A stretch of 64,000 nucleotides of DNA. Origin: Flagellimonas aequoris (GTDB lineage Bacteria > Bacteroidota > Bacteroidia > Flavobacteriales > Flavobacteriaceae). The first letter of the stretch is position 1, and every line of letters begins with the position of its first letter. This document shows, one piece after another, positions 1 through 64,000 of this stretch. Under the pieces are notes generated by a model. That model had not been told where the DNA came from. It worked only from the letters and a program-made list of their open reading frames with translations, and did no database searches. Location of the stretch: assembly GCF_003584165.1 (NCBI RefSeq), contig NZ_QXFJ01000030.1, forward strand, positions 124,001 through 188,000, read 5' to 3'. A program made the translations under genes and the position numbers.

Positions 1-201
1 CGAAACACCGTTTTTGGCGGGGAAGGTTTGTTCTTTGCTACCCTGCGTGGACCAGGTACCGTCTATATTCAATCTTTGCCTTTTAGCCGATTGGCCGGTC
101 GCGTTTGGGCCGCAGCTCCAAAAGGAGGTGGAAAAGACAAAGGGGAAGGCAGTATTTTGGGCGGCCTTGGCGATTTATTAGATGGGGATAATAGGTTTTA
201 G
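1..201 (+). CDS. C-terminal end of an AIM24/TIGR00266-type protein (partial)
   Basis: The frame is open from the window edge and ends at TAG (199-201), giving the last 66 residues of a protein that begins upstream. The visible part contains [20 protein letters not shown] followed by a Gly/Lys-rich tail ending GDNRF. The GPG-VYIQSLP stretch and the glycine-rich tail are what I recognise from the C-terminus of the TIGR00266/AIM24 family, beta-sandwich proteins of unclear function in bacteria. The N-terminal part cannot be judged. No operon partner is visible because the next gene starts 231 bp downstream, after a repeat-rich gap. The family call rests on this short segment only. Confidence 0.7.
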
Positions 202-432
202 GAGTTAGTGGTTAGTAGTTGGTAGTTAGGCCGTTTCAATGTCATTCTGAACAGAGAGAAGAATCTCAGCTATCCTTTTTTCAATAATCAATAAACAATA
301 ATCAATAAACAATGAACAATAATCAATTGACAAGGTGCACTGTTTCCTTGTTATCATTTAGACAGTGAAGAATCTCTCCAAAACTCTAAAAATCCAATGA
401 TCCATTCATTTATTTCCTTTCTTTTGTAGCCT
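202..432. repeat. Repeat-rich intergenic spacer with REP-like half-elements
   Basis: This 231-bp gap holds no convincing gene. It starts with a degenerate GTTAGT/TAGTTGG tract (about 204-230). A REP-like arm follows at about 240-268 (CATTCTGAACAGAGAGAAG), then an A-rich tract with four near-repeats of AACAATAATCAAT (about 283-340). A truncated second arm (GACAGTGAAGAATCTC) lies at 361-376. The arm resembles copies near 56.3-56.5 kb and 63.9 kb. The short-period tracts resemble those at 15.8 kb and 51.6 kb. Confidence 0.6.
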
Positions 433-1086
433 ATGGATTTCAAAGACCTATTCCGTTTTCTGGAAGAACTACAGCAAAATAACAATAAGGAATGGATGGA
501 TGCGAACCGTAAATGGTACCGCTCCCTTCGACATGATTTCATCGCCTGGTTGGACGATTTGGACCTGACCATGGCACAATTGCACGATGATTATTACCCG
601 ACTCCGGGCAAAAAGGGCATTAACCGCATCAACAACAACCTAATGTTCCATCCCAATAAACCGGTGTACAAGGACCATTTTGGGGCGGGGTTGGACAAGG
701 CTCCCCATTCAGCGGATTTTTATATTGAAATCGGCCTAAAAAACTGTTTGTTGGCTGGTGGTTTTTGGCGTCCCGACCCGAAAACCCTTCGTAGTATTCG
801 GGAAGGCATTGATTATGATGGGGAAGTGTTACAGGAAATATTGGACAAGCCTTCCTTCCAAAAAACGTTCGGTAATTTGTACGAGGATGAAAAATTGACC
901 AACGCTCCGAAAGGGTTTTCCCATGACAACCCCCACATCGACCTATTGAAAAACAAAACCTTTGCCGTGGTGCATGAAATGACCCAAAAAGAAGTCCTTC
1001 AACCCAATTTCAAGGAAAAAATCGTGGAAGTGTACCAAGAAATGCTTCCCTTCCGTCGGTATTTGAACCGAACGGTAACGGTTTAA
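433..1086 (+). CDS. DUF2461 / TIGR02453 family protein
   Basis: 217 residues, cytoplasmic, no signal peptide. The opening FKDLFRFLEELQQNNNKEWM is the typical DUF2461 start (a short helix, then an N-N-x-x-W segment). It is followed by the conserved region INRINNNLMFHPNKPVYKDH (about residues 63-82) and a G-F-W-x-P-D-P-K-T-L-R motif (about 113-123). The length matches the family norm of roughly 220 residues. The biochemical function of the family is not established and I do not assign one. It converges on the M81 gene, whose stop lies 3 bp downstream. The ATG at 433 fits the domain start. Confidence 0.9.
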   Translation: MDFKDLFRFLEELQQNNNKEWMDANRKWYRSLRHDFIAWLDDLDLTMAQLHDDYYPTPGKKGINRINNNLMFHPNKPVYKDHFGAGLDKAPHSADFYIEIGLKNCLLAGGFWRPDPKTLRSIREGIDYDGEVLQEILDKPSFQKTFGNLYEDEKLTNAPKGFSHDNPHIDLLKNKTFAVVHEMTQKEVLQPNFKEKIVEVYQEMLPFRRYLNRTVTV

Positions 1087-1089
1087 GCA

Positions 1090-2646
1090 TTAATCCAGTT
1101 GGTCCGAAGCACGCAACAGGCGTGCAGACAGGTCGGGATGTTCCATATCCGCATCCAAGGGAAACATGGGGCGGATAATCCGTTTGTGTCCCAGTCGTTC
1201 CAAATCTTGGTCTACGCCGCCTGGTGTCAACGCCATGATCCAATCGCCCCTCATGTTGTATAATTCAGGTACCAGATAACCAATTTTTACCACCACAATA
1301 TCAGTGTTTCTTGGGTCAAGATCCAACGCTGTAAAATCAGATTCATTGTGGTACGGCTTTCTTTTTTTGGTGACGATAACGCTGGCATTGCCCACTTTCA
1401 CGACTACTTCGGTTTCTGCATGAACATCCCCCTTTTTTATGGCAGTTACCTCTCCTGCCAGTAAAAGGGGTGGAGCAAATCGGTTATCAATTGTGGCTCC
1501 TACTGGTGCACTGACCTTACCACCCACGCCGACTTCAAGGGCCTGTTCTACCAATTCTGGTCCTGGAATGGAGGCATAAATCAATGATTTACCCCCTGGT
1601 TCGTGGAATTCATCTCTTTTTAAAAGCTCTGTCAAGGTCCAGGTTACATCCCCAGCGCCTCCTGCTGTGGGATTATCGCCCATATCACTCAACATAAAGG
1701 GCTTCTTATCACTTGTCAAAGCAAGCTCCAAGGCCTCTTCATATGATTTTGTTGGAGCCACAAACTCAAATTCCTTGCGGACACCCCAGAAACTCTCGGC
1801 CAATTTTTCGGCACCGGCAACTACCTTTTCTTTATCATCGCCCGTGACCATAACCACAGCATGGTTTCGGGGTTCATCGGCCCAAGCGTACCCGATCCAA
1901 ATGGCGGCATCTACCACACCTTCTTGGTTGGCCACTCCGGGCACTTGAGCGTACAAACTTTTTCCGGGTTCCACACGGGTACTCGTTTTTTCTCCAGGTA
2001 ATAGTATCGGTACGGGAATCCAAGCTTTGTACTGGGGTTTTCCCTTGCCATTCTCCAATCGGTCCACGAGATTTTGCATGGCCCGTCTTCTGGATTCGGT
2101 AGCATCTTCATGGGGTGCCATACGGTAGCAAGTAATGAGGTCGCTATGTTCAGCAAGTCTTTCGGAAACATTGCCGTGCAGGTCCATGGAGGTTGATACG
2201 AGCACATCGGTGCCCACCACATCCCGTATTCTTTTGATAAGGTCACCTTCGGGGTCATCCAAACCGACTACGCTCATGGCACCGTGAATATCAAAGAAAA
2301 GTCCATCGTAGGGTTTGTTTTCTTCCAATAGTTGAAGTGTTTGTGCCACCAAGGATTCATAGGCTTCACGGGTAACGGTTCCACCAGGCAATGATTTTCC
2401 TACTAAAGTAGGAACCCAGTCAGCACGTTTCCTCAAGGTGGAATCCAGCGCCATAAATGGGTAGCGTGCGAAAATGGAATCCCCGATTTTTGCATGGAAC
2501 GCTTCTTCATGGGTCAATGCGGGGGAAAAAGTACTGGATTCAATGCCCAAACCCGCAATGGCGATTCGGGGTAATTTTTTTTCGGCTTCCTGCTTGCAAC
2601 TGAATAAAAGGGTCAGGAAAAATAGAATGGGCAATAACTTACGCAT
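1090..2646 (-). CDS. M81 (MlrC-like) metallopeptidase, lipoprotein
   Basis: 518 residues from the ATG at 2646, chosen because it begins a lipoprotein signal (MRKLLPILFFLTLLFSC, lipobox Cys at residue 17); the frame is open slightly further upstream. Family hallmarks are GLGIESSTFSP near the N-terminus, DIHGAM and DLHGNVSERL in the metal-binding half, and SDMGDNPTAGGAGD, the glycine-rich segment typical of MlrC proteins. MlrC was described as a zinc peptidase acting on linearised microcystin; the wider family probably hydrolyses unusual peptides or amides. Here it should be membrane-anchored and periplasmic-facing. It converges with the DUF2461 gene and diverges from the nudK-like gene. Substrate unknown. 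Confidence 0.88.
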   Translation of the reverse strand: MRKLLPILFFLTLLFSCKQEAEKKLPRIAIAGLGIESSTFSPALTHEEAFHAKIGDSIFARYPFMALDSTLRKRADWVPTLVGKSLPGGTVTREAYESLVAQTLQLLEENKPYDGLFFDIHGAMSVVGLDDPEGDLIKRIRDVVGTDVLVSTSMDLHGNVSERLAEHSDLITCYRMAPHEDATESRRRAMQNLVDRLENGKGKPQYKAWIPVPILLPGEKTSTRVEPGKSLYAQVPGVANQEGVVDAAIWIGYAWADEPRNHAVVMVTGDDKEKVVAGAEKLAESFWGVRKEFEFVAPTKSYEEALELALTSDKKPFMLSDMGDNPTAGGAGDVTWTLTELLKRDEFHEPGGKSLIYASIPGPELVEQALEVGVGGKVSAPVGATIDNRFAPPLLLAGEVTAIKKGDVHAETEVVVKVGNASVIVTKKRKPYHNESDFTALDLDPRNTDIVVVKIGYLVPELYNMRGDWIMALTPGGVDQDLERLGHKRIIRPMFPLDADMEHPDLSARLLRASDQLD

Positions 2647-2790
2647 GTGGGTTGGTTTTGTTGGGTTTGAATCCGAAAGATACAATAAACAAAGGGATTC
2701 GAGAATCTTGTTCCAACACCAGGTTTGTGAAGAAATCCGTTACCTTTAAGTCCTAAAACAAAGGCTTTGGAAAACAATAGGATCAGAAAC

Positions 2791-3354
2791 ATGAAGCGGG
2801 AGTTGCTCTCGGACAATTGGTATACCCTTGAAAAAGTTTCATTTGAATACCTGCGGGATGATGGAGTATGGGAAAAGCAGGTTCGGGAAGCTTACGATCG
2901 CGGGAATGGGGCGGTCATTTTACTGTACAATACCCAAAAGAATTCGGTGGTGCTTACCCGGCAGTTTCGGATGCCTACTTTTCTGAACGGAAATGAAGAC
3001 GGTATGATGGTGGAAGCCTGCGCAGGTTTATTGGAAAAGGGCAATGCTGAGGAAACCATTAAAATGGAAGTGGAAGAGGAGACCGGATATAAAATTGAAA
3101 AGGTCCAAAAAGTATTTGAGGCCTATATGTCGCCAGGATCGGTGACCGAGATTCTCTATTTTTTTATTGGCCAATATGAGGAATCCATGAAAATCAGTGA
3201 TGGGGGCGGTGCCGAGGACGAGACGGAAAACATTGAGGTATTGGAACTTTCATTCCCCGAAGCACTAAATATGATGAAAAAGGGTGAAATCCAGGATGCC
3301 AAGACCATCATGCTTTTACAATACGCACAAATTCAAGGGTTGTTGAATCAATAA
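2791..3354 (+). CDS. nudK: NudK-type Nudix hydrolase (GDP-mannose pyrophosphatase family)
   Basis: 187 residues from the ATG at 2791; an upstream TTG at 2767 would only add eight poorly conserved residues. The Nudix box lies at about residues 78-100 and ends in the metal-binding EVEEETG core. Around it are the NudK-specific blocks LLSDNWYTL, REAYDRGNGA and LTRQFRMPTFLNGN, then a GGGAEDE segment and IEVLELSFPEAL near the C-terminus. NudK hydrolyses GDP-mannose and related nucleotide sugars in the cytoplasm. The stop overlaps that of the convergent PBP4-type gene by 7 bp. High confidence in the NudK subfamily, lower on the exact substrate. Confidence 0.88.
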   Translation: MKRELLSDNWYTLEKVSFEYLRDDGVWEKQVREAYDRGNGAVILLYNTQKNSVVLTRQFRMPTFLNGNEDGMMVEACAGLLEKGNAEETIKMEVEEETGYKIEKVQKVFEAYMSPGSVTEILYFFIGQYEESMKISDGGGAEDETENIEVLELSFPEALNMMKKGEIQDAKTIMLLQYAQIQGLLNQ

Positions 3355-4637
3355 CGCTCGTACAATTCCTTCAGGGCGGCATACATGGTTTTTCGTATTT
3401 CGATGGATGGCACCTTGAAATGATTATTCATGAAGCTGAAAATGAGCACTTTGCCCGATTTGGCCCTAATGAAGCCACTCAAATTATAGTTGTTACCAAA
3501 AGAACCTGATTTCGCGAATAAAAAAGGTTCCGTACTAGGGTCTTCCCAATCCTTTACCGTACTGTCCGGCCCCCACATAGGGAATAAGGCGAACAATCGC
3601 TCTTCAGGAACTTCCTTGTAAAGCTTATGTAGGATTTGAACAAAGGATTTGGGCGTGAACAGATTGTACCGTGAGAGTCCTGAACCATCTACCCATCTGG
3701 GTGGTTGTTCCAAATCATTGAGGTCGTGCTCAAGCATATAATCAATGGCTCGTTTAGTGCCCAAAGTATCAGAAATCATGGAAGAGGCGGTCATCAGCAA
3801 TTGTTCGGCCAGAAAATTGTCACTTTTGAAGAGCATCTGCTTATAAATGGAATCCGTTTCCATGCCGTAAAGGGTTTCGATTGGTCCCACTGGAAAGTGA
3901 TCCACCAAGCTGATTTTCTTGTCCAGGACAGTTTCCAAAAGCTGTTGGGTAAGACTATCACTGGTCATATAAGGAATCTCCAAAGTATCTTGCTCCGTAG
4001 GATCAATGTAAAAGTGGTTGGCAAACTCGTCCCGTTTAAAAGGATGCTCCCTGATTTCAGTATCCTCAAGAAACGAAATGGGAGAAACATTCAGGCCCAA
4101 TGAATCGGTATTGGAAATGGTAACCACATTGCCATAGAGTGGCATGGGCGTTCTCTCCGGTGAAAAATAGGTATCAAAATCTTCCCATGCCCATCCCGGA
4201 CCGTATCGAAGGTCCTCTGTGTTTTTGGTATACAGGGCGATGGTTTCTTGGTTTTTGAGCCATGTAATCGCCGTACTGTCATGCAAATGTGGGTGCAACC
4301 AAGAAGGATCTCCTGTTCCCTTCACAAAAACCGTGTCGTTGGCAACACTATAGGTAAGGGTTGGAATGTGCTTTGGAAGCAGTTTGATCCCCGTATAAAA
4401 AGTGATGATCTTAGTATTGCTAGCTGGAGTAAAGTACTTATCCCCGTTGACATTGAAAAGCTCTTTTTGTGTCTTGGCATCCATGACCACCAATCCGTGA
4501 AATGAGTTCTGGAATGCCGTGTTTTTAAGGTTGGTTTTGGCAATATGACGGGCCGGAGAGCAACCCATGAGCAGTATTGAAGAAATGAATAAATTGATTA
4601 TCAGATATTTGAAAAATCTGCAATAAAAAAAGCCCAT
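3348..4637 (-). CDS. dacB: D-alanyl-D-alanine carboxypeptidase (PBP4/S13 type), lipoprotein
   Basis: 429 residues. It has an N-terminal hydrophobic segment with lipobox LLMGC (Cys at about residue 26). The three penicillin-binding signature motifs of family S13 are present: SxxK as SNTK (Ser73, Lys76), SxN within SGLSRYN, and KTG replaced by KSG in FAKSGSFG. These enzymes trim or cleave peptidoglycan stem peptides and cross-links in the periplasm. KSG in place of KTG is a conservative change and activity is expected. The 3' end overlaps nudK by 7 bp in convergent orientation. No cell-division or cell-wall neighbours are visible. Confidence 0.88.
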   Translation of the reverse strand: MGFFYCRFFKYLIINLFISSILLMGCSPARHIAKTNLKNTAFQNSFHGLVVMDAKTQKELFNVNGDKYFTPASNTKIITFYTGIKLLPKHIPTLTYSVANDTVFVKGTGDPSWLHPHLHDSTAITWLKNQETIALYTKNTEDLRYGPGWAWEDFDTYFSPERTPMPLYGNVVTISNTDSLGLNVSPISFLEDTEIREHPFKRDEFANHFYIDPTEQDTLEIPYMTSDSLTQQLLETVLDKKISLVDHFPVGPIETLYGMETDSIYKQMLFKSDNFLAEQLLMTASSMISDTLGTKRAIDYMLEHDLNDLEQPPRWVDGSGLSRYNLFTPKSFVQILHKLYKEVPEERLFALFPMWGPDSTVKDWEDPSTEPFLFAKSGSFGNNYNLSGFIRAKSGKVLIFSFMNNHFKVPSIEIRKTMYAALKELYERY

Positions 4638-4757
4638 TTTAGCTATTTATCGAATTTAACACGAAGTTATTCAATTTTTAACTGGGTTTTAAGTTATGTA
4701 ATTGGGTTTTTGCCTAATTTAGTTCAACAACCAATTATTCAATCTAATCAAATTTCT

Positions 4758-4955
4758 ATGCCAAGAGCTATGTTAGATTACACCAAAACCATCCTACAAA
4801 AGGTCAGTTTTGATGTTAGACTCTTCTCCAAGGAATTGAAGAAAGCTATTTCAAGGTTATTACCAAGTGAAATCGAAGAACTTAAAATCTGGTTGCAATT
4901 TTATATTGTGGACAAACCAGAGTTACAACCGACATTAGTATTGTTAAGAGCATAA
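4758..4955 (+). CDS. Small conserved hypothetical protein (65 aa)
   Basis: 65 residues from the ATG at 4758 (MPRAMLDYTKT...); the next Met at 4770 is an alternative start. It has no signal peptide and no membrane segment. The sequence is amphipathic and helical (FDVRLFSKELKKAISRLLP, then EIEELKIWLQ). I recognise the overall look of a small conserved flavobacterial protein of unknown function but know no role. Support for a real gene is the clean reading frame and a strong terminator hairpin that starts 6 bp after the stop. It converges with oxyR. Confidence 0.7.
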   Translation: MPRAMLDYTKTILQKVSFDVRLFSKELKKAISRLLPSEIEELKIWLQFYIVDKPELQPTLVLLRA

Positions 4956-4960
4956 AACTG

Positions 4961-4984
4961 GAGCCGCTGAAAAGCGGCTCTTTT
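4961..4984. terminator. Rho-independent terminator between the small gene and oxyR
   Basis: A perfect 8-bp stem, GAGCCGCT / AGCGGCTC, with a GAAA tetraloop, followed by TTTT on the plus strand. It ends the 4758-4955 transcript. It overlaps the last bases of oxyR by two nucleotides and may also act on that strand, though the T-run there is poorer. Confidence 0.9.
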
Positions 4985-5924
4985 AATTTTTGGCCAAGGG
5001 ACTGATGATCTTCACGTCCTGAAAAGCTATTGCTCCACGAACAATGCTGGAAATCACATCCCTGAGTGCCTCGGTAATCTGGATTTTCAGTTCGCTTTTA
5101 TGGTAGATCAAACTGATTTCCCGAGCTGGTGACGGACTTTTAAAAGGTTTCAGGTTTTCCTTCTTTTGAGATTCCAAGTGCAATGTGTTCAGATACGGAA
5201 GAAGGGTCATGCCCATACCCTCATCGGCCAAGCTCACCAAAGTCTCAAAACTCCCACTCTCGATTTTAAACTGTTCCCCATTCATATTTTTGGAAGCCTT
5301 GCAGAGATTGATGACCCCATCCCTAAAGCAATGCCCATCCTGAAGTAGCAAAATATCATTGACATCCAAATGATCCGTGGTCAATTGGGTTTCCGAGGCC
5401 AAACGATGACTTTTTGGAACATAACCCACAAAAGGCTCGTAATACAAGGGTCTTTCTTTGATGAACTCGATTTCCAAGGGGGTAGCGGCAATTCCAGCAT
5501 CTAAATGGCCATCCAAGATGTTCTTGATCAAGTTTTCTGTCGACTGCTCTTTAATGATCAGGTTCACCTTGGGATACTTTTTGACAAAGGTGTTCAGGAA
5601 CATGGGTAATAAAGTGGGCATTACAGTGGGGATGATGCCCAAAGTATAGTCGCCCCCGATAAATCCCTTGTCTTGATCAACGATATCCTTGATGCGTTCC
5701 GCTTCAGCAACGATATTTTTGGCCTGATCCACGATTTTCTTCCCTACCTCGGTAATTGAAATGGGTTTTTTGCTCCGATCAAAAATGAGCACACCCAGTT
5801 CATCTTCCAGTTTTTGCACCTGCATGCTCAAGGTGGGTTGGGTAACAAAACTCTTTTCGGCAGCAAGGGTGAAGTTTTTGTGTTCGGCAACGGCCAGCAC
5901 GTATTGAAGTTGGGTAATGGTCAT
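4983..5924 (-). CDS. oxyR: OxyR, LysR-type peroxide-responsive regulator
   Basis: 313 residues. An N-terminal winged helix-turn-helix (residues 1-60; TLAAEKSFVTQPTLSMQVQK) is followed by a LysR substrate-binding domain. The key evidence is DGHCFRDGVINLC: Cys199 and Cys208 fall at exactly the residue numbers and spacing of the redox-active pair in E. coli OxyR, which forms a disulfide on exposure to hydrogen peroxide and switches the protein to an activator. It should control peroxide defence genes, but no catalase or alkyl hydroperoxide reductase lies within the window, so its targets are elsewhere. The gene faces the small 65-aa gene across a shared terminator. Confidence 0.93.
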   Translation of the reverse strand: MTITQLQYVLAVAEHKNFTLAAEKSFVTQPTLSMQVQKLEDELGVLIFDRSKKPISITEVGKKIVDQAKNIVAEAERIKDIVDQDKGFIGGDYTLGIIPTVMPTLLPMFLNTFVKKYPKVNLIIKEQSTENLIKNILDGHLDAGIAATPLEIEFIKERPLYYEPFVGYVPKSHRLASETQLTTDHLDVNDILLLQDGHCFRDGVINLCKASKNMNGEQFKIESGSFETLVSLADEGMGMTLLPYLNTLHLESQKKENLKPFKSPSPAREISLIYHKSELKIQITEALRDVISSIVRGAIAFQDVKIISPLAKN

Positions 5925-5997
5925 CCTAACGATAAGTTTGAGATATAAAAGTATAAAAAACCATCAGGGTAATCTATAGCGAAATCACTTTTCACAA

Positions 5998-6022
5998 TAA
6001 AAAAAGCCTGCACATGGCAGGC
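5998..6022 (-). terminator. Terminator of the DUF2141 gene
   Basis: Read on the minus strand, GCCTGC and GCAGGC pair around a short ATGT-type loop and are followed by TTTTTTATTG. It lies about 30 bp after the DUF2141 stop codon. Confidence 0.85.
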
Positions 6023-6053
6023 ATATTCTTTTTGATTGATGTTGTTTTGGAGC

Positions 6054-6473
6054 CTAAAATCTTATGGAGAGCTCTAGGTCTTCATTCCCTACCTCGAACT
6101 TGGAGGCGGTAAAACTCGGTGGACCATAAGACATATCATTCCCGGACATGCCATAACTTTCCTTGGGCATCCCGTTGGCCTCGTAATCCATTCGATTGTT
6201 TTCATTGGCATCGTGTAGGGCCAAAATAGCATAGGTGCCAGGGGCTACGTTGGTAAAAGTGAGTACCACTTTCCCATTCTCAATTTTGCTTTCTTGGTTT
6301 TGCACACCGGGTCCTTTCATGAAAGTATCCTCGGTATGAAGGCCGGCCAATACCTTTCCTTCGTTGTTGGAAATGTTATCGATGGTCACGGTAATCTTGG
6401 TGCCGGTACTTTCCTGGGCCATGGCAACAAGGCTTACGAATAAAAAACTCAATGCTAGTGTTACAGTTTTCAT
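6054..6473 (-). CDS. DUF2141 family exported protein
   Basis: 139 residues from the ATG at 6473, chosen because it opens a clear signal peptide (MKTVTLALSFLFVSLVAMAQ, cleavage after AMA). The mature part is one beta-sandwich domain of the DUF2141 type, with conserved features VAPGTYAILALHDANENNRM and NGMPKESYGMS. Family members are small secreted or periplasmic proteins common in Bacteroidota and proteobacteria, without a proven function. The gene is monocistronic between the oxyR region and the TonB-dependent receptor, with its own terminator. Confidence 0.87.
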   Translation of the reverse strand: MKTVTLALSFLFVSLVAMAQESTGTKITVTIDNISNNEGKVLAGLHTEDTFMKGPGVQNQESKIENGKVVLTFTNVAPGTYAILALHDANENNRMDYEANGMPKESYGMSGNDMSYGPPSFTASKFEVGNEDLELSIRF

Positions 6474-6591
6474 AGGGTTTGTTTTTGATGTTTTTGTTGC
6501 CACAAATCTCGCATGCAACCTCTTCTTTAAAAATTACAATCTACCGAATTGTCAATTTTAGGGTCTGAACTGTAATGGGAAAATTGGCGTT

Positions 6592-6662
6592 CCAATTCAT
6601 CACAAAAAATCAACAGTTGGGTATTTCCTATTGGTGCGGCAAATAGGGTCTGGTCAATTTTG
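6592..6662 (+). promoter_or_regulatory. LytTR-type double box and promoter upstream of the TonB-dependent receptor (copy A)
   Basis: Two 9-bp half-sites, CCAATTCAT (6592-6600) and ACAGTTGGG (6613-6621), are separated by a 12-bp spacer ending AAATCA. The second box starts exactly 42 bp before CAATTTTG (6655-6662), a plausible Bacteroidota -7 element (TAnnTTTG-like). The start codon follows 23 bp later. Spacing and sequence match copies B (13732) and C (15918). The second box fits the published LytTR half-site pattern [TA][AC][CA]GTTN[AG][TG]. Confidence 0.75.
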
Positions 6663-6685
6663 CGGCAACAATCAAATGAACAGTC

Positions 6686-8848
6686 ATGAAAAACATTATT
6701 ATCGCATTCGTACTTTTTTTACCACTAGGATTCCTATCGGCCCAGACCATTGTATCGGGAACCGTTACCGATAACAAGAAAGTCCCCATCGAGGGTGCCA
6801 ATGTATATTTGGAGGGCACTTATGATGGAGCCTCTACCGATAAGGATGGTAAATTTACTTTTGAAACAGAGGAAACAGGCACCCAAACCTTGGTGATTTC
6901 CATGTTATCCTACGAGCCTCATTACGAGATCGGTGACGTAACTTACTTCAAGGATTTGAAGATCCAATTGGCGGAAGCCATCAATTCCCTTTCGGGTGTC
7001 ACCTTGACCGCCGGAACCTTTGAGGCAGGTGATAATTCCAAGGTTTCTGTTTTAAAACCACTGGATATTGTGACCACGGCAGGGGCAGCTGGAGATTTTG
7101 TGGCGGCTCTCCAAACCTTGCCCGGCACCACAACGGTCAATGAAGACGGCCGTTTGTTCGTTAGGGGAGGGTCTGCCAACGAGACCCAGGTATTCATTGA
7201 TGGCCTTCGGGTATTCCAACCCTTCAGTGCCACCGCCAACAATACACCCACACGTGGTAGGTTTTCACCATTTCTTTTTAAAGGCATCACTTTTAGTACA
7301 GGGGGCTATTCCGCGGAGTATGGACAGGCGCTTTCCAGTGTATTGTTATTGAACACCTCGGATGTTCCGGATCAGGAAAAAACCGATATTTCGATCATGT
7401 CGGTCGGTGCCGGTTTGGGCCATACTGAAATCTGGGGAGACCAATCCCTAAGTTTGAACACTTCGTACCTCAATCTGGCCCCCTACGAAGCCTTGTTGCC
7501 ATCCACAAACGGTGTTAACTGGAAAAGTCCGTATGAATCTTTTTCGGGTGAGGCGGTATTCCGCAGCAAAGGGGAAAAGAGTATGTTCAAGCTTTACACC
7601 GGTTTCAACCATTCCAATTTAGACATAGAACAAGAAGATATCAATTATACTGATTATGTTCGTTTTCAACTGACCAATAATAACCTTTACTTTAACTCTT
7701 CCTATAAATATTATTTTCAGAATGATTGGAGCTTGACCAGTGGCGCCAGCATCGCCTGGGATACTAACGACATTGGTATTGAAGGTGATAAAGTTGATAC
7801 AAGGGAGACGTCATCGCACATCAAAATAAAGGCCAGAAAAAACTTCAGTAGTAGGTTTGATCTTAATTTTGGTGCAGAGGTTTTCATGTCAAAATACGAT
7901 CAGGGCTATACCGATTTTGAAGGAACCGACTTTAATGCCGGATACGACGAAAACCTTTGGGCGGGGTTTATGGAATCCGATATTTTCTTGAGCAATAAAC
8001 TGGCCTTGAAGTTGGGCGTTAGGGGAGAGCAGAGTACCCTTTTGGATGAGTTCAACATATCCCCACGTGTAGCATTGGCGTATAAACCAGGGGAGTTCGG
8101 GCAGTTTTCGTTGGCCTACGGGGATTTTTACCAACGCCCCAATTCCGATATTGTAAAGTTTGACAGTAATCTGCAATTTGAGAAAGCTTCCCACTATATT
8201 TTGAACTACCAATATGTGGGGAATGGGAAAACGTTCCGTGCCGAAGCGTATTACAAAGATTATGGCCAATTTGTGAAGTACAACACGAATATGCCAGAGT
8301 TTAACTCGCTTTACACAAATTCCGGCAACGGTTATGCCAGTGGATTGGACCTGTTCTGGAGAGATAACAAGAGTGTGGAGCACCTGGATTATTGGGTTTC
8401 CTATTCCTATTTGGATACGGAAAGGAACTATGCGAATTTCAGGGAAAGTGCTACACCCAATTTTGCTTCTAAATACAATCTATCTGTAGTAACGAAGTAT
8501 TGGGTGGATAAACTGAGGTCACAGGTGGGATTTTCCTATTCCTATGGTTCGGGAAGGCCATACAATAACCCTAATAGCGCTGCATTTATGGCAGAGAAAA
8601 CACGTTCTTACAACAATCTAAGTTTCAATTGGGCCTATTTGATCGACCAACAGAAAATCCTGTATTTTTCGGTCAGTAATATGTTGGGGTTCAATAATGT
8701 AAGTAACTACCAATATGCTGATACCCCAAATATGGACGGTGTCTATAATAGACGTGCCATTACCCCTCCGGCCGACAGTTTCTTTTTTGTGGGATTCTTT
8801 TGGACCATCAGTTCGGACAAGAAGAGCAATCAGTTGGACAATCTATAG
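6686..8848 (+). CDS. TonB-dependent outer-membrane receptor
   Basis: 720 residues. Signal peptide (MKNIIIAFVLFLPLGFLSAQ), then a carboxypeptidase-like regulatory domain at about residues 22-105 (VSGTVTDNKKVPIEGANVYL, the usual Bacteroidota N-terminal extension). A plug domain at about 115-235 contains LPGTTTVNEDGRLFVRGGSA, and a beta-barrel runs to the C-terminus. The plug has the GGS-ETQVFIDGL and STGGYSAEYGQALSSV motifs of this receptor class. It imports an unknown substrate across the outer membrane using TonB energy. No SusD partner is adjacent, so a SusCD-type glycan system is unlikely. The upstream LytTR-type double box suggests control by the two-component system at 14.5-18.4 kb. Confidence 0.92.
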   Translation: MKNIIIAFVLFLPLGFLSAQTIVSGTVTDNKKVPIEGANVYLEGTYDGASTDKDGKFTFETEETGTQTLVISMLSYEPHYEIGDVTYFKDLKIQLAEAINSLSGVTLTAGTFEAGDNSKVSVLKPLDIVTTAGAAGDFVAALQTLPGTTTVNEDGRLFVRGGSANETQVFIDGLRVFQPFSATANNTPTRGRFSPFLFKGITFSTGGYSAEYGQALSSVLLLNTSDVPDQEKTDISIMSVGAGLGHTEIWGDQSLSLNTSYLNLAPYEALLPSTNGVNWKSPYESFSGEAVFRSKGEKSMFKLYTGFNHSNLDIEQEDINYTDYVRFQLTNNNLYFNSSYKYYFQNDWSLTSGASIAWDTNDIGIEGDKVDTRETSSHIKIKARKNFSSRFDLNFGAEVFMSKYDQGYTDFEGTDFNAGYDENLWAGFMESDIFLSNKLALKLGVRGEQSTLLDEFNISPRVALAYKPGEFGQFSLAYGDFYQRPNSDIVKFDSNLQFEKASHYILNYQYVGNGKTFRAEAYYKDYGQFVKYNTNMPEFNSLYTNSGNGYASGLDLFWRDNKSVEHLDYWVSYSYLDTERNYANFRESATPNFASKYNLSVVTKYWVDKLRSQVGFSYSYGSGRPYNNPNSAAFMAEKTRSYNNLSFNWAYLIDQQKILYFSVSNMLGFNNVSNYQYADTPNMDGVYNRRAITPPADSFFFVGFFWTISSDKKSNQLDNL

Positions 8849-9271
8849 TTATTGCTGCATTTTAAGGTAATAATCCACGGAATGTTTTCCCGACCCATAA
8901 ATAATGAAGAACAGACAGATGATAAGTGCAACGATGGCCAAAACCAAGTTGGAAACATGCATCGTACCCAGAAAATTGGTAAGGATGGCCCCAAATAAAA
9001 TTGGTAATTGGGCAATAGTGGCCCAACGGGTCAAGAGTCCGATCACTATTAAAAATCCACCCACAAAATGGGCAGGTGCAATGTAGTGCAATATGAGCAT
9101 TCCTCCTGGTAGGCCTTCAAAAGGTCTGGCCATTTCAGCCATTTCATTATAGTTGGTCATCAGTTCCGTTCCTTTTATAAAAAGGAAAATGCCAAGGGCT
9201 ATGCGGAACACATCCAAGGAATAATAGGTATGTGCGTTGGCCCATTTGTTCAGGTTTTTGACTGTCTCCAT
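8849..9271 (-). CDS. DoxX family membrane protein
   Basis: 140 residues with four predicted transmembrane helices (about residues 20-35, 60-82, 85-105 and 108-130). DoxX features are a first helix ending FIKGTEL, LHYIAPAHFVGGFLIVIGLLTRW in the second segment, and a third helix with GAILTNF. DoxX proteins are small inner-membrane proteins; some associate with quinol oxidases or thiol redox enzymes, but most are uncharacterised. The stop codon abuts that of the convergent receptor gene with no spacing. No redox partner is next to it, so no specific role is proposed. Confidence 0.85.
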   Translation of the reverse strand: METVKNLNKWANAHTYYSLDVFRIALGIFLFIKGTELMTNYNEMAEMARPFEGLPGGMLILHYIAPAHFVGGFLIVIGLLTRWATIAQLPILFGAILTNFLGTMHVSNLVLAIVALIICLFFIIYGSGKHSVDYYLKMQQ

Positions 9272-9407
9272 GGGTATTTTATTTTAGTTGTGTGATTTTA
9301 AGTTACTCATTTTAAACGAAGTGTAAAAATAAAAAACGCAAAATCCCCTAAAACATATAGGAAAAGTAGTATTTATCGTGGTTTAATAAAAAGCGGTATA
9401 CAATGGT

Positions 9408-9887
9408 TTATGCTTTGTTGAGCAGTAATTCCATCTGTATATCGCTTCGTTCATAGGGTGAGCTAGCACCGATCATTTCCACAAACCCGAGTTTCTGGTA
9501 AAGGGACAAGGCTGGGGCCAGGATTCGGTTGCTTTCCAAAAACAATTTCTTCGCTCCCATGGATTTGGCCTTTTCTATAATATGCAGTCCCAATAACTTG
9601 CCAATGCCCTTTCCCTGGGCCTTTGGCGACACCCCCATTTTGGCCAACTCAAAGTCATACTCCTTACGCTGACTGGGAATAAGCGCACAAACACCAACGA
9701 CCTCTTCTCCCATGAGGGCAACGGCAATATAGCCGCCTTTATCCAGAATGTATTCCTTGGGATGGTTCAGTGAAATATGGTCCATCTCTTCCATTTTGAA
9801 ATATTTGGTGATCCATTCTTCGTTCAACCTTCGGAAATCATCCTTGTGGGCATCGGAATAGGGTGCAATGGAAATGATGGCTGGCAT
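9408..9887 (-). CDS. GNAT family N-acetyltransferase
   Basis: 159 residues. The acetyl-CoA binding core is clear: LAKMGVSPKAQGKGIGKLLG matches motif A (V-x-P-x-x-Q/R-G-x-G-I/K-G) at about residues 83-102. The C-terminal LFLESNRILAPALSLYQKLG (motif B) is also typical. The protein is cytoplasmic and single-domain. It transfers an acetyl group from acetyl-CoA to an unknown amine. The gene is monocistronic with 136 bp separating it from the DoxX gene; nothing nearby points to a substrate. Confidence 0.88.
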   Translation of the reverse strand: MPAIISIAPYSDAHKDDFRRLNEEWITKYFKMEEMDHISLNHPKEYILDKGGYIAVALMGEEVVGVCALIPSQRKEYDFELAKMGVSPKAQGKGIGKLLGLHIIEKAKSMGAKKLFLESNRILAPALSLYQKLGFVEMIGASSPYERSDIQMELLLNKA

Positions 9888-10145
9888 GACTTTTTGATTT
9901 GTATCTGTAGTTCAAAATTAAACCGAAATTGGAGGTGATGCTCAATTTTCACATCCTGAATGTGTTAAATAATAAAATCATCGTGCGGTTCAACGAAAAA
10001 ATTGGCCTATGGCCGATAATTTACTTAATATTGCATTACATTTAGTAATAAAACTCTTACAAGTCCCAAATCTTGCTAATGAGACCAAACAACAAATATC
10101 AGCCTATCCCAAACAGGCATTTTAACCTACTTAATCCAATCGGCT

Positions 10146-11942
10146 ATGGATATAAAACTACTTCTATTTTTCAAAAAGTTACCCCACGGACGTGTTGAAA
10201 GAGCACTGTTTCCTCTAATGGTATGCTTGCTCTTGGGGTTGAACTCCAAAGCACAGGAAACCAATCCTTACGTGAGTTATGATGTTCCTTTTCAAAATTT
10301 GTTGAAATTCAACAGGTTTTTGATCAACCCTACCTTTTCTGCTGTTAGGGAAGACAAATCCTATGTGAACCTTTTCCACCGCAGTCAAAGTGCCGCATTT
10401 GATAACAACCGTCAAAATTATTTTTTGAGCTACAGCGGTAGGTTGAACGATATGGTGGGGATTGGATTTAGCCTCTACAATCAGCAGGAAGGCGTTATCT
10501 CCAACCTGGGCGTTATGGCCAACTATTCCCATGGCATTAAATTGGGCAAAGAGAGCAGCCTTACCTTCGGGGTTAACATTCCCTACTACGTGAGCAGCTA
10601 CGATCCAAGTAGGGCCGTGACTTTGGAAGAAGATCCGTTGTTGGATGATGCTACTGAAAGTTCCATCATTTCCTTTCAACCTGGATTGAACCTATCCCTA
10701 GGGAAGTTTGATTTTGGTGTGTTCGCCCAGAACTTGGTGGATTACAACATCAAGTCCGGGAAATCTTTAACGGCTTTGGACGACAAAACCTTCTCGGGAC
10801 ATATCCAATACACCTATGAATTCGAAAATGGCTACGGTATTTTTGAGGATGGCCGTTTGTTGCCACTCGCAAGGGCTCGGTTTGAAGGAAACAACGACCC
10901 CGTTTTTGGAGGGGGAATCATTTTGGACCTCCCTAAATTGGGATGGTTACAAGGAGGGTATGACCAGTTTTACGGAGCTTCCGCAGGAGCAGGTTTCAAT
11001 TTGAACAGAAGGCTTTCCTTTGGGTACAATTTTGAAAAAAACCTGAGCAACAGTATTGCCAATTTGGGGGTTACCCATGAAATATCCATTGCCTATACCT
11101 TTATTCCCAATCTTTCCAAAAACACCTTCATCGTTGATGATGAAGAGGAAAACAAAGGAAAGAAACCTATTGATGGAACCCAAGTAGCCGATACCCAGGA
11201 TAAGGATGGAAAGGATGCTCAAAAAGGAAAATTGGATGTGCAGACTACCCTTAGGCCCAATAATAAAGAAGATTTGGCATTTTGGGAAGCGCAATTGGAG
11301 GAGTTGAAGGCCCAACAAGAAGATAACTATGCTGTTATCAATGAACTTGTTTATCGCATGGATTCCTTGGAAAAGAACAGAGAGAGGGATATGGAGAAAC
11401 GATTTGAAATGGTCATGCGCATCGTGAAAAGACATACGGGCAATACAACACCCGAAATAGAGGAGAAGGCCCAAAAACTTTATTTGGCGGATAGCAAAGA
11501 CCTGGATTCCATTTATGGTGCCATTGAAAGGTCCGCAGTGGCCGATAATGCCCGAAAGGCAAAGACATTAAAATCTATCGATGTTGCCAAAAAGAATGAA
11601 GGTGGTTTCCATGGAGGCGCTTACAAGCCCATTGAAAAATACATCAACTTGGATGGAGTGGGCCAAGGACATTACATTGTGGCCAATGTATTCAAGAATG
11701 AGACCTATCTCAAAAACTTTATGGCCAAGTTAAAGGCCCAAGGTATCGAGGCGCAATATTTCAAGAATCCGGATAATGGGTTAAACTATGTGTATCTCGC
11801 AAAATATCAGGAAAATGAGGATGCCTATGCTGCCTATCAATCCAAGATGAAGGGCAAATACACGGATGAGATGTGGATCATGCATGTGGAAAATCCAAGA
11901 TATTCCAACTGGGCCGACGCCATTTTTCAGGATATCGAGTAA
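10146..11942 (+). CDS. PorP/SprF-type outer-membrane protein with coiled-coil and SPOR-like tail
   Basis: 598 residues. The N-terminus carries a cleavable signal ending GLNSKAQ. Residues about 40-320 form a PorP/SprF-type beta-barrel (FLINPTFSAVREDKSYVNLF, then repeated G-x-x-F-S-L-Y / SHGIKLG strands). A charged D/E/K-rich linker follows (about 325-365), then a likely coiled coil (about 370-415). The C-terminal ~100 residues (GHYIVANVFKNETYLKNFMA and following) look like a SPOR-type peptidoglycan-binding module. PorP/SprF proteins work with the type IX secretion and gliding machinery, typically attaching one large surface adhesin. No such adhesin is adjacent here. The SPOR-like assignment is by pattern only. 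Confidence 0.83.
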   Translation: MDIKLLLFFKKLPHGRVERALFPLMVCLLLGLNSKAQETNPYVSYDVPFQNLLKFNRFLINPTFSAVREDKSYVNLFHRSQSAAFDNNRQNYFLSYSGRLNDMVGIGFSLYNQQEGVISNLGVMANYSHGIKLGKESSLTFGVNIPYYVSSYDPSRAVTLEEDPLLDDATESSIISFQPGLNLSLGKFDFGVFAQNLVDYNIKSGKSLTALDDKTFSGHIQYTYEFENGYGIFEDGRLLPLARARFEGNNDPVFGGGIILDLPKLGWLQGGYDQFYGASAGAGFNLNRRLSFGYNFEKNLSNSIANLGVTHEISIAYTFIPNLSKNTFIVDDEEENKGKKPIDGTQVADTQDKDGKDAQKGKLDVQTTLRPNNKEDLAFWEAQLEELKAQQEDNYAVINELVYRMDSLEKNRERDMEKRFEMVMRIVKRHTGNTTPEIEEKAQKLYLADSKDLDSIYGAIERSAVADNARKAKTLKSIDVAKKNEGGFHGGAYKPIEKYINLDGVGQGHYIVANVFKNETYLKNFMAKLKAQGIEAQYFKNPDNGLNYVYLAKYQENEDAYAAYQSKMKGKYTDEMWIMHVENPRYSNWADAIFQDIE

Positions 11943-11945
11943 TCC

Positions 11946-12557
11946 TTACTGGTTTTCCCCGCTCATTTTATGGGCGATGGCCTTGCTGCCCGAATCATCC
12001 CGTTCCTCTAGTTCGGAGATGATTTTTTGGTGGTCTTCGGGTCGGGTCTGCGAGAGTTTGTAAGTGGCCTGTATATCCGAAATTTGGATTCGAAAACCTG
12101 CAACCCCTTTTACCTGTCGTAATGTTTTGGGAGACATGTTGTCTAGTGAAATAGGATTTTTGGATCCCTTTTCATATCTGTCCACCAATTGGTACATGGA
12201 AGCCATGGTTTCCTCCTCGGACAACAGTTCCAATTTCCCATACACATGCACGGCGATGTAATTCCAGGTGGGCACTTCCTCTTCTTTGTACCAGGATGAA
12301 GAAACATAAGCATGTGGGCCATTAAAAATGCACAAAACCTCATTATCCGATACTAAATATTTCGATTGTGGATTGGCCTTGGCAATATGACCGACCAAAA
12401 TATCCCTCCCTTCAGCATCTGTTTCCAATTCCAGGGGTATATGGGTACCCCAGGGTTTACCGTCCACCACATTGATCAAAACGCCAAAACTATTGTCCTT
12501 TAGGAATTTCTTGATCTCGCCAAGGTCTTTGTTCTCGTAATAGGGTGGAATGTACAT
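11946..12557 (-). CDS. PaiB-like FMN-binding protein
   Basis: 203 residues from the ATG at 12557 (MYIPPYYE), which is where PaiB-family proteins usually begin. Recognised blocks are FGVLINVVDGKPWGTHIP, GHIAKANPQ, FNGPHAYVSSSWY and VPTWNYIAVHVYG, all characteristic of the FMN-binding split-barrel PaiB family. Bacillus PaiB is described as a negative transcriptional regulator of sporulation and protease genes, but the family fold is that of flavin-binding proteins and the regulatory role is uncertain outside Bacillus. The gene converges with the PorP/SprF gene, with 3 bp between the stops. Confidence 0.88.
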   Translation of the reverse strand: MYIPPYYENKDLGEIKKFLKDNSFGVLINVVDGKPWGTHIPLELETDAEGRDILVGHIAKANPQSKYLVSDNEVLCIFNGPHAYVSSSWYKEEEVPTWNYIAVHVYGKLELLSEEETMASMYQLVDRYEKGSKNPISLDNMSPKTLRQVKGVAGFRIQISDIQATYKLSQTRPEDHQKIISELEERDDSGSKAIAHKMSGENQ

Positions 12558-12613
12558 GGTTTGTGGCAATAAACAATTAAAATACAAACCACGAAGATCG
12601 GTTAAAATTGGAC

Positions 12614-12640
12614 ATAAAAAAAGCGGGACTTAAGTCCCGC
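12614..12640 (-). terminator. Terminator of the DUF4382 gene
   Basis: The palindrome GCGGGACTTAAGTCCCGC at 12623-12640 is followed on the minus strand by a run of seven T. It lies about 25 bp after the DUF4382 stop and before the PaiB-like gene. Confidence 0.9.
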
Positions 12641-12664
12641 TGCATGTATATATTTTGGGAAGCA

Positions 12665-13564
12665 TTAATTACCTTCTTCCATTGCTTCGGCCTCTAACAC
12701 AAAATCCTGTATGGTTTTGTTGCCGGCCACGATTTCCACTTCAAGGGTATCACTGTTCACATACCCGTTCAAGGAAGAATATACTTTGTAGGTTCCAGCA
12801 TCCAATCCCATAATGGCATAAGCCCCATCAATATCGGAAGCTCCGGAAGTAATGGGCTCTTCGTCCAAATTCATTACGGAAATCTGTGCATTTTCGAGGG
12901 CAACGGGTGTTTCACCGTCCATCGTCGTAACAAGACCACTCAAAGTTCCTGCCGTTGACAAATTACAAACTTTGATCACAGGCTTGAAATTGAATCCGGT
13001 GATGCCATCCACTTTGATGGTACTTCCTTTGGCCACAAAGGAACGGCTCACATCAAAATCCAACAAGAGATCACTGCTCAATCCACCGGCAACTGTCAGT
13101 GCAGGTTTAAAGAAGACTTTTATGCCCGTTTGTGAACCACTTGGCACGGTAAGATCAAAAGTACGTCCATCAGTTAAGACCACATTTACGCCTTTAACAT
13201 ACACCCTGATCAGGTCATAGGTGCCTGCTGGGACATCCAAATCTGCCAATTCTTCGGTTACACCATTGGTGAGATCCAAAAGGTTAACAGGGACTTCTTC
13301 TTCCATTAAGGTGATGAATGGATAGCCATCTTCTTCGCTATCACCTTCCACATCTTCATTTTCGCTGTCAACTAATCTTGCATCGACCTTGAAAACGGTC
13401 ACGTTGGCTTCGGCCACCATATCAAAAGGAAAAGGGGCATCCGTAAGTTGAAGTGTCAATCTGCCCATGGTGTCGCCATTTCCACCATTGCCAGAGTCAT
13501 TGGAACATCCAACAAAAACAAGCAATACAAGGCTCAATGCAAAATAAAAGATTTTCGTTCTCAT
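12665..13564 (-). CDS. DUF4382 lipoprotein with C-terminal carboxypeptidase-like domain
   Basis: 299 residues. A lipoprotein signal with lipobox FVGC (Cys at residue 20) is followed by a Gly/Asn-rich linker. A DUF4382 domain occupies about residues 33-195 (GRLTLQLTDAPFPFDMVAEA, VPAGTYDLIRVYVKGV). A smaller carboxypeptidase-regulatory-like beta domain lies at about 205-290 (SGLVTTMDGETPVALENAQI, DIDGAYAIMGLDAGTYKVYS). Both are common in Bacteroidota surface lipoproteins; neither implies catalysis. It is transcribed alone, divergently from the TPR-kinase operon, so its promoter shares the 13.57-13.83 kb spacer with LytTR box copy B. Confidence 0.87.
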   Translation of the reverse strand: MRTKIFYFALSLVLLVFVGCSNDSGNGGNGDTMGRLTLQLTDAPFPFDMVAEANVTVFKVDARLVDSENEDVEGDSEEDGYPFITLMEEEVPVNLLDLTNGVTEELADLDVPAGTYDLIRVYVKGVNVVLTDGRTFDLTVPSGSQTGIKVFFKPALTVAGGLSSDLLLDFDVSRSFVAKGSTIKVDGITGFNFKPVIKVCNLSTAGTLSGLVTTMDGETPVALENAQISVMNLDEEPITSGASDIDGAYAIMGLDAGTYKVYSSLNGYVNSDTLEVEIVAGNKTIQDFVLEAEAMEEGN

Positions 13565-13731
13565 AAATAAGGGGTTTTATTTAATAAAATGTGTAACTAT
13601 TTACGGGTAAAATGAAGATTCTGGGCGTAGAGCACCTCTTTTTTCGATAAAATACAGGTTTTATTATGATTTTATGTGTGAATTGTAAGAAACGTCTTAG
13701 GAATGATGAAGCACTAATTTTAGCCTTTGCA

Positions 13732-13802
13732 ACAGTTCATCCTGCCAAATCAACAGTTCGGTTATTCTTTGTTTTGATTATGCTGAGTCATGTTCAATTT
13801 TG
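13732..13802 (+). promoter_or_regulatory. LytTR-type double box and promoter upstream of the TPR-kinase operon (copy B)
   Basis: This is the best-conserved copy. ACAGTTCAT (13732-13740) and ACAGTTCGG (13753-13761) are direct repeats with a 12-bp spacer, and both satisfy the LytTR half-site consensus at every position. The second box starts exactly 42 bp before CAATTTTG (13795-13802). A TTTG at 13773-13776 could serve as the -33 element. The start codon at 13833 lies 30 bp past the -7-like element. Confidence 0.8.
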
Positions 13803-13832
13803 GACCATCAAATAATCATTAAAACAACAGTC

Positions 13833-14465
13833 ATGAAAAAACTGATAACACTTTTATTACTTATTGGCGCCTCAGTTGCCCAAGTACAAGCACAGGCCAA
13901 GGATCAATACACCAAAGGGATGGAAAAGGCCTTTGAACTTTGGAAAGACCAGAAAATTGTGGAAGCTTCCAACCTTTTTGAACGCATAGCCACTGCCGAA
14001 CCCGATAATTGGATTCCGTACTATTATGCCTCCCAAGTGAACACGGTCGCTTCTTTTGGGGAAAAGGATGAAGCGAAACTGAGTAAGCAATTGGAAAAGG
14101 CTAGGGAATTCGTGGATGTGGCCAAGGCCATTTCACCGGATAATCCTGAAATTTTGGTACAGGAAGCCTTGATCAATACGGCATGGATCGCTTTTGATGG
14201 GGCCACCTATGGCATGACCATGTCCCAAAAGAATGTACAATTGTACCAAAAGGCCTTGGAACTGGACCCGAACAATCCGCGTGTGGTTTTTTCCAAAGCG
14301 GAATGGGACATGGGTGCAGCACGGTATTTTGGTAAGGATACCGCTCCATATTGCAAGGATGTGGAAAGGGCCTTGGAACTTTTTGCTACCTTTAAATCCG
14401 ATACGCCATTTTATCCTTCTTGGGGCAAGGAAAGGGCAGAGCAGGTGTTGGCAGCATGTAAATAA
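13833..14465 (+). CDS. Exported TPR-like protein, first gene of the kinase operon
   Basis: 210 residues from the ATG at 13833, which opens a signal peptide (MKKLITLLLLIGASVAQVQA). The mature protein is helical with tetratricopeptide-like repeats, for example FERIATAEPDNWIPYYYASQ and YQKALELDPNNPRVVFSKAE (about residues 45-64 and 140-160). It should be periplasmic. Its stop lies 6 bp before the histidine kinase start, so the two genes are almost certainly cotranscribed from the LytTR-type promoter at 13.73-13.80 kb. A role as a periplasmic sensor or partner of the kinase is inferred from context only. Confidence 0.83.
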   Translation: MKKLITLLLLIGASVAQVQAQAKDQYTKGMEKAFELWKDQKIVEASNLFERIATAEPDNWIPYYYASQVNTVASFGEKDEAKLSKQLEKAREFVDVAKAISPDNPEILVQEALINTAWIAFDGATYGMTMSQKNVQLYQKALELDPNNPRVVFSKAEWDMGAARYFGKDTAPYCKDVERALELFATFKSDTPFYPSWGKERAEQVLAACK

Positions 14466-14471
14466 GACGTA

Positions 14472-15800
14472 ATGAAGCTTTTTTTAAAGGAACTTATAAA
14501 GTCGTTTTTAGTGGGGATTGCCATTTTTTTGGTAGTCCTCATTATTCTTTTCCTCAACGGCTGGGATTTTACCATGCAAGAATTGTGGACGGAGTTTTGG
14601 GAGAGCATGATTTTCTCCATGATCATCTATCTCTGTAATTCAGCCTCTTTCATTTTGCTGATGCGGAAGTATGACAAGGAATTATTCACCCGCAAGTATA
14701 TTGCCTATGGTATTCTGGGAAATATTATAGCTTCTATTATTGGTATTTTCCTTTCGCGTGTGGTGTTGAAGGTCATCATGTACAACATGTCTTTTGAAGC
14801 CTTTTTCACGTCCGAAAGACCACAGTATTATGTGAATACCTTCTTTATATCCATGGTGGTTGCGCTCTTGTTCTATGCGGCCTATTTCTATAAATACTAC
14901 AAAGAAAAGCAGGTAAAGGAGCAGAAGATTATCGCAGGTTCGGCTTCGGCACGATTTGATGCCCTGAAAAACCAATTGGATCCCCATTTTCTGTTTAACA
15001 GCCTAAATGTATTGACCAGTCTGATCGAAGAGGACCCAGATCAGGCCCAAAAATTTACCACATCGTTATCCAAGGTATATCGATACGTGCTGGAACAGAA
15101 GAACAAGGACTTGGTCACGGTGGATGAAGAGCTCAACTTTGCCCGCACGTATGTCCGTTTATTGAAGATGCGTTTTGAGGACAGTATCATTTTTGATATC
15201 CCTGAGAAATGCACCCAGCCCGATGCCAAGATAGTTCCACTTTCCTTACAGCTTCTGCTCGAGAATGCAGTGAAGCATAATGTGGTCACCAGTTCAAAGC
15301 CCCTTCATATTAAAGTATTTGAGCAGGGAGGCATGTTGGTGGTAAGCAATAATCTACAGGAAAAACAGGTGGTCAAGAAAAGTAGTGGTGTAGGGTTGCA
15401 GAACATCAGACAGCGATACCAGATATTAACGGATCGTGGAGTGATCATCAACAAAACCAATTCGGATTTCAGTGTTTCGCTGCCCATGCTCACCCAAAGA
15501 TATTCGGTGGTAGAGACCCAGCAGAGCTATATTGAGGAAAAGAGATATGCCAAGGCCAAAGAGCGCGTAAAGGCCATCAGGGACTTTTATGGAAACTTGA
15601 TATCCTATTGTATCGTGATTCCCTTCTTATGGTGGATCAATTTACGGACCACGGATTTTCTTTGGGCTTTTTTCCCTACCATCGGCTGGGGGTTTGGAGT
15701 GTTGGCGCACGGTATGGAGGCCTTTGGGTATAATCCGCTGTGGGGCAAGCGTTGGCAAGAACGTAAGATTCGGGAACTCATGGAAAAGGATGATTTTTGA
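14472..15800 (+). CDS. LytS-type sensor histidine kinase with fused C-terminal 2TM domain
   Basis: 442 residues. Four transmembrane helices occupy about residues 10-145, with little periplasmic sequence. A His_kinase domain follows: ALKNQLDPHFLFNSLN carries the phosphoacceptor His172, the N-box is LLLENAVKHN, and the G-box is GVGLQNIRQRY. After the ATPase end (VSLPML) an extra ~85 residues form a 2TM module (YAKAKERVKAIRDFYGNLIS ... FFPTIGWGFGVLAHGMEAFG ... NPLWGKRWQERKIRELM). That tail closely resembles the separate 2TM protein encoded next at 16019. The partner is presumably the LytTR regulator at 17653. The fusion means the kinase core is held at the membrane at both ends. Confidence 0.93.
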   Translation: MKLFLKELIKSFLVGIAIFLVVLIILFLNGWDFTMQELWTEFWESMIFSMIIYLCNSASFILLMRKYDKELFTRKYIAYGILGNIIASIIGIFLSRVVLKVIMYNMSFEAFFTSERPQYYVNTFFISMVVALLFYAAYFYKYYKEKQVKEQKIIAGSASARFDALKNQLDPHFLFNSLNVLTSLIEEDPDQAQKFTTSLSKVYRYVLEQKNKDLVTVDEELNFARTYVRLLKMRFEDSIIFDIPEKCTQPDAKIVPLSLQLLLENAVKHNVVTSSKPLHIKVFEQGGMLVVSNNLQEKQVVKKSSGVGLQNIRQRYQILTDRGVIINKTNSDFSVSLPMLTQRYSVVETQQSYIEEKRYAKAKERVKAIRDFYGNLISYCIVIPFLWWINLRTTDFLWAFFPTIGWGFGVLAHGMEAFGYNPLWGKRWQERKIRELMEKDDF

Positions 15801-15917
15801 TTTCAACTATCAACTATTAATCATCAATCATCAATCTTTCACCTTTGACACTTCACCCTTCACCCTTCACCTTTTACCCAAAAAACCTAAACCCTTGCCC
15901 ATTATCCTTCCTCCCAT
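15801..15917. repeat. Short-period intergenic tract after the kinase gene
   Basis: No gene is visible. The tract consists of degenerate 6-8 bp repeats: CAACTATCAACTATTAATCA-type words at about 15803-15832, then CACTTCACCCTTCACCCTTC-type words at about 15849-15877. It looks like the other short-period tracts at 0.2-0.35 kb and 51.6 kb. It ends where LytTR box copy C begins. Confidence 0.6.
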
Positions 15918-15988
15918 ACAACTCATCCCCTAAAATCAACAGTTCGAGAATCTACTTTTTCATAGGTGCTGCTTTCTATCGAATTTTG
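15918..15988 (+). promoter_or_regulatory. LytTR-type double box and promoter upstream of the 2TM-regulator operon (copy C)
   Basis: Half-sites ACAACTCAT (15918-15926) and ACAGTTCGA (15939-15947) are separated by 12 bp ending AAATCA. GAATTTTG (15981-15988) begins exactly 42 bp after the start of the second box. The 2TM start codon follows 30 bp later, the same distance as in copy B. The upstream half-site is degenerate but keeps the ACA..TCAT frame of copy B. Confidence 0.75.
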
Positions 15989-16018
15989 GACTAGAGTTAA
16001 TTTCAAAATCAATCAGTT

Positions 16019-16297
16019 ATGGAAAATGTACAACAAGACAGTTATAAAAGGGCCAAAAAAAGGGTGTGCCATCTTAAGGCCTTTTACAATAGTTTGGTGG
16101 CCTATTGCATCGTGATTCCCGTGTTGGTCTACATCAACTACCACACCACCAGTTTCCCGTGGGCCATTTTTCCAACAGTGGGATGGGGGATGGGGCTTGT
16201 AAGCTTGTGGATGACCGCTAACGGCCGTAACCCGATATTTGGGAAAGACTGGGAAGAGCGAAAAATAAGGGAATTCATGAACAAGGAAGAATTTTAA
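16019..16297 (+). CDS. 2TM-domain protein 1
   Basis: 92 residues forming a single 2TM domain: an N-terminal amphipathic segment YKRAKKRVCHLKAFY, two hydrophobic helices (CIVIPVLVYI and FPTVGWGMGLVSLWM), and a basic tail NPIFGKDWEERKIREF. It is the closest relative of the tail of the upstream kinase; both share CIVIP, the TT-F-WA-FPT-GWG pattern and ERKIRE-M. It probably arose by duplication of that tail. It is the first gene after LytTR box copy C. Molecular role unknown; proteins of this family are found with LytS/LytTR systems in Bacteroidota. Confidence 0.9.
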   Translation: MENVQQDSYKRAKKRVCHLKAFYNSLVAYCIVIPVLVYINYHTTSFPWAIFPTVGWGMGLVSLWMTANGRNPIFGKDWEERKIREFMNKEEF

Positions 16298-16341
16298 CAA
16301 TCAGTATATTTAACAATTACATCCAATCAACAAACAACATC

Positions 16342-16644
16342 ATGGAAAATTCAAATAAAGAAAGTAAATACATTCGCGCCAAGGAGAGGGTGGATGAGCT
16401 TAAGAAGTTTTATGGTAACCTGACTTCCTATGTCCTTGTCATTTCCGCTTTGGCTTTGATCAACTACTACAGTAACGGCTTCGGCTACATGTGGTTCCTG
16501 TGGGCAGCCTTTGGATGGGGAATAGGACTTATTTTCCACGCCATCCGCGTCTTCGACCTTAACCCATTCTTTGGAAAACAATGGGAAAGGCGTAAGATCG
16601 AAGAATTTATGAAGGAAGAAGAAACAAACGATAAATGGAAATGA
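16342..16644 (+). CDS. 2TM-domain protein 2
   Basis: 100 residues. Same architecture as its neighbours: YIRAKERVDELKKFYGNLTS, a first helix YVLVISALALINYYS, a second helix around WAAFGWGIGLIFHAIRVF, then the conserved NPFFGKQWERRKIEEFM. A short acidic tail (EEETNDKWK) is added. The ATG at 16342 gives a start like that of gene 1 (MEN...). It lies 44 bp after 2TM-1. The next start codon is only 2 bp past its stop, indicating one transcript. Confidence 0.9.
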   Translation: MENSNKESKYIRAKERVDELKKFYGNLTSYVLVISALALINYYSNGFGYMWFLWAAFGWGIGLIFHAIRVFDLNPFFGKQWERRKIEEFMKEEETNDKWK

Positions 16645-16646
16645 TC

Positions 16647-16952
16647 ATGGAAAATTTTGACAACGACAAATACAAAAGGGCCAAGAAAAGGGTCGATGAG
16701 CTAAAAGGTTTTTACATACATATGAGCATTTATGTGGTGATCAACACCTTTATCTTGGTGAATATCTTCTTACGGACCGACAATTTCTGGCAATGGCCCC
16801 ATTTTGTAACTTTATTTGCATGGGGATTGGGATTGGCCTTCCATGGCATAAAAGTATTTGGGATCAACCCGTTCTTGGGAAAGGATTGGGAAGAACGGCA
16901 GATCCAAAAGTACATCGACAAAGACAAGAACGACACCGATAAATATCTATAA
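16647..16952 (+). CDS. 2TM-domain protein 3
   Basis: 101 residues from the ATG at 16647 (MENFDNDKYKRAKKRV), chosen because its paralogues also begin MEN-. ATGs at 16635 and 16641 are in frame and would overlap the preceding stop. The domain contains YKRAKKRVDELKGFYIHMSI, a first helix YVVINTFILVNIFL, a second helix LFAWGLGLAFHGIKVFG, and the tail NPFLGKDWEERQIQKYI. Inner-membrane location is expected, with both termini on the cytoplasmic side judging from flanking charges. Confidence 0.9.
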   Translation: MENFDNDKYKRAKKRVDELKGFYIHMSIYVVINTFILVNIFLRTDNFWQWPHFVTLFAWGLGLAFHGIKVFGINPFLGKDWEERQIQKYIDKDKNDTDKYL

Positions 16953-16961
16953 ACTCGAACT

Positions 16962-17294
16962 GTGGAAAATTTAGATGATAAATACGAAAGGGCTGCCAAG
17001 CGGGTTAAGGAGTTGAAAGGCTTCTACAGACACATAAAAATCTTTGTTTTGTTCAATGGGATATTGTATCTACTGAAAAGTGGCCTACTTAACCCTTTCA
17101 TGCCTGAGGGATTTCCAACAGAGCATTACTATTTTGACTGGGTAAACAGCAATGTATTTATTTGGGGGCTGATATTGGCCGTACACGCACTGTACACCTT
17201 TCGATATAAAATACCCTTCCTTCAAAAATGGGAAGAACGCCAGATTCAAAAATACATAGAGCGAGAGGATGAGGAAATGGGTAAATTTAAATGA
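16962..17294 (+). CDS. 2TM-domain protein 4 (GTG start)
   Basis: 110 residues beginning with GTG at 16962 (MENLDDKYERAAKRV...), which aligns with the MEN- starts of proteins 1-3; no ATG is better placed. The inter-helix loop is longer than in proteins 1-3 (NPFMPEGFPTEHYYFDWVNS region), the second helix is VFIWGLILAVHALYTF, and the NP-F-GK motif is reduced to IPFLQKWEERQIQKYI. It lies 9 bp after 2TM-3 and 9 bp before 2TM-5. The loop differences suggest divergence after duplication rather than recent copying. Confidence 0.88.
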   Translation: MENLDDKYERAAKRVKELKGFYRHIKIFVLFNGILYLLKSGLLNPFMPEGFPTEHYYFDWVNSNVFIWGLILAVHALYTFRYKIPFLQKWEERQIQKYIEREDEEMGKFK

Positions 17295-17303
17295 TCATCA
17301 AGG

Positions 17304-17642
17304 ATGAGTCCTATCACCACATATGAAACTGCAAGGAGACGGGTAGGGGCCATAAAGGGGTTTTATGTCCACTTGACCTTGTTCATTCTTGTCAGTGTCC
17401 TGATCTTGGCTTCCAAGGGAACTATATTGGAAGTGATGATCGAAAAGAACCTCGAGGTCAACCCCAATTTCGTGGCCTGGTTGGATTGGAACTTTATTGC
17501 GGTTATCCTCATTTGGGGAACGGTGATATTGATTCAGGGACTTGTGGTATTTGGTCGACCGTTGATCAAAAAATGGGAAAAAAGAAAAATCGAGGCATAT
17601 CTGAGAAAGGACAAAGATGGATCCTATACCAGAAAAAAATAA
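17304..17642 (+). CDS. 2TM-domain protein 5
   Basis: 112 residues and the most divergent member. It keeps YETARRRVGAIKGFYVHLTL at the N-terminus, two hydrophobic helices (LFILVSVLILAS and FIAVILIWGTVILIQGLVVF) and the basic tail KKWEKRKIEAYL, but lacks the NP-F-GK motif. The loop is about 25 residues longer than in protein 1. Its stop is 10 bp before the LytTR regulator start, so it is the last 2TM gene of the operon. Confidence 0.87.
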   Translation: MSPITTYETARRRVGAIKGFYVHLTLFILVSVLILASKGTILEVMIEKNLEVNPNFVAWLDWNFIAVILIWGTVILIQGLVVFGRPLIKKWEKRKIEAYLRKDKDGSYTRKK

Positions 17643-17652
17643 ACTATAGCAT

Positions 17653-18408
17653 ATGAATGTGATCATCATCGAAGATGAAAAACCGGCTGCGAGACGGTTG
17701 TCTAGATTATTGGCCGAACAGGATATCGAGGTTTCTACCATGCTCCATTCGGTGGACGAATCCATTGAGTGGTTCCAGAACAATCCGCACCCCGATCTTA
17801 TATTTTTGGACATCCAATTATCGGACGGACTTTCGTTCGAAATCTTTGATTTGGTCGAAGTGAAAAGTGCCATTATTTTCACCACTGCTTATGATGAATA
17901 TGCCCTCCAAGCTTTCAAGTTGAACAGCATCGATTACCTCCTTAAACCCATCGATGATGAGGAGCTTGAAAGTGCTGTAAAAAAGTACCGAAATTTTAAA
18001 CCGGAAAGCCAAAAAATATCGGTCGATTTCAACGACATAAAAAAGCTTTTGGTAAACCCTTTGGAGCGGGAATACAAAAAACGATTTACGGTAAGGGTAG
18101 GGCAACATTTAAAGATCATCAATGCTGATGATGTGGAGTGTTTTTATAGCGAGAACAAAGGTACCTATGCGGCCACTTCGGATGGCAGGAATTATTTGTT
18201 GGACACGACACTCGAGCAATTGGAGGAGGAGCTTTCCCCAGAAATGTTTTTTAGGGTGAGTCGAAAATTTTATGTGAACGTCAACCATATAGGAGACATC
18301 ATTTCGTACACCAATTCAAGGCTTCAAATTAAGCTAAATCGCTTTAATGAGCAGGAAATCATCGTAAGCAGGGAGCGCGTTAAGGATTTTAAGTTATGGT
18401 TGGAATAA
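17653..18408 (+). CDS. LytTR-family response regulator
   Basis: 251 residues. An N-terminal receiver domain (1-115) has the acidic pair in IIIEDEK, the phosphoacceptor Asp53 in LIFLDIQL, the Thr/Ala switch at FTTAY and Lys at YLLKPID. A LytTR DNA-binding domain spans about 145-251 (KRFTVRVGQHLKIINADDVE, FFRVSRKFYVNVNHI, IIVSRERVKDFKLWL). LytTR proteins bind pairs of 9-bp direct repeats with 12-13 bp spacing. Three such sites with an added fixed promoter spacing occur in this window, two of them in front of this very locus, so positive autoregulation is likely. The cognate kinase is encoded at 14472. Confidence 0.94.
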   Translation: MNVIIIEDEKPAARRLSRLLAEQDIEVSTMLHSVDESIEWFQNNPHPDLIFLDIQLSDGLSFEIFDLVEVKSAIIFTTAYDEYALQAFKLNSIDYLLKPIDDEELESAVKKYRNFKPESQKISVDFNDIKKLLVNPLEREYKKRFTVRVGQHLKIINADDVECFYSENKGTYAATSDGRNYLLDTTLEQLEEELSPEMFFRVSRKFYVNVNHIGDIISYTNSRLQIKLNRFNEQEIIVSRERVKDFKLWLE

Positions 18409-18449
18409 AATATTTCAATAAGCTGAAAATCAGATTAAATAAATATTTC

Positions 18450-18487
18450 AAAAAGTCACTATAAATTTTTCTTATAGTGACTTTTTT
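18450..18487. terminator. Bidirectional terminator after the LytTR regulator
   Basis: A 15-bp perfect stem (AAAAAGTCACTATAA against TTATAGTGACTTTTT) with a 7-base loop. T-runs follow on both strands, so it can end both the 2TM-LytTR operon and the convergent LETM1-like gene. Confidence 0.92.
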
Positions 18488-18498
18488 AGGTAAAAAAA

Positions 18499-19689
18499 CT
18501 AGTTTTCCTCTATTCTGTTGTCATCAAAAGCTGATGGGAGTAACTTGGGTATCAGCTTGATGAAAATGGGTAGTAGAACGGCTCCTCCAGGGAGCATAAA
18601 AATGGCCAGGGAGGGAATGCTTTTAAAAATATCGAGCAGTTGGTTCTGTACTTTTTTCTTCTCTTCGGCACTCAAATCTTTCACGGTGGACTTCGATAAA
18701 AGGGTGACCAATTCCCTACTTTCGGCAAGCTCTTTTTTGAGTCGTTTGCTGTTTCTCAGAATTAATTTACTTACGTTTTTGGACATGCCTTCGTAGAATT
18801 GAACGGCCAAATTTTTATCGTTCAGATAGGCAATTTTTTCCCGATTTTTTTCAAAGAAATCCATGACAAAATCGAGCTCGATTCGCACCTCATTTTCGGC
18901 CTTTCCAAGGTCCTTTCCAAGACCAAAAATATAGTCCGATTCGGTAAAGTCTAGAGACTTGTCTTCCCATATGGTAAGGCAGGCCATATCCAAAAAATAA
19001 TCCTTTTCAAAAGCGTTGAAATTTTGGTCCAAAAGGTCCAGATAGGAACCGTCAAATTTTGCCTTATCCAGGTCCACAAAACTTAATGATGATCCCAATA
19101 ATTGGATAAGCTTTGCATCGTTTTCATGTTCCTCTTTGGAGTTGAGAGCATGGTAGGCAATGTTGATCGTAACATACTCCAAAAGTTGGGCATGCTGTTT
19201 CATGTCAATTTCCCCTCTCAGGTAGATTATGAAGATGAGCACATCCACATAAAGCAATGAATTGGTCAAACTGTTACCAAAAGCTCGATTGAAGGTATTG
19301 CCACTGAGATAGATTCTGGAATCAATTAATTTTTCCAATTGGGACTCGGTTTTGGAACCGGTCAAAATCTTATTGAGAAACGAAATCCTACCAACATCCA
19401 AAGACTGATAGTAGGCAAAAACGGTATCCACAAAATGGGTGAAGTCGGTTTTTCCCTTTTCAAAGGTATAAGTAAAGTATAGGGCGGTAAGAAGATTGAT
19501 CTTGGCAATTTCATCTTCACTAAGGGTGTGTTCCACCTCAATAAAGGAGGGAATACTCAAATGCACCCCATAAATGAACCCATGTTCTTTTAGGTCTTTG
19601 TACAAGCTATCAAAGTCCGGATAAGGTAAGGACTCATTGTCGACTAGGTGACCAAACTTGTTGATCCAACCAGAGGCAGAAGGGTTCAT
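18499..19689 (-). CDS. LETM1-related protein
   Basis: 396 residues from the ATG at 19689 (MNPSASGWINKFGHLV); the frame is open seven codons further but that extension looks non-coding. It is mostly helical. The C-terminal portion (about residues 330-385) contains LDIFKSIPSLAIFMLPGGAV followed by LLPIFIKLIPKLLPSAF, the hydrophobic signature of the LETM1 core that in mitochondria sits in the inner membrane and affects cation homeostasis. Flavobacterial proteins of this type have been labelled LETM1-related biofilm-associated. Only one hydrophobic segment is evident. Function in bacteria is uncertain. It shares a terminator with the LytTR gene. Confidence 0.78.
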   Translation of the reverse strand: MNPSASGWINKFGHLVDNESLPYPDFDSLYKDLKEHGFIYGVHLSIPSFIEVEHTLSEDEIAKINLLTALYFTYTFEKGKTDFTHFVDTVFAYYQSLDVGRISFLNKILTGSKTESQLEKLIDSRIYLSGNTFNRAFGNSLTNSLLYVDVLIFIIYLRGEIDMKQHAQLLEYVTINIAYHALNSKEEHENDAKLIQLLGSSLSFVDLDKAKFDGSYLDLLDQNFNAFEKDYFLDMACLTIWEDKSLDFTESDYIFGLGKDLGKAENEVRIELDFVMDFFEKNREKIAYLNDKNLAVQFYEGMSKNVSKLILRNSKRLKKELAESRELVTLLSKSTVKDLSAEEKKKVQNQLLDIFKSIPSLAIFMLPGGAVLLPIFIKLIPKLLPSAFDDNRIEEN

Positions 19690-19857
19690 TGATCCATGTT
19701 TGCAAGTCAAAGTAAAACAAAATATGGGACATTCTTAGGATGAAATCCATATGTAGCCATGAAAATTAGGTTAAGATTTTTTTAACATAAAAAACCAAAC
19801 CACCCCAAAAAAGGTTCCGTAGGTAGGGGTGTATGAAACATTAAAACTTACATCATT

Positions 19858-20550
19858 ATGAAACAATCAATTAAATATGCTTTGGGTCTTTCGGGAATGG
19901 CCGCCCTACTTGTAACCTTGGTTGCGGCTGACCATATCGACGCCCCATCATCTGCCGGTACCTCGGCCGATATCGCAGATTTTTATGCTTTTGAACCTTC
20001 TGAGGGCTCCGACAATACCGTTTTTGTGGTCGACCTGCAATCCAATGTATTGCCCGATCTGGCCTATGGAACCTTTGATGAGGATGTATTGACAGAAATC
20101 AATATAGATTTGGATGGCGACCTTATAGAGGATCAAGTAATTCAGGCCATTGCACGTAATGGTAGGATGTATTTCTTCGGGCCAACGGCACCCGAGCAAA
20201 CAGGGTTGACCAGTATGGTATACACCGATACCCCTTTGGGAGATGTTGAGATTTCAAGTTCTATGGCTATCGTGGAGACCACGGATGCCGGTGTATCTCT
20301 TTTTGCGGGACCCAGACAGGATCCATTCTTCTTCGATTTCTTTCAGTTCAATGCGGTAATCTCACCGGAACTGGATTCAGCTCCTGGCGGATTTTTACCT
20401 GCAGGAGAGGCTATAGACACCTTTGATGGGGCCAATACCATGTCCATTGTAGTGGAAATCCCGAACGGTATGCTGGGAACACCCACAGCCACCAATGCCT
20501 TGGGACTTTCCGTTTACAAGACTTGGGTAACAACAAACAGAAAACAATAA
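19858..20550 (+). CDS. DUF4331-type exported protein (N-terminal-half type)
   Basis: 230 residues. Signal-peptide-like start (MKQSIKYALGLSGMAALLVT), then DHIDAPSSAGTSADIADFYA, the conserved opening of DUF4331 proteins, and further family blocks such as LFAGPRQDPFFFDFFQFNAV. Typical DUF4331 proteins are about 400-500 residues; this one stops early, and the next gene, 4 bp downstream, looks like the other half. Family function is unknown; members are exported and often lie near regulatory genes. Cotranscribed with 20555 and perhaps 21329. Confidence 0.85.
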   Translation: MKQSIKYALGLSGMAALLVTLVAADHIDAPSSAGTSADIADFYAFEPSEGSDNTVFVVDLQSNVLPDLAYGTFDEDVLTEINIDLDGDLIEDQVIQAIARNGRMYFFGPTAPEQTGLTSMVYTDTPLGDVEISSSMAIVETTDAGVSLFAGPRQDPFFFDFFQFNAVISPELDSAPGGFLPAGEAIDTFDGANTMSIVVEIPNGMLGTPTATNALGLSVYKTWVTTNRKQ

Positions 20551-20554
20551 AATC

Positions 20555-21262
20555 ATGAAAAGTATGAAACTAAGATATTTTACCTCCGTATTCTTGATTG
20601 CAACCTTGGTAGGCTGCAATGACGATGATAATTCCCCATACATGTACGATGACATGATGGATGACGATATGATGTCCGTGGATTTTTCGGGAACCTATTC
20701 CCAAGAAGATCACTTGGGACGCCCAGGGATCAATACGACCTTAAGTTATGATATGGATGGCCAACCCAGTATCAAAGATGCGCATAATATGACCATTCCC
20801 TCTGAAATGACCGCTATGTTCCAAGCGGGTTTTCAGGCTCGGTTAGAGCAATATCATGATGTGTATGCCTTGAAGTTGGGGCTGGATCCTGCAGATGTGA
20901 ACTATGAAAACAACATATTAGGTCTGGATGCGGCCACACTGACGACTGTATTGTCTGCCGATGTGTTGGAAGTGGCTCCCGATCTGCCCACAACATATTT
21001 TGATCCTGGAACGGATTTCGATAATGATGGACGTATTCTGGTGCCGGATGGTGACGAAGTTGCCTTGACGGGCAGGCGCCCCAGCGACGACATTATTGAT
21101 GTGTCCCTGATATTGTTCTTTGGAGGTATGGAAGGTGATCGCTTCAGTGGACAAGATTTGGATGATGACGGTGTGGCGGACCTACCTAGGTTGACATCCG
21201 ACGGTGTTTCCTTGACTGCAGATATTTCAACAACATTCCCCTATTTGGGAGCTCCCGAGTAA
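20555..21262 (+). CDS. DUF4331-like lipoprotein (C-terminal-half type)
   Basis: 235 residues. Lipoprotein signal with lipobox LVGC (Cys at about residue 21), then an Asp/Met-rich stretch (YDDMMDDDMMSVDF). The body contains DHLGRPGINTTLSYDMDG, resembling the D-x-x-G-R-P-x-N region in the second half of DUF4331 proteins, and a C-terminal DDDGVADLPRLTSDGV region. It starts 4 bp after the preceding gene. I infer that the two polypeptides together correspond to one DUF4331 protein, with this half anchored by lipid. No enzymatic motif is seen. Confidence 0.75.
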   Translation: MKSMKLRYFTSVFLIATLVGCNDDDNSPYMYDDMMDDDMMSVDFSGTYSQEDHLGRPGINTTLSYDMDGQPSIKDAHNMTIPSEMTAMFQAGFQARLEQYHDVYALKLGLDPADVNYENNILGLDAATLTTVLSADVLEVAPDLPTTYFDPGTDFDNDGRILVPDGDEVALTGRRPSDDIIDVSLILFFGGMEGDRFSGQDLDDDGVADLPRLTSDGVSLTADISTTFPYLGAPE

Positions 21263-21279
21263 TTGCTATGAAAGGGAAG

Positions 21280-21314
21280 AAGGGGGAGGAGCTATTTTCC
21301 TCTCCCTTTTATTA
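21280..21314 (+). terminator. Probable terminator or attenuating hairpin between the DUF4331-like and TPR genes
   Basis: An 11-12 bp imperfect stem (AAGGGGGAGGA against TCCTCTCCCTT, one G-T pair) with a short loop, followed by TTTTATT. It may end the DUF4331 transcript or only reduce read-through into the TPR gene. Confidence 0.6.
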
Positions 21315-21328
21315 AAAACAACAACACA

Positions 21329-22615
21329 ATGAAAAATACATCTTTAAAAATTATGGTTTTGATATTGATTTCATGTCATATGGTCTCATGTGAACAGGAA
21401 ACTGAATTCAAGACCAACAGACAGGATTACGATCAATTCTTGGATCAAGGAGCCATGGAGACCACCTCAAAATATTTTGAGCTTTGGGACAATAAGATCA
21501 AACCAGACAGCATGCAGGTATTGAGCCTAATCAATGTTTCTGGGGAATACAACCGCTTTTTTAAAGGAACAGGAGATATCATTTACCTCAAAAAAGCGGA
21601 GCAATCCCTCAAAAAGGCCGTAGAAATTGCCGCTGTCGGAAAAGCCGGTTACCTAAGGGCACTGGCGCGTAACTACATTTCACAACATAGGTTCAGGGAA
21701 GCACTTGATCTGGCATACAAGGCCCGAAAATTTGGAAGCGGGGTGAATGCAACACAAGGGCTGTTGTTCGATGTTCAGATGGAGCTGGGCAATTATGATG
21801 TTGCCAAACAGTATCTGGATAGTATTCAGAACATGTCCGATTTTGGCTATTTGATACGTGTGGCCAAGTGGAACGATCACAAAGGTGATTTGGAAACGGC
21901 TATACGGTTCATGGAAAAGGCAAAGGAGAAGGCAGAATCATCAAAAAACCGAAGTCTGTTGTTATGGTCCTATTCCAATCTTGCAGATTTCTATGGACAT
22001 GCTGGCCGTATCGAGGAATCCTATGGGCTGTATCTGAAAACCTTGGAGCTTGACCCCTATAGTGCACATGCCAAAAAGGGGATTGCCTGGATTGTATATT
22101 CTTACGAGCGAAATGGAAAGGAGGCCTTGCGGATACTGGACTCCATCATCAACAAAAATAAATCACCCGAATATTATCTGCTAAAGGCAGAAGTGGCTTC
22201 GTTTTTAGGTAACGATATGTTGCATGTGCAGGCCCTGGATGATTTTTATAAGCTTGTTCGGAACAAGAAATACGGGGATATGTACAATGCGTATAACGTA
22301 GACTTCTACTTGAATCTTGATTTTAATGAAAGGGCGTTGGCTTTGGCCAAAAGGGAGGTGAAGAACCGACCTACGCCCGAATCTTATGGATGGTTGGCCT
22401 ACAGTCTTCTGAAAAAAGGAGAAAAGGAAAAGGCCCTTGAAATGGTTGAAGGACACATCGCCAATGAAACCTTCGAGCCGGCAATCCTTTACCGTGCGGC
22501 TGAAATATACAAGGCCAATGGTAAGAGGCAGCAGGTGGAGACTCTAAAAAAAGAACTCATGGGGTCAGTATACGAACTTGGCCCTTTAATGGAGGCTCAA
22601 ATAGCAGGATTATAA
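21329..22615 (+). CDS. Tetratricopeptide-repeat lipoprotein
   Basis: 428 residues. Signal with lipobox MVSC (Cys at about 21). The rest is a chain of helical TPR units, for example YLKKAEQSLKKAVEIAAVGK, NLADFYGHAGRIEESYGLYL followed by KTLELDPYSAHAKKG, and SLLKKGEKEKALEMVEG near the end. TPR arrays act as protein-binding scaffolds; here on the periplasmic or surface side. It follows the two DUF4331-type genes by 66 bp, with a hairpin between. A link with DUF4331 proteins is suggested by position only. Confidence 0.82.
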   Translation: MKNTSLKIMVLILISCHMVSCEQETEFKTNRQDYDQFLDQGAMETTSKYFELWDNKIKPDSMQVLSLINVSGEYNRFFKGTGDIIYLKKAEQSLKKAVEIAAVGKAGYLRALARNYISQHRFREALDLAYKARKFGSGVNATQGLLFDVQMELGNYDVAKQYLDSIQNMSDFGYLIRVAKWNDHKGDLETAIRFMEKAKEKAESSKNRSLLLWSYSNLADFYGHAGRIEESYGLYLKTLELDPYSAHAKKGIAWIVYSYERNGKEALRILDSIINKNKSPEYYLLKAEVASFLGNDMLHVQALDDFYKLVRNKKYGDMYNAYNVDFYLNLDFNERALALAKREVKNRPTPESYGWLAYSLLKKGEKEKALEMVEGHIANETFEPAILYRAAEIYKANGKRQQVETLKKELMGSVYELGPLMEAQIAGL

Positions 22616-22690
22616 AGGTTTTCACTCCATTTGGGTGTTAAAGAAGAAGCATGGATTGGGTTGATTTGTGCTTGGTTGTTGTTTAGGAGG

Positions 22691-22713
22691 CGCCATGGTT
22701 TTTTACCATGGCG
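22691..22713. terminator. Hairpin between the TPR and MscS genes
   Basis: Perfect 9-bp stem CGCCATGGT / ACCATGGCG with a TTTTT loop in the space between convergent genes. The following T-content is weak on both strands (TTCCTT on plus), so it is a likely but not certain transcription terminator. Confidence 0.6.
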
Positions 22714-22720
22714 TTCCTTA

Positions 22721-23257
22721 TCATTGTTCCATGTTCGTTTCTGAAGAATCGTCTTCCTGCTTCAAAATCTCTATGCCCTTTTGGATGACCAAGTTGGTAG
22801 GGATGGTAATACGGCGTCCATCATCCGTCCGCATAAAAAGATAAAAACCGCTAATATCCTCCACTTTCCCGGTCCAATCAAAATCCTTGTCCATGACCCT
22901 AATGCGGTCGCCAAGGCGAAGCGGATGACTGAAAAATAAGATCACACTGGCCGTTAGGTTGGACAGAATGGACCATTGGGCCACAAAGCCGATACCCACA
23001 ATGGCCAATACCGATGAGAGGAACAATGAAAAATCCTTTAGATTTACACCCCAAATCAAGGAAATGCCCACAAAGGCCAAAATATAGAACAATAGATTAC
23101 TGAGATAAAAAATGATTTTTCTACTGTTCATATCAATGGCACTGGTCTTACCGAACTTTCTGATGGCCCTTTTGCTCAAAGAGTTGAGGGTCAGGATTAC
23201 CGCCAAAAGGATTACGGTCAATAAAATCTCCGTTTTAAAGGACATAGGGTCTATCAT
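22721..23257 (-). CDS. Small mechanosensitive channel (MscS family)
   Basis: 178 residues from the ATG at 23257. Three transmembrane helices (about residues 6-25, 45-68 and 75-110), the last being the pore-type helix LSSVLAIVGIGFVAQWSILS. A short MscS beta domain follows (HPLRLGDRIRVMDKDFDWTG, VEDISGFYLFMRTDDGRRIT, IPTNLVIQKGI). The C-terminal alpha/beta vestibule of E. coli MscS is missing; a 180-residue form is common in Bacteroidota. It would release solutes under hypo-osmotic stress. It is divergent from the CorA gene. Confidence 0.88.
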   Translation of the reverse strand: MIDPMSFKTEILLTVILLAVILTLNSLSKRAIRKFGKTSAIDMNSRKIIFYLSNLLFYILAFVGISLIWGVNLKDFSLFLSSVLAIVGIGFVAQWSILSNLTASVILFFSHPLRLGDRIRVMDKDFDWTGKVEDISGFYLFMRTDDGRRITIPTNLVIQKGIEILKQEDDSSETNMEQ

Positions 23258-23324
23258 GGGCAATACTTGCTAAATTTGGATTAACTTATGGTCTAAACTA
23301 CAAATAACCCGTTTCACTTATACT

Positions 23325-24308
23325 ATGATGGAAACAGAATTTGAAAAAAATACGTGGGTCATCAATTACTCTTTGGATGGCTATTACAACCGTAAATTTA
23401 CGCTTGCCGAAGACACCAAACTCTCCAAAGGGGATGGTTCCATCACCTGGGTGAACACCTATGGACTGGAGTACATGGACGAGTTTCGTAAGATGGTGGA
23501 TGGCAATAATCTTGACGACTTCCTACTTCGCTTGCTTCTCAACCAAAAGATGGGCAATAAGGTCATCGAATTGGAGGAACAACTTTTTGTGGCGGCCAGG
23601 ATCGTGAAAACGGAGCACCATAATTTGGAGTCGGAGCAAATGTTCTTTGTGGTGGCCAAAGATTTTATTTGGTGTATTCAAGAAAAATGGGGTGATCATT
23701 TCGATTGGATCCGTAATAGGATTTTCGAGAACAAGGGTATCATAAGGAAGAAGAAGGCAGACTATTTGCTGTTCTTTATTTTGGAAACCTTGGTAACCAA
23801 CTATAAGGAGAAATATGAGGAACTGGTCTTGATGAACAACACTTTGGATGCCATCATCAAGCAGGAGCCCACGCCCGAGTTCATGTTCGAAGTGGAGCAA
23901 AAGAAATCCATGATCAATGAGTTTAAAAGGGCCTCCCATGGTCTTAGGGACATTGTCATAAAGTTGGAACGTGTCAATGTGAAGGGCTTTCACAACAAAT
24001 ATTTCAGTGAACTTCGGGAGCAGATTGGGGGATTGATCAATGATATCGATTCGGATATTCAGGAACTGGAAAGCCAGATCAACCTCTTTTTCAGTGTTCA
24101 GGGGCATCGCCTCAACGAAGTGATGAAGACCTTGACCATTTTTTCCGTCATCTTTATTCCATTGACCTTTTTGGCGGGCATCTATGGGATGAATTTTGAG
24201 AACATCCCCGAATTGAAATGGCCTTATGGTTATTTTATTCTTCTCGGTCTTATGCTCGTGGTCACCATCATCTCCATCATCATCTTTAAAAGAAAGAAGT
24301 GGTTTTAA
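23325..24308 (+). CDS. corA: CorA-type magnesium/divalent cation transporter
   Basis: 327 residues. A large cytoplasmic N-terminal domain with long helices (about 1-260) is followed by two C-terminal transmembrane helices (about 268-290 and 300-322). The signature YGMNFENIPEL sits in the loop between them, and the end is basic (IIIFKRKKWF). This is the standard CorA arrangement, forming a pentameric Mg2+ channel of the inner membrane. ATG codons at 23325 and 23328 are both possible starts. Transcribed alone; the neighbouring MscS is divergent. Confidence 0.93.
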   Translation: MMETEFEKNTWVINYSLDGYYNRKFTLAEDTKLSKGDGSITWVNTYGLEYMDEFRKMVDGNNLDDFLLRLLLNQKMGNKVIELEEQLFVAARIVKTEHHNLESEQMFFVVAKDFIWCIQEKWGDHFDWIRNRIFENKGIIRKKKADYLLFFILETLVTNYKEKYEELVLMNNTLDAIIKQEPTPEFMFEVEQKKSMINEFKRASHGLRDIVIKLERVNVKGFHNKYFSELREQIGGLINDIDSDIQELESQINLFFSVQGHRLNEVMKTLTIFSVIFIPLTFLAGIYGMNFENIPELKWPYGYFILLGLMLVVTIISIIIFKRKKWF

Positions 24309-24447
24309 AGCTACTTTCTTGACATTTTGAGGATATGGGTCTGACTTCACAAAAGAGGCGTGTCATTTGCCCATACTGACCAATGATAAACATCATATTC
24401 TTGGAATATTCCACTCGGTAGTTTTGTCTCATCTTAAATATTTTACA

Positions 24448-25095
24448 ATGAGAAAGACAATACTTTTAGCAGTGGCAACACTATTGGGATTTTCAAATTT
24501 GATGATGTCCCAAGACACACCGACCAACGATTTTAGTAAATGGCAATTCAGGTTGAGGGGCATTGTGGTCACTCCGGATGAAAGTGCCGATATTGAAGCT
24601 ATTGGTGGGGATGTGTCCATATCCACTGCTGTTGTTCCCGAATTTGATATCACCTACTTTTTTGATGAAAATTGGTCCGCAGAGTTGATTTTGGGTACCA
24701 CCAAACATGATGTAGAAGCTGTAGGCACTGCTGCGGGCGATATTGATTTGGGCAGTGTGTGGTTGTTGCCACCGACCTTGACAGGCCAATACCATTTTAC
24801 TGGAGGCAATTTTGTCCCTTACTTGGGAGCAGGGGTAAACCTTACGCTTTTTTATGGGGCCGATGAAGGTCCGGTTGCCGATGATGTAAAGTATGATACT
24901 GCTGTGGGCTTTGCCCTTCAAGGTGGTTTTGATTTTATGTTGAACGATAAATGGTTCTTGAATTTTGATGTGAAAAAGCTGTTCCTGAACACTACCGCTA
25001 CCGTTGATGCTACCACGGCACTTGGTGCCACAGTTGATGCGGATGTTGACATTGACCCATGGATATTCGGATTTGGTGTGGGTCTAAAACTCTAA
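24448..25095 (+). CDS. OmpW-family outer-membrane protein
   Basis: 215 residues from the ATG at 24448 (MRKTILLAVATLLGFSNLMM), which opens a signal peptide; the longer frame upstream is not needed. OmpW features are the amphipathic strands of an eight-stranded barrel, FFDENWSAELILGTTKHDVE, LLPPTLTGQYHFTGGNFVPY, LGAGVNLTLFY, and a C-terminal IDPWIFGFGVGLKL. OmpW proteins form small barrels with a hydrophobic channel. It ends at a clear terminator, convergent with the sigma/anti-sigma operon. Confidence 0.9.
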   Translation: MRKTILLAVATLLGFSNLMMSQDTPTNDFSKWQFRLRGIVVTPDESADIEAIGGDVSISTAVVPEFDITYFFDENWSAELILGTTKHDVEAVGTAAGDIDLGSVWLLPPTLTGQYHFTGGNFVPYLGAGVNLTLFYGADEGPVADDVKYDTAVGFALQGGFDFMLNDKWFLNFDVKKLFLNTTATVDATTALGATVDADVDIDPWIFGFGVGLKL

Positions 25096-25123
25096 GTTGT
25101 TTTTTAGGTCAATTTTGAATGCC

Positions 25124-25159
25124 GAAAGCAGTTTGGTTCCCCAGGCTGCTTTCTTTTTT
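25124..25159. terminator. Terminator between the OmpW and anti-sigma genes
   Basis: Stem GAAAGCAG / CTGCTTTC around a 13-base loop, with TTTTTTA following on the plus strand. It lies between two convergent genes and best serves the OmpW gene. Confidence 0.8.
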
Positions 25160-25160
25160 A

Positions 25161-25961
25161 TTACCGTCCAACGGTCCCGAGGGCGTAGAGCTGCTCTAAT
25201 GTTGGTGATTCACTACCACCTTCAGGCTCCAAGGTAATTCCGAATGCTTCGGAAGCATTGGAGTTTTCCAGTGCAAACAATTTATCACCTTCATCTGAAA
25301 GATTATCCAAAAGGCCAATACTGGTAGGGGTGAGGGGATCCAATGTAAGCGACCATACTTGGTAGGTATAACCGGATGGAGGCTCAGGTAAACCTTGGGC
25401 ATCTATAATGACGCTGTTCTGCTCCTTGTTCCAGTAAACTTTTGCGTAGGAAGTAGGTGATACTGCCTGTCCTCCCAGGGCGATCACCGATACATTTTGA
25501 TTCCTAAGTTGTTCCAAAATAAAGTCTTTTCGGGCAATGGCGTCCTTGGTGGTCGATAAGGTTTCTTCAAGGTCTAGCTTTTCTTGGTTGGAGATTTCCA
25601 CTTCCGATTGGAGATTACGGTTTTCAGAATACAACCAGAATAGGCCCACTGCCAATAAAATAGAGGCGGCCCAGCCCACATAATTGCCCCATGATGTTTT
25701 TCGCCTGGACTCAAGTGGGGTAAAGGGGATTATATCATCCAATTCGGCACTGATTTTACGGAACCCGTTCCCTTGCATTTTTGGGGATGTAGATTCCGTG
25801 AGTTTCAGAATGGACGCCTCAATCCCTTCAATTTCCTTTTGTATTTCGGGATATTGAAGGGCATAGTGCTGCACCTCCAAATTTTGCTCGGGTGTTAGGG
25901 CTCCGGCAACGTAGAGTTCCAAAATTCCGGATGCTATGTATTTTTCAACTTCCATGCTCAT
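25161..25961 (-). CDS. RskA-type anti-sigma factor
   Basis: 266 residues. A cytoplasmic zinc-finger-less anti-sigma N-domain (about 1-85, including LELYVAGALTPEQNLEVQHY) is followed by one transmembrane helix (about 92-110, YVGWAASILLAVGLFWLY). A periplasmic coiled stretch comes next (115-150), and an RskA C-terminal domain (AKVYWNKEQNSVIIDAQGLP, PPSGYTYQVWSLTLDPLTPT). Its ATG overlaps the stop of the sigma factor gene (ATGA), so the pair is translationally coupled. It should sequester the sigma factor at the membrane until an unknown signal triggers release. Confidence 0.92.
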   Translation of the reverse strand: MSMEVEKYIASGILELYVAGALTPEQNLEVQHYALQYPEIQKEIEGIEASILKLTESTSPKMQGNGFRKISAELDDIIPFTPLESRRKTSWGNYVGWAASILLAVGLFWLYSENRNLQSEVEISNQEKLDLEETLSTTKDAIARKDFILEQLRNQNVSVIALGGQAVSPTSYAKVYWNKEQNSVIIDAQGLPEPPSGYTYQVWSLTLDPLTPTSIGLLDNLSDEGDKLFALENSNASEAFGITLEPEGGSESPTLEQLYALGTVGR

Positions 25962-26485
25962 GCCATGTTTTTCCTTATCTCGGAAATACAGCTTCTAATC
26001 CTTGTTTTTATGGTGCCTATTGGTGTCTTTAGTTCCTTGGCCGCTTCTTTTTGGGTATATCCTTTAAAATAGAGCATATCTATCAAAAGGATGCACTTGT
26101 CCTTCAACCCCTTCAAAAGGGATTGAAGACCAATAGTATCTATTTTGTCGTTCAAGTCCTCACTGTTTTCATAGATACCTACGAGAGAATCCACAGGGAG
26201 GTTTTTCTTTTGATTTTTATGGGTTTTGGATCGCAGTTCATCGATGGCCGTGTTCCTTGCAATATTGAGGATCCAAGTAAAAAATCGCCCTTTGGACGCA
26301 TCGTATTGGTCTGATTTCTCCCAAATTTTGATAAAGACATCATGGCAAAGTTCTTGGGCCCTTTCAGGATCATTCAATATCACATTGATGACCCCACAGA
26401 TGTTTTTGGCATACATATCATACAGCGTTGCGAAGGCTGCTTTGTCCTTTTGTTGAAATTGCTGTATGAGGTTGTCCAATTCCAT
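25958..26485 (-). CDS. ECF sigma-70 factor
   Basis: 175 residues. Sigma-2 region (about 10-80): FATLYDMYAKNICGVINVIL and AQELCHDVFIKIWE. Sigma-4 helix-turn-helix (about 120-170): LYFKGYTQKEAAKELKTPIG followed by TIKTRIRSCISEIRKN. No C-terminal extension. It belongs with the SigK/RskA type given the linked RskA-like anti-sigma gene. The pair probably autoregulates, and the promoter should lie in the 33-bp gap before the GNAT gene or upstream of it. The regulon is not visible. Confidence 0.93.
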   Translation of the reverse strand: MELDNLIQQFQQKDKAAFATLYDMYAKNICGVINVILNDPERAQELCHDVFIKIWEKSDQYDASKGRFFTWILNIARNTAIDELRSKTHKNQKKNLPVDSLVGIYENSEDLNDKIDTIGLQSLLKGLKDKCILLIDMLYFKGYTQKEAAKELKTPIGTIKTRIRSCISEIRKNMA

Positions 26486-26518
26486 AGCCTGTTGGCTAAA
26501 GATATAAAAAAGGAAAGG

Positions 26519-26824
26519 TTATGCAATGTTGATCCCCTTCAGGACTAATTCTTTCCATTCGGGATGACGTTTTATGTACATCGCCACAAAAGGACACAGG
26601 GGTACAAGGGTCCATCCCTCTTTCTTGATGTGTTCCAGGGTTTGTCGAATGAGTTCCGACCCAATGCCTTTGCCTTCGTATACTTCGGGGACTTCGGTAT
26701 GGGTGAGGTATATTTTCTCCTTGGCCTTGATGTACTCAATTTTTGCAATGCCTTTTTCCAGTTCAAATTGAAACTGTTTGGCTTTGGCATTGTCAACCAA
26801 AACATGTTTGTTGTCGTTGCTCAT
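26519..26824 (-). CDS. YjdJ-like GNAT acetyltransferase
   Basis: 101 residues from the ATG at 26824, chosen because it overlaps the upstream stop (ATGA); the frame stays open for 31 more codons inside the upstream gene but that stretch is out of context. It is a compact GNAT with the acetyl-CoA loop EVPEVYEGKGIGSELI (about residues 49-64) and the ending LCPFVAMYIKRHPEW, which typifies the small YjdJ-type group. It is coupled to a YjdI-like 4Fe-4S gene, as in E. coli yjdI-yjdJ. Substrate unknown. Confidence 0.88.
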   Translation of the reverse strand: MSNDNKHVLVDNAKAKQFQFELEKGIAKIEYIKAKEKIYLTHTEVPEVYEGKGIGSELIRQTLEHIKKEGWTLVPLCPFVAMYIKRHPEWKELVLKGINIA

Positions 26825-27039
26825 GATTTTAATTCGTAATAGGTCAGTGCCCCGGATGGACATTTTGAAACTTGTTCCTTCAATTTTGGGGTAGATGCAT
26901 TTTCCACCGTTATCCATGGTCTTGCCTTCGGGTTATAAACTTTGGGCAACATTTTCACACAGATGCCGGCATGTTGGCACAGTTCCGGTTTCCACACCAC
27001 GGAAATCTCGCCGTTCGGATATTCCTTGATTTTTTCCAT
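26821..27039 (-). CDS. YjdI-like 4Fe-4S mono-cluster protein
   Basis: 72 residues from the ATG at 27039 (MEKIKEYPNGEISVVWKPEL). Cysteines are at CQHAGIC (two, five apart) and further down at KCPSGALTYYE, which is the Fer4_19/YjdI-type pattern with fewer cysteines than standard ferredoxins. The PRPWI-like block (here ARPWITVENAS) is also typical. The next gene overlaps by ATGA, giving the conserved YjdI-YjdJ pairing. Its biochemical function is unknown; electron-transfer or Fe-S-linked sensing is plausible. Confidence 0.88.
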   Translation of the reverse strand: MEKIKEYPNGEISVVWKPELCQHAGICVKMLPKVYNPKARPWITVENASTPKLKEQVSKCPSGALTYYELKS

Positions 27040-27070
27040 ATGCTTCAGGTTGATATAGGTAAGATATAAA

Positions 27071-27096
27071 AAAGGCTGCATCAATGCAGCCTTTTG
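27071..27096. terminator. Bidirectional terminator between the YceI and YjdI genes
   Basis: Stem AAAGGCTGCA / TGCAGCCTTT with a TCAA loop. On the minus strand it is followed by TTTTTT (end of the YceI transcript). Confidence 0.88.
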
Positions 27097-27134
27097 TTGT
27101 TTTATGTTTTTCCTAATGTCGGAGACGGTTTAGG

Positions 27135-27758
27135 TTACATTTTCTTCAATAGCACGGATGCTTTAATGGCAACATCTTCCCAAGTCTTGCTCACGCCATC
27201 AGGTCCTGTGTGTAAAACCTCGCAGGCTTTGTTCAAAGAGGCTAGGGCATCCAATGCGTTCCAGTTTTTAAGGTCCATGGTCCCGGAAAAATTCACATGG
27301 TTATCATCCGTAATCTCATAGTCCATAGGAAGATCCGTGGTCACTCCGTTCATGGTCAATTTAACCGAACATTTTTGGTTCGCATCAAAAGCAAAGGTCC
27401 CTTTGATGGATTGGGTTTCCATCATCTTATCAAAGAAAAAGTGAATGATCTTGGGATCGCGGGTATTGGTGGTATCGTTGGTAAAAAGACTGCTCACGGG
27501 AATACTGAATTCCATACCGTCCAAAGTTTCCATAGGGGTTTCTCCGGCGGTATAGGTCAGGTCTACTTCGGTAAATGTGCCACCCACCGGTTTTTTGTCA
27601 GTGGTCTTGTAGGCAGTGAAACGAACATCTGTCGAATCTTGTACAATGCTGTAAGTTGCCATGGCTTCTTCAGCTTTGTTTTCTTCCTTCTTAGCTTGTT
27701 TGCAGCTAAAGGCTGTCACCAAAATCAACCCCAGTGCAACTGCTTGTAATTTTTTCAT
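27135..27758 (-). CDS. YceI-family lipoprotein
   Basis: 207 residues from the second ATG at 27758; the first, at 27761, adds one Met. I prefer 27758 because it gives the same 34-bp distance to the shared upstream block as in the SOD gene. Signal peptide with lipobox AFSC (Cys20), then a YceI lipocalin-like domain (YSIVQDSTDVRFTAYKTTDK, IKGTFAFDANQKCSVKLTMN, VNFSGTMDLKNWNALDALAS). YceI proteins bind polyisoprenoid or other lipids in a beta-barrel. The leader is nearly that of the neighbouring SOD protein. Confidence 0.9.
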   Translation of the reverse strand: MKKLQAVALGLILVTAFSCKQAKKEENKAEEAMATYSIVQDSTDVRFTAYKTTDKKPVGGTFTEVDLTYTAGETPMETLDGMEFSIPVSSLFTNDTTNTRDPKIIHFFFDKMMETQSIKGTFAFDANQKCSVKLTMNGVTTDLPMDYEITDDNHVNFSGTMDLKNWNALDALASLNKACEVLHTGPDGVSKTWEDVAIKASVLLKKM

Positions 27759-27791
27759 CATAAATAATTTTAGATTTAGGTCCAAGGTAGT

Positions 27792-27813
27792 CAATATTTG
27801 GAGGGTTGTCAAT
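27792..27813 (-). promoter_or_regulatory. Promoter block of the YceI gene shared with the SOD gene
   Basis: This 22-bp block matches the block at 28473-28494 at 19 of 22 positions and lies at the same 34-bp distance from the chosen start codon. On the minus strand it contains TTGACAACC, with TACCTTGG about 19 bp further as a candidate -7 element (TAnnTTTG-like). Promoter function is inferred. Confidence 0.5.
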
Positions 27814-27837
27814 AAAAAAGCTGCCCAATGGACAGCT
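27813..27837 (-). terminator. Terminator of the SOD gene
   Basis: Stem AGCTGTCC / GGGCAGCT (one G-T pair) followed on the minus strand by TTTTTTATTG. It sits 15 bp after the SOD stop and directly against the promoter block of the YceI gene. Confidence 0.85.
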
Positions 27838-27851
27838 CTTTGTAAACTTTG

Positions 27852-28439
27852 TTAGCGGATAATTCCGGTACAGGCAATTCTGGTCCCGGCCGCTCCACTG
27901 GGTTGGGAGGTATAATCGTCTACACCTTGGTGCACGATCACAGCTTTGCCCAAAATATTTTTGGTATCGTCCTCACAACCAATGCACCATTCGTCGGTTT
28001 TAAAATCGACCGTGGCATTACCTTGGGCGTCCGCATAAAAGTTACCAATGTCACCTTTGTGGTAACCTTCTTTGGCCCCCCATTTTCCATGGGGTTGGAA
28101 AGTAGGGTTCCAGTGGCCCCCTGTGGATGTACCATCTGCTGCGGAACAATCCGCTTTTTCATGGAGGTGTATGGCATGCTCGCCTTCCGAAAGTCCTGTA
28201 AAAGTGGCTTTCATGATTACCACGCCATTATCCTCCGTAAAAGTGACCTCGCCCATTACGTTACTATCGCTTTTGGGCTCCATTTTAAGGGTAAGCACTT
28301 TGGGCTCCATTTTTTCTACTGTTTGATCAACAGTTTCCTCTATTTCCTCCGATGCTTTTTCGGCATCCTTTTTTATCTGTTTGCAGCTAAAGGCCGTTAT
28401 CAATACCAGCCCAAGTACAAGTATTTGAAATTTTTTCAT
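27852..28439 (-). CDS. sodC: Cu/Zn superoxide dismutase-family lipoprotein
   Basis: 195 residues from the ATG at 28439 (MKKFQILVLGLVLITAFSCK, lipobox Cys20). A charged, helical linker runs to about residue 50. The SOD_Cu domain follows, with metal ligands HLHEKADC (two His), GGHWNPTF, a further His in KWGAKEGYHKGDIG, and VIVHQGVDDY. The disulfide cysteines are in ADCS and IACTG. An additional CIGC pair occurs in an insert (EWCIGCEDD) not normally present. The enzyme would dismute superoxide at the cell envelope. Leader and promoter closely match those of the YceI gene downstream. Confidence 0.9.
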   Translation of the reverse strand: MKKFQILVLGLVLITAFSCKQIKKDAEKASEEIEETVDQTVEKMEPKVLTLKMEPKSDSNVMGEVTFTEDNGVVIMKATFTGLSEGEHAIHLHEKADCSAADGTSTGGHWNPTFQPHGKWGAKEGYHKGDIGNFYADAQGNATVDFKTDEWCIGCEDDTKNILGKAVIVHQGVDDYTSQPSGAAGTRIACTGIIR

Positions 28440-28472
28440 TGTAAGAGTTTTTAGGGTTCTCCTTAAAATACC

Positions 28473-28494
28473 CAATATTTAGGGGGTTGCCAAT
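28473..28494 (-). promoter_or_regulatory. Promoter block of the SOD gene shared with the YceI gene
   Basis: 19 of 22 bp are identical to 27792-27813. On the minus strand it reads TTGGCAACCCCC then AAATATTG. A weak -7-like TATTTTAA follows. The matching spacing to the start codon suggests duplication of promoter plus leader. Confidence 0.5.
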
Positions 28495-28574
28495 TATTTG
28501 GCCCGTAAATCCCATTTTTTGACTTTTATTTAAGACAATACGATTTTTTTGTTAGCACCGTTATAAAAGTAAGT

Positions 28575-28814
28575 ATGATCTCCATCACAAAAATCAAAAG
28601 GAAAAGTTTGGGTTATCGGGTACTGGACTATATCAAATTTTTTATCTATTGCGAAAAAAGGAGGGTTTTTTGCAAGGGCTATCGCCGTTTGAAGGCTACT
28701 AGGATGAAGGGGCACATAAACCAGAAAGATTATGTAAAATCCTTACGTGAAATTTACAATGACGTGATTGAACTGGAGCTTGATTATTTTGATATCCGAT
28801 ACTTACGATTGTAA
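28575..28814 (+). CDS. Small basic hypothetical protein (79 aa)
   Basis: 79 residues, very rich in Lys, Arg and Tyr (KIKRKSLGYRVLDYIKFFIY, CEKRRVFCKGYRRLKATRMK). No signal peptide, no membrane helix and no motif I recognise. The frame is the only sizeable one in this plus-strand interval, which is flanked by divergent (SOD) and convergent (DUF2490) genes, and codon use looks ordinary. It may be a nucleic-acid-binding protein from its charge, but that is a guess. I consider it a probable but unproven gene. Confidence 0.5.
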   Translation: MISITKIKRKSLGYRVLDYIKFFIYCEKRRVFCKGYRRLKATRMKGHINQKDYVKSLREIYNDVIELELDYFDIRYLRL

Positions 28815-28823
28815 CCCATCCTT

Positions 28824-29510
28824 TTACTTCTTTTTGAACAATCCGCTTAAATCGGGATTATAGAAAACCGCGACTTGGAATCGGTCGTAGACAGCATGGG
28901 CAAACTGGTTGCGCATATACCCGACCTGAAGGCTGCTGTTCTCCGTAATGTTGACCCCTACCGCGGCATATAACCTGTTTTGGCCAAAAAGATCGTCCTG
29001 TAGGTTGATGAAGAGTTCATCATAAAAGTTGAGATAGAAGGTGTCGGTCAGAGGTAATGTCATCTGAAGGCGATAACGGGCCCTGTGTTGGGTGTCCGTG
29101 GTATCTCCAAAATCCAAAAAACGCTGCTCCAATCGGTAACGGTGTTCAAAAAGGAATTCCCACACCTTATTTTTTAGAATAAACTGTTCAAAGACGCGGT
29201 GCTCCTTGCTATCTACTTCATCTGGAAATTCATAAAATGTATTATCGGTACTGATGTATCCATATCCTAGGGTGGCTATTGCATCCGAATTGATATGATA
29301 GTTCAATCCAGTCCGCAACAATAATTGGTTAAAGTTACTGGTGGTTTCATAAAACCGGAACTGGGCCTCGGTATGGATACTGAATCGTTCCGAAACCTTG
29401 TTCGTTCCAAAATACATGTACCATGCCCCAAGTTTGTCCTCGCCCGGTTGCTGGGCTTTTACTACCAAGCAACCGAACAAGAACACAAGTCCCATTATTT
29501 TTTTGATCAT
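28824..29510 (-). CDS. DUF2490 outer-membrane protein
   Basis: 228 residues. Signal peptide ending VVKAQ, then a series of amphipathic beta strands with DUF2490 hallmarks: KLGAWYMYFGTNKVSERFSI, FLFEHRYRLEQRFLDFG, ARYRLQMTLPL, LQVGYMRNQFAHAVYDRFQV. The family is expected to form an outer-membrane barrel; function unknown. The start codon overlaps the S9 peptidase stop (ATGA), so the genes are coupled, this one being the last in the long minus-strand run. Confidence 0.88.
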   Translation of the reverse strand: MIKKIMGLVFLFGCLVVKAQQPGEDKLGAWYMYFGTNKVSERFSIHTEAQFRFYETTSNFNQLLLRTGLNYHINSDAIATLGYGYISTDNTFYEFPDEVDSKEHRVFEQFILKNKVWEFLFEHRYRLEQRFLDFGDTTDTQHRARYRLQMTLPLTDTFYLNFYDELFINLQDDLFGQNRLYAAVGVNITENSSLQVGYMRNQFAHAVYDRFQVAVFYNPDLSGLFKKK

Positions 29511-31432
29511 AAATTTCCGTCTTTAATTGGGGTACCTTCCTCTCCTTCACCTTTGAGGTACACATCCAAAAATTCCAATATTTTACTGTAAGCGGTGATT
29601 TGGTTTTCTTTTTTTACGAACCCATGCCCTTCATCCTCAAAAAGAACATACTCCACAGGAACGCCATTTTTGCGTACTCCGGCCACAATTTCATCTGACT
29701 CGGCTTGGAGTACCCTGGGATCCTGTGATCCTTGTAGCACGATCAAAGGTTTGGTCACCTTATCGGTATGGAACAAAGGCGAAATCTGCTTCAACCTCAC
29801 GGAATCGGCACTATAGGGATCTCCCAATTCCTTGTACAGGGCATCCTTAAAAGATTCCCACCATGGTGGAATGCTCTTCAAGGTCCTGATCCAGTTGGTG
29901 ACCCCGAATAGATTCACGCCTACATCAAACTCTTCGGGTGCATAGGTGAGGGCCGCCATGGTCATGTACCCACCATAGGAACCACCAATGATCCCAATTT
30001 TTTCACCGTCGATACCGGATTGTTGGGCCAACCAGTTTTTGCCTTCTACACAATCCTTAAGGTCTTTATCGCCATGGTTAAGGTCGTCCATTTGATAGAA
30101 CGTTTTGCCATATCCACTACTGCCTCGGTTGTTCACGGCCAAAACGGCATAGCCATGGTTCACCAAATATTGGATGAAGGCACTAAAATTTTGTCGTGAT
30201 TGCCCTCCCGGACCGCCATGCACCCATACCAGTGCCGGTACAGGATTCTCTTCGGAAGCCTGATGGGGTTTATAATAGATGGCAGGAATTTCCAACCCGT
30301 CAAACGACTTGAAACGGACCACTTCGGCTTTTACAAGATCTTGCGCTTGAATTTCCGGATTGAGCACATTGGTAAGTTGTTTTTGTTCTTTGGTTTCCAA
30401 ATTGTACACATATAAGTTGGAAGGCGTAAACGATCCCCCTGCATAAAATCGCATCATGGTTTCATCATCGGAAAAGCTAACGCTCGTTATCTCCATGTTT
30501 TCCACAGTGGGGAGGTCAACATTTTTGCCCGTGGCCACTTCCATAACCTCGATCGTGTTCTTGGCATCTTCGTTTATATAGGTAACCTGGTAAGTTCCAT
30601 TGTGGGTAAAATAACTTCCCGCAATGTCCCAATCCCTTGCCATGGCTTTTGCACGCGATCCATCCTCAAGGTTGTACTTCATCAAATAGGCAAATTCACT
30701 GCCATCGTCGGTAGTATAATAAAAGGCCGTGCCATCGTGTGAAAAGTCCTGACCACTGTTACCACTTTGGTTTTCATTGACCTTGGTCAATTCCTTGGTT
30801 TCCATGTTGTAAAGAAACAGGTCACTGTCATTGGTATTGATGGATTTGCTGAGACCCACATATTTTTTATCGGGAGAAATCACGTTGATATCATACCCAT
30901 CATCGTTTTGATAGACCATTTTGGGTTCCATGGTTCCTAGGTCCATTTCGTAAAGATCCATGAACCGTTTGTCCCTTTTGTTGGAACCATAAAAGAATGA
31001 GGCCCTATCTTGGGACCATTGATAGAAAAGTGACCGAGCCCCTTCCTCGGGGGTAAGATCTTTGTGGGTCCCGTCGGTTTCCATCACAAAAATGTGATAG
31101 ATCTCGTCCCCATTGTTGTCCATTCTAAAGAGCATGCGCTCATCCTTTGGAAAGTAGGAAATGGAAAATACCGAGGAGCTATCGGATTGGGTAACGGGAA
31201 CCATTTCCCCACCTGTAGAAGGGATGGTATACATGTTGTAAATCCCAGAACGATTGCTCGAAATCAACAGTTTGGATTTATCAGGAGAAAAGCTACCTCC
31301 TCCAATGGCCTCGTTATCCATCATTTGGGCGATGGTATAGGTTTTCATGGTTTCGGCAATGGAAGGTGTCTTTTCTTCTTTTTTACAGGCCCAGACCGAG
31401 ATGATCACGGCTATAACTAAAATTCGTTTCAT
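29507..31432 (-). CDS. S9 family prolyl oligopeptidase-type lipoprotein
   Basis: 641 residues. Lipobox-like VWAC at about residue 16. An N-terminal seven-bladed beta-propeller (about 40-370, TolB/PD40-like repeats such as SPDKSKLLISSNRSG) caps a C-terminal alpha/beta hydrolase (about 385-641). The catalytic Ser is in GGSYGGYMT, the Asp in LQGSQDPRV and the His in EDEGHGF. Such enzymes cleave peptides in the periplasm or at the surface, often with dipeptidyl or acylaminoacyl specificity. It follows the BNR-protein gene by 6 bp in the same transcript. Confidence 0.92.
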   Translation of the reverse strand: MKRILVIAVIISVWACKKEEKTPSIAETMKTYTIAQMMDNEAIGGGSFSPDKSKLLISSNRSGIYNMYTIPSTGGEMVPVTQSDSSSVFSISYFPKDERMLFRMDNNGDEIYHIFVMETDGTHKDLTPEEGARSLFYQWSQDRASFFYGSNKRDKRFMDLYEMDLGTMEPKMVYQNDDGYDINVISPDKKYVGLSKSINTNDSDLFLYNMETKELTKVNENQSGNSGQDFSHDGTAFYYTTDDGSEFAYLMKYNLEDGSRAKAMARDWDIAGSYFTHNGTYQVTYINEDAKNTIEVMEVATGKNVDLPTVENMEITSVSFSDDETMMRFYAGGSFTPSNLYVYNLETKEQKQLTNVLNPEIQAQDLVKAEVVRFKSFDGLEIPAIYYKPHQASEENPVPALVWVHGGPGGQSRQNFSAFIQYLVNHGYAVLAVNNRGSSGYGKTFYQMDDLNHGDKDLKDCVEGKNWLAQQSGIDGEKIGIIGGSYGGYMTMAALTYAPEEFDVGVNLFGVTNWIRTLKSIPPWWESFKDALYKELGDPYSADSVRLKQISPLFHTDKVTKPLIVLQGSQDPRVLQAESDEIVAGVRKNGVPVEYVLFEDEGHGFVKKENQITAYSKILEFLDVYLKGEGEEGTPIKDGNL

Positions 31433-31438
31433 GGTGTT

Positions 31439-34400
31439 CTAGTTAAGATTGAAAGTTTCTGTTTCCTTAAAAGGGGAAAGGTCCAATGATTCAATGGAAG
31501 TCCGGTATGGTTTCCATTTTTCATTAAAAAACGTATTGGTCTTATCCAATGCTGCTTTTAGGTCTTGCTCGGCAAACTGGATCATTCTTTTTTCGGTTGC
31601 CGTGATTCCTGATTTTCTCGAACTAACATAATAAGAAGCATTGCCCAATCGCATCATGACCGTTGGTTCAGGATCTCTTATAATGCCTTGTCGCTTATCG
31701 TCCTTGCCAAGATACAAAGCAATGACGGAATCAATCTGCTTTACGATGTCATCTGATGCCTTGATCTGCTCCTTGAACTTATCCTTGTCCAAATCTTTGA
31801 GTTCCTTTTGGAATTTGTTGGCCAAATCCTTGCTTTCCACCAACTGTTTTACAGCATCTGCTGCGGTTTGGGTATAGGCCTCCAATTGCTTGCCTGCGGC
31901 GTAAACCTCGTTGATGGAAGCTAGGGATACGTCTAGTCGTGGATCTGTTTTAACGGTTACCGTTGTTGAATCGGATATGTTGCCATACAACACTTTTACT
32001 TTGTAAGTGCCCGGTTTTACATCGATTCCACCAGATTCCCGGTCCCTTTTTCTAATAGTTCTGGAAGGTCTATCGGGACCCTTTTCGTCCAAGTTCCAAT
32101 AAATTCTGTGGAAACCTGCTTTTTCTGGAGTCTTATATTTCAATGTTCTGATCAATCTATCCCCATCATAGAATTCAAAGAAAATGGAGTCCTTTGTTTT
32201 CTCTTTGGATTTGTCATCGACCTTATCTTCCTCTTTTTCTTCTTTTTTCTCTTCTTTGTCCTTTTTGCTTCCTTCCTTGAGATAGTAGGTGATCATGGCA
32301 CCTGGTTTTCGGTTCTCCCCATTATACATGGCATCGGCACCAAAACGCCCTCCTGTAGGTTGTTGATAGGCTGCCAGATAGGCATCCGGGCTTTTGAACA
32401 GACTGATCTCTTTTTGAAGCACTGACGTGTTCCCGGCCAACGCCCTGAGCGGACGAATATCATCCAATACCCAAGCAGCTCTCCCGAACGTTCCTATGAC
32501 CAGGTCCTGTTCCCTTGGATGAATGGCCAAATCCTTGGTGGAAACCGTCGGGAAATCTTTGTTCCATTTTTGCCATGTATTCCCGGCATCCAGGGAAACG
32601 TGGAGACCATCATCTGTTCCCAAGAATACAAGATTAGGGTTTTCAGGATCTTCCAGAATGGAAAGTGCGTAGCTTTTTACATCATTTTCATCCACAATGC
32701 GTGTCCAGGTTTTTCCATAATCCTTGGTTCTGTACACATAGGGAGCGTAGTTGAACCTCCGGTAGTCGTTGGCCACCAACAATGCCTCACCTTTGTTATT
32801 GTGGGATGCCTTTATCTGTGGAATCCAGCTTCCTGTGGGGAGGCCTTTGATATTCTTGGTCACATCGACCCATGTCTGGCCCCCGTTTTGGGTAAAATGT
32901 ACCCTTCCGTCATCGGTTCCGACCCAAAGCATGTTCTTTTCAACTGGGGAAGGTTCTATTACGATAACAGTACAATGATTTTCAGCGCCTGTGGCATCCA
33001 TCGTAAGACCACCACTTTCTCCCTGTTTTTGTTTTTCCTTGTCATTGGTGGTCAAATCTGGGGAAATCACTTCCCAGGTGAGTCCTTTATCGGTTGATTT
33101 GTGCACAAACTGGCTTCCGAAGTAAACCGTACTGTTATCAAAAGGATCTTGACCAATGGCCGCATTCCAATTGAAGCGCAACATGGTATCCGGGTCTGGA
33201 GGGGTAGGTCTGACAATATAACCATTACCTGTGATCCAATCGTAACGACTCACATAACCTTGCTGGCTCATGGCATAGCCATATCGACTGTCATCCTTGT
33301 CGGGAACCACATCAAAGCCATCCCCAAAAGCAATTTCCTGCCAATAACTATTACGGATTCCTTGGGCTTTCCAAACATATGCCGGTCCCCGCCACGATCC
33401 ATTGTCCTGCATCCCGCCATATACGTTGTACGGGTATTCATTGTCCATATTGATGTGATAGAACTGGGCTACGGGCAAATTGCCTATGAAGCGCCAAGAT
33501 TGGCCACCGTTTTTGGTGATGTTGAGGCCTCCATCGTTCCCATCCATCATGAACTGTCCGTTTTCTGGATGTATCCACCAAGCATGATGATCGGGATGTA
33601 TGCCATTATCCACACCATAAGAGGGCATTAATTGGGTAAAACTCTTCCCTCCATCTTCTGAAACGTTGATGAAGGTAAAAACCGAATAGAGCCTGTTTTC
33701 ATTTTGTGGGTCTACATATATTTCAGAATAGTAAAAAGGCCGATTCCCGATCTCTTCCTTGTCATTGATTTTGGTCCATTTATAACCCCCATCGGTGGAT
33801 TTGTATAGTGCATTTTTCTTGGATTCGACCAAAGCGTAGATGATATTGGGCTTGTTGCGGGCAATGGCAACACCGATCCTTCCCAATTCACCTTTGGGTA
33901 AGCCATCATCCGCGGTTACTTTTGTCCAAGTGGCGCCACCATCATGGGTAATGTGGAGTCCGCTACCTTCACCTCCCGATTTAAAAAACCAGGGTTCCCG
34001 TTTGTGTTCCCACATGGCGGCAATCAACTTATTGGGATTGGTAGGGTCCATGACCAAATCTGCTACACCGGTCCTATTGTTGATGAACAGTATTTTTTCC
34101 CAGGTCTTTCCACCATCGGTAGTCTTGAAAACACCACGCTCTGGATGCTCACCCCATGGAGATCCTATAGCCCCTACATAAACCACGTCAGGGTTGGTCG
34201 GGTCAATAATAACACGGTGGATATGACGTGTTTTTTCCAATCCCATGGATTTCCAGGTTTTTCCGCCATCCAAAGACTTATAGATGCCGTAACCACCATT
34301 AAGACTGTTTCTAGGATTTCCCTCTCCGGTTCCGACCCAAATTACAGATGGATTGGATTGTTGGATGGCTACTGCACCAATGGATGCCGTAACTTCATGG

Positions 34401-34639
34401 TCAAAAACAGGCTCCCATTTGATTCCGCCAGAAGTAGATTTCCATAATCCTCCCGATGCGGTACCAACAAACATGATATCCGGGTTGGCACGTACCACAT
34501 CAATAGTGGTGACCCGTCCGCTCATGCCTCCAGGGCCAATGTTCCTAGGTTTCATGTCTTGAAGAAGGTCTACCGTAAATTCTTGGGCAGACATACTTCC
34601 TACGATAAAGAGAACGAATAGAAATAGTGTTTTTTTCAT
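31439..34639 (-). CDS. Large BNR/sortilin-type beta-propeller protein (VPS10-like)
   Basis: 1066 residues. Signal peptide MKKTLFLFVLFIVGSMSA. The first ~720 residues are a double propeller with many Asp-box/BNR turns (SLDGGKTW, TTDGGKTW, THDGGATW, STDGGYKW, TKNGGQSW, STDKGLTW, SLDAGNTW). A Lys/Glu-rich linker follows (about 795-830), then a small beta domain (KPGTYKVKVLYGNISDSTTV) and a helical tail. Bacteroidota proteins of this type are often called glycosyl hydrolase or sortilin-like, without a demonstrated activity; no sialidase catalytic set is evident. In the same transcript as peptidases, it may be a peptide or protein binder. Confidence 0.85.
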   Translation of the reverse strand: MKKTLFLFVLFIVGSMSAQEFTVDLLQDMKPRNIGPGGMSGRVTTIDVVRANPDIMFVGTASGGLWKSTSGGIKWEPVFDHEVTASIGAVAIQQSNPSVIWVGTGEGNPRNSLNGGYGIYKSLDGGKTWKSMGLEKTRHIHRVIIDPTNPDVVYVGAIGSPWGEHPERGVFKTTDGGKTWEKILFINNRTGVADLVMDPTNPNKLIAAMWEHKREPWFFKSGGEGSGLHITHDGGATWTKVTADDGLPKGELGRIGVAIARNKPNIIYALVESKKNALYKSTDGGYKWTKINDKEEIGNRPFYYSEIYVDPQNENRLYSVFTFINVSEDGGKSFTQLMPSYGVDNGIHPDHHAWWIHPENGQFMMDGNDGGLNITKNGGQSWRFIGNLPVAQFYHINMDNEYPYNVYGGMQDNGSWRGPAYVWKAQGIRNSYWQEIAFGDGFDVVPDKDDSRYGYAMSQQGYVSRYDWITGNGYIVRPTPPDPDTMLRFNWNAAIGQDPFDNSTVYFGSQFVHKSTDKGLTWEVISPDLTTNDKEKQKQGESGGLTMDATGAENHCTVIVIEPSPVEKNMLWVGTDDGRVHFTQNGGQTWVDVTKNIKGLPTGSWIPQIKASHNNKGEALLVANDYRRFNYAPYVYRTKDYGKTWTRIVDENDVKSYALSILEDPENPNLVFLGTDDGLHVSLDAGNTWQKWNKDFPTVSTKDLAIHPREQDLVIGTFGRAAWVLDDIRPLRALAGNTSVLQKEISLFKSPDAYLAAYQQPTGGRFGADAMYNGENRKPGAMITYYLKEGSKKDKEEKKEEKEEDKVDDKSKEKTKDSIFFEFYDGDRLIRTLKYKTPEKAGFHRIYWNLDEKGPDRPSRTIRKRDRESGGIDVKPGTYKVKVLYGNISDSTTVTVKTDPRLDVSLASINEVYAAGKQLEAYTQTAADAVKQLVESKDLANKFQKELKDLDKDKFKEQIKASDDIVKQIDSVIALYLGKDDKRQGIIRDPEPTVMMRLGNASYYVSSRKSGITATEKRMIQFAEQDLKAALDKTNTFFNEKWKPYRTSIESLDLSPFKETETFNLN

Positions 34640-34675
34640 CAGTTTAGATTGAGTTAGTTAGTTCTTATTTTGAGT

Positions 34676-37600
34676 TTAGTTATGTCCAATTTGGCACCCA
34701 CAGCCGGGTGTCGTAAAGCTGTGGGCTTCTTCATGCCATGGAAAAGCTGCGTTGTATTTATTGTTTTCCCACCAGAATTTGGTCCTTTTCGTTTCAGTGT
34801 TCCCTATTTCGTCCATGGTTTCCGTGTCGAATAGCCTACCGTTGACCATGGTATATTTCACAGATTCCGAGTTTCTGATATCTTCCAATGGATTTTTATC
34901 CAATACAATGAGGTCTGCCTGTTTGCCCACCTTCAAGGAGCCGATATCATTCCCGGCACCGATGTATTTTGCCCCGTTGATGGTGGCGGCCTGTAATGCC
35001 TCCATGTTCGTTATACCTCCTTGTTGCAACATCCAAAGTTCCCAATGCGCGCCAAGTCCCTGCAACTGTCCATGGGCTCCCAAATTCACTTTTACGCCTT
35101 CATGGGCAAGGTCGGTAACGGTTTTGGAAACAAGGATGTGGCCATTTTTATACTCCTCATCCGGTAGCATGGTACGGAACCTTGACCGGGAATCGATGAT
35201 TTCCCTTGGTGTATATTTTAGTAGTTTTTCATTTTCCCAAACATTGTCTTTTTGGTAGAAGTAGTATTCCCCACTCGGGCCTCCGTAGTTGACAATAAGG
35301 GTAGGGGTATAGCCCGAATTACTGGTTTTCCAAAGCTCGGTCACATCTTTATAGACAGGAGCCACGGGAATGTTGTGTTCCACTCCTGTGTGCCCGTCCA
35401 TGATCATGGACATGTTGGTATAGAAAGTGGAACCGCCTTCGGGCACCACGTTTATACCCAATTCCCTTGCTGCTTGTATGATCTGTTGCCGTTGCTCCCT
35501 TCGGGGTTGATTGTAGCTTTTTACGGAATGGGCACCAAAGGCCTTGGTTCTTCGGATGGCCGAACGGGCATCGTCCAAATTATTGATCACAGCCTTAAAA
35601 TCCCCATCGGCCCCATAAAGGATAATGCCTGTGGAATACAATCTAGGACCTACCATATCGCCATTCTTGATGAGTTCGGACATGGCGAAAATGGATTCGG
35701 TATTTGCTGATGGATCATGCGAAGTAGTGACCCCAAAGGCCAAATTTGCATAGAGTTGCCAATGTTTTTGAGTGGTCAACCCATATCGGAAGCCTCCCAC
35801 GTGGGCATGTGCATCCACAATCCCGGGCATGATGGTCTTTCCTGAAACATCGTACACTTTTGCATTGGAGGGTACATTGATTTCATTGGATTTACCCAGA
35901 TATTCAATACGGTTTTCATTGACGACAATGGTACCGTTCTCGATGACCTCGTCACCTTCCATGGTAATGATTCGGGCATTGGTGAAGGCAATCCTTCCCG
36001 AAGGTTTGTAGGTTTTGGATACCAACCCCACCTTGATGCCGACACTGTCCATCTTGGCCACTTTGTCTGGAGAACCAGGCAAAAAGGTAAACCGATTTTT
36101 AATGTCATTCTCGAAATACTCGTCCCCCAAAGTCCAAAAAATCTTTTGGCTATCGCTGGACCAATGCAGGTTGATACCCGCGTCCTTAGAAATTTGTGAT
36201 ACAGGAACCGCTTTGGAATTGTTGTCGAGGTCCACTTCTTGTCCGTTGAGCACCAAGGGCGCAATATAGGCCTTGTGCAAAATGGTGAATGCAATCCAGT
36301 TGTTATCTGGACTGGGCACCAGTCGGTTGGCATATTTGGATTTGATATGGGTTCTTTCGTCTTTCCCGTTCAAGTTGATGGATTTGAGCGATTTGGTCAG
36401 GTTCCCAAAGTAAGTACCCCCCGTTTGGTAAAAAATGCGTTTGCCATCTTTGGTGAAAACAGGATATTCCCCATTGTCCAAAACCCATTTTACATTAGTG
36501 CCATCGGCATTCATAGTGTAGATTCCCGATTTATTGGTAAAAATCCTGCCCTGGTCGTTGTTGCCCGATTCTTTTTGATAGGCGATCATCTTTCCGTCCG
36601 GACTAAAGGAAGGGGTCCTGTAAATGCCTTTTTCGGCGGTCAGTTTGGTCATCGTTCCCCCAGAAACTGGAATTTTATAGATAGCACCCAAGTTTTCATC
36701 GTTCCAGGTAACAAAAGCGATGGTTTTCCCATCAGGTGAAAAAGCAGGTTCAAACTCAAAATCTTCTCCTTTGGTCAAACGGGTAGGTTTGCCATTGGGC
36801 AATTTTTTGGTCCATAGATGTCCCAACGCATTAAACACCAAAGTTTTTTGGTCGGGAGAGGTAACTGCATGCCGAATCACCTTGGCCGTAAATTGGTCAG
36901 GAGCCGCAGGGGAATCCACATGAAGGGTTTCTGCAATTTGAATTTTGGCATCAACAGTAAAGGGGATATTCGTCACCGCCAATGAGTTAATATCGATTTT
37001 GAAAATTTTTCCCTTGTTCCAAAAAACGATTTCCTTGTCATTGGGCATCCAACTAAAGTTGGGATACACTCCAAAAATGGCCCAAGCCTCTTGTTGGTCT
37101 TTGTTTAGGTCGTCAAAAATGGGCCACTCTTCACCCGTTTCAAGGTCGTGCAGGAAGAGCACCGTTTTGGTACGGACACGTTTTATAAAGGCCAATGTTT
37201 TGCCATCATGCGATATTTGAGGTCTGGCGGCACCACCTGGTCCTCCGGTGACTGTAGTGGTCTCGCCTGTTTCAAAATCATATCTTTTGATGACATAAAT
37301 CTGTGAGTTGGGGTCTTTGTTGTACTGAAAATAGCCTCCTGGATACACATCTTCACTGTAATACAAATATTTGCCGTCCGGGGAAATTACGGGTTCGTTC
37401 ACATCTTGTTGGTCATTTTTACGCTTGGTCAATTGTATGCCCGAACCTCCAGTGATATGGTACTGCCAAATTTCACCGGCACCCAAGGAGCGTTGTGATG
37501 TAAAATGCTTCCTGGCTACCAAATAATTGCCATCGGGCAACCAATAGGAATTGTTCAACAACCTGAAATTCTCCTCGGTCACCTGCTTGGCGTTGGAACC

Positions 37601-37960
37601 ATCGGCATCCATCACCCAAATGTTGTCTCCACCACCTGCATCACTGGTAAAGGCAATTTTTTTACCATCTGGACTGAAATGGGGTTGTACTTCAAATGGG
37701 ATTCCTGTTCGCAGAACCTTAGCCTTACCTCCGGTTATAGGCATGGAATAAATATCACCCAATAGGTCAAACACAACGGTCTTTCCATCCGGACTTACAT
37801 CTAGGTTCATCCAAGTACCCTCATCTGTGGTAAATTGATGTTCCTTGAAGTTAAAATCCCCTTTGGGATTGGTCACATCCCACTTGGAGTCATCCTTTTT
37901 ATCTTGGGAAAAAAGTGATGTTGATGCCATAAGCACCAACAGGAAGAGAGGCTTTTTCAT
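34676..37960 (-). CDS. Exported PD40 beta-propeller/amidohydrolase fusion
   Basis: 1094 residues. Signal peptide MKKPLFLLVLMASTSLFSQ. Residues about 30-630 form TolB-like propeller blades (SPDGKTVVFDLLGD, SPDGKKIAFTSDAGGGDNIW, SPDGKTIAFV). Residues about 650-1060 are an imidazolonepropionase-type amidohydrolase with the metal-binding VDAHAHVGGF, KSYNQP (Lys ligand region), MDGHTGVEHN, and GAHGQLQGLG near the C-terminus. It ends in a short Cys/His tail (TPGCGCQIGHN). These fused enzymes probably hydrolyse cyclic or dipeptidyl amides in the periplasm. The C-terminal CGCQIGH tail is unusual and could be a metal site. Confidence 0.9.
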   Translation of the reverse strand: MKKPLFLLVLMASTSLFSQDKKDDSKWDVTNPKGDFNFKEHQFTTDEGTWMNLDVSPDGKTVVFDLLGDIYSMPITGGKAKVLRTGIPFEVQPHFSPDGKKIAFTSDAGGGDNIWVMDADGSNAKQVTEENFRLLNNSYWLPDGNYLVARKHFTSQRSLGAGEIWQYHITGGSGIQLTKRKNDQQDVNEPVISPDGKYLYYSEDVYPGGYFQYNKDPNSQIYVIKRYDFETGETTTVTGGPGGAARPQISHDGKTLAFIKRVRTKTVLFLHDLETGEEWPIFDDLNKDQQEAWAIFGVYPNFSWMPNDKEIVFWNKGKIFKIDINSLAVTNIPFTVDAKIQIAETLHVDSPAAPDQFTAKVIRHAVTSPDQKTLVFNALGHLWTKKLPNGKPTRLTKGEDFEFEPAFSPDGKTIAFVTWNDENLGAIYKIPVSGGTMTKLTAEKGIYRTPSFSPDGKMIAYQKESGNNDQGRIFTNKSGIYTMNADGTNVKWVLDNGEYPVFTKDGKRIFYQTGGTYFGNLTKSLKSINLNGKDERTHIKSKYANRLVPSPDNNWIAFTILHKAYIAPLVLNGQEVDLDNNSKAVPVSQISKDAGINLHWSSDSQKIFWTLGDEYFENDIKNRFTFLPGSPDKVAKMDSVGIKVGLVSKTYKPSGRIAFTNARIITMEGDEVIENGTIVVNENRIEYLGKSNEINVPSNAKVYDVSGKTIMPGIVDAHAHVGGFRYGLTTQKHWQLYANLAFGVTTSHDPSANTESIFAMSELIKNGDMVGPRLYSTGIILYGADGDFKAVINNLDDARSAIRRTKAFGAHSVKSYNQPRREQRQQIIQAARELGINVVPEGGSTFYTNMSMIMDGHTGVEHNIPVAPVYKDVTELWKTSNSGYTPTLIVNYGGPSGEYYFYQKDNVWENEKLLKYTPREIIDSRSRFRTMLPDEEYKNGHILVSKTVTDLAHEGVKVNLGAHGQLQGLGAHWELWMLQQGGITNMEALQAATINGAKYIGAGNDIGSLKVGKQADLIVLDKNPLEDIRNSESVKYTMVNGRLFDTETMDEIGNTETKRTKFWWENNKYNAAFPWHEEAHSFTTPGCGCQIGHN

Positions 37961-38073
37961 TTTCAGTAGTTAATTAGTCGCTTAAAGATACCAAAAAGCC
38001 CCGCTGGATTTCTTAAAAAGATGTTAAGGGGGTGATAGACAAAGGTCTGAAGGAATCAAGGAAAGAGATAATA

Positions 38074-39345
38074 TCACTCATTTTTGTAGATAACCCCATC
38101 TTTCATAACAAACCGAACTTTTTCCATTTGCTTTATATTTTGGGAGGGGTCGCCTTCCACGGCAATGATATCGGCCAAAAAGCCATTTTGAAGAGTCCCT
38201 AATCCTTCCAAATGCAAAACCCTTGCATTTACGGAAGTAGCCGCCTGTAATACCTTAATGGGCTTCATTCCGTACTCGACCATAAGTTCCATTTCCCTGT
38301 AATTTTCGCCATGTGGAAAGACACCTACGTCGCCTCCAAAGACAATCTCCACACCGGATTCCAGTGCCAGTCTAAAGGATTTTTTCTTTTGTATGATGCG
38401 GTCCGTATCAGGTTCGGTACCTTTTTTCCAACCTTTGTACTGTTCCGTGGCATCACTGGCAGCCAAAGTGGGGCAGAGCGCCACATTTTTTTCTTTCATC
38501 AGTGCAAAGATTTCCGAAGTACCGCCATCGCCATGTTCAATGGTTTCCACGCCGCCCTTAATGGCACGTCGCATGCCTTCAGCTGTCCCAGCATGGGCCA
38601 CTACGTAACGACCAGCTGTGGTTGCCGTGGCCACCATGGCATCGATTTCCTCTTGCAGAAAAGTAGGTTGGGAGGGTTCTCCTTTTCCCCAGCGATAATC
38701 GGCATATATTTTAATAAGGTTGGCGCCATTGCCCATTTGAGTGCGGACCTCCTTGATCGCTTCGTCCCTTCCGCTCACGGGAACTGCCCCAAGAGGTACC
38801 GTTACCCCATCATGAAACCCTTTTGGCCCATAGGCCCCAGTCGCCACAATGGCGGGTCCAGCAACCAACAATCGCGGACCGGGAATGATGCCGTCATCTA
38901 TGGTTTTCTTTAGATAGACGTCGGTATATCCGGCACCTTCGGAGCCGAGATCACGCATGGTGGTAATGCCGGCCATCAACGAATTTTTGGCATGGACCAC
39001 CCCGCGAACAGCCCTCTCGGTTGGGGATTCCTTCAATACCTGATCGTTCCATTCGGTTTCATTGTAGGGATGCAAAAGCAAATGGGAATGGCCCTCAATG
39101 ATTCCTGGCATTAAAGTGGTCCCATCCAAATTGACCCTTGTATAAGAATTGGCACGTTTTAACCCGTTTTCTGGCCCTGAATACACAATTTTGTTTTCCA
39201 CTACGGCCACTACCCAATCTGAATGCATTTCTTCCCCGTCAAATACCCGATCCGGGACCAATAAGGTCTGTGCCTGTATTGATGTGGTCATCCAAAATAG
39301 CAGTAGTAGGAGGTAGGTGCGGATTGAAAGAAATTTGTTCATCAT
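38074..39345 (-). CDS. Exported imidazolonepropionase-like amidohydrolase 1
   Basis: 423 residues. Signal peptide ending SIQAQ. Metal-binding motifs of the amidohydrolase superfamily: GIIEGHSHLLLHP (HxH), LIKIYADYRWG (carboxylated Lys), VVAHAGTAEG, VETIEHGDGG and FGGDVGVF (catalytic Asp). This pattern matches the Xaa-Pro/Xaa-Arg dipeptidase-like group. The next gene, 10 bp upstream, encodes a paralogue. A 113-bp gap separates it from the propeller-amidohydrolase downstream, so an internal promoter there is possible. Confidence 0.9.
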   Translation of the reverse strand: MMNKFLSIRTYLLLLLFWMTTSIQAQTLLVPDRVFDGEEMHSDWVVAVVENKIVYSGPENGLKRANSYTRVNLDGTTLMPGIIEGHSHLLLHPYNETEWNDQVLKESPTERAVRGVVHAKNSLMAGITTMRDLGSEGAGYTDVYLKKTIDDGIIPGPRLLVAGPAIVATGAYGPKGFHDGVTVPLGAVPVSGRDEAIKEVRTQMGNGANLIKIYADYRWGKGEPSQPTFLQEEIDAMVATATTAGRYVVAHAGTAEGMRRAIKGGVETIEHGDGGTSEIFALMKEKNVALCPTLAASDATEQYKGWKKGTEPDTDRIIQKKKSFRLALESGVEIVFGGDVGVFPHGENYREMELMVEYGMKPIKVLQAATSVNARVLHLEGLGTLQNGFLADIIAVEGDPSQNIKQMEKVRFVMKDGVIYKNE

Positions 39346-39355
39346 GGTACTTGTT

Positions 39356-40780
39356 TTATGGCATTACGGCTTCATCCAAAAGGTTGTTCAATTGCTCCTT
39401 GGAAAACACTTGTGTCCCTTTAATTACGGAATATATGTTTTGGGTATTTTCGATATTATCCAATGGATTGCCTTCCAAAATCACCAAATCGGATACTTTT
39501 CCTTCTGAAATGCTCCCGTATCCATCGGTTTGCCCTAAAAATTTAGCTCCATTATAGGCTGAGGTTCGAAGTGCATCCAAAGGAGAAATACCATTTTCAA
39601 CCATGGTCTGCAGTTCCCCATGCAATGAAATTCCTGGGTAGGTATACGAGTTGAAGGCCCCACTATCGGAACCGGCCAAAAGTTGTACTCCAGCAGTATT
39701 CAAGGATTTGGCCAAGTGACCAAAGAAGGTATCCAGTTCTTTTCTACTTTTTCTAGCCTCTTCGGAAGCATTTAAGGCGCCACGGATACGACCCTCGTAG
39801 GTTTTGATGATGCCTTTCCCCATGTACTTTAAGTATAGGTCGTTACTGTGGTCTACTTCATCCAGATAGCTCAAAGTCTTGCCAATATGAAGGGTTGGCA
39901 CCACGAAAACGTCATTTTCTATTAAGGTTTTGAAAGTCGTTTGGGCCGTACTATCCGAATAAGTACTCATCAAAGCAGGCATGGCACCCCAAAAGCCCAT
40001 TTCACCGTTTTTTAATTTTTCCGTAACCTCTACCTCATTGCTGGCGCAGCCTTTCATGATATAGTACAGGTGTTCAATGCCATCCATGCCAGCGGAAACA
40101 GTTTCATCCAAAGTAACGGTAAAGGGCATGTGGCCCGATACGGTGAACCCTCTTTTTTTGGCCTCTTCGATGGATTTCAAATAATTTTCCCCAGAAATAC
40201 GGCTGTCGTAGATTTTTACAAAATCGACCTTTAGTTTTTCCAAGGAATCCAGGGCGTGAACAATATCTTCGTCGGTTTCCACTTCCAAGGAACCTGCCCA
40301 AGTGGAATTGGGACCATCAATTTTAGGTCCGGCCGTAAAAATGGTGGGACCTACCAATTTCTCGTCAGCGATTTGTTGTTTCCAACCCATGACCGAATGT
40401 GTCAAGTCCCCACCGGCATCCCGTACCGTGGTGATGCCATTGGCAATGAAAAGTTTCAGGAAATTCTTGTTGTTGGCAATCAAGGAATCGCCGCCCCTTA
40501 AATGGATGTGGTTGTCCCAAAAACCAGGCAACACATATTTTCCCGTGGCATCGATGGTGGTATCGACCGCAAAATCATTTTTGGCACCAGCTTCCAATAT
40601 GGCCTGTATCTTTCCTTCGGAAAGAAAAAGATCCCTTAAGCTACTTTTACCGGTTTCCAGGTCAATGACATTCGCATTGGTTATGGCAATATCTGCATGG
40701 TGTTTTGCTGATTTGGTCTGACATGAGGCCAATAGGATCAATACCGAACAGGATAGCCAAATTTTTATATTTTCTTTCAT
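39356..40780 (-). CDS. Exported imidazolonepropionase-like amidohydrolase 2, lipoprotein
   Basis: 474 residues from the ATG at 40780, which overlaps the YdeI stop as TAATG; an in-frame GTG two codons upstream is less likely. Lipobox LLASC at about residue 20. Superfamily motifs are LPGFWDNHIHLRGGD, VKIYDSR, VSGHMPF, GIEHLYYIMKG and LLAGSDSGAF. It is a paralogue of the gene at 38074, with a longer helical insert. Together with that enzyme and the M28/M1 peptidases it suggests stepwise peptide breakdown in the periplasm. Confidence 0.9.
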   Translation of the reverse strand: MKENIKIWLSCSVLILLASCQTKSAKHHADIAITNANVIDLETGKSSLRDLFLSEGKIQAILEAGAKNDFAVDTTIDATGKYVLPGFWDNHIHLRGGDSLIANNKNFLKLFIANGITTVRDAGGDLTHSVMGWKQQIADEKLVGPTIFTAGPKIDGPNSTWAGSLEVETDEDIVHALDSLEKLKVDFVKIYDSRISGENYLKSIEEAKKRGFTVSGHMPFTVTLDETVSAGMDGIEHLYYIMKGCASNEVEVTEKLKNGEMGFWGAMPALMSTYSDSTAQTTFKTLIENDVFVVPTLHIGKTLSYLDEVDHSNDLYLKYMGKGIIKTYEGRIRGALNASEEARKSRKELDTFFGHLAKSLNTAGVQLLAGSDSGAFNSYTYPGISLHGELQTMVENGISPLDALRTSAYNGAKFLGQTDGYGSISEGKVSDLVILEGNPLDNIENTQNIYSVIKGTQVFSKEQLNNLLDEAVMP

Positions 40781-41355
40781 TACCACGTATTTCTGGATTT
40801 AATGTTTTGCTCCGATAGGGAAATGATTTCCTCGATTCTTTTTTGCCGGGTATCTTCCCGTTTGGCTTGGTTCAACCAATACAGGTAACTTTTTCGTTGT
40901 CCGCGGGTAAACCCTTGAAAGTTCTGATAGGCTTTCTTGTTCTTTTTGAATGCTTTTTGGAGGTCATCGGGTACCACACCATTTTCCACATCGTCCAGCA
41001 CCGTCCACGACCCATTTTCCTTCGCCAATTGAATGGCATCCAGACCACTTTGGTGCATGAGTTCTGCTGCCATCAATTCCTCTATGTGGTCTTTATTGAC
41101 CTTACTCCAAGTGCTTTTGGGCTTTCTGGGGCAGAAATATTGCCGCCGTTTACCATCACCCAGACTTTTTACAGTGCTATCGATCCAACCATAGCATAAG
41201 GCTACCCTTACCGCTTCTTCCCATCGCATACTGTCCATATGATGATCCACAGCAAAAAAGATAAGGTAGATTCCATCTGCGGTGCGATGGTTTTCATGCA
41301 ACCATTCACGCCATTCGGCATCGGAAGAAAAGTAATGCTCGGTCAGTTCGTCCAA
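40780..41355 (-). CDS. YdeI/OmpD-associated family protein (TTG start)
   Basis: 191 residues starting at TTG (41353-41355); an in-frame stop lies six codons upstream and the next ATG is about 40 codons in, so TTG is the only start preserving the conserved N-terminus (EHYFSSDAEWREWLHENH). Family blocks include EEAVRVALCYGWIDS, RRQYFCPRKPKSTWSKVNKD and TRGQRKSYLYWLNQAKREDT. It is a cytoplasmic protein of unknown function, despite the OmpD-associated name. Coupled by overlap to the amidohydrolase downstream; 1 bp separates it from the M1 stop. Confidence 0.87.
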   Translation of the reverse strand: MDELTEHYFSSDAEWREWLHENHRTADGIYLIFFAVDHHMDSMRWEEAVRVALCYGWIDSTVKSLGDGKRRQYFCPRKPKSTWSKVNKDHIEELMAAELMHQSGLDAIQLAKENGSWTVLDDVENGVVPDDLQKAFKKNKKAYQNFQGFTRGQRKSYLYWLNQAKREDTRQKRIEEIISLSEQNIKSRNTW

Positions 41356-41356
41356 A

Positions 41357-42979
41357 TCAACGTTTTTCGGTGTCTATGTAAAAGTTCTTATCGATGACCA
41401 ATTCTGAACCTTCCAATTTTTCCGTTTTCCATTCCGAATTGGGAAAGATCCAATGTTCCTTACCCTCCACATAAATGCGAATGGGCATATCAAAATCTTC
41501 CACGATGTTGGTATATCGATAGGTCATTTCATTGCCTTTCATTTTGTATTCCAACTTGGGAACCATGGTGGTGCGCAAGTATTGGTTGAAAAATGCCGAA
41601 AGGTCCTTACCACTTTTTTCACTCAGGTAATTTTCAATCTGGGCAGAAGTAACGGTTTGATGGTAAAAATCGGCATTGAGTCCACGAAGCATCTGTCTCC
41701 AAAGGGTATCATCCTCAACCAACTGACGTAGGGTGTGCAAGATATTGGCCCCTTTGTAGTACATGTCTCCGGAACCTTCGGTGTTCACATCATAAGGCCC
41801 AATGATGGGTTTATCGTTGCGGATATTTGCCCGGGTACCGATCACATATTCTGCGGAGGCCTTGGTGCCAAAATGGTAGTCCAGGTAGAGGTTTTCGGAA
41901 TAGGCCGTAAACCCTTCGTGTACCCACATATCGGCAATGTCTTTGTACGTGATGTTGTTGGCAAACCACTCATGTCCCGATTCGTGGATGATGATGAAAT
42001 CGAACAACAACCCCCATCCTGTTCCAGAGAGGTCGCGACCCAAATATCCGTTTTCATATTTGTTGCCATAGGTAACGGAGCTTTGGTGTTCCATACCCAG
42101 ATAGGGCACTTCTACCAGTTTAAAACCGTCTTCATAAAAAGGATAGGGGCCGAACCAATGTTCAAACGCCCGCAGCATCATATCGGCTTGTGTGAACTGC
42201 ACCTTGGCTTTTTCCAAATTATCTGGAAGCACATAAAAATCCATATCCAAAGGACCCTTTTCTCCTTGGTAGACTTCATGGAAATGGGCATAATGGGCAA
42301 TGTTCACATTCACTCCATAGTTGTTGATGGGGTTGTCCACAAACCAATGATAGGTCTTGTAATCCCCATTTTCTTCCACACGTTCCAAACGACCATTGGA
42401 CACATCCATCAGGTCTTTGGGAACGGTAACACTGATGCGCATACTGTCCACTTCATCATACATATGGTCCTTGTTGGGCCACCACACGCTGGCACCTAGC
42501 CCTTGACATGATGTGGCCACGAAAGGTTGGCCTTCGGCGTCCTCTTTCCATGAAAAGCCACCATCCCATGGAGCCCGAACGGCTTTCCTTGGATTGCCGG
42601 AATATTCAATTGTGATTTCATTGAAATCACCGGGAACTTGCTTTTTCTTCAGTTTGATGAAATGCACATTTCCTTCTGAGGTAAACTTCAATTTTTTGCC
42701 ATCTTGGGTGATGGCAGAGATTTTCATCGGCTCCTGAAGATCTATCTGAAGCACATTGGAAGGTTTCAAAACCTTATACCGAACCACATTATAGCCCGAA
42801 AGGAATTTTTGACTAGGGTCTACCTTCACGTTCAAATCGTAATAGTTCAAGTCCCACCATGCCCTTTCCGGGGTAATACTACCCCTAAGGGTATCCTGCC
42901 GGGTAAAGTTTTGGGCATAAGTTGTTCCCAAAACCAGTAAAATGGTGACAAAGGCAATAAAATGTTTCTTCAAGGCCAT
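41357..42979 (-). CDS. Exported M1-family metallopeptidase
   Basis: 540 residues. Signal peptide MALKKHFIAFVTILLVLGTT ending AQ. N-terminal beta domain (30-230), then a thermolysin-like domain with GMEHQSS (GAMEN-equivalent exopeptidase motif) and the zinc site HESGHEW with the third ligand Glu in HEGFTAYSENLY, 18-19 residues on. It lacks the long C-terminal domain of classic aminopeptidase N, which is normal for Bacteroidota M1 enzymes of this size. It removes N-terminal residues from peptides in the periplasm. The upstream M28 stop is 3 bp away. Confidence 0.93.
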   Translation of the reverse strand: MALKKHFIAFVTILLVLGTTYAQNFTRQDTLRGSITPERAWWDLNYYDLNVKVDPSQKFLSGYNVVRYKVLKPSNVLQIDLQEPMKISAITQDGKKLKFTSEGNVHFIKLKKKQVPGDFNEITIEYSGNPRKAVRAPWDGGFSWKEDAEGQPFVATSCQGLGASVWWPNKDHMYDEVDSMRISVTVPKDLMDVSNGRLERVEENGDYKTYHWFVDNPINNYGVNVNIAHYAHFHEVYQGEKGPLDMDFYVLPDNLEKAKVQFTQADMMLRAFEHWFGPYPFYEDGFKLVEVPYLGMEHQSSVTYGNKYENGYLGRDLSGTGWGLLFDFIIIHESGHEWFANNITYKDIADMWVHEGFTAYSENLYLDYHFGTKASAEYVIGTRANIRNDKPIIGPYDVNTEGSGDMYYKGANILHTLRQLVEDDTLWRQMLRGLNADFYHQTVTSAQIENYLSEKSGKDLSAFFNQYLRTTMVPKLEYKMKGNEMTYRYTNIVEDFDMPIRIYVEGKEHWIFPNSEWKTEKLEGSELVIDKNFYIDTEKR

Positions 42980-42982
42980 GTT

Positions 42983-44317
42983 CTATCTAAATACTTTATT
43001 TGGGAAAACCACGGGGCTTTCGTGTCCGTCCTTTCCAACTGCAGCTACCCCGAAGAAAAAGTTGTCCAGCACAATGCCTTCCAAAACAAATTCGGTCACA
43101 TCACCCACATATCGGGCATTGTCCCAAGTCGGGGAAGTGGTGTCCCTCCAATAAATTTTATAACCAACGGCACCCTCTACTTTGCTCCATCGGAGTTTAG
43201 CATTGGGTTCCACAATACCTCCTATTTCCACAGTGGTGGGGGCAGGGGGAGCCCAAGCAATGGATGCCAAATTGATAGCGTTGACCGCGGTCAGTTTTTT
43301 GGCATATCCAAAGTTCACGTGCTCCAACTTGTCGCCATATGCAATGCCATCTTCCACACGGATATCCTGATGTTGTTGCGTGTAATTTTCATGGGCTTCC
43401 ATAATTCGGATTCCCGCAAATCCTGCATCATTAAAAGGTCTATGGTGACCTCCTCGGCCAAAACGGTCCAATCGGTAGATCATCATAGGATTCATCTCGG
43501 GCATATAGGTTTTGGTCGTTGTGTAAACGTATCGTGCCAATTGACGAGAAATGCCATCCACTTCACCACCGTAAAAGCGACGGGCATTACGTTGTTGTTC
43601 AGTTTCGGTTGGGGGTACAGGTTCTGAAAAAATGCGGAAATCGCGGTTACTCACCACGCCATCTACTCCTGTGATGTTCCCGATCATGTCATTGTTGAGG
43701 ATGCCCACAATGTCCCATCCTTGTTCCTTGGCATATTCGGCCAATCCTTTTCCGCCATAAAGTCCTTGCTCTTCACCGGAAAGTCCAACGTAAATAATGC
43801 TACTTTCAAATTTATATTTGGAAAGCACCCTGGCAGCTTCAATGGTCCCGGCCATGCCACTGGCATTGTCGTTTGCACCGGGAGAATCGGAAGTAAAATT
43901 AGCGGGATCGCTGACCCGTGAATCGATATCGCCACTCATGATGATGTAACGGTTGGGGTACTTGGTGCCTTTTTGCATTGCAACCACATTTACCACCCAA
44001 ACATCATGCACGATCCGGGCATTATCTCCTTTTGGCACTAGGTTTTTTTGATAGAACACATCCAAGCAGTCACTACACTCCGAAGAGATTTTTTCAAACT
44101 CCGATTTGATCCATCGGCGGGCCGCACCTATACCACGGGTTTGTGAAATGGTGTCGCTCAAAGTATGTCTGGTACCGAAATTCACCAACTTGGTCACATC
44201 CTTTTCAATCCGTTCCGCGGAAACGTTATTGATGATGTCATAAATGCGAAGATCGGTTTGGGAATAAAGCATCGGGACGCTCATAAGAGCAACCAAAAGC
44301 ACGGAAAACTTTTTCAT
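42983..44317 (-). CDS. Exported M28 aminopeptidase with fibronectin-like tail
   Basis: 444 residues from the ATG at 44317 (MKKFSVLLVALMSVPMLYSQ), selected because the signal peptide starts there; the frame is open a further 36 codons into non-coding sequence. The M28 zinc-peptidase domain (about 90-345) shows MSGDIDSR, PGANDNASGMAG (Asp ligand), GLSGEEQGLYG (catalytic Glu) and NDMIG. A C-terminal fibronectin type III-like domain (about 355-444) contains KLRWSKVEGAVGYKIYWRDT. It is expected to act outside the inner membrane as an exopeptidase. Cotranscribed with M1. Confidence 0.92.
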   Translation of the reverse strand: MKKFSVLLVALMSVPMLYSQTDLRIYDIINNVSAERIEKDVTKLVNFGTRHTLSDTISQTRGIGAARRWIKSEFEKISSECSDCLDVFYQKNLVPKGDNARIVHDVWVVNVVAMQKGTKYPNRYIIMSGDIDSRVSDPANFTSDSPGANDNASGMAGTIEAARVLSKYKFESSIIYVGLSGEEQGLYGGKGLAEYAKEQGWDIVGILNNDMIGNITGVDGVVSNRDFRIFSEPVPPTETEQQRNARRFYGGEVDGISRQLARYVYTTTKTYMPEMNPMMIYRLDRFGRGGHHRPFNDAGFAGIRIMEAHENYTQQHQDIRVEDGIAYGDKLEHVNFGYAKKLTAVNAINLASIAWAPPAPTTVEIGGIVEPNAKLRWSKVEGAVGYKIYWRDTTSPTWDNARYVGDVTEFVLEGIVLDNFFFGVAAVGKDGHESPVVFPNKVFR

Positions 44318-44421
44318 GTTAGTAAGGTTTTGTTTCTGAAAAGCTCGATAGATACAAGAGCAGAATTTCTTTTGATTAATTGAGGTTTGGTTTTGATCTG
44401 ATGAAAGTAGAAAAAAAGAGA

Positions 44422-45606
44422 TCAACGTAAAAATGTAACTTTTACAATTTTGCCATTTGCCACTTCATAAATGGCCACCGCAGAGAATGTGGAGCCATTT
44501 GCAGTCACCGATTCCTCGTCAATGACCTTGTTGCCCATTACGATCCTATTTTTTATGGTACAGTGCAGATCTGGGGTATTTTCAAAAAAACTGCCATACT
44601 GTGTTTCCATAGCATTTTTGCCTTCAGAAAAAAGTTGGTTGGGAAAATTATACAACTTGACATTTTCGGAATACGTATCCAAAAAGGCATCAATGTCCCT
44701 TGCGTTGTAGGCATCCAATTGTTTTTGTACAATTTTGGCTGGAGAATCCTCTGCCACAAAGGCCAATCGTGTTTTGCTTGGATTTATGGCAATACGTGAA
44801 ATTTTGTTGATTTCTTCTTGATCAAAGGTCATCAGGGGTTCCCAGTTCACACCATTCTTGACGTTAAAGGTCAAAAGTGATTTTTCATGACCTGTGATGA
44901 TTATATTTTCGTTCAACCAGCAGATATCCTCTTCATTTTCAAAAGTTTTGGCAATGCTGTTTGTGGCGCCAGAGACGGGGTCCATGGATTTGATTTCCCA
45001 TTGCTTTTTACTTTTATCGATATAGCTGATACGATTGGTGCCAGGTATTTTGTGTAACGACCGTCCCACATTTTTTTGAACTGTGTAATGGCTATTATCC
45101 TTTAGATTGATGACCACCAGATCCATCCGGTTTTCTACCAATACTGTAGCGACCAACAGTTCTTTATTCACCCAAACATGGTACCCGATCTTTAGATTGG
45201 TGATTGGGGTAGATTCGCCAGTTTTCAGGTCGTAATCGTAAAGTCGCTGAAGACCATCCAAATCCAATCGAATGGCAGAAAAGGCATTTTTACCAGGAAT
45301 TTTCAACGGGGAATATTCACTGCCCGTTGGGGTATTGGTCAACCATTTGTAGGTACTCCCCTCGTTGATGTTCAATCGTCTTACATCCGTTTGGTCATCC
45401 CTTGTGGAGGCAAAAAGCACCGTGTCATCGTCCCAAAAGGACGGCTGGTTGTCATACCCATCGTTATTGGAAATGTTCTTTGGGTTGGATAATAACGGCA
45501 CGCCATTTTGGAATGACAGATCAAAAAGATATACCTCAGTGTTAGGCTGGGCACTTAGGAGAGTAGCCCCTAACAAGCTGGCGATGAAGACAATTCTGGA
45601 AATCAT
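44422..45606 (-). CDS. Exported TolB-like propeller fused to an NTF2/SnoaL-like domain
   Basis: 394 residues. Signal peptide MISRIVFIASLLGATLLSAQ. Residues about 22-275 look like a TolB/PD40-type beta-propeller (YDNQPSFWDDDTVLFASTRD, NRISYIDKSKKQWEIKSMD). Residues about 285-394 are an NTF2/SnoaL-like fold (VQKQLDAYNARDIDAFLDTY, LYNFPNQLFSEGKNAMETQY, AVAIYEVANGKIVKVTFL). The NTF2 half resembles steroid-isomerase-like small-ligand domains. Start codon overlaps the TPS/TPP stop (ATGA). I know no characterised protein with this domain pair. Confidence 0.85.
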   Translation of the reverse strand: MISRIVFIASLLGATLLSAQPNTEVYLFDLSFQNGVPLLSNPKNISNNDGYDNQPSFWDDDTVLFASTRDDQTDVRRLNINEGSTYKWLTNTPTGSEYSPLKIPGKNAFSAIRLDLDGLQRLYDYDLKTGESTPITNLKIGYHVWVNKELLVATVLVENRMDLVVINLKDNSHYTVQKNVGRSLHKIPGTNRISYIDKSKKQWEIKSMDPVSGATNSIAKTFENEEDICWLNENIIITGHEKSLLTFNVKNGVNWEPLMTFDQEEINKISRIAINPSKTRLAFVAEDSPAKIVQKQLDAYNARDIDAFLDTYSENVKLYNFPNQLFSEGKNAMETQYGSFFENTPDLHCTIKNRIVMGNKVIDEESVTANGSTFSAVAIYEVANGKIVKVTFLR

Positions 45607-47813
45607 GGTTTGGCAAACCGTGTTAAAAGTTCCCGTACCCTTCTTGTATTTTCCACATGGTATCTGGCATGAGTCTTTTTAAGGCCCACCTTTACCGTTA
45701 TGGCCGATTCGGGTAATTCTTGGAACATAAACTCATCGGTCCAGTCGTCCCCTATGGCAAAGACGAAATCGTAATCATCTTCGCTCATCATCCGAGTGGC
45801 GGCGCGCCCCTTGTTTACATTACTGCTCTTGATTTCCATGACCTTGTTTCCGTTCAAAACACTAATGTCGTCATTTCCGATTAAACTTCTCAACACTGTG
45901 TTAAGCTCGGTGGCGCGTTTTTCACCAAAATCAGGGTCGGTGTTCCGATAGTGCCAGGCCAAGGAATAGTTTTTCTCTTCAATAAAGGATCCAGGGGTCC
46001 GGTCCACAAAGGATTCCAATACGGGCCGGATCTTGGCCATCCATTCTCCTTTTACCTGTTCCAGCATCTTAAATTCATGTCCCTCCTTGGAAATCCAAAC
46101 CCCGTGTTCCACGATCATGTTGTACTTTTTGGGAAGGAACCAACGTCCAAAGGTTTGCTTGTCACGCCCACTGATCAGAAACAGGGTGGTATTCTCTTGG
46201 TTCTGGAGTTCGTCCAACAATTCATAGAGTTCTTCATCAGGGGAGGCTTTTTGGGGATCCTTGTGAAATCCTACCAGAGTACCATCATAATCCAAGAACA
46301 ACAACCGTTTTTTCGATTTTGAATATTCAGTCTCAATATTGTTCAAAATATCCTTCGACATTTTCTCTGAAATAAAGGCTTTGCTCACATCCCTTTTTTC
46401 GTTCAATGCACGCATGAATTCCTTGGCCCATACTTCCACGTTATAGCGTTCCAGCCGATTTTGCAGAAATTCATTCCTGGATATTTGTTCTTCTACTGGC
46501 ATGTTCAATGCTCTTTTCAAAGTATCGGCCTGTTCCTCAAAATTGTTGGGGTTGATCAAAAGGGCTTCGTTCATTTCGTAGGCCGATCCTGCCATCTCGC
46601 TTAGGATAAGGACACCGGTTTTATCGGTTCTGGTAGCGATATATTCCTTGGCAACCAAGTTCATACCATCCCGAAGCGGGGTCAACCAGGCAATGTCGCT
46701 TGAAGTATACAGGTCGATGAGGTTATCAAAAGGTAAAGAGCGGTAAAAATACCAAATGGGGGTCCAATTTACTGTGGATAACTCCCCATTGATGCGTCCG
46801 ACCAATTCATCAATTTCTTTTTTTAGCAACTGGTATTGGGGCACATTGGAACGTGAAGGGACGGCCAATATGATCAACCGGACTTTTTCCTTGTATTCGG
46901 GGTACTTGTTCAAAAAATATTCAAAGGCATTGATGCGCTTAGCGATGCCCTTACTATAATCCAATCGGTCTATTGAAAGGATAAGCTTGGTATCGGGTGC
47001 GGAGGCCTTGTGGCTATCCAATCGCATTTGCAGATCACTGCGTTCACCTTCACTTTTTGAGGAATGAAGGATGGCCGCGTCCTTGAATTTTTTATAATCG
47101 ATTCCCATTGGAAAGGAATCCACCTTGATTACCCGATTATCCAAATAAATCTCATTGAAGCTTACATCGAGCCCCAACAGCCTTCTCACGGAGCTCAAAA
47201 AATGCCGTTCATAGTCATAGGTGTGGAAGCCGATCAGATCGGAGCCCAACAAGCCCTCCAATATCTCTTCACGCCAGGGTAGGGTCCTGAAGATTTCATA
47301 CGATGGAAAAGGGATATGCAAAAAGAAGCCGATAGTAGTATCGGGTCTTTTTTCCCGGACCATTTGTGGCACGAGCATCAATTGGTAGTCGTGTACCCAA
47401 ATGGTGTCATCCTCATCTGACTTCTCGATGATGGCGTCCGCAAATTTTTGGTTCACTGCTTTGTAGGTGTTCCAAAAATCAAGTTCAAATTCGGAATATT
47501 CCAAAAAATAGTGGAACAAGGGCCATACCGTTCTGTTGCTAAAACCAAAGTAAAAACCATCGATTTCCCCTGCATTCAATTTTACCTTGGCACAGCCATT
47601 TTTGGCCAGTGCCTTGTCGATATCATCTTCAAGCTCGGGAGGTGTTTCCTCATCTGTAAGTCCGGACCAACCGATCCATAGGCTTTCGCTACCACTGTGC
47701 ACCGATTTCATTCCTGTGGCCAATCCTCCCACACTTGGTATAGCATTGATGGTTCCATTGCTAATTTGTAATTGTACGGGTAATCGGTTTGAGATAATGA
47801 TAGTTTTGCCCAT
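45603..47813 (-). CDS. otsAB: Bifunctional trehalose-6-phosphate synthase/phosphatase
   Basis: 736 residues. The N-terminal GT20 synthase domain (about 1-465) shows GLATGMKSVHSGSESLWIGW, DYQLMLVPQMVREKRPDTTI, LILSIDRLDYSKGIAKRINA and TPLRDGMNLVAKEY. The C-terminal HAD phosphatase (about 485-736) has LLFLDYDGTLVGFH and FAIGDDWTDEFMF. It makes trehalose-6-phosphate from UDP-glucose and glucose-6-phosphate and dephosphorylates it to trehalose, usually for osmotic or desiccation protection. The fused form is normal in this family. A GH15 enzyme is divergently encoded, the conserved Flavobacteria pairing. Transcription continues into the peptidase run by overlap. Confidence 0.95.
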   Translation of the reverse strand: MGKTIIISNRLPVQLQISNGTINAIPSVGGLATGMKSVHSGSESLWIGWSGLTDEETPPELEDDIDKALAKNGCAKVKLNAGEIDGFYFGFSNRTVWPLFHYFLEYSEFELDFWNTYKAVNQKFADAIIEKSDEDDTIWVHDYQLMLVPQMVREKRPDTTIGFFLHIPFPSYEIFRTLPWREEILEGLLGSDLIGFHTYDYERHFLSSVRRLLGLDVSFNEIYLDNRVIKVDSFPMGIDYKKFKDAAILHSSKSEGERSDLQMRLDSHKASAPDTKLILSIDRLDYSKGIAKRINAFEYFLNKYPEYKEKVRLIILAVPSRSNVPQYQLLKKEIDELVGRINGELSTVNWTPIWYFYRSLPFDNLIDLYTSSDIAWLTPLRDGMNLVAKEYIATRTDKTGVLILSEMAGSAYEMNEALLINPNNFEEQADTLKRALNMPVEEQISRNEFLQNRLERYNVEVWAKEFMRALNEKRDVSKAFISEKMSKDILNNIETEYSKSKKRLLFLDYDGTLVGFHKDPQKASPDEELYELLDELQNQENTTLFLISGRDKQTFGRWFLPKKYNMIVEHGVWISKEGHEFKMLEQVKGEWMAKIRPVLESFVDRTPGSFIEEKNYSLAWHYRNTDPDFGEKRATELNTVLRSLIGNDDISVLNGNKVMEIKSSNVNKGRAATRMMSEDDYDFVFAIGDDWTDEFMFQELPESAITVKVGLKKTHARYHVENTRRVRELLTRFAKP

Positions 47814-47916
47814 AAAAGGATGGTTTTTGTCTGTTTTTAGTTTTTTGTTTCTTTAAATTTCGGGAAATTCGACCGCAAAACCAATTTGTTCTAACCCTTT
47901 TGAGAATATTTGAACT

Positions 47917-49716
47917 ATGGACAACCTGAATTATGGAATTATCGGTAATTGTCGAAGTGCTGCCTTGATCTCCAAGGAAGGTTCCTTGGATTGGTGTTGC
48001 CTACCTGAATTTGATTCCACTTCTATTTTTGCCAAGTTATTGGATGAGAAAAAGGGAGGCAGTTTCGAGATCATTCCCCAGGGAGAATGCACGATCCATC
48101 AGGAATATTTTCAGAACACGGCCATATTGGTGACCCGTTTCACCCAAGGGGATGATGTTTTTGAAGTGCACGACTTTATGCCAAGGCACCACAAGATGAA
48201 CGGAAAGTATATGGCGCCTCCAGAGATCATCCGGTTTGTGAAACACATTTCCGGGAAGCCCAAAGTGGTTGTAAAATATGATCCGAAGTTGGAATATGCC
48301 ATGGGCGAGACCAAGCATTTCATCAAAAAGGATTTTATTGCCAGCATCACCCATGAAATGAAGTATGATACCCTGTTCCTATACACTTCTATCCATAAGC
48401 AAAGTATATTGGATGGCAAGGTGATTACTCTGGAAGGTGATGAGTATTTCCTGATTTGCTACCACGAAAAAATTCTGAGACCGACCACGGAAAAAATGGC
48501 CTTAGAGCTTGAGAGGACCAAGGTATATTGGTTGGATTGGGTGGACAAGACCCCGACCTACAAAAAATTCAACAACGAAATTATCAGAAGCGCCATTACG
48601 CTTAAAATGCTCACTTATGATAAAACAGGAGCAGTGCTGGCTGCAGCGACCACTTCCTTACCCGAGACTATAGGTGAGGTTAGAAACTGGGATTATCGTT
48701 TTTGTTGGATTCGGGATGCCTCCATGGTGATAAAAGTGGTATCGGAACTGGGCCACAAGAATTCGGCCAAACGCTTTCTTCAGTTTATCATTGACCTGAT
48801 GCCCGATAAGGATGAGAAGTTGCAGATCATGTATGGCATCAACAAAGAGAAAAATCTGACCGAGATTTCATTGGACCATTTGGAGGGCTATCAAGGTTCC
48901 AAACCTGTACGGATAGGGAATGCGGCCTATATGCAAAAACAAAATGATATCTATGGCATTTTGATGGATGTGATCTACGAACAGATTCGATCTTTCAGTA
49001 ATGACATTGAGAACGTTGAAGAACTCTGGAGCATTACCAAGGGCATAGTCTGGATCGTAGGCAACCACTGGCAAGAGCCTGACAAAGGCATTTGGGAGTT
49101 TAGGGGCGAGGATAGACATTTCACGTTCTCCAAGGTACTGTGCTGGGTGGCCTTGGATAGGGCCATCAAAGTGGCCAAAATGTTCGGGAAGACCCACAAG
49201 ATTGAAAAATGGACCGGACTGGAACAGCAGATTAAGGAGGATATCCATAAAAACGCCTGGAACCCTGATATCAATGCTTTTGTACAATCCTATGGATCGC
49301 GGCATTTGGATGCATCGGTTTTGTTGATGGAGTCCTACGGTTTCATCCATGCGAGGGATCCCAAATTTGTCAATACCGTTAAAGCGATTGAGGAAGGCCT
49401 TAGTAACGATGGCCTTTTGTATCGATACAAAAACGAGGATGATTTTGGATTACCTTCTTCATCCTTTACCATTTGTACTTTTTGGTTCATCAACAGTTTG
49501 TTCAAAATTGGGGAAGAGGAAAAAGCCCTTGAACATTTTGAACGTTTATTGGGGTACAGCAACCATTTGGGATTGTTCAGCGAGGACATCGATTTTAAGA
49601 CCAAAAGATTGTTGGGGAACATGCCGCAAGCGTATTCCCATTTGGCTTTGATCGAATGTGCCATCAATTTCTCTAGGAAAGAGAGTGATGAACAGATTTT
49701 AGAGTCCATCAGCTAA
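47917..49716 (+). CDS. GH15-family glycoside hydrolase (glucoamylase/trehalase-like)
   Basis: 599 residues, no signal peptide, cytoplasmic. An N-terminal beta domain (about 1-230) starts LNYGIIGNCRSAALISKEGS. An (alpha/alpha)6 barrel follows with SLPETIGEVRNWDYRFCWIR (the common GH15 motif), NHWQEPDKGIWEFRGEDRHF and a C-terminal segment with GYSNHLGLFSEDIDF. The Glu in GIWEFR is a candidate catalytic acid. GH15 members include glucoamylases and, in actinobacteria, trehalases. The position next to the trehalose synthase makes trehalose or an alpha-glucan the likely substrate. Substrate not provable from sequence. Confidence 0.88.
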   Translation: MDNLNYGIIGNCRSAALISKEGSLDWCCLPEFDSTSIFAKLLDEKKGGSFEIIPQGECTIHQEYFQNTAILVTRFTQGDDVFEVHDFMPRHHKMNGKYMAPPEIIRFVKHISGKPKVVVKYDPKLEYAMGETKHFIKKDFIASITHEMKYDTLFLYTSIHKQSILDGKVITLEGDEYFLICYHEKILRPTTEKMALELERTKVYWLDWVDKTPTYKKFNNEIIRSAITLKMLTYDKTGAVLAAATTSLPETIGEVRNWDYRFCWIRDASMVIKVVSELGHKNSAKRFLQFIIDLMPDKDEKLQIMYGINKEKNLTEISLDHLEGYQGSKPVRIGNAAYMQKQNDIYGILMDVIYEQIRSFSNDIENVEELWSITKGIVWIVGNHWQEPDKGIWEFRGEDRHFTFSKVLCWVALDRAIKVAKMFGKTHKIEKWTGLEQQIKEDIHKNAWNPDINAFVQSYGSRHLDASVLLMESYGFIHARDPKFVNTVKAIEEGLSNDGLLYRYKNEDDFGLPSSSFTICTFWFINSLFKIGEEEKALEHFERLLGYSNHLGLFSEDIDFKTKRLLGNMPQAYSHLALIECAINFSRKESDEQILESIS

Positions 49717-49720
49717 ATAA

Positions 49721-49745
49721 AAAACGCCCCAATTTGGGGCGTTTT
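49721..49745. terminator. Bidirectional terminator after GH15 and fadE
   Basis: Perfect 10-bp stem AAAACGCCCC / GGGGCGTTTT with an AATTT loop. T-runs follow on both strands, ending the GH15 gene and the convergent beta-oxidation operon. Confidence 0.93.
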
Positions 49746-49782
49746 TCAAATCCTATGGGTTTTCATCCCAGCAAAATTTGAA

Positions 49783-51588
49783 TTAGTCAAAGGTATACCC
49801 GTTATCAGCTGCAACTTTATCCGCGATTTGCGTGCGAAGGGCCACAACATTGGGTTGGTTCGTATACTTGGTGAAGCGTTTCAATCCCATCAACATCATG
49901 CGTTGTTCATCACCTTCGGCAAAGGAAACCACAGCTTCCTTGGCTTTTTGTTGGATGATGTCCACAGCCCGGTATAAATACAGCTTGGACATGGCAATTT
50001 GGGTTGCTTGGGCCTCTTCACCAAAGCGTTTTGCGTTTTTCTCGGTACGGAGAATGGCCGATTCGGCCATATATACTTGGATCAAGATATCCGAAGCGGC
50101 CATCAACAGCATTTGATGTTCCTCCAAGTCTGGGCCAAATTTTTGTACGGCACTACCGGCCACCATCAGGAATACTTTTTTCAAACGTGCAATCATGTCC
50201 TTTTCTTCAGCAAAAAGAGCTGAAAAATCGGGCGTGTCGAAAGAAGGGATTCCCATCAATTCTTCACCTACTGCAGTAGCAGGGCCTAAAAGGTCCACAT
50301 GGCCTTTCATGGCTTTTTTCACCAACATGCCCACACACAGCATACGGTTGATCTCGTTGGTTCCTTCGTAAATTCTGGAAATACGGGCGTCCCTCCACGC
50401 TGATTCCATTGGGGTATCGGCACTAAAGCCCATTCCTCCAAAAACCTGAATGCCTTCATCCGTGGTGTGCTGTACGTGTTCGGAAACGGCTACCTTCAAG
50501 ATGGAACACTCGATTGCATATTCCTCCACACCCTTAAGTTCCGCTTCTTGGTGGGTATTACCGCTTGCTTCGCGAAGTGCAATGCGATCTTCAATATTTT
50601 TGGCGGCACGGTAACAGGCTGATTCATCCACATAAACATTGGTGGACATATCGGCTATCTTCGCCTTGATGGCCCCGAAGTTTATGATCGGTGTCTTGAA
50701 CTGGATACGCTCGTTGGCATATTTGGTGGCCTCGTTCACAATACGACGTTGGGCTTCCAAACAGGCCGCAGCCAATTTGATCCTACCAATATTGAGGGCA
50801 TTCATGGCTATTTTGAAACCATTTCCCCTTTCGGAAAGCATGTTTTCCACGGGAACCTTGGTCTCATTAAAGAACACCTGACGGGTAGAGGAGGAGTGGA
50901 TGCCCAACTTTTTCTCTTCATCACCTAAGGTGATACCATTGCTCGGGTCGTTCTCCACAATAAAACCGGTGATGTTCTTATCATCCTCGATACGTGCGAA
51001 CACAATAAACATGTTGCAGAACCCAGCATTGGAGATCCACATTTTTTGCCCTGTGATGCTGTAGAATTTACCATCCGCAGAAAGTACGGCCTTGGTTTTT
51101 CCGGAGTTGGCATCAGAACCAGCACCTGGCTCTGTTAAGCAATAGGCGCCGAACCATTCGCCAGTGGCCAATTTGGGCACATATTTTTGTTTTTGCTCTT
51201 CGGTACCGTATAGGGTAATCGGCATGGTACCAATCCCGGTGTGTGCTCCGAATGCGGTACTAAAAGATCCTGTGGCCCCAGAGATATAGTCGCACACCAA
51301 CATGGTGGATACGAATCCCATTCCCATACCGCCATAAGCTTCAGGAACGGCAACGCTTAAAAGTCCCAGTTCCCCAGCCTTTTTCATACACTCTTCGGTG
51401 TAGGCGTAGTCTTTTTTCTCAAATCGTTCCCAATGTGCCCAAAGCTCCCGGTCTACAAATTCCTTGGTGCTTTCGCGCATCATTTTTTGTTCTTCGTTGA
51501 GGTCTTCCAAGGTGAACACATCTTCGCAGTTGGTCTCCTTGACCAAAAATTGACCTCCTCTCAATATGTCTTTTTCTGTTGTTTCCAT
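49783..51588 (-). CDS. fadE: Acyl-CoA dehydrogenase, FadE/YusJ type
   Basis: 601 residues. The acyl-CoA dehydrogenase fold (about 35-440) contains CLTEPGAGSDANSGKTKA, ITGQKMWISNAGF, MNALNIGRIKLAAACLEAQR and RISRIYEGTNEINRML (region of the catalytic Glu). A C-terminal extension of about 150 helical residues is present, as in the ~594-residue B. subtilis FadE (YusJ). It carries out the first step of beta-oxidation, FAD-dependent. It is the last gene of the operon and is separated from fadA by a four-helix-bundle gene. Confidence 0.92.
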   Translation of the reverse strand: METTEKDILRGGQFLVKETNCEDVFTLEDLNEEQKMMRESTKEFVDRELWAHWERFEKKDYAYTEECMKKAGELGLLSVAVPEAYGGMGMGFVSTMLVCDYISGATGSFSTAFGAHTGIGTMPITLYGTEEQKQKYVPKLATGEWFGAYCLTEPGAGSDANSGKTKAVLSADGKFYSITGQKMWISNAGFCNMFIVFARIEDDKNITGFIVENDPSNGITLGDEEKKLGIHSSSTRQVFFNETKVPVENMLSERGNGFKIAMNALNIGRIKLAAACLEAQRRIVNEATKYANERIQFKTPIINFGAIKAKIADMSTNVYVDESACYRAAKNIEDRIALREASGNTHQEAELKGVEEYAIECSILKVAVSEHVQHTTDEGIQVFGGMGFSADTPMESAWRDARISRIYEGTNEINRMLCVGMLVKKAMKGHVDLLGPATAVGEELMGIPSFDTPDFSALFAEEKDMIARLKKVFLMVAGSAVQKFGPDLEEHQMLLMAASDILIQVYMAESAILRTEKNAKRFGEEAQATQIAMSKLYLYRAVDIIQQKAKEAVVSFAEGDEQRMMLMGLKRFTKYTNQPNVVALRTQIADKVAADNGYTFD

Positions 51589-51604
51589 AGTTGCTGTTTA
51601 GATT

Positions 51605-51640
51605 AATAGAATCAAGAATCAAGAGCCAAGACTAGGTGTC
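51605..51640. repeat. CAAGA-type short-period tract, fadE side
   Basis: Repeated words AGAATCAAGA, AGAGCCAAGAC and TGTCAAGATTG occur in about 40 bp. The tract lies between the four-helix-bundle gene and fadE and is in inverted orientation to the matching tract at 51988-52024. Confidence 0.6.
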
Positions 51641-51985
51641 AAGATTGAGTTGAAAACTTGAAATCATTTTTTGTACTTGTTTTATTTTATGTTCTAATTT
51701 TTCAAAAATTTCCTTTGAGATGTATTGCTCATTCAATGCGATAATCAATTGGGTCTCCCATTCAAAGGCAGAGCCTAAACTAGTTTCAAGATAGTTCCGA
51801 AAGTGCTTATCGGAACTTTTGCTGGAACCTTCAGCAATATTTGATGGAATTGAGATTGCACACCTATTCATCTGACTTGCCAACCCAAACTTTTCAAAAT
51901 CAGGGAAGTTCCTAGTAATTTTATAAGATTCTGAAACCAAGTCCATGCTCTCTTTCCAAATTTTCATTTTCTTGAAATTATGCAT
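51632..51985 (-). CDS. Four-helix-bundle protein (23S rRNA intervening-sequence family)
   Basis: 117 residues. The signature GLASQMNRCAISIPSNIAEG is at about residues 35-54; the start is KKMKIWKESMDLVSESYKIT and the tail is long and helical. The family takes its name from proteins encoded inside 23S rRNA intervening sequences, but in Bacteroidota it occurs alone, often at variable places. The function is unknown. It sits inside a fad operon, flanked on both sides by CAAGA-type tracts, which suggests later insertion. Met7 is an alternative start. Confidence 0.88.
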   Translation of the reverse strand: MHNFKKMKIWKESMDLVSESYKITRNFPDFEKFGLASQMNRCAISIPSNIAEGSSKSSDKHFRNYLETSLGSAFEWETQLIIALNEQYISKEIFEKLEHKIKQVQKMISSFQLNLDT

Positions 51986-51987
51986 GT

Positions 51988-52024
51988 TTGTCTTGATTCT
52001 TTGTTCCCACTGTCTTGGTTCTTA
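51988..52024. repeat. TCTTG-type short-period tract, fadA side
   Basis: Words GTCTTGATTCTTTG and TGTCTTGGTTCTTA occur in the space between fadA and the four-helix-bundle gene, reaching the fadA stop codon itself. They are the reverse-complement type of the tract at 51605-51640. Confidence 0.55.
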
Positions 52025-53212
52025 GGACAAGAATTCATAGATGCCTGCGGCACCTTGACCTGTACCAACGCACATGGTCACCATGCCGTATTTGCCTTTC
52101 ATGCTGCGTTTCCGCATTTCATCAAAGAGTTGTACGGAAAGTTTGGCCCCGGTGCAACCCAGAGGGTGCCCCAAAGCAATGGCTCCTCCGTTAACGTTCA
52201 CAATATCTTGGTCAAGCCCAAGCTCACGGATTACAGCCAAGGATTGTGAGGCAAAGGCTTCGTTCAATTCGATCAAATCGATGTCGCTTTGTTGCATCCC
52301 GGCTTGTTTCAAGGCTTTCGGAATGGCTTTCACTGGTCCAATACCCATGATACGTGGTTCCACACCGGCTGCGGCATAGTTGACCAAGCGAGCAATGGGT
52401 TCCAGGTTGAGTTCCTTGACCATTTCTTCGCTCATGACCATCACAAAAGCGGCTCCATCACTCATTTGGGATGAGTTCCCTGCGGTAACGCTTCCATTTG
52501 CAGCAAAAACGGGTCTCAATTTGTTGAGGGTTGCAATGTTCGTGTCTGCTCTTGGTCCTTCGTCTTTGTTGACGGTATAGGTAGTGGTCTCTTTTTTACC
52601 TGCGGCATTCACAAAGGTATGCTCTACCTCAATCGGTACGATTTGGTCTTGAAAACGGTCCTCAGCTTGAGCTTTTAGAGCTTTCATGTGGGAATTGTAG
52701 GCAAAAATATCCTGGTCTTCCCGTGAAACGTTGAATTGCTTGGCCACTGCTTCCGCGGTAAGGCCCATTCCCCAGTAATAGTCTTCATGACCTTCTTTGG
52801 CCGTGGCATAATCGGGGGTTGGTTTATAGCCTCCCATGGGGATGTAGCTCATGCTTTCCGCACCGCCGGCAATGATACAATCTGCCATTCCCGATTGGAT
52901 TTTTGCGGTTGCAATACCAATAGTCTCCAGTCCTGAAGCGCAGTATCTGTTTACCGTTACTCCAGGCACGTCCTCAATGTTAAGTCCCATCAGAGAAATC
53001 AGTCTGGCCATGTTGAGCCCTTGTTCGGCTTCTGGCATGGCGTTTCCGACAATGACGTCATCAATTCGTTTTTTGTCCAGTTGTGGGAGTTCCTTCATCA
53101 TATATTCAATGGTCTCGGCGGCCAGTTCATCGGGTCGCTTGAACCTGAACAAACCTCTCGGGGCCTTGCCCACGGCTGTTCTGTATGCTTTTACTATATA
53201 TGCTGTTTTCAT
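52022..53212 (-). CDS. fadA: Acetyl-CoA acyltransferase (thiolase), FadA type
   Basis: 396 residues. The nucleophilic Cys91 is in [13 protein letters not shown]; the other catalytic motifs are [13 protein letters not shown] (His) and [15 protein letters not shown] (second Cys). The N-terminus [16 protein letters not shown] and the length fit the beta-ketothiolases of beta-oxidation. It releases acetyl-CoA from 3-ketoacyl-CoA. It follows fadN by 86 bp, in the B. subtilis-like order fadN-fadA-fadE. Confidence 0.93.
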
Positions 53213-53298
53213 TTCTTTTTGGATTCTTTGATTTTTGGATTGCTGAATAGTCAGATATGTCTGTTCGAATAATCGAACGATCTAATGATCCAGATCAT

Positions 53299-55704
53299 CT
53301 AATTCCTGAGGGGTTTTCCGGTTTTCAACATATGTTGGATACGCTCCAAGGTCTTTCTTTCGGTACAAAGTGAAAGAAATGCCTCTCGTTCCAGATCCAA
53401 CAGGTATTGTTCTGTCACAAACGAAGGTTCGGACAGGTCTCCACCGGCCATCACATAGGCCAATTTATCGGCAATTTTCTTGTCGTGTTCAGAAATGTAG
53501 TGACCGGCTTCCATGGAATCGGTTCCTACCAAGAACATACCCAAAGCTTGCTTGCCCAACACTTTTACATCTTTGCGTTTGACCGGTTTGGTGTATCCTG
53601 CTTCGGCCATCAACTTGGCATGTGCTTTGGCGGTTGCTATTTGACGGTCCTTGTTGACCACAACCACATCCTTACCTTTTTGAAGGACACCCAAATCATA
53701 AGCTTCATATGCAGAAGTGGATACTTTGGCCATACCGATGGTCAAGAAATACTCTTGCAATACGTTTAGTTCCACATCATTCTTACGGAAGGTGTCAGAG
53801 GCCCTCAAGGCCATTTCCTTGGAACCACCTCCACCTGGAATCACCCCTACACCAAATTCCACTAATCCGATATAGGTTTCGGCAGCAGCCACCACTTTAT
53901 CAGCGTGCATGGAAAGTTCACAACCACCACCCAAGGTCATCCCGTGGGGTGCGGACACCGTAGGGATGGAAGAGTATCGCATCCGCATCATAGTATCCTG
54001 AAAGTATTTTATGGCCATGTTGAGTTCGTCGTATTCTTGCTCCACAGCCATCATAAAGATCATACCGATATTGGCCCCCACGGAGAAATTGGCTCCTTGG
54101 TTACCGATGACCAATCCCTGAAAATCCTTTTCAGCGAGGTCCACAGCTTTATTCAATCCGGCCAATACATCACCACCAATGGTGTTCATCTTGGACTGGA
54201 ACTCGCAGTTGAGGATTCCATCACCCAAATCTTCAATCACTACGCCGCTGTTCTTGAACACTTCGTTGGATTTACGAATATTGTCCAGAATGATGAAGGC
54301 ATCCTGTCCTGGAACTTTCTCCATGGACTTCTTGGAGATGTCATAGAAATAGGTGGCACCATCTTTTACGGTGTAGAAGGAATTGATTCCTGTAGCCTTC
54401 ATATCAGCGACCCAAGCGGCCGCTTCGAAACCTTCGGCCTTGATGAGTTCCAGACCTTTTTCCAGCCCAACGGCGTCCCAAATTTGGAAGGGACCATGTT
54501 CCCAGCCGAAACCGGCCTTCATGGCATCATCTATTTTATAGAGTTCATCCGAAATTTCTGGAATCCTGTGCGTTACGTAAGCGAAAAGAGCCCCGAAACT
54601 CTTTCTGTAAAACTCCCCGGCTTTGTCTTTTCCATTTACCAAGACAGGAAAACGGTCGATGACCTTGTCAATGGTTTTGGTGAGTTCCAAAGTGGCGAAT
54701 TTTGCGCTTTTTTTGGAACGATAATCCATGGTGTCCAAGTCAAGGGTAAGAATTTCACTCTTACCATCGCTTCCGGTCACTTTTTTATAGAAACCTTGTC
54801 CTGTTTTGCTGCCCAACCATTTGTTTTCCATCATGGTTTTGATGAAATCGGGAAGTTGGAAGAGTTCGTGGCGTTCGTCATCTGTACAGTTTTCACTGAT
54901 TCCGTTGGCCACATGAACCAAAGTATCCAACCCCACAACATCAACAGTTCTGAAAGTGGCAGATTTTGGCCTCCCGATGACGGGTCCGGTAAGCTTGTCC
55001 ACTTCTTCCACAGTCATGCCAAGGTCTTTTATGGCATGGAAAAGACTTTGGATGCTGAAAATCCCGATTCGGTTCCCGATAAAGGCAGGAGTATCTTTGG
55101 CTACCACAGAGGTCTTGCCCAAGAATTGCTCCCCATAACCGTTCAAAAAGTCCAAAACTTCCTGTGAAGTTTTCGGACCAGGAATGATTTCAAAAAGTTT
55201 TAAATATCTCGCAGGATTGAAAAAGTGCGTTCCGCAGAAATGTTTTTGAAAATCTTCACTTCTCCCTTCACTCATAAAATGAATTGGGATACCTGAAGTG
55301 TTGGAGGTAATCAATGTCCCAGGGGTCCTGTGTTTGTCCAGATTTTCAAAAACTTGTTTTTTAATGTCCAACCGTTCCACGACCACCTCAATGATCCAGT
55401 CCACTTGAGAAACCGTGGCAATGTCATCTTCCAAGTTTCCTGTAGTAATTCGGTCAGCAAATTTTTGGTGATAGATAGGGGAGGGTTTGGACTTGAGGGC
55501 GGCAGCCAAAGAATCGTTCACCAAACGGTTACGGACCACTTTATCTGCCAAGGTAAGCCCTTTTGCCTTTTCCTTGTCGTTGGGTTCACGCGGAACAATA
55601 TCCAATAACAATACCTCGACCCCGATATTGGCAAAATGGCAGGCAATGCCACTTCCCATGATTCCGGAACCGATTACGGCAACTTTGTTTATACGCCTTT
55701 TCAT
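53299..55704 (-). CDS. fadN: 3-hydroxyacyl-CoA dehydrogenase/enoyl-CoA hydratase, FadN type
   Basis: 801 residues. The dehydrogenase comes first: VIGSGIMGSGIACHFANIGV (NAD-binding, residues 9-28), GTHFFNPARYLKLFEIIPG, VVAKDTPAFIGNRIG. The crotonase-type hydratase is C-terminal (about 490-720) with GNQGANFSVGANIG and HGMTLGGGCELSMHADKVVA. This order is that of Bacillus FadN (about 789 residues) and the opposite of E. coli FadB. It catalyses hydration and oxidation of enoyl-CoA. The gene is 15 bp after the MarR stop, so the regulator and enzymes share a transcript. Confidence 0.93.
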   Translation of the reverse strand: MKRRINKVAVIGSGIMGSGIACHFANIGVEVLLLDIVPREPNDKEKAKGLTLADKVVRNRLVNDSLAAALKSKPSPIYHQKFADRITTGNLEDDIATVSQVDWIIEVVVERLDIKKQVFENLDKHRTPGTLITSNTSGIPIHFMSEGRSEDFQKHFCGTHFFNPARYLKLFEIIPGPKTSQEVLDFLNGYGEQFLGKTSVVAKDTPAFIGNRIGIFSIQSLFHAIKDLGMTVEEVDKLTGPVIGRPKSATFRTVDVVGLDTLVHVANGISENCTDDERHELFQLPDFIKTMMENKWLGSKTGQGFYKKVTGSDGKSEILTLDLDTMDYRSKKSAKFATLELTKTIDKVIDRFPVLVNGKDKAGEFYRKSFGALFAYVTHRIPEISDELYKIDDAMKAGFGWEHGPFQIWDAVGLEKGLELIKAEGFEAAAWVADMKATGINSFYTVKDGATYFYDISKKSMEKVPGQDAFIILDNIRKSNEVFKNSGVVIEDLGDGILNCEFQSKMNTIGGDVLAGLNKAVDLAEKDFQGLVIGNQGANFSVGANIGMIFMMAVEQEYDELNMAIKYFQDTMMRMRYSSIPTVSAPHGMTLGGGCELSMHADKVVAAAETYIGLVEFGVGVIPGGGGSKEMALRASDTFRKNDVELNVLQEYFLTIGMAKVSTSAYEAYDLGVLQKGKDVVVVNKDRQIATAKAHAKLMAEAGYTKPVKRKDVKVLGKQALGMFLVGTDSMEAGHYISEHDKKIADKLAYVMAGGDLSEPSFVTEQYLLDLEREAFLSLCTERKTLERIQHMLKTGKPLRN

Positions 55705-55719
55705 GTGCGGGTTTGTAAA

Positions 55720-56169
55720 TTAATTATTAGTTGTTTTTATATAGATTTTCTTATCCGTGATAAGTTTGTTGATGATATCTATGGTCTTAAAAAAACCATT
55801 CAAATCCTGTTCGGAAACATGCTCTTTGACCACTTCATTGAATCTAAGAACTACATCTTTGGATGCTTCCCTTTTTTCAAGCCCCAATGCAGTAAGATAG
55901 ATCAGTACTCCTCTTCCATCATTAGGGTTGGGTCTACGTTCAATATAACCCCGTTCTTCAATGGTCTTCAATATTCTTGACAAACTCGTAGCTTCCATGC
56001 CCATTTTAGGTCCTAGGGTAGTACTTGGCGTACCTCCTTTTGGATCAATGCTGAGCAAGGTAAAACCTATGGCCATGGTTAGCCCATAGTTTTTGGCCTC
56101 TTCATTGTACATCTTGCTCACCGCTTGCCATGTAGCTCTCAGAGCATAGTCAATGGTCAAATCTTTCAT
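55720..56169 (-). CDS. MarR-family regulator of the beta-oxidation operon
   Basis: 149 residues. The MarR winged helix-turn-helix core lies at about 45-105: GPKMGMEATSLSRILKTIEE (recognition region) and GYIERRPNPNDGRGVLIYLT (wing, with the typical D-x-R). It is the first gene of the fad operon. A 26-bp perfect palindrome starts 32 bp upstream of its ATG, an obvious operator. The likely effector is a long-chain acyl-CoA, by analogy with other fad repressors; this is inferred. Confidence 0.9.
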   Translation of the reverse strand: MKDLTIDYALRATWQAVSKMYNEEAKNYGLTMAIGFTLLSIDPKGGTPSTTLGPKMGMEATSLSRILKTIEERGYIERRPNPNDGRGVLIYLTALGLEKREASKDVVLRFNEVVKEHVSEQDLNGFFKTIDIINKLITDKKIYIKTTNN

Positions 56170-56200
56170 AGAACCGGTTTGGTGTTCTCAAATATATAAA

Positions 56201-56226
56201 AATTTATTATGCATGCATAATAAATT
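56201..56226. promoter_or_regulatory. 26-bp perfect palindrome, probable MarR operator
   Basis: The half-site AATTTATTATGCA meets its exact reverse complement at 56213/56214, centred on GCATGC. It lies 32 bp upstream of the MarR start codon and the repressor transcript must begin nearby. MarR dimers bind palindromes of about 16-20 bp, so repression of its own operon fits. No second copy was found in the window by eye. Confidence 0.75.
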
Positions 56227-56506
56227 ATGGTTAAGGGGAAGATAAATTTTGTTCTACGGAAGGAAAGTGATGCAGGGAAGTAATGGTGTTTGGATTCTTC
56301 ACTTTGTTCAGAATGACCAAAACCAAGTGTTGCCCTATATTTTAATGAAATGGAATTCTAGATTTTTTCTTTTACTACGTTCAGAGTGACATGTGTGTGG
56401 ATTTCACCTGTTGAGCATAGCAAAGTATCTATTTAACCATGTGTTCTTTGGGATTCTTCGTTTCGCTCAGAATGACTTTTATTGTCAATTGGTTATTGAT
56501 GACTGT
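56227..56506. repeat. Intergenic region with four REP-like arms
   Basis: Together with the operator this makes a 337-bp gap without a gene. It contains four copies, some degenerate, of a REP-like arm: GGATTCTTCACTTTGTTCAG (from 56292), TTTTACTACGTTCAGAGTG (from 56371), the reverse-orientation GTTGAGCATAGCAAAGTATC (from 56411), and GGGATTCTTCGTTTCGCTCA (from 56451). Each minus-type arm is followed by GAATGAC or GAGTGAC. The last arm and the reversed one can pair to form a hairpin. Otherwise the stretch is AT-rich with no clear promoter. Confidence 0.7.
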
Positions 56507-58276
56507 TCAATATCCATAAATATCATTGTATAGCGTAATATATTTTTCCTTGATTGGTTTTCTTCTCAATTTCATGGTAGGGGTAAGGTGTCCTCCATCC
56601 ACACTCCAAACATCGGGGGTCAATCGGAATTGTTTCACTTTTTCCCATTTGGCAAATTCTTCATTAGCCAAGTCCACTTCGTCTTGAAAACGGGCAATGA
56701 CCTTTTCGTTTTTGACCAACTCCGAATTGTTCCCAAGGTCGATGCCATGTCTTTTGGCCCATTCCCGAACAAATTCAAAATTGGGCTGGATAAATGCTGC
56801 TGGCATTTTTTCTCCCTCGCCAATGACCATTATTTGTTCAATGAAACGGGATTGCTTGAACCGGTTCTCCAAAATCTGCGGAGCTACATATTTTCCACCT
56901 GACGTCTTGAACATTTCCTTTTTACGGTCGGTAATCTTCAAAAAGCCTTCTGCATCCACTTCACCAATATCCCCGGTATGGAAATAATCACCAGTCATCA
57001 CCTCTGAGGTTTTCTCGGGATCTTTGTAATAGCCCATCATTACATTGGGACCTTTGCATAGAATTTCACCGTCCTCGGCAATCTTTACTTCCACGCCATC
57101 GATGATTCTTCCCACTGTGCCAATCTTCCAACCTTTGTTGCGTTGGTCGTTCACGGCAATCACGGGAGAGGTTTCTGTCAACCCATACCCTTCCATCACG
57201 GGCATGCCAGCTGCTCCGAATACCCGTGCGAGCCTCGTCTGCAAGGCGGCACTACCGGACACCATAATTTCCAAGTTGCCACCAAGGCCTTCCTTCCATT
57301 TGCTAAAAATCAGCTTGCGGGCTAGTGCCAATTTCTTTTCGTACCACCAACCGTTGGCTCCATAGGGTTCAAACTTAAGGCCTTCTTCAACCGCCCAGAA
57401 AAACAGTTTCTTTTTAATGCCTGGCTGTACAGCACCTTTGCTGATAATAGCATCATAAACTTTTTCCAACAAGCGGGGTACCACCGTCATTACGTGTGGT
57501 TTTACTTCTTTTACGTTGTCACTGATCTTGTCCAAACCTTCGGCGAAATAGATTTCCACACCACAATATTGGTATAGGTATAAAATCATCCGTTCGAAAA
57601 TGTGACAAACAGGTAAAAAGCTCAAGGCAGTCGCCCCGGATTCAAACGGCACCCTTTTTTCGCTGGATATGACGTTCGATACAATATTATCGTGTGAAAG
57701 CATTACCCCCTTGGGCCTTCCCGTAGTTCCTGAAGTATAGATCAAGGTAGCCAAATCCATCGGATTGACAGAATCTTTCAACTTTTCAACATCCTCTTGG
57801 TTGGAGGTATCGGCCCCCATGTCCAACACCGTTTTCCAATTTTTGCAATTGTCCAGTTCATTAAAGGAATACACTTCTTTCAAGTGCTTCAAGTTGGAAC
57901 TTACCATCAAAACTTTTTCCAACACCTCGGCACAGGAAACGAAACAATACTTTGCCTCGGAATGGTTCAAGATGTATTCGTAGTCCTCCTCCGAAATAGT
58001 TGGATAAATAGGAACGGTCTGTGCGGCAATCTGCAAAACACCGATATCCATGATATTCCACTCGGTACGATTGGTCATGGAAATAATGGCAATCTTGTCA
58101 TTGGGTTGCACACCCATGCGCAACAAAGCCCTGCTTATAGCATTGGCCTTGTCCAAATATTCTTGTGTAGAGGTTGCTACCCATTTGCCATTGAATTTGG
58201 TAACCAATGACTTTTCTAGGGGGCGTTTTTCAAGCTGGTAATAGGGAAAATCAAATAATCGGGTAACAGATTGCAT
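56507..58276 (-). CDS. fadD: Long-chain fatty acid-CoA ligase (AMP-forming)
   Basis: 589 residues from the ATG at 58276 (MQSVTRLFDFPYYQLEKRPL); the frame runs nine codons further. ANL-superfamily motifs: LIYTSGTTGRPKGVMLSHDN (A3, AMP binding), MEGYGLTETSPVIAVNDQRN (A5), YFHTGDIGEVDAEGFLKITD (A7-A8) and KTSGGKYVAPQ. The C-terminus keeps PTMKLRRKPIKEKY with the conserved Lys. It activates long-chain fatty acids to acyl-CoA in the cytoplasm. It is transcribed separately from the fad operon but in the same direction and adjacent, suggesting common function. Confidence 0.93.
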   Translation of the reverse strand: MQSVTRLFDFPYYQLEKRPLEKSLVTKFNGKWVATSTQEYLDKANAISRALLRMGVQPNDKIAIISMTNRTEWNIMDIGVLQIAAQTVPIYPTISEEDYEYILNHSEAKYCFVSCAEVLEKVLMVSSNLKHLKEVYSFNELDNCKNWKTVLDMGADTSNQEDVEKLKDSVNPMDLATLIYTSGTTGRPKGVMLSHDNIVSNVISSEKRVPFESGATALSFLPVCHIFERMILYLYQYCGVEIYFAEGLDKISDNVKEVKPHVMTVVPRLLEKVYDAIISKGAVQPGIKKKLFFWAVEEGLKFEPYGANGWWYEKKLALARKLIFSKWKEGLGGNLEIMVSGSAALQTRLARVFGAAGMPVMEGYGLTETSPVIAVNDQRNKGWKIGTVGRIIDGVEVKIAEDGEILCKGPNVMMGYYKDPEKTSEVMTGDYFHTGDIGEVDAEGFLKITDRKKEMFKTSGGKYVAPQILENRFKQSRFIEQIMVIGEGEKMPAAFIQPNFEFVREWAKRHGIDLGNNSELVKNEKVIARFQDEVDLANEEFAKWEKVKQFRLTPDVWSVDGGHLTPTMKLRRKPIKEKYITLYNDIYGY

Positions 58277-58403
58277 AGTAAGTTTTATGTAAAGCGATTG
58301 CAAATTAGCAAATCGGAGCTTAACAAAGAAAACGATTTAACAATTACCATAGGGAAATTTTGAAAAATCCCTAAATAATTCACACTATGATGTCCTTAAA
58401 TTA

Positions 58404-61400
58404 CTAATTATCCAAGGCTTCCAACCATTCCCTAGCATTCACAAAGGCCTGTAACCAAGGTGAAACCACGTCTTGTCTATCCTTTGGATAGTGGGCCCAG
58501 TTCCATGGAAAGGTGGATCGCTCAATATGGGGCATGGTCACCAAATGCCTACCTGTTTTATCGCAAAGCATGGCGGTGTTGTAATCACTTCCATTAGGGT
58601 TGGCAGGATAGCCTTCATAACCATATTTTGCTACAATGTGGTATTGCTCTTCATTGTGCGGCAAACTGAATTTTCCCTCACCATGACTGATCCAAACTCC
58701 CAAGGTGTTACCGGCCATGTTGGAAAGCATCACAGAGTTGTTCTCCTGAATTTTTACCGAAGTAAAATTGCTTTCGTGTTTGTGCGAATCGTTATAGGTC
58801 ATGCGGCCATGGGTCTCATGTTCTGGGTTGATGAGATCCAACTCCATGAACAACTGGCAACCGTTACAAATACCCACGGAAAGGGTGTCGGGTCTTGCGA
58901 AGAAATTCTTCAAGGCCTTGTTGGCTTTTTCATTGTATTTGAAAGCACCTGCCCAACCTTTGGCACTGCCCAACACATCTGAGTTAGAAAATCCTCCCAC
59001 GGCACCAATAAATTGGATGTCCTCCAAAGTTTCCCTACCTGTGATGAGGTCGGTCATGTGCACGTCTTTTACATCAAAACCGGCCAAAAACATAGCGTTG
59101 GCCATTTCGCGTTCCGAGTTGCTTCCTTTTTCACGAAGGATGGCAGCCTTGGGGCGATGGCTGAGCGAAGTCGAAGCCATTGGGAGTTTCCCTGTAAAGT
59201 TTTCAGGGAAATGATACACCAAGGGTTGCTCCTTGTAGTGGTCATAACGGTCCTTGGCCAAACCATTGGCAGTCTGTTTGCTGTCCAATAAATAGGAAGT
59301 TTTAAACCAAGTGTCCCGAAGGGATTCGATATTTAGGCCAATTTCGACACCATTGTTTTTGATATGCAGAATGTTACCAGTGGATACGCTTCCAATTTTG
59401 TTGAATGCAATGCCATTTTCAGCCAAAACTTTTTCGACGGAACTGTCCTTGGACTGAAGTACCACACCAATATTTTCCGAGAACAACAGTTTGATGATAT
59501 CCGATTCGCCTATGGAAGTCAAATCCAGTTCGGCACTAAGGTAGTTATCGGCAAAACACATTTCCAGCAAGGTGGTGATCAAACCTCCGGAACCAATATC
59601 GTGGCCGGCCAAAATCTGTCCGTCCTTGATCAATTGTTGAAGCGTATTGAAAACCGTTTTCACATAAGCCGCATCTAAAACGGATGGGGCCTCATCCCCA
59701 ATACCGTTCAAGATTTGGGCAAAGGACGATCCGCCCAATTTATGGGCATCTTTGGAAAAATTGATGTAATAAATGTCTCCACCATTTTTTTGAAGAACAG
59801 GTTCCACAATTTTGGTAATGTCATCACAATGAGCTGCTGCAGAAATGATTACGGTTCCAGGGGAAAGTACTTCACCGTCCTTATATTTTTGTTTCATGGA
59901 AAGGGAATCCTTCCCGGTAGGCACATTAATGCCCAGTTCGATCACAAAATCCGAAAGGGATTTTACTGCTTCGTACAAACGTGCATCCTCTCCTTTGTTG
60001 CGGCAAGGCCACATCCAGTTAGCGGACAGGGAAACCGATTTCAAACCATCTTGTAAAGGGGCCCAAACCATATTGGTCAAGGATTCTGCTACACTGTTTC
60101 TACTTCCCGCAACAGGGTCGATCAAGGCCGAGACGGGGGAGTGCCCGATGCTGGTCGCAATCCCTTCCTTACCTTTAAAATCCAATGCCATGACCCCAAC
60201 GTTGTTCAATGGCAGTTGAAGTGGTCCGACACATTGTTGTTTGGCCACTCTACCACCTACGCATCGGTCCACCTTGTTGGTCAACCAGTCCTTACAGGCT
60301 ACAGCCTCCAATTGTAGCACTTGTTCCAAATAATCATGAAAATATTCCAGCGAATAGGAAAGGGCAGGGTAGGTTTGTTGGGCTTTGGTGTCTGCCATGA
60401 TGGTCTTGGGTGAACTTCCGAACATATCCGAAAGCTCCAAGTTCATGGGGGTTTCACCTGTTGTACCGGAGGTAAAGGTGAATTTGTGGTCTCCAGTAAC
60501 GGTTCCCACCTGATACATGGGCGAACGCTCCCTGGCGGCTACACGATCTAATAATTCAATATCTTTTTCACCGATCACCAATCCCATTCGCTCTTGGGAT
60601 TCATTGCCGATCAATTCTTTTTTGGATAGGGTAGGGTCACCGATAGGGAGTTTGTCCGTATCGATTTTTCCACCGGTTTCTTCCACCAATTCGGACAAGC
60701 AGTTCAAGTGGCCACCTGCACCGTGATCGTGAATGGAAACGATAGGGTTGTCATGACTTTCCACCAAACCACGGATGGCATTGGAAGCCCTTTTTTGCAT
60801 TTCGGGGTTGGAACGTTGTACGGCATTCAACTCGATGGCAGAACTGAATTCGCCCGTATCGGCACTGGATACGGCCGCTCCGCCCATTCCGATGCGGTAA
60901 TTGTCCCCACCTAGAACGACTATTCTGTCTCCCGTTTTTGGGGTGTCTTTCAATGCCTGTTCGGTTTTGCCATACCCGATTCCACCAGCCATCATAATAA
61001 CCTTATCAAAGCCCAATTTTCGGGCTTCTTCTTGGTGTTCAAAGGTCAAAACGGAACCCGCGATCAGGGGTTGTCCAAATTTATTCCCGAAGTCGGAAGC
61101 ACCATTGGACGCCTTGATCAAAATATCCATTGGGGTTTGGTACAACCATTCCCTTTCTGCCATTCCTTTTTCCCACGGACGGTTTTGCTCCAAACGGGAG
61201 TAGGAGGTCATGTATACGGCAGTCCCGGCCAAGGGCAGTGAACCTTTTCCTCCAGCCAAACGATCTCGGATTTCACCTCCGGAACCTGTTGCAGCACCAT
61301 TGAAGGGCTCTACTGTGGTAGGGAAGTTGTGGGTCTCCGCTTTTAGCGAAAGCACGGAATTGAATTCCTTTTCTTCGTAAAAATCGGGTTTATCGGCACT

Positions 61401-62075
61401 TTTGGGAGCAAATTGGATTGCCTTGGGCCCTTTGATGAAGGCCACATTGTCCTTATAGGCCGAAACAATATCATTAGGGTGGGCTTCGGAGGTCTTCTTG
61501 ATCAATTTGAATAGGGAAGTGGGCATTTCTTCGCCATCGATTACAAAAGTCCCGTTGAAAATTTTATGTCTGCAGTGCTCCGAGTTTACTTGGCTGAAAC
61601 CGAACACCTCGGAATCCGTCAACTTACGGCCGAGTTTTTTGGACAATCCTTCTAGGTAATCCACTTCCTCATCACTCAAGGCCAAACCTTCCTTTTGGTT
61701 GTAGGCGGCAATGTCCTCAATCTCCAAAATGGGTTCGGGAACGATGTTGATGGTAAAAATATCCTGTCCCAAGCTCCTGTATTTTTGGGAGAGCATGGGG
61801 TCGTAATCCATAAAATCCTCGGAAACAGCATGGTACTCCTCAATTCGGATGATGCCCGAAATGCCCATGTTCTGGGTAATCTCGGTGGCGTTGGTACTCC
61901 AGGGCGTGACCATGGCGGCGCGTGGGCCAACAAAAAAGGCGTCGAGTGACGCCGCTTCAATCTTGGGTTGGTTGCCGAACAACCATGTCAGTTTACTGTT
62001 GTCTTCCTGAGCAATTTCCTGTGTGGTCTGGACGGCAAAAACCTTGGTAGCCTTGTCCCCAAAAAAATGGATCAT
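58404..62075 (-). CDS. purL: Phosphoribosylformylglycinamidine synthase (single-chain)
   Basis: 1223 residues, the large single-chain form: PurS-like N-terminal domain, linker (SGFSQVNSEHCRHKIF-type block near residue 180), two AIRS-type domains (LKAETHNFPTTVEPFNGAAT, HDHGAGGHLNCLSELVEETG) and a C-terminal class I glutamine amidotransferase (SVGICNGCQLFMEL with the catalytic Cys; TMPHIERSTFPWNW). It converts FGAR to FGAM in purine synthesis. At residues about 966-975 the linker before the amidotransferase domain reads MASTSLSHRP; its DNA matches the REP-like arm seen elsewhere (59156-59178). Start at ATG 62075 (MIHFFGDKA). Confidence 0.94.
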   Translation of the reverse strand: MIHFFGDKATKVFAVQTTQEIAQEDNSKLTWLFGNQPKIEAASLDAFFVGPRAAMVTPWSTNATEITQNMGISGIIRIEEYHAVSEDFMDYDPMLSQKYRSLGQDIFTINIVPEPILEIEDIAAYNQKEGLALSDEEVDYLEGLSKKLGRKLTDSEVFGFSQVNSEHCRHKIFNGTFVIDGEEMPTSLFKLIKKTSEAHPNDIVSAYKDNVAFIKGPKAIQFAPKSADKPDFYEEKEFNSVLSLKAETHNFPTTVEPFNGAATGSGGEIRDRLAGGKGSLPLAGTAVYMTSYSRLEQNRPWEKGMAEREWLYQTPMDILIKASNGASDFGNKFGQPLIAGSVLTFEHQEEARKLGFDKVIMMAGGIGYGKTEQALKDTPKTGDRIVVLGGDNYRIGMGGAAVSSADTGEFSSAIELNAVQRSNPEMQKRASNAIRGLVESHDNPIVSIHDHGAGGHLNCLSELVEETGGKIDTDKLPIGDPTLSKKELIGNESQERMGLVIGEKDIELLDRVAARERSPMYQVGTVTGDHKFTFTSGTTGETPMNLELSDMFGSSPKTIMADTKAQQTYPALSYSLEYFHDYLEQVLQLEAVACKDWLTNKVDRCVGGRVAKQQCVGPLQLPLNNVGVMALDFKGKEGIATSIGHSPVSALIDPVAGSRNSVAESLTNMVWAPLQDGLKSVSLSANWMWPCRNKGEDARLYEAVKSLSDFVIELGINVPTGKDSLSMKQKYKDGEVLSPGTVIISAAAHCDDITKIVEPVLQKNGGDIYYINFSKDAHKLGGSSFAQILNGIGDEAPSVLDAAYVKTVFNTLQQLIKDGQILAGHDIGSGGLITTLLEMCFADNYLSAELDLTSIGESDIIKLLFSENIGVVLQSKDSSVEKVLAENGIAFNKIGSVSTGNILHIKNNGVEIGLNIESLRDTWFKTSYLLDSKQTANGLAKDRYDHYKEQPLVYHFPENFTGKLPMASTSLSHRPKAAILREKGSNSEREMANAMFLAGFDVKDVHMTDLITGRETLEDIQFIGAVGGFSNSDVLGSAKGWAGAFKYNEKANKALKNFFARPDTLSVGICNGCQLFMELDLINPEHETHGRMTYNDSHKHESNFTSVKIQENNSVMLSNMAGNTLGVWISHGEGKFSLPHNEEQYHIVAKYGYEGYPANPNGSDYNTAMLCDKTGRHLVTMPHIERSTFPWNWAHYPKDRQDVVSPWLQAFVNAREWLEALDN
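59156..59178 (+). repeat. REP-like arm within purL
   Basis: ATGGCTGAGCGAAGTCGAAG closely matches the intergenic arm CTGAGCGAAACGAAGAATCC (reverse complement of the copy at 56451), apart from a one-base indel. It is read in frame by purL on the opposite strand and falls in a domain linker. Confidence 0.55.
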
Positions 62076-62323
62076 ACGAGTGGTGCGTTGAGCGGTTTTA
62101 GAAAGTGCAAATTTACGATTTTGGAGTGGAAAATGACGAATGGGATTTTGGAATTGTTAACTATGGATGTTGATTATTTCCTACTGAAAAACAAATCTTG
62201 AATTTTTAATGAGATAAATTGATTTCTTGGCAAAAGTGTTTTGTCATCCAAATCAAAAATGATAAAGTATTGTTGTGTTTCATTATCTTAGAAGCATTGT
62301 AACTAACTCAAATAACCAACCTT
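62076..62323. other. Intergenic region between divergent purL and the M20 gene
   Basis: The 248-bp spacer between the divergent genes shows no gene, repeat or strong palindrome. Promoters for both directions must lie here; I could not pick convincing -33/-7 pairs. It is AT-rich towards the M20 gene. Confidence 0.5.
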
Positions 62324-63916
62324 ATGAAAAATGCCAAGATCCTGTTATCCGGGATATTGATCCTGAGCAGTGTCACCTTTACATCCGCTCAAAAAAAATA
62401 CTCCAAAAAACAGATTGAAAAACTAAAAAGCGAAGCCGCCGCCATTGTGGAGGCCCATAAAAAGCAGTCCCAAGTGATGGTGGACAAGGTTTTCAGCTTT
62501 GCTGAACTCGGTTTTCAGGAGGAAGAAAGCTCCAAATACCTCACCGGAATCTTGGAGAGCAACGGGTTTACCATCGAGCATTCCATTTCGGGCATTCCTA
62601 CGGCTTGGTTCGCCACGTGGAGCAATGGGGATGGCCCCGTCATCGCCCTAGGTAGTGATGTGGATTGTATTCCCAAAGCCTCCCAATATCCAGGAGTGGC
62701 CTATCATAAACCGATTGTGGATGGCGCACCCGGACACGGGGAAGGTCATAATGCCGGTAACCCGTTGAACATTACTTCTGCCTTGGCCGTAAAGGAAATC
62801 ATGGAGCGCGAGAATATTGGTGGCACCTTGATCCTTTGGCCCGGTATTGCCGAAGAATTGGTGGCCGCAAAGGCTTGGTACGTTCGCGATGGCCTTTTTG
62901 ACAAAATTGATATGTGCATCTTTACCCATGTAGGCAACAACTTGGGAGTTTCATGGGGACCTACCAGTGGTACAGGGCTTATTTCCGTGGAATACCTTTT
63001 TGAAGGGGAAGCCGCACACGCTGCTGGGGCACCTTGGAGAGGACGTAGCGCTTTGGATGCCGCTGAATTGATGAACATCGGATGGAACTACAAAAGGGAG
63101 CACTTGCATCCCCTAAAACGTTCCCACTCTATTTTCACGGATGCGGGCGATCAACCTAACGTGGTACCCTCCAAAGCCGCCATCTGGTTTTATTTCAGGG
63201 ATGTAAGCTATGAAGGTATCATGGAAATGTATGCCCAGGCCAATGATATTGCCAAAGGTGCTGCCTTGATGACCAGCACGACCATGACCTCTAGGGTTTT
63301 GGGCACCGCTTGGCCACGTCACTATAACAAAGTGATTGCCGAGACCATGTACGAAAACATCAAGGATGTGGGGCTTCCTACTTGGACGGAGGCCGATCAG
63401 GAATTGGCCAAGGCCGTTCAAACCGAAGTGAAGGCCAAAAAGATTGAGGGACTGCCCACAGAATTATCAGAACTGGGATTACCGGTTTTGGAGCCCATCA
63501 GCGGTGGTTCCGATGATATCGGGGACATTTCATGGAAGGTACCTACCGTGACCATGCGTTTTCCTTCCAACATTCCAGGATTGCCGGGCCACCATTGGGC
63601 CAATGCCATTGCGATGGCCACTCCCATTGCGCACAAAGGTGTGACCGCAGGGGCCAAGGCCGAGGCCATGACCATTTTGGATTTCTTGTTGAAACCGGAA
63701 CTGTTGACCCAGGCTTGGGATTATTTCAACAACGAACAGACCAAGGAGACCAAGTATCAGCCGATGATTGCTGCAGATGATATGCCCCCCATCTATTTGA
63801 ATAAAGAAAAACAGGAAAGCTTCCGTCCCGAGCTGGAGAAATTTTACTTCGATGAGACCAAATACGATACCTATTTGGAGCAATTGGGAGTAGAGTATCC
63901 TACTGTGAAGCCTTAA
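62324..63916 (+). CDS. Exported M20 amidohydrolase (AbgB-like)
   Basis: 530 residues. N-terminal signal-peptide-like region ending TSAQKK. M20/AbgB features are VIALGSDVDCIPKASQYPG, GHGEGHNAGNPLN (His/His region), LILWPGIAEELVAAKAWYVR (catalytic Glu) and PWRGRSALDAAELMNIGWNY (dimerisation domain). The C-terminus has SGGSDDIGDISWKVPTVTMR with a metal-binding Asp. The relatives cleave p-aminobenzoyl-glutamate or other N-acyl amino acids. Location is probably periplasmic. It is divergent from purL and followed by a REP-like hairpin. Confidence 0.9.
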   Translation: MKNAKILLSGILILSSVTFTSAQKKYSKKQIEKLKSEAAAIVEAHKKQSQVMVDKVFSFAELGFQEEESSKYLTGILESNGFTIEHSISGIPTAWFATWSNGDGPVIALGSDVDCIPKASQYPGVAYHKPIVDGAPGHGEGHNAGNPLNITSALAVKEIMERENIGGTLILWPGIAEELVAAKAWYVRDGLFDKIDMCIFTHVGNNLGVSWGPTSGTGLISVEYLFEGEAAHAAGAPWRGRSALDAAELMNIGWNYKREHLHPLKRSHSIFTDAGDQPNVVPSKAAIWFYFRDVSYEGIMEMYAQANDIAKGAALMTSTTMTSRVLGTAWPRHYNKVIAETMYENIKDVGLPTWTEADQELAKAVQTEVKAKKIEGLPTELSELGLPVLEPISGGSDDIGDISWKVPTVTMRFPSNIPGLPGHHWANAIAMATPIAHKGVTAGAKAEAMTILDFLLKPELLTQAWDYFNNEQTKETKYQPMIAADDMPPIYLNKEKQESFRPELEKFYFDETKYDTYLEQLGVEYPTVKP

Positions 63917-63929
63917 GGTCATGAAAATA

Positions 63930-63986
63930 CTGTCATATCGAGCGGAGTCGAGAACCTTTAAACTGATATCTCGACTCGGCTTGACA
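63930..63986. repeat. REP-like inverted repeat after the M20 gene
   Basis: Arms TGTCATATCGAGCGGAGTCG and the facing TCTCGACTCGGCTTGACATG can pair over about 22 bp with few mismatches. The core GAGTCGAGA is perfect and a short loop lies between. It is a two-armed relative of the single arms elsewhere in the window and may end the M20 transcript. Confidence 0.65.
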
Positions 63987-64000
63987 TGGCTGTTTTAATT

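Follow-up and report, generated by a model that had tools for sequence, protein, structure and literature searches.

Four promoters in the DNA analysed here very probably belong to a positively autoregulated LytTR two-component regulon. The window, a stretch of 64,000 nt from Flagellimonas aequoris (GCF_003584165.1, NZ_QXFJ01000030.1 positions 124,001-188,000, forward strand), contains four copies of a module, sites A-D, with the consensus half-site NCARYYCAK, 12 bp, half-site ACARTTSRG, 33 bp and a putative Bacteroidetes -7 promoter box; the half-site period is 21 bp in 4/4. The sites appear to be of LytTR type, with direct repeats of about 9 bp, a spacing within 10-13 bp and a position just upstream of the predicted -35 region, and they are built like LytTR sites already known, for example the pneumococcal ComE box. 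The arrangement suggests that the regulator encoded in the window binds them and activates transcription.

Site A (6592..6662, plus strand; half-sites 6592-6600 and 6613-6621, -7 box CAATTTTG at 6655-6662) lies upstream of a gene for a 720-aa TonB-dependent receptor with a carboxypeptidase-regulatory-like N-terminal domain (6686..8848, plus strand; Pfam PF13715, PF00593 and PF07715), and transcription from it is predicted to start at about 6667. Back to back with site A, the outer half-sites 18 bp apart, is site D (6503..6573, minus strand; half-sites 6573-6565 and 6552-6544, -7 box GAGATTTG at 6510-6503), upstream of a DUF2141 gene (6054..6473, minus strand; Pfam DUF2141, E 6.8e-31) whose ATG at 6473 was read from the sequence; the listed ORF starts at an upstream TTG, 6518. 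A minus-strand site upstream of DUF2141 is also present in two genus genomes, L107 and L108. Site B (13732..13802, plus strand; half-sites 13732-13740 and 13753-13761, -7 box CAATTTTG at 13795-13802) precedes a gene for a 210-aa TPR protein with, by eye, an apparent signal peptide (13833..14465, plus strand; Pfam TPR models), followed by a membrane histidine kinase with a LytS-type His_kinase domain and a C-terminal 2TM domain (14472..15800, plus strand; PF06580, E 3.6e-26; PF13239, E 4.4e-28), in which H172 and N265 are invariant among 17 aligned sequences. Site C (15918..15988, plus strand; half-sites 15918-15926 and 15939-15947, -7 box GAATTTTG at 15981-15988) heads an operon of five stand-alone 2TM genes (16019-16297, 16342-16644, 16647-16952, 16962-17294 and 17304-17642, plus strand; PF13239, E 1.3e-31 to 1.4e-13) and the LytTR response regulator proposed to bind the sites (17653..18408, plus strand; PF00072, E 2.9e-14; PF04397, E 9.7e-22). 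An orthologue of the regulator, at 88-96% identity, occurs in 34/35 other genus genomes searched. A regulator with receiver and LytTR domains and an adjoining membrane PF06580 kinase are the traits of a LytS/LytTR system. Solved structures were matched by sequence in the receiver part of the regulator only, and no NCBIfam model scored above its cut-off for the TonB receptor, the TPR protein, the kinase, three 2TM proteins, the regulator, DUF2141 or DUF2807.

An earlier note on this DNA, made from the letters alone, had described three copies. Those three are real, and every coordinate given for their half-site starts (6592, 13732 and 15918; 6613, 13753 and 15939, at a 21-bp period) is correct; site D, on the minus strand, had been overlooked, and a fifth site probably lies just outside the window. 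AAATCA does precede each second half-site, and (C/G)AATTTTG begins at 6655, 13795 and 15981, 42 bases past the start of the second half-site, with the ATG 23 (A), 30 (B) and 30 (C) bases further on; the corresponding gap at site D is 29 bases. The proposal that AATTTTG is a promoter element is compatible with the Bacteroidetes -7 box.

Searches of the 4.24-Mb genome show that the module is not a chance occurrence. The pattern AAATCAACAGTT-37N-AATTTTG has three perfect matches, sites A, B and C, none at 1-2 mismatches and 12 at three, its reversed control giving four at up to three. The full pattern of both half-sites and box, a consensus composed after inspecting genus sites, matches four times at 0-1 mismatch, each time inside the window, once at two mismatches, 4.9 kb before the window, and five times at three; the reversed full pattern has none at up to three mismatches. 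Scanning the window itself gave four sites with scores of 26.5-34.2, all upstream of module genes, and a next best score of 7.3. At no more than one mismatch the module is present in 40/40 examined genus genomes and 142/199 Flavobacteriaceae genera, with no match to the reversed pattern in either set. Adding one base to the spacing left 2/199 genomes, equal to that control's own reversed pattern, and two natural sites near a kinase have 34 bp rather than 33 bp. A looser pattern (second half-site and box, two mismatches) was set aside as uninformative: it matched 160/199 family genomes, but its reversed control also matched many.

These searches bear on the reading that the copies are a recent duplication, a mobile repeat of no regulatory meaning, or chance occurrences in A+T-rich leaders. 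The fact that AAATCAACAGTT is common to three of the window copies would suit that reading; however, the 33-bp stretches between repeats and box are dissimilar among copies while their length is fixed, and the layout recurs in most family genera, where the examined loci have it before the same genes; the reversed controls gave nothing. On the strength of the genome, genus and family searches with their reversed controls, and of the shifted-spacing control, we reject chance and recent duplication, to which we assign a negligible probability.

The geometry also holds when the box is left out of the search. A half-site matrix trained on the genus matched 79/80 loci of other genera, with 114 sites scoring at least 13 in the regions of these 80 genera and none in reversed sequence. 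A strict box,.A..TTTG, stands at +42 in 89/114 sites, all other offsets from +20 to +67 totalling five, and the relaxed form.A..TTT. stands there in 109/114. Half-sites scored separately are 21 apart in 67/69 pairs. Parts of the second half-site and of the box were fixed in the training search, so that those positions are invariant by construction; box position 1 and the T at +19, in a T-rich element 3' of the second repeat, were not fixed, and the +19 T is invariant in 70/70 genus sites. The genus regions came from 31/34 other genomes with a regulator orthologue, G200, G201 and G228 being omitted for short contigs or a gene near a contig end; the family regions came from 80/151 other kinase-bearing genomes, mostly the best-scoring and away from contig ends. 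The genus region search gave no site for L109, nor did it recover a site for each gene in all genomes: the 2TM site was absent from its results for L121 and L135, for instance, and the TPR site from those for L127 and L131.

The downstream genes, too, are mostly the same. Allowing any first ORF, we found 180 sites in 76 of 80 named loci, genus members included; by tblastn/blastp assignment to window proteins, 166/180 stand upstream of 2TM (56), TPR (36), TBDR (28), DUF2141 (26) or kinase/2TM (20) genes, nine precede an unassigned ORF and five precede none. In a count that sought homologues of window genes only, a module homologue starts within 160 bases in 102 of 119 sites scoring at least 10, and within 250 bases in 113. 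Manual comparison of the motif and kinase tables for 199 family genomes gave 141 with both, one with the motif only (G006), 11 with the kinase only and 46 with neither (Fisher 2e-33, without correction for descent). Six of the eleven kinase-only genomes, chosen on purpose, were inspected: five have a relaxed site, and L299 has none. This tracking of the kinase by the motif lends comparative weight to the idea, already put forward in the earlier note, that the TonB receptor, TPR-kinase and 2TM-regulator promoters carry LytTR-type sites. Between one and seven stand-alone 2TM genes follow the kinase in 80/80 family loci.

It is possible, although unlikely, that these are true LytTR sites bound by another LytTR paralogue or shared by several. 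Counting the regulator itself, 11 matches to it at E 1e-20 or better occur in the genome, and the candidate fifth target, DUF2807, has somewhat divergent half-sites in a 20-kb stretch among whose ORFs blastp found no homologue of the window regulator; DUF2807 is present in 40/40 genus genomes, with upstream DNA read in 30. Against paralogue binding, the main sites are placed around and ahead of the window regulator's own operon, and the regulator lies 3' of the kinase in 77/80 family loci. Outside the family, 4/381 genomes match, three of the four sites precede module homologues, and in two of the four (L436 and L428) the motif lies beside a related kinase and regulator.

The model we favour, control by the window's own regulator, postulates that the kinase (14472-15800) senses an envelope signal and phosphorylates the regulator (17653-18408), a pairing suggested by their adjacency. 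A tandem pair of regulators would occupy both 9-bp direct repeats, at about -75 to -67 and -54 to -46, and recruit sigma-A RNA polymerase to promoters whose off-consensus -7 box would allow little firing without an activator. Transcription would start about 5 bases past the -7 boxes, and four window promoters would respond, those of the TonB receptor, DUF2141, the TPR-kinase genes, and the 2TM array together with the regulator itself. It is also unlikely that the bound regulator represses, or that its phosphorylation lifts repression. Repression is known for some LytTR proteins, and CoxC represses from repeats that overlap the -35 box (PMC11347149, in excerpt); here, however, some 9-10 bp separate the end of the repeats from the -35 region, and weak -7 boxes follow, which is the layout of LytTR activators.

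The boxes themselves are mostly off consensus, reading SAnnTTTG or TAnnTTTA, unlike those of other genes, and this fits the expectation for activator-dependent promoters. T is the first base in 4/125 module boxes versus 82/208 boxes before other genes (p 1.5e-15) and in 0/70 genus sites; where T does come first, A comes last in 12/18 (p 4.6e-7). The stronger statement that the box is never at consensus was dropped, as six of the 109 sites in other genera that have the AnnTTT core at the fixed position carry the full TAnnTTTG. We lean, with some reserve, towards the view that selection holds the -7 boxes one step off the sigma-A consensus (S for T at position 1, or A for G at position 8), so that firing needs the LytTR regulator at one exact distance, and that this lock and the repeat geometry together define a family-wide Flavobacteriaceae envelope regulon whose docking geometry is common to Firmicutes LytTR activators.

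The claim that no module of this form had been published is too strong: according to excerpts of the two papers, ComE and LRS sites share 9-bp direct repeats with 12-bp spacing and stand at a fixed distance, about 31-33 bp, from the -10 box (PMC6001120, PMC6193735). The ComE box of pneumococcus and S. mitis, aCAnTTcaG-12-aCAgTTgaG, lies 31-32 bp from the -10 in most rows of Table 2 of PMC6001120; like the present module it combines near-identical half-site letters, 9-bp direct repeats, a 12-bp spacer and a fixed core-promoter distance, and ComE activates its own operon and others, as we propose for the window regulator. In contrast to ComE, our module belongs to a different phylum, sits 33 bp from a -7 box of Bacteroidetes type that is mostly off consensus, and involves a kinase with a 2TM tail, a 2TM array and outer-membrane targets; by eye, no peptide pheromone gene was seen at the window module. 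LRS sites (PMC6193735, Table 3) have 9-bp repeats, for the most part with a 12-bp spacer and at 10 bp from the -35; taking 6 bp for the -35 and 17 bp for the gap that follows, the distance to the -10 comes to 33 bp, equal to that in the module. Membrane partner proteins and positive autoregulation are further likenesses, but LRS regulators pair with an inhibitory membrane protein, whereas the present regulator has a receiver domain and is accompanied by a histidine kinase; membership in LRS was rejected on account of the kinase and of membrane genes 5' of the regulator. The same table lists LRS-like operons of Bacteroides whose repeats precede a Bacteroidetes promoter, TGTA-19-TATCTTTG; these differ in that the repeats are 11 bp long, of other sequence and 11 bp apart, the LytTR protein is anchored in the membrane, the -7 box has the full consensus and the partner is DUF2154/NfeD. 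In S. pneumoniae, BlpR promoters likewise make up a small local multi-promoter regulon with 9-bp tandem repeats, but have bacteriocin targets, an extended -10 box and a peptide signal (excerpts of PMC4739728), and E. coli YpdA/YpdB share a LytS-type kinase, a LytTR regulator and direct repeats, but have a single target gene, another half-site sequence and a pyruvate signal (excerpts of PMC4847170). Titles and abstracts of open-licence PubMed Central papers yielded no description of a 2TM-LytTR system or a Flavobacteriaceae LytTR site.

Flavobacteriaceae promoters depart from the textbook form, and to our knowledge few transcription-factor sites have been defined in the family. The analysis yields a proposed regulator with its consensus site and exact docking distance, together with a small core regulon to look for in some 140 genera, and it offers a simple test of activator action on a Bacteroidetes core promoter, a change of one -7 box base. 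A further suggestion is that the distance from LytTR activators to the core promoter is nearly equal across phyla, and the 2TM, DUF2141 and TPR proteins gain a regulatory context.

The three copies that the earlier note placed before the TonB-dependent receptor (TBDR), TPR-kinase and 2TM-regulator genes all lie where it put them, at 6592, 13732 and 15918 on the plus strand. Each consists of two 9-bp direct repeats with a period of 21 bp, and 33 bp past the second repeat comes an eight-base element that matches the Bacteroidetes -7 box, TAnnTTTG, save for its first base. The count of three did not stand, as the minus strand carries a fourth copy ahead of a DUF2141 gene, in back-to-back arrangement with the one before the TonB receptor. 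A half-site matrix run over the whole window scored the four at 34.2, 29.4, 27.6 and 26.5, against 7.3 for the next site and a maximum of 14.2 on the reversed window; these four are among the matrix's 70 training sites. Across the 4.24-Mb genome, the full pattern NCARYYCAK-12-ACARTTSRG-33-SANNTTTG is matched four times at 0-1 mismatch, always inside the window. A single match at 2 mismatches lies 4.9 kb before it, five more need 3 mismatches, and the reversed pattern gives no match. Because the box lies at -12 to -5 in F. psychrophilum data (PMC9723704), the repeats would fall at about -75 to -67 and -54 to -46.

The earlier note knew of no published module of this form, a claim that fails for the architecture because the form is already known. 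The ComE box of pneumococci and S. mitis is aCAnTTcaG-12-aCAgTTgaG, with the -10 element after 31-32 bp in most promoters (PMC6001120), and LytTR regulatory systems have 9-bp repeats mostly spaced by 12 bp, with a position 10 bp before the -35 element strongly preferred and several rows summing to 33 bp up to the -10 (PMC6193735). The papers searched gave no description of this regulon, its site or an off-consensus -7 rule in Flavobacteriaceae.

The motif scan of this and related genomes that the earlier note proposed bears the site out. At no more than 1 mismatch the full pattern occurs in 40 of 40 genomes examined in the genus (Allomuricauda/Flagellimonas, judged by named relatives) and in 142 of 199 family genomes sampled at one per genus; its reverse occurs in none of either set. 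The kinase is present in 152 of the 199, with motif and kinase together in 141, the motif only in 1 (G006), the kinase only in 11 and neither in 46 (Fisher 2e-33, a value that ignores shared descent and includes many small genomes with neither). Six kinase-only genomes had regions read, and a relaxed site was found in five; the sixth region, L299, has no site even under relaxed criteria. In the class at large (395 genomes), the pattern matches 13 of the 14 family members and 4 of the 381 others (reversed pattern, none), and three of the four non-family sites precede module homologues, namely a TonB receptor (L427, L428) and a 2TM-kinase-regulator operon (L436).

Sites stand consistently before the same kinds of gene. 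Thirty of 31 genus regions around the regulator have at least one, before TBDR, TPR-kinase, 2TM-regulator or DUF2141 genes; the short contig L109 has none, and the site of every single gene was not recovered in every genome. The minus-strand copy ahead of DUF2141 is shared by the window, L107 and L108; in L114, L115 and L136 a DUF2141 homologue that precedes the TPR gene has the site ahead of it. In 80 family regions (score at least 10), a start of a homologue of the window's TPR, DUF2141, kinase or 2TM genes, the only classes covered, lies within 160 bases of 102 of 119 sites and within 250 of 113; these regions stop 2.5 kb ahead of the kinase and thus mostly miss the TBDR promoters. We also took the first ORF of at least 60 aa, whatever its kind, past each site in 80 named loci, genus members included, with flanks of up to 10 kb. 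The 180 sites, in 76 loci, precede 56 2TM, 36 TPR, 28 TBDR and 26 DUF2141 ORFs; 20 precede the kinase or a 2TM protein best matching its tail, 9 an unassigned ORF, and 5 no ORF. The box is present at 171 of them (reversed control, 0). The regulator follows the kinase in 77 of 80 family loci, and all 80 have at least one stand-alone 2TM gene after the kinase (range 1 to 7). In the window, five diverged stand-alone 2TM genes occupy 16019-17642, between kinase and regulator. Two genus genomes carry a further pair of sites about 2.2 kb apart, G225:C43:10901-13225 on another contig and G260:C1:4305036-4307360 about 60 kb away from that genome's other two sites, possibly belonging to another receptor gene.

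Spacing was tested independently with a matrix from both half-sites of the 70 genus sites, box excluded, on 80 regions of other genera. At a score of at least 13 it gave 114 matches in 79 of 80 loci and none in the reversed sequences. The strict box.A..TTTG occurs 89 times at +42 from the second half-site start and 5 times at all other offsets from 20 to 67; with the last base free, it is at +42 in 109 of 114. Half-sites scored one by one are 21 apart in 67 of 69 pairs. When the gap from repeat to box is lengthened by one base, the pattern remains in 2 of 199 family genomes, equal to its own reversed control; the two sites of this longer spacing stand roughly 3.5 kb ahead of the kinase gene of their genome, and so may be natural variants.

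The box itself is mostly off consensus. Its first base in the 70 genus sites is C (36), G (33) or A (1) and never T, though the search left that position free. Only 6 of the 109 boxes in other genera have the full TAnnTTTG; 83 combine a non-T first base with a final G, 12 an initial T with A as the last base, and the remaining 8 are off at both ends (Fisher 4.6e-7). T begins 4 of 125 module boxes versus 82 of 208 boxes before other genes of the same regions (1.5e-15). Because of these departures, we read the module's core promoters as held weak, leaving the decision to the activator. In a logo of the genus sites, the spacer of the repeat pair contains an A-tract, a T-rich element carries a T that never varies 19 bases from the second repeat start (about -35), and the expected transcription start is mostly a purine. 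About that start, at positions 53-61 from the second half-site start, lies a conserved YATCAATAA-like stretch, which could be an initiator or leader element.

The 2-mismatch site (G000:C30:119049-119118, minus strand; L142, L435), of LytTR type and with the spacing unchanged, lies between PspC and DUF2807 (head GIN) genes, with a PadR-type gene nearby (all assigned by Pfam). DUF2807 orthologues occur in 40 of 40 genus genomes, and in all 30 with upstream DNA read the best repeat pair, scoring 2.0-23.6 (reversed control, at most -8.9), has a box at the module spacing. The box is GAnnTTT(A/G) in 27 and GAATTTC(A/G) in L402, L404 and L422, and the letters of the site differ somewhat from those of the main sites. 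Within the surrounding 20 kb, blastp found no regulator homologue. This promoter is a probable fifth target of the regulon.

We propose that the kinase, of PF06580 type with a C-terminal 2TM domain, probably signals to the LytTR regulator, which would bind the repeat pair and aid sigma-A polymerase at the weak -7 boxes. The stand-alone 2TM proteins may modulate the kinase, whose tail domain they share. As a PSP survey unites DUF2807 and DUF2154 as 'Toastrack' and ties them to envelope-stress systems (PMC11237479), we lean to an envelope signal. With the regulator's own operon and the kinase operon among the promoters helped, the system would form a positive feedback loop, and the same loop would raise an outer-membrane receptor and two secreted or envelope proteins.
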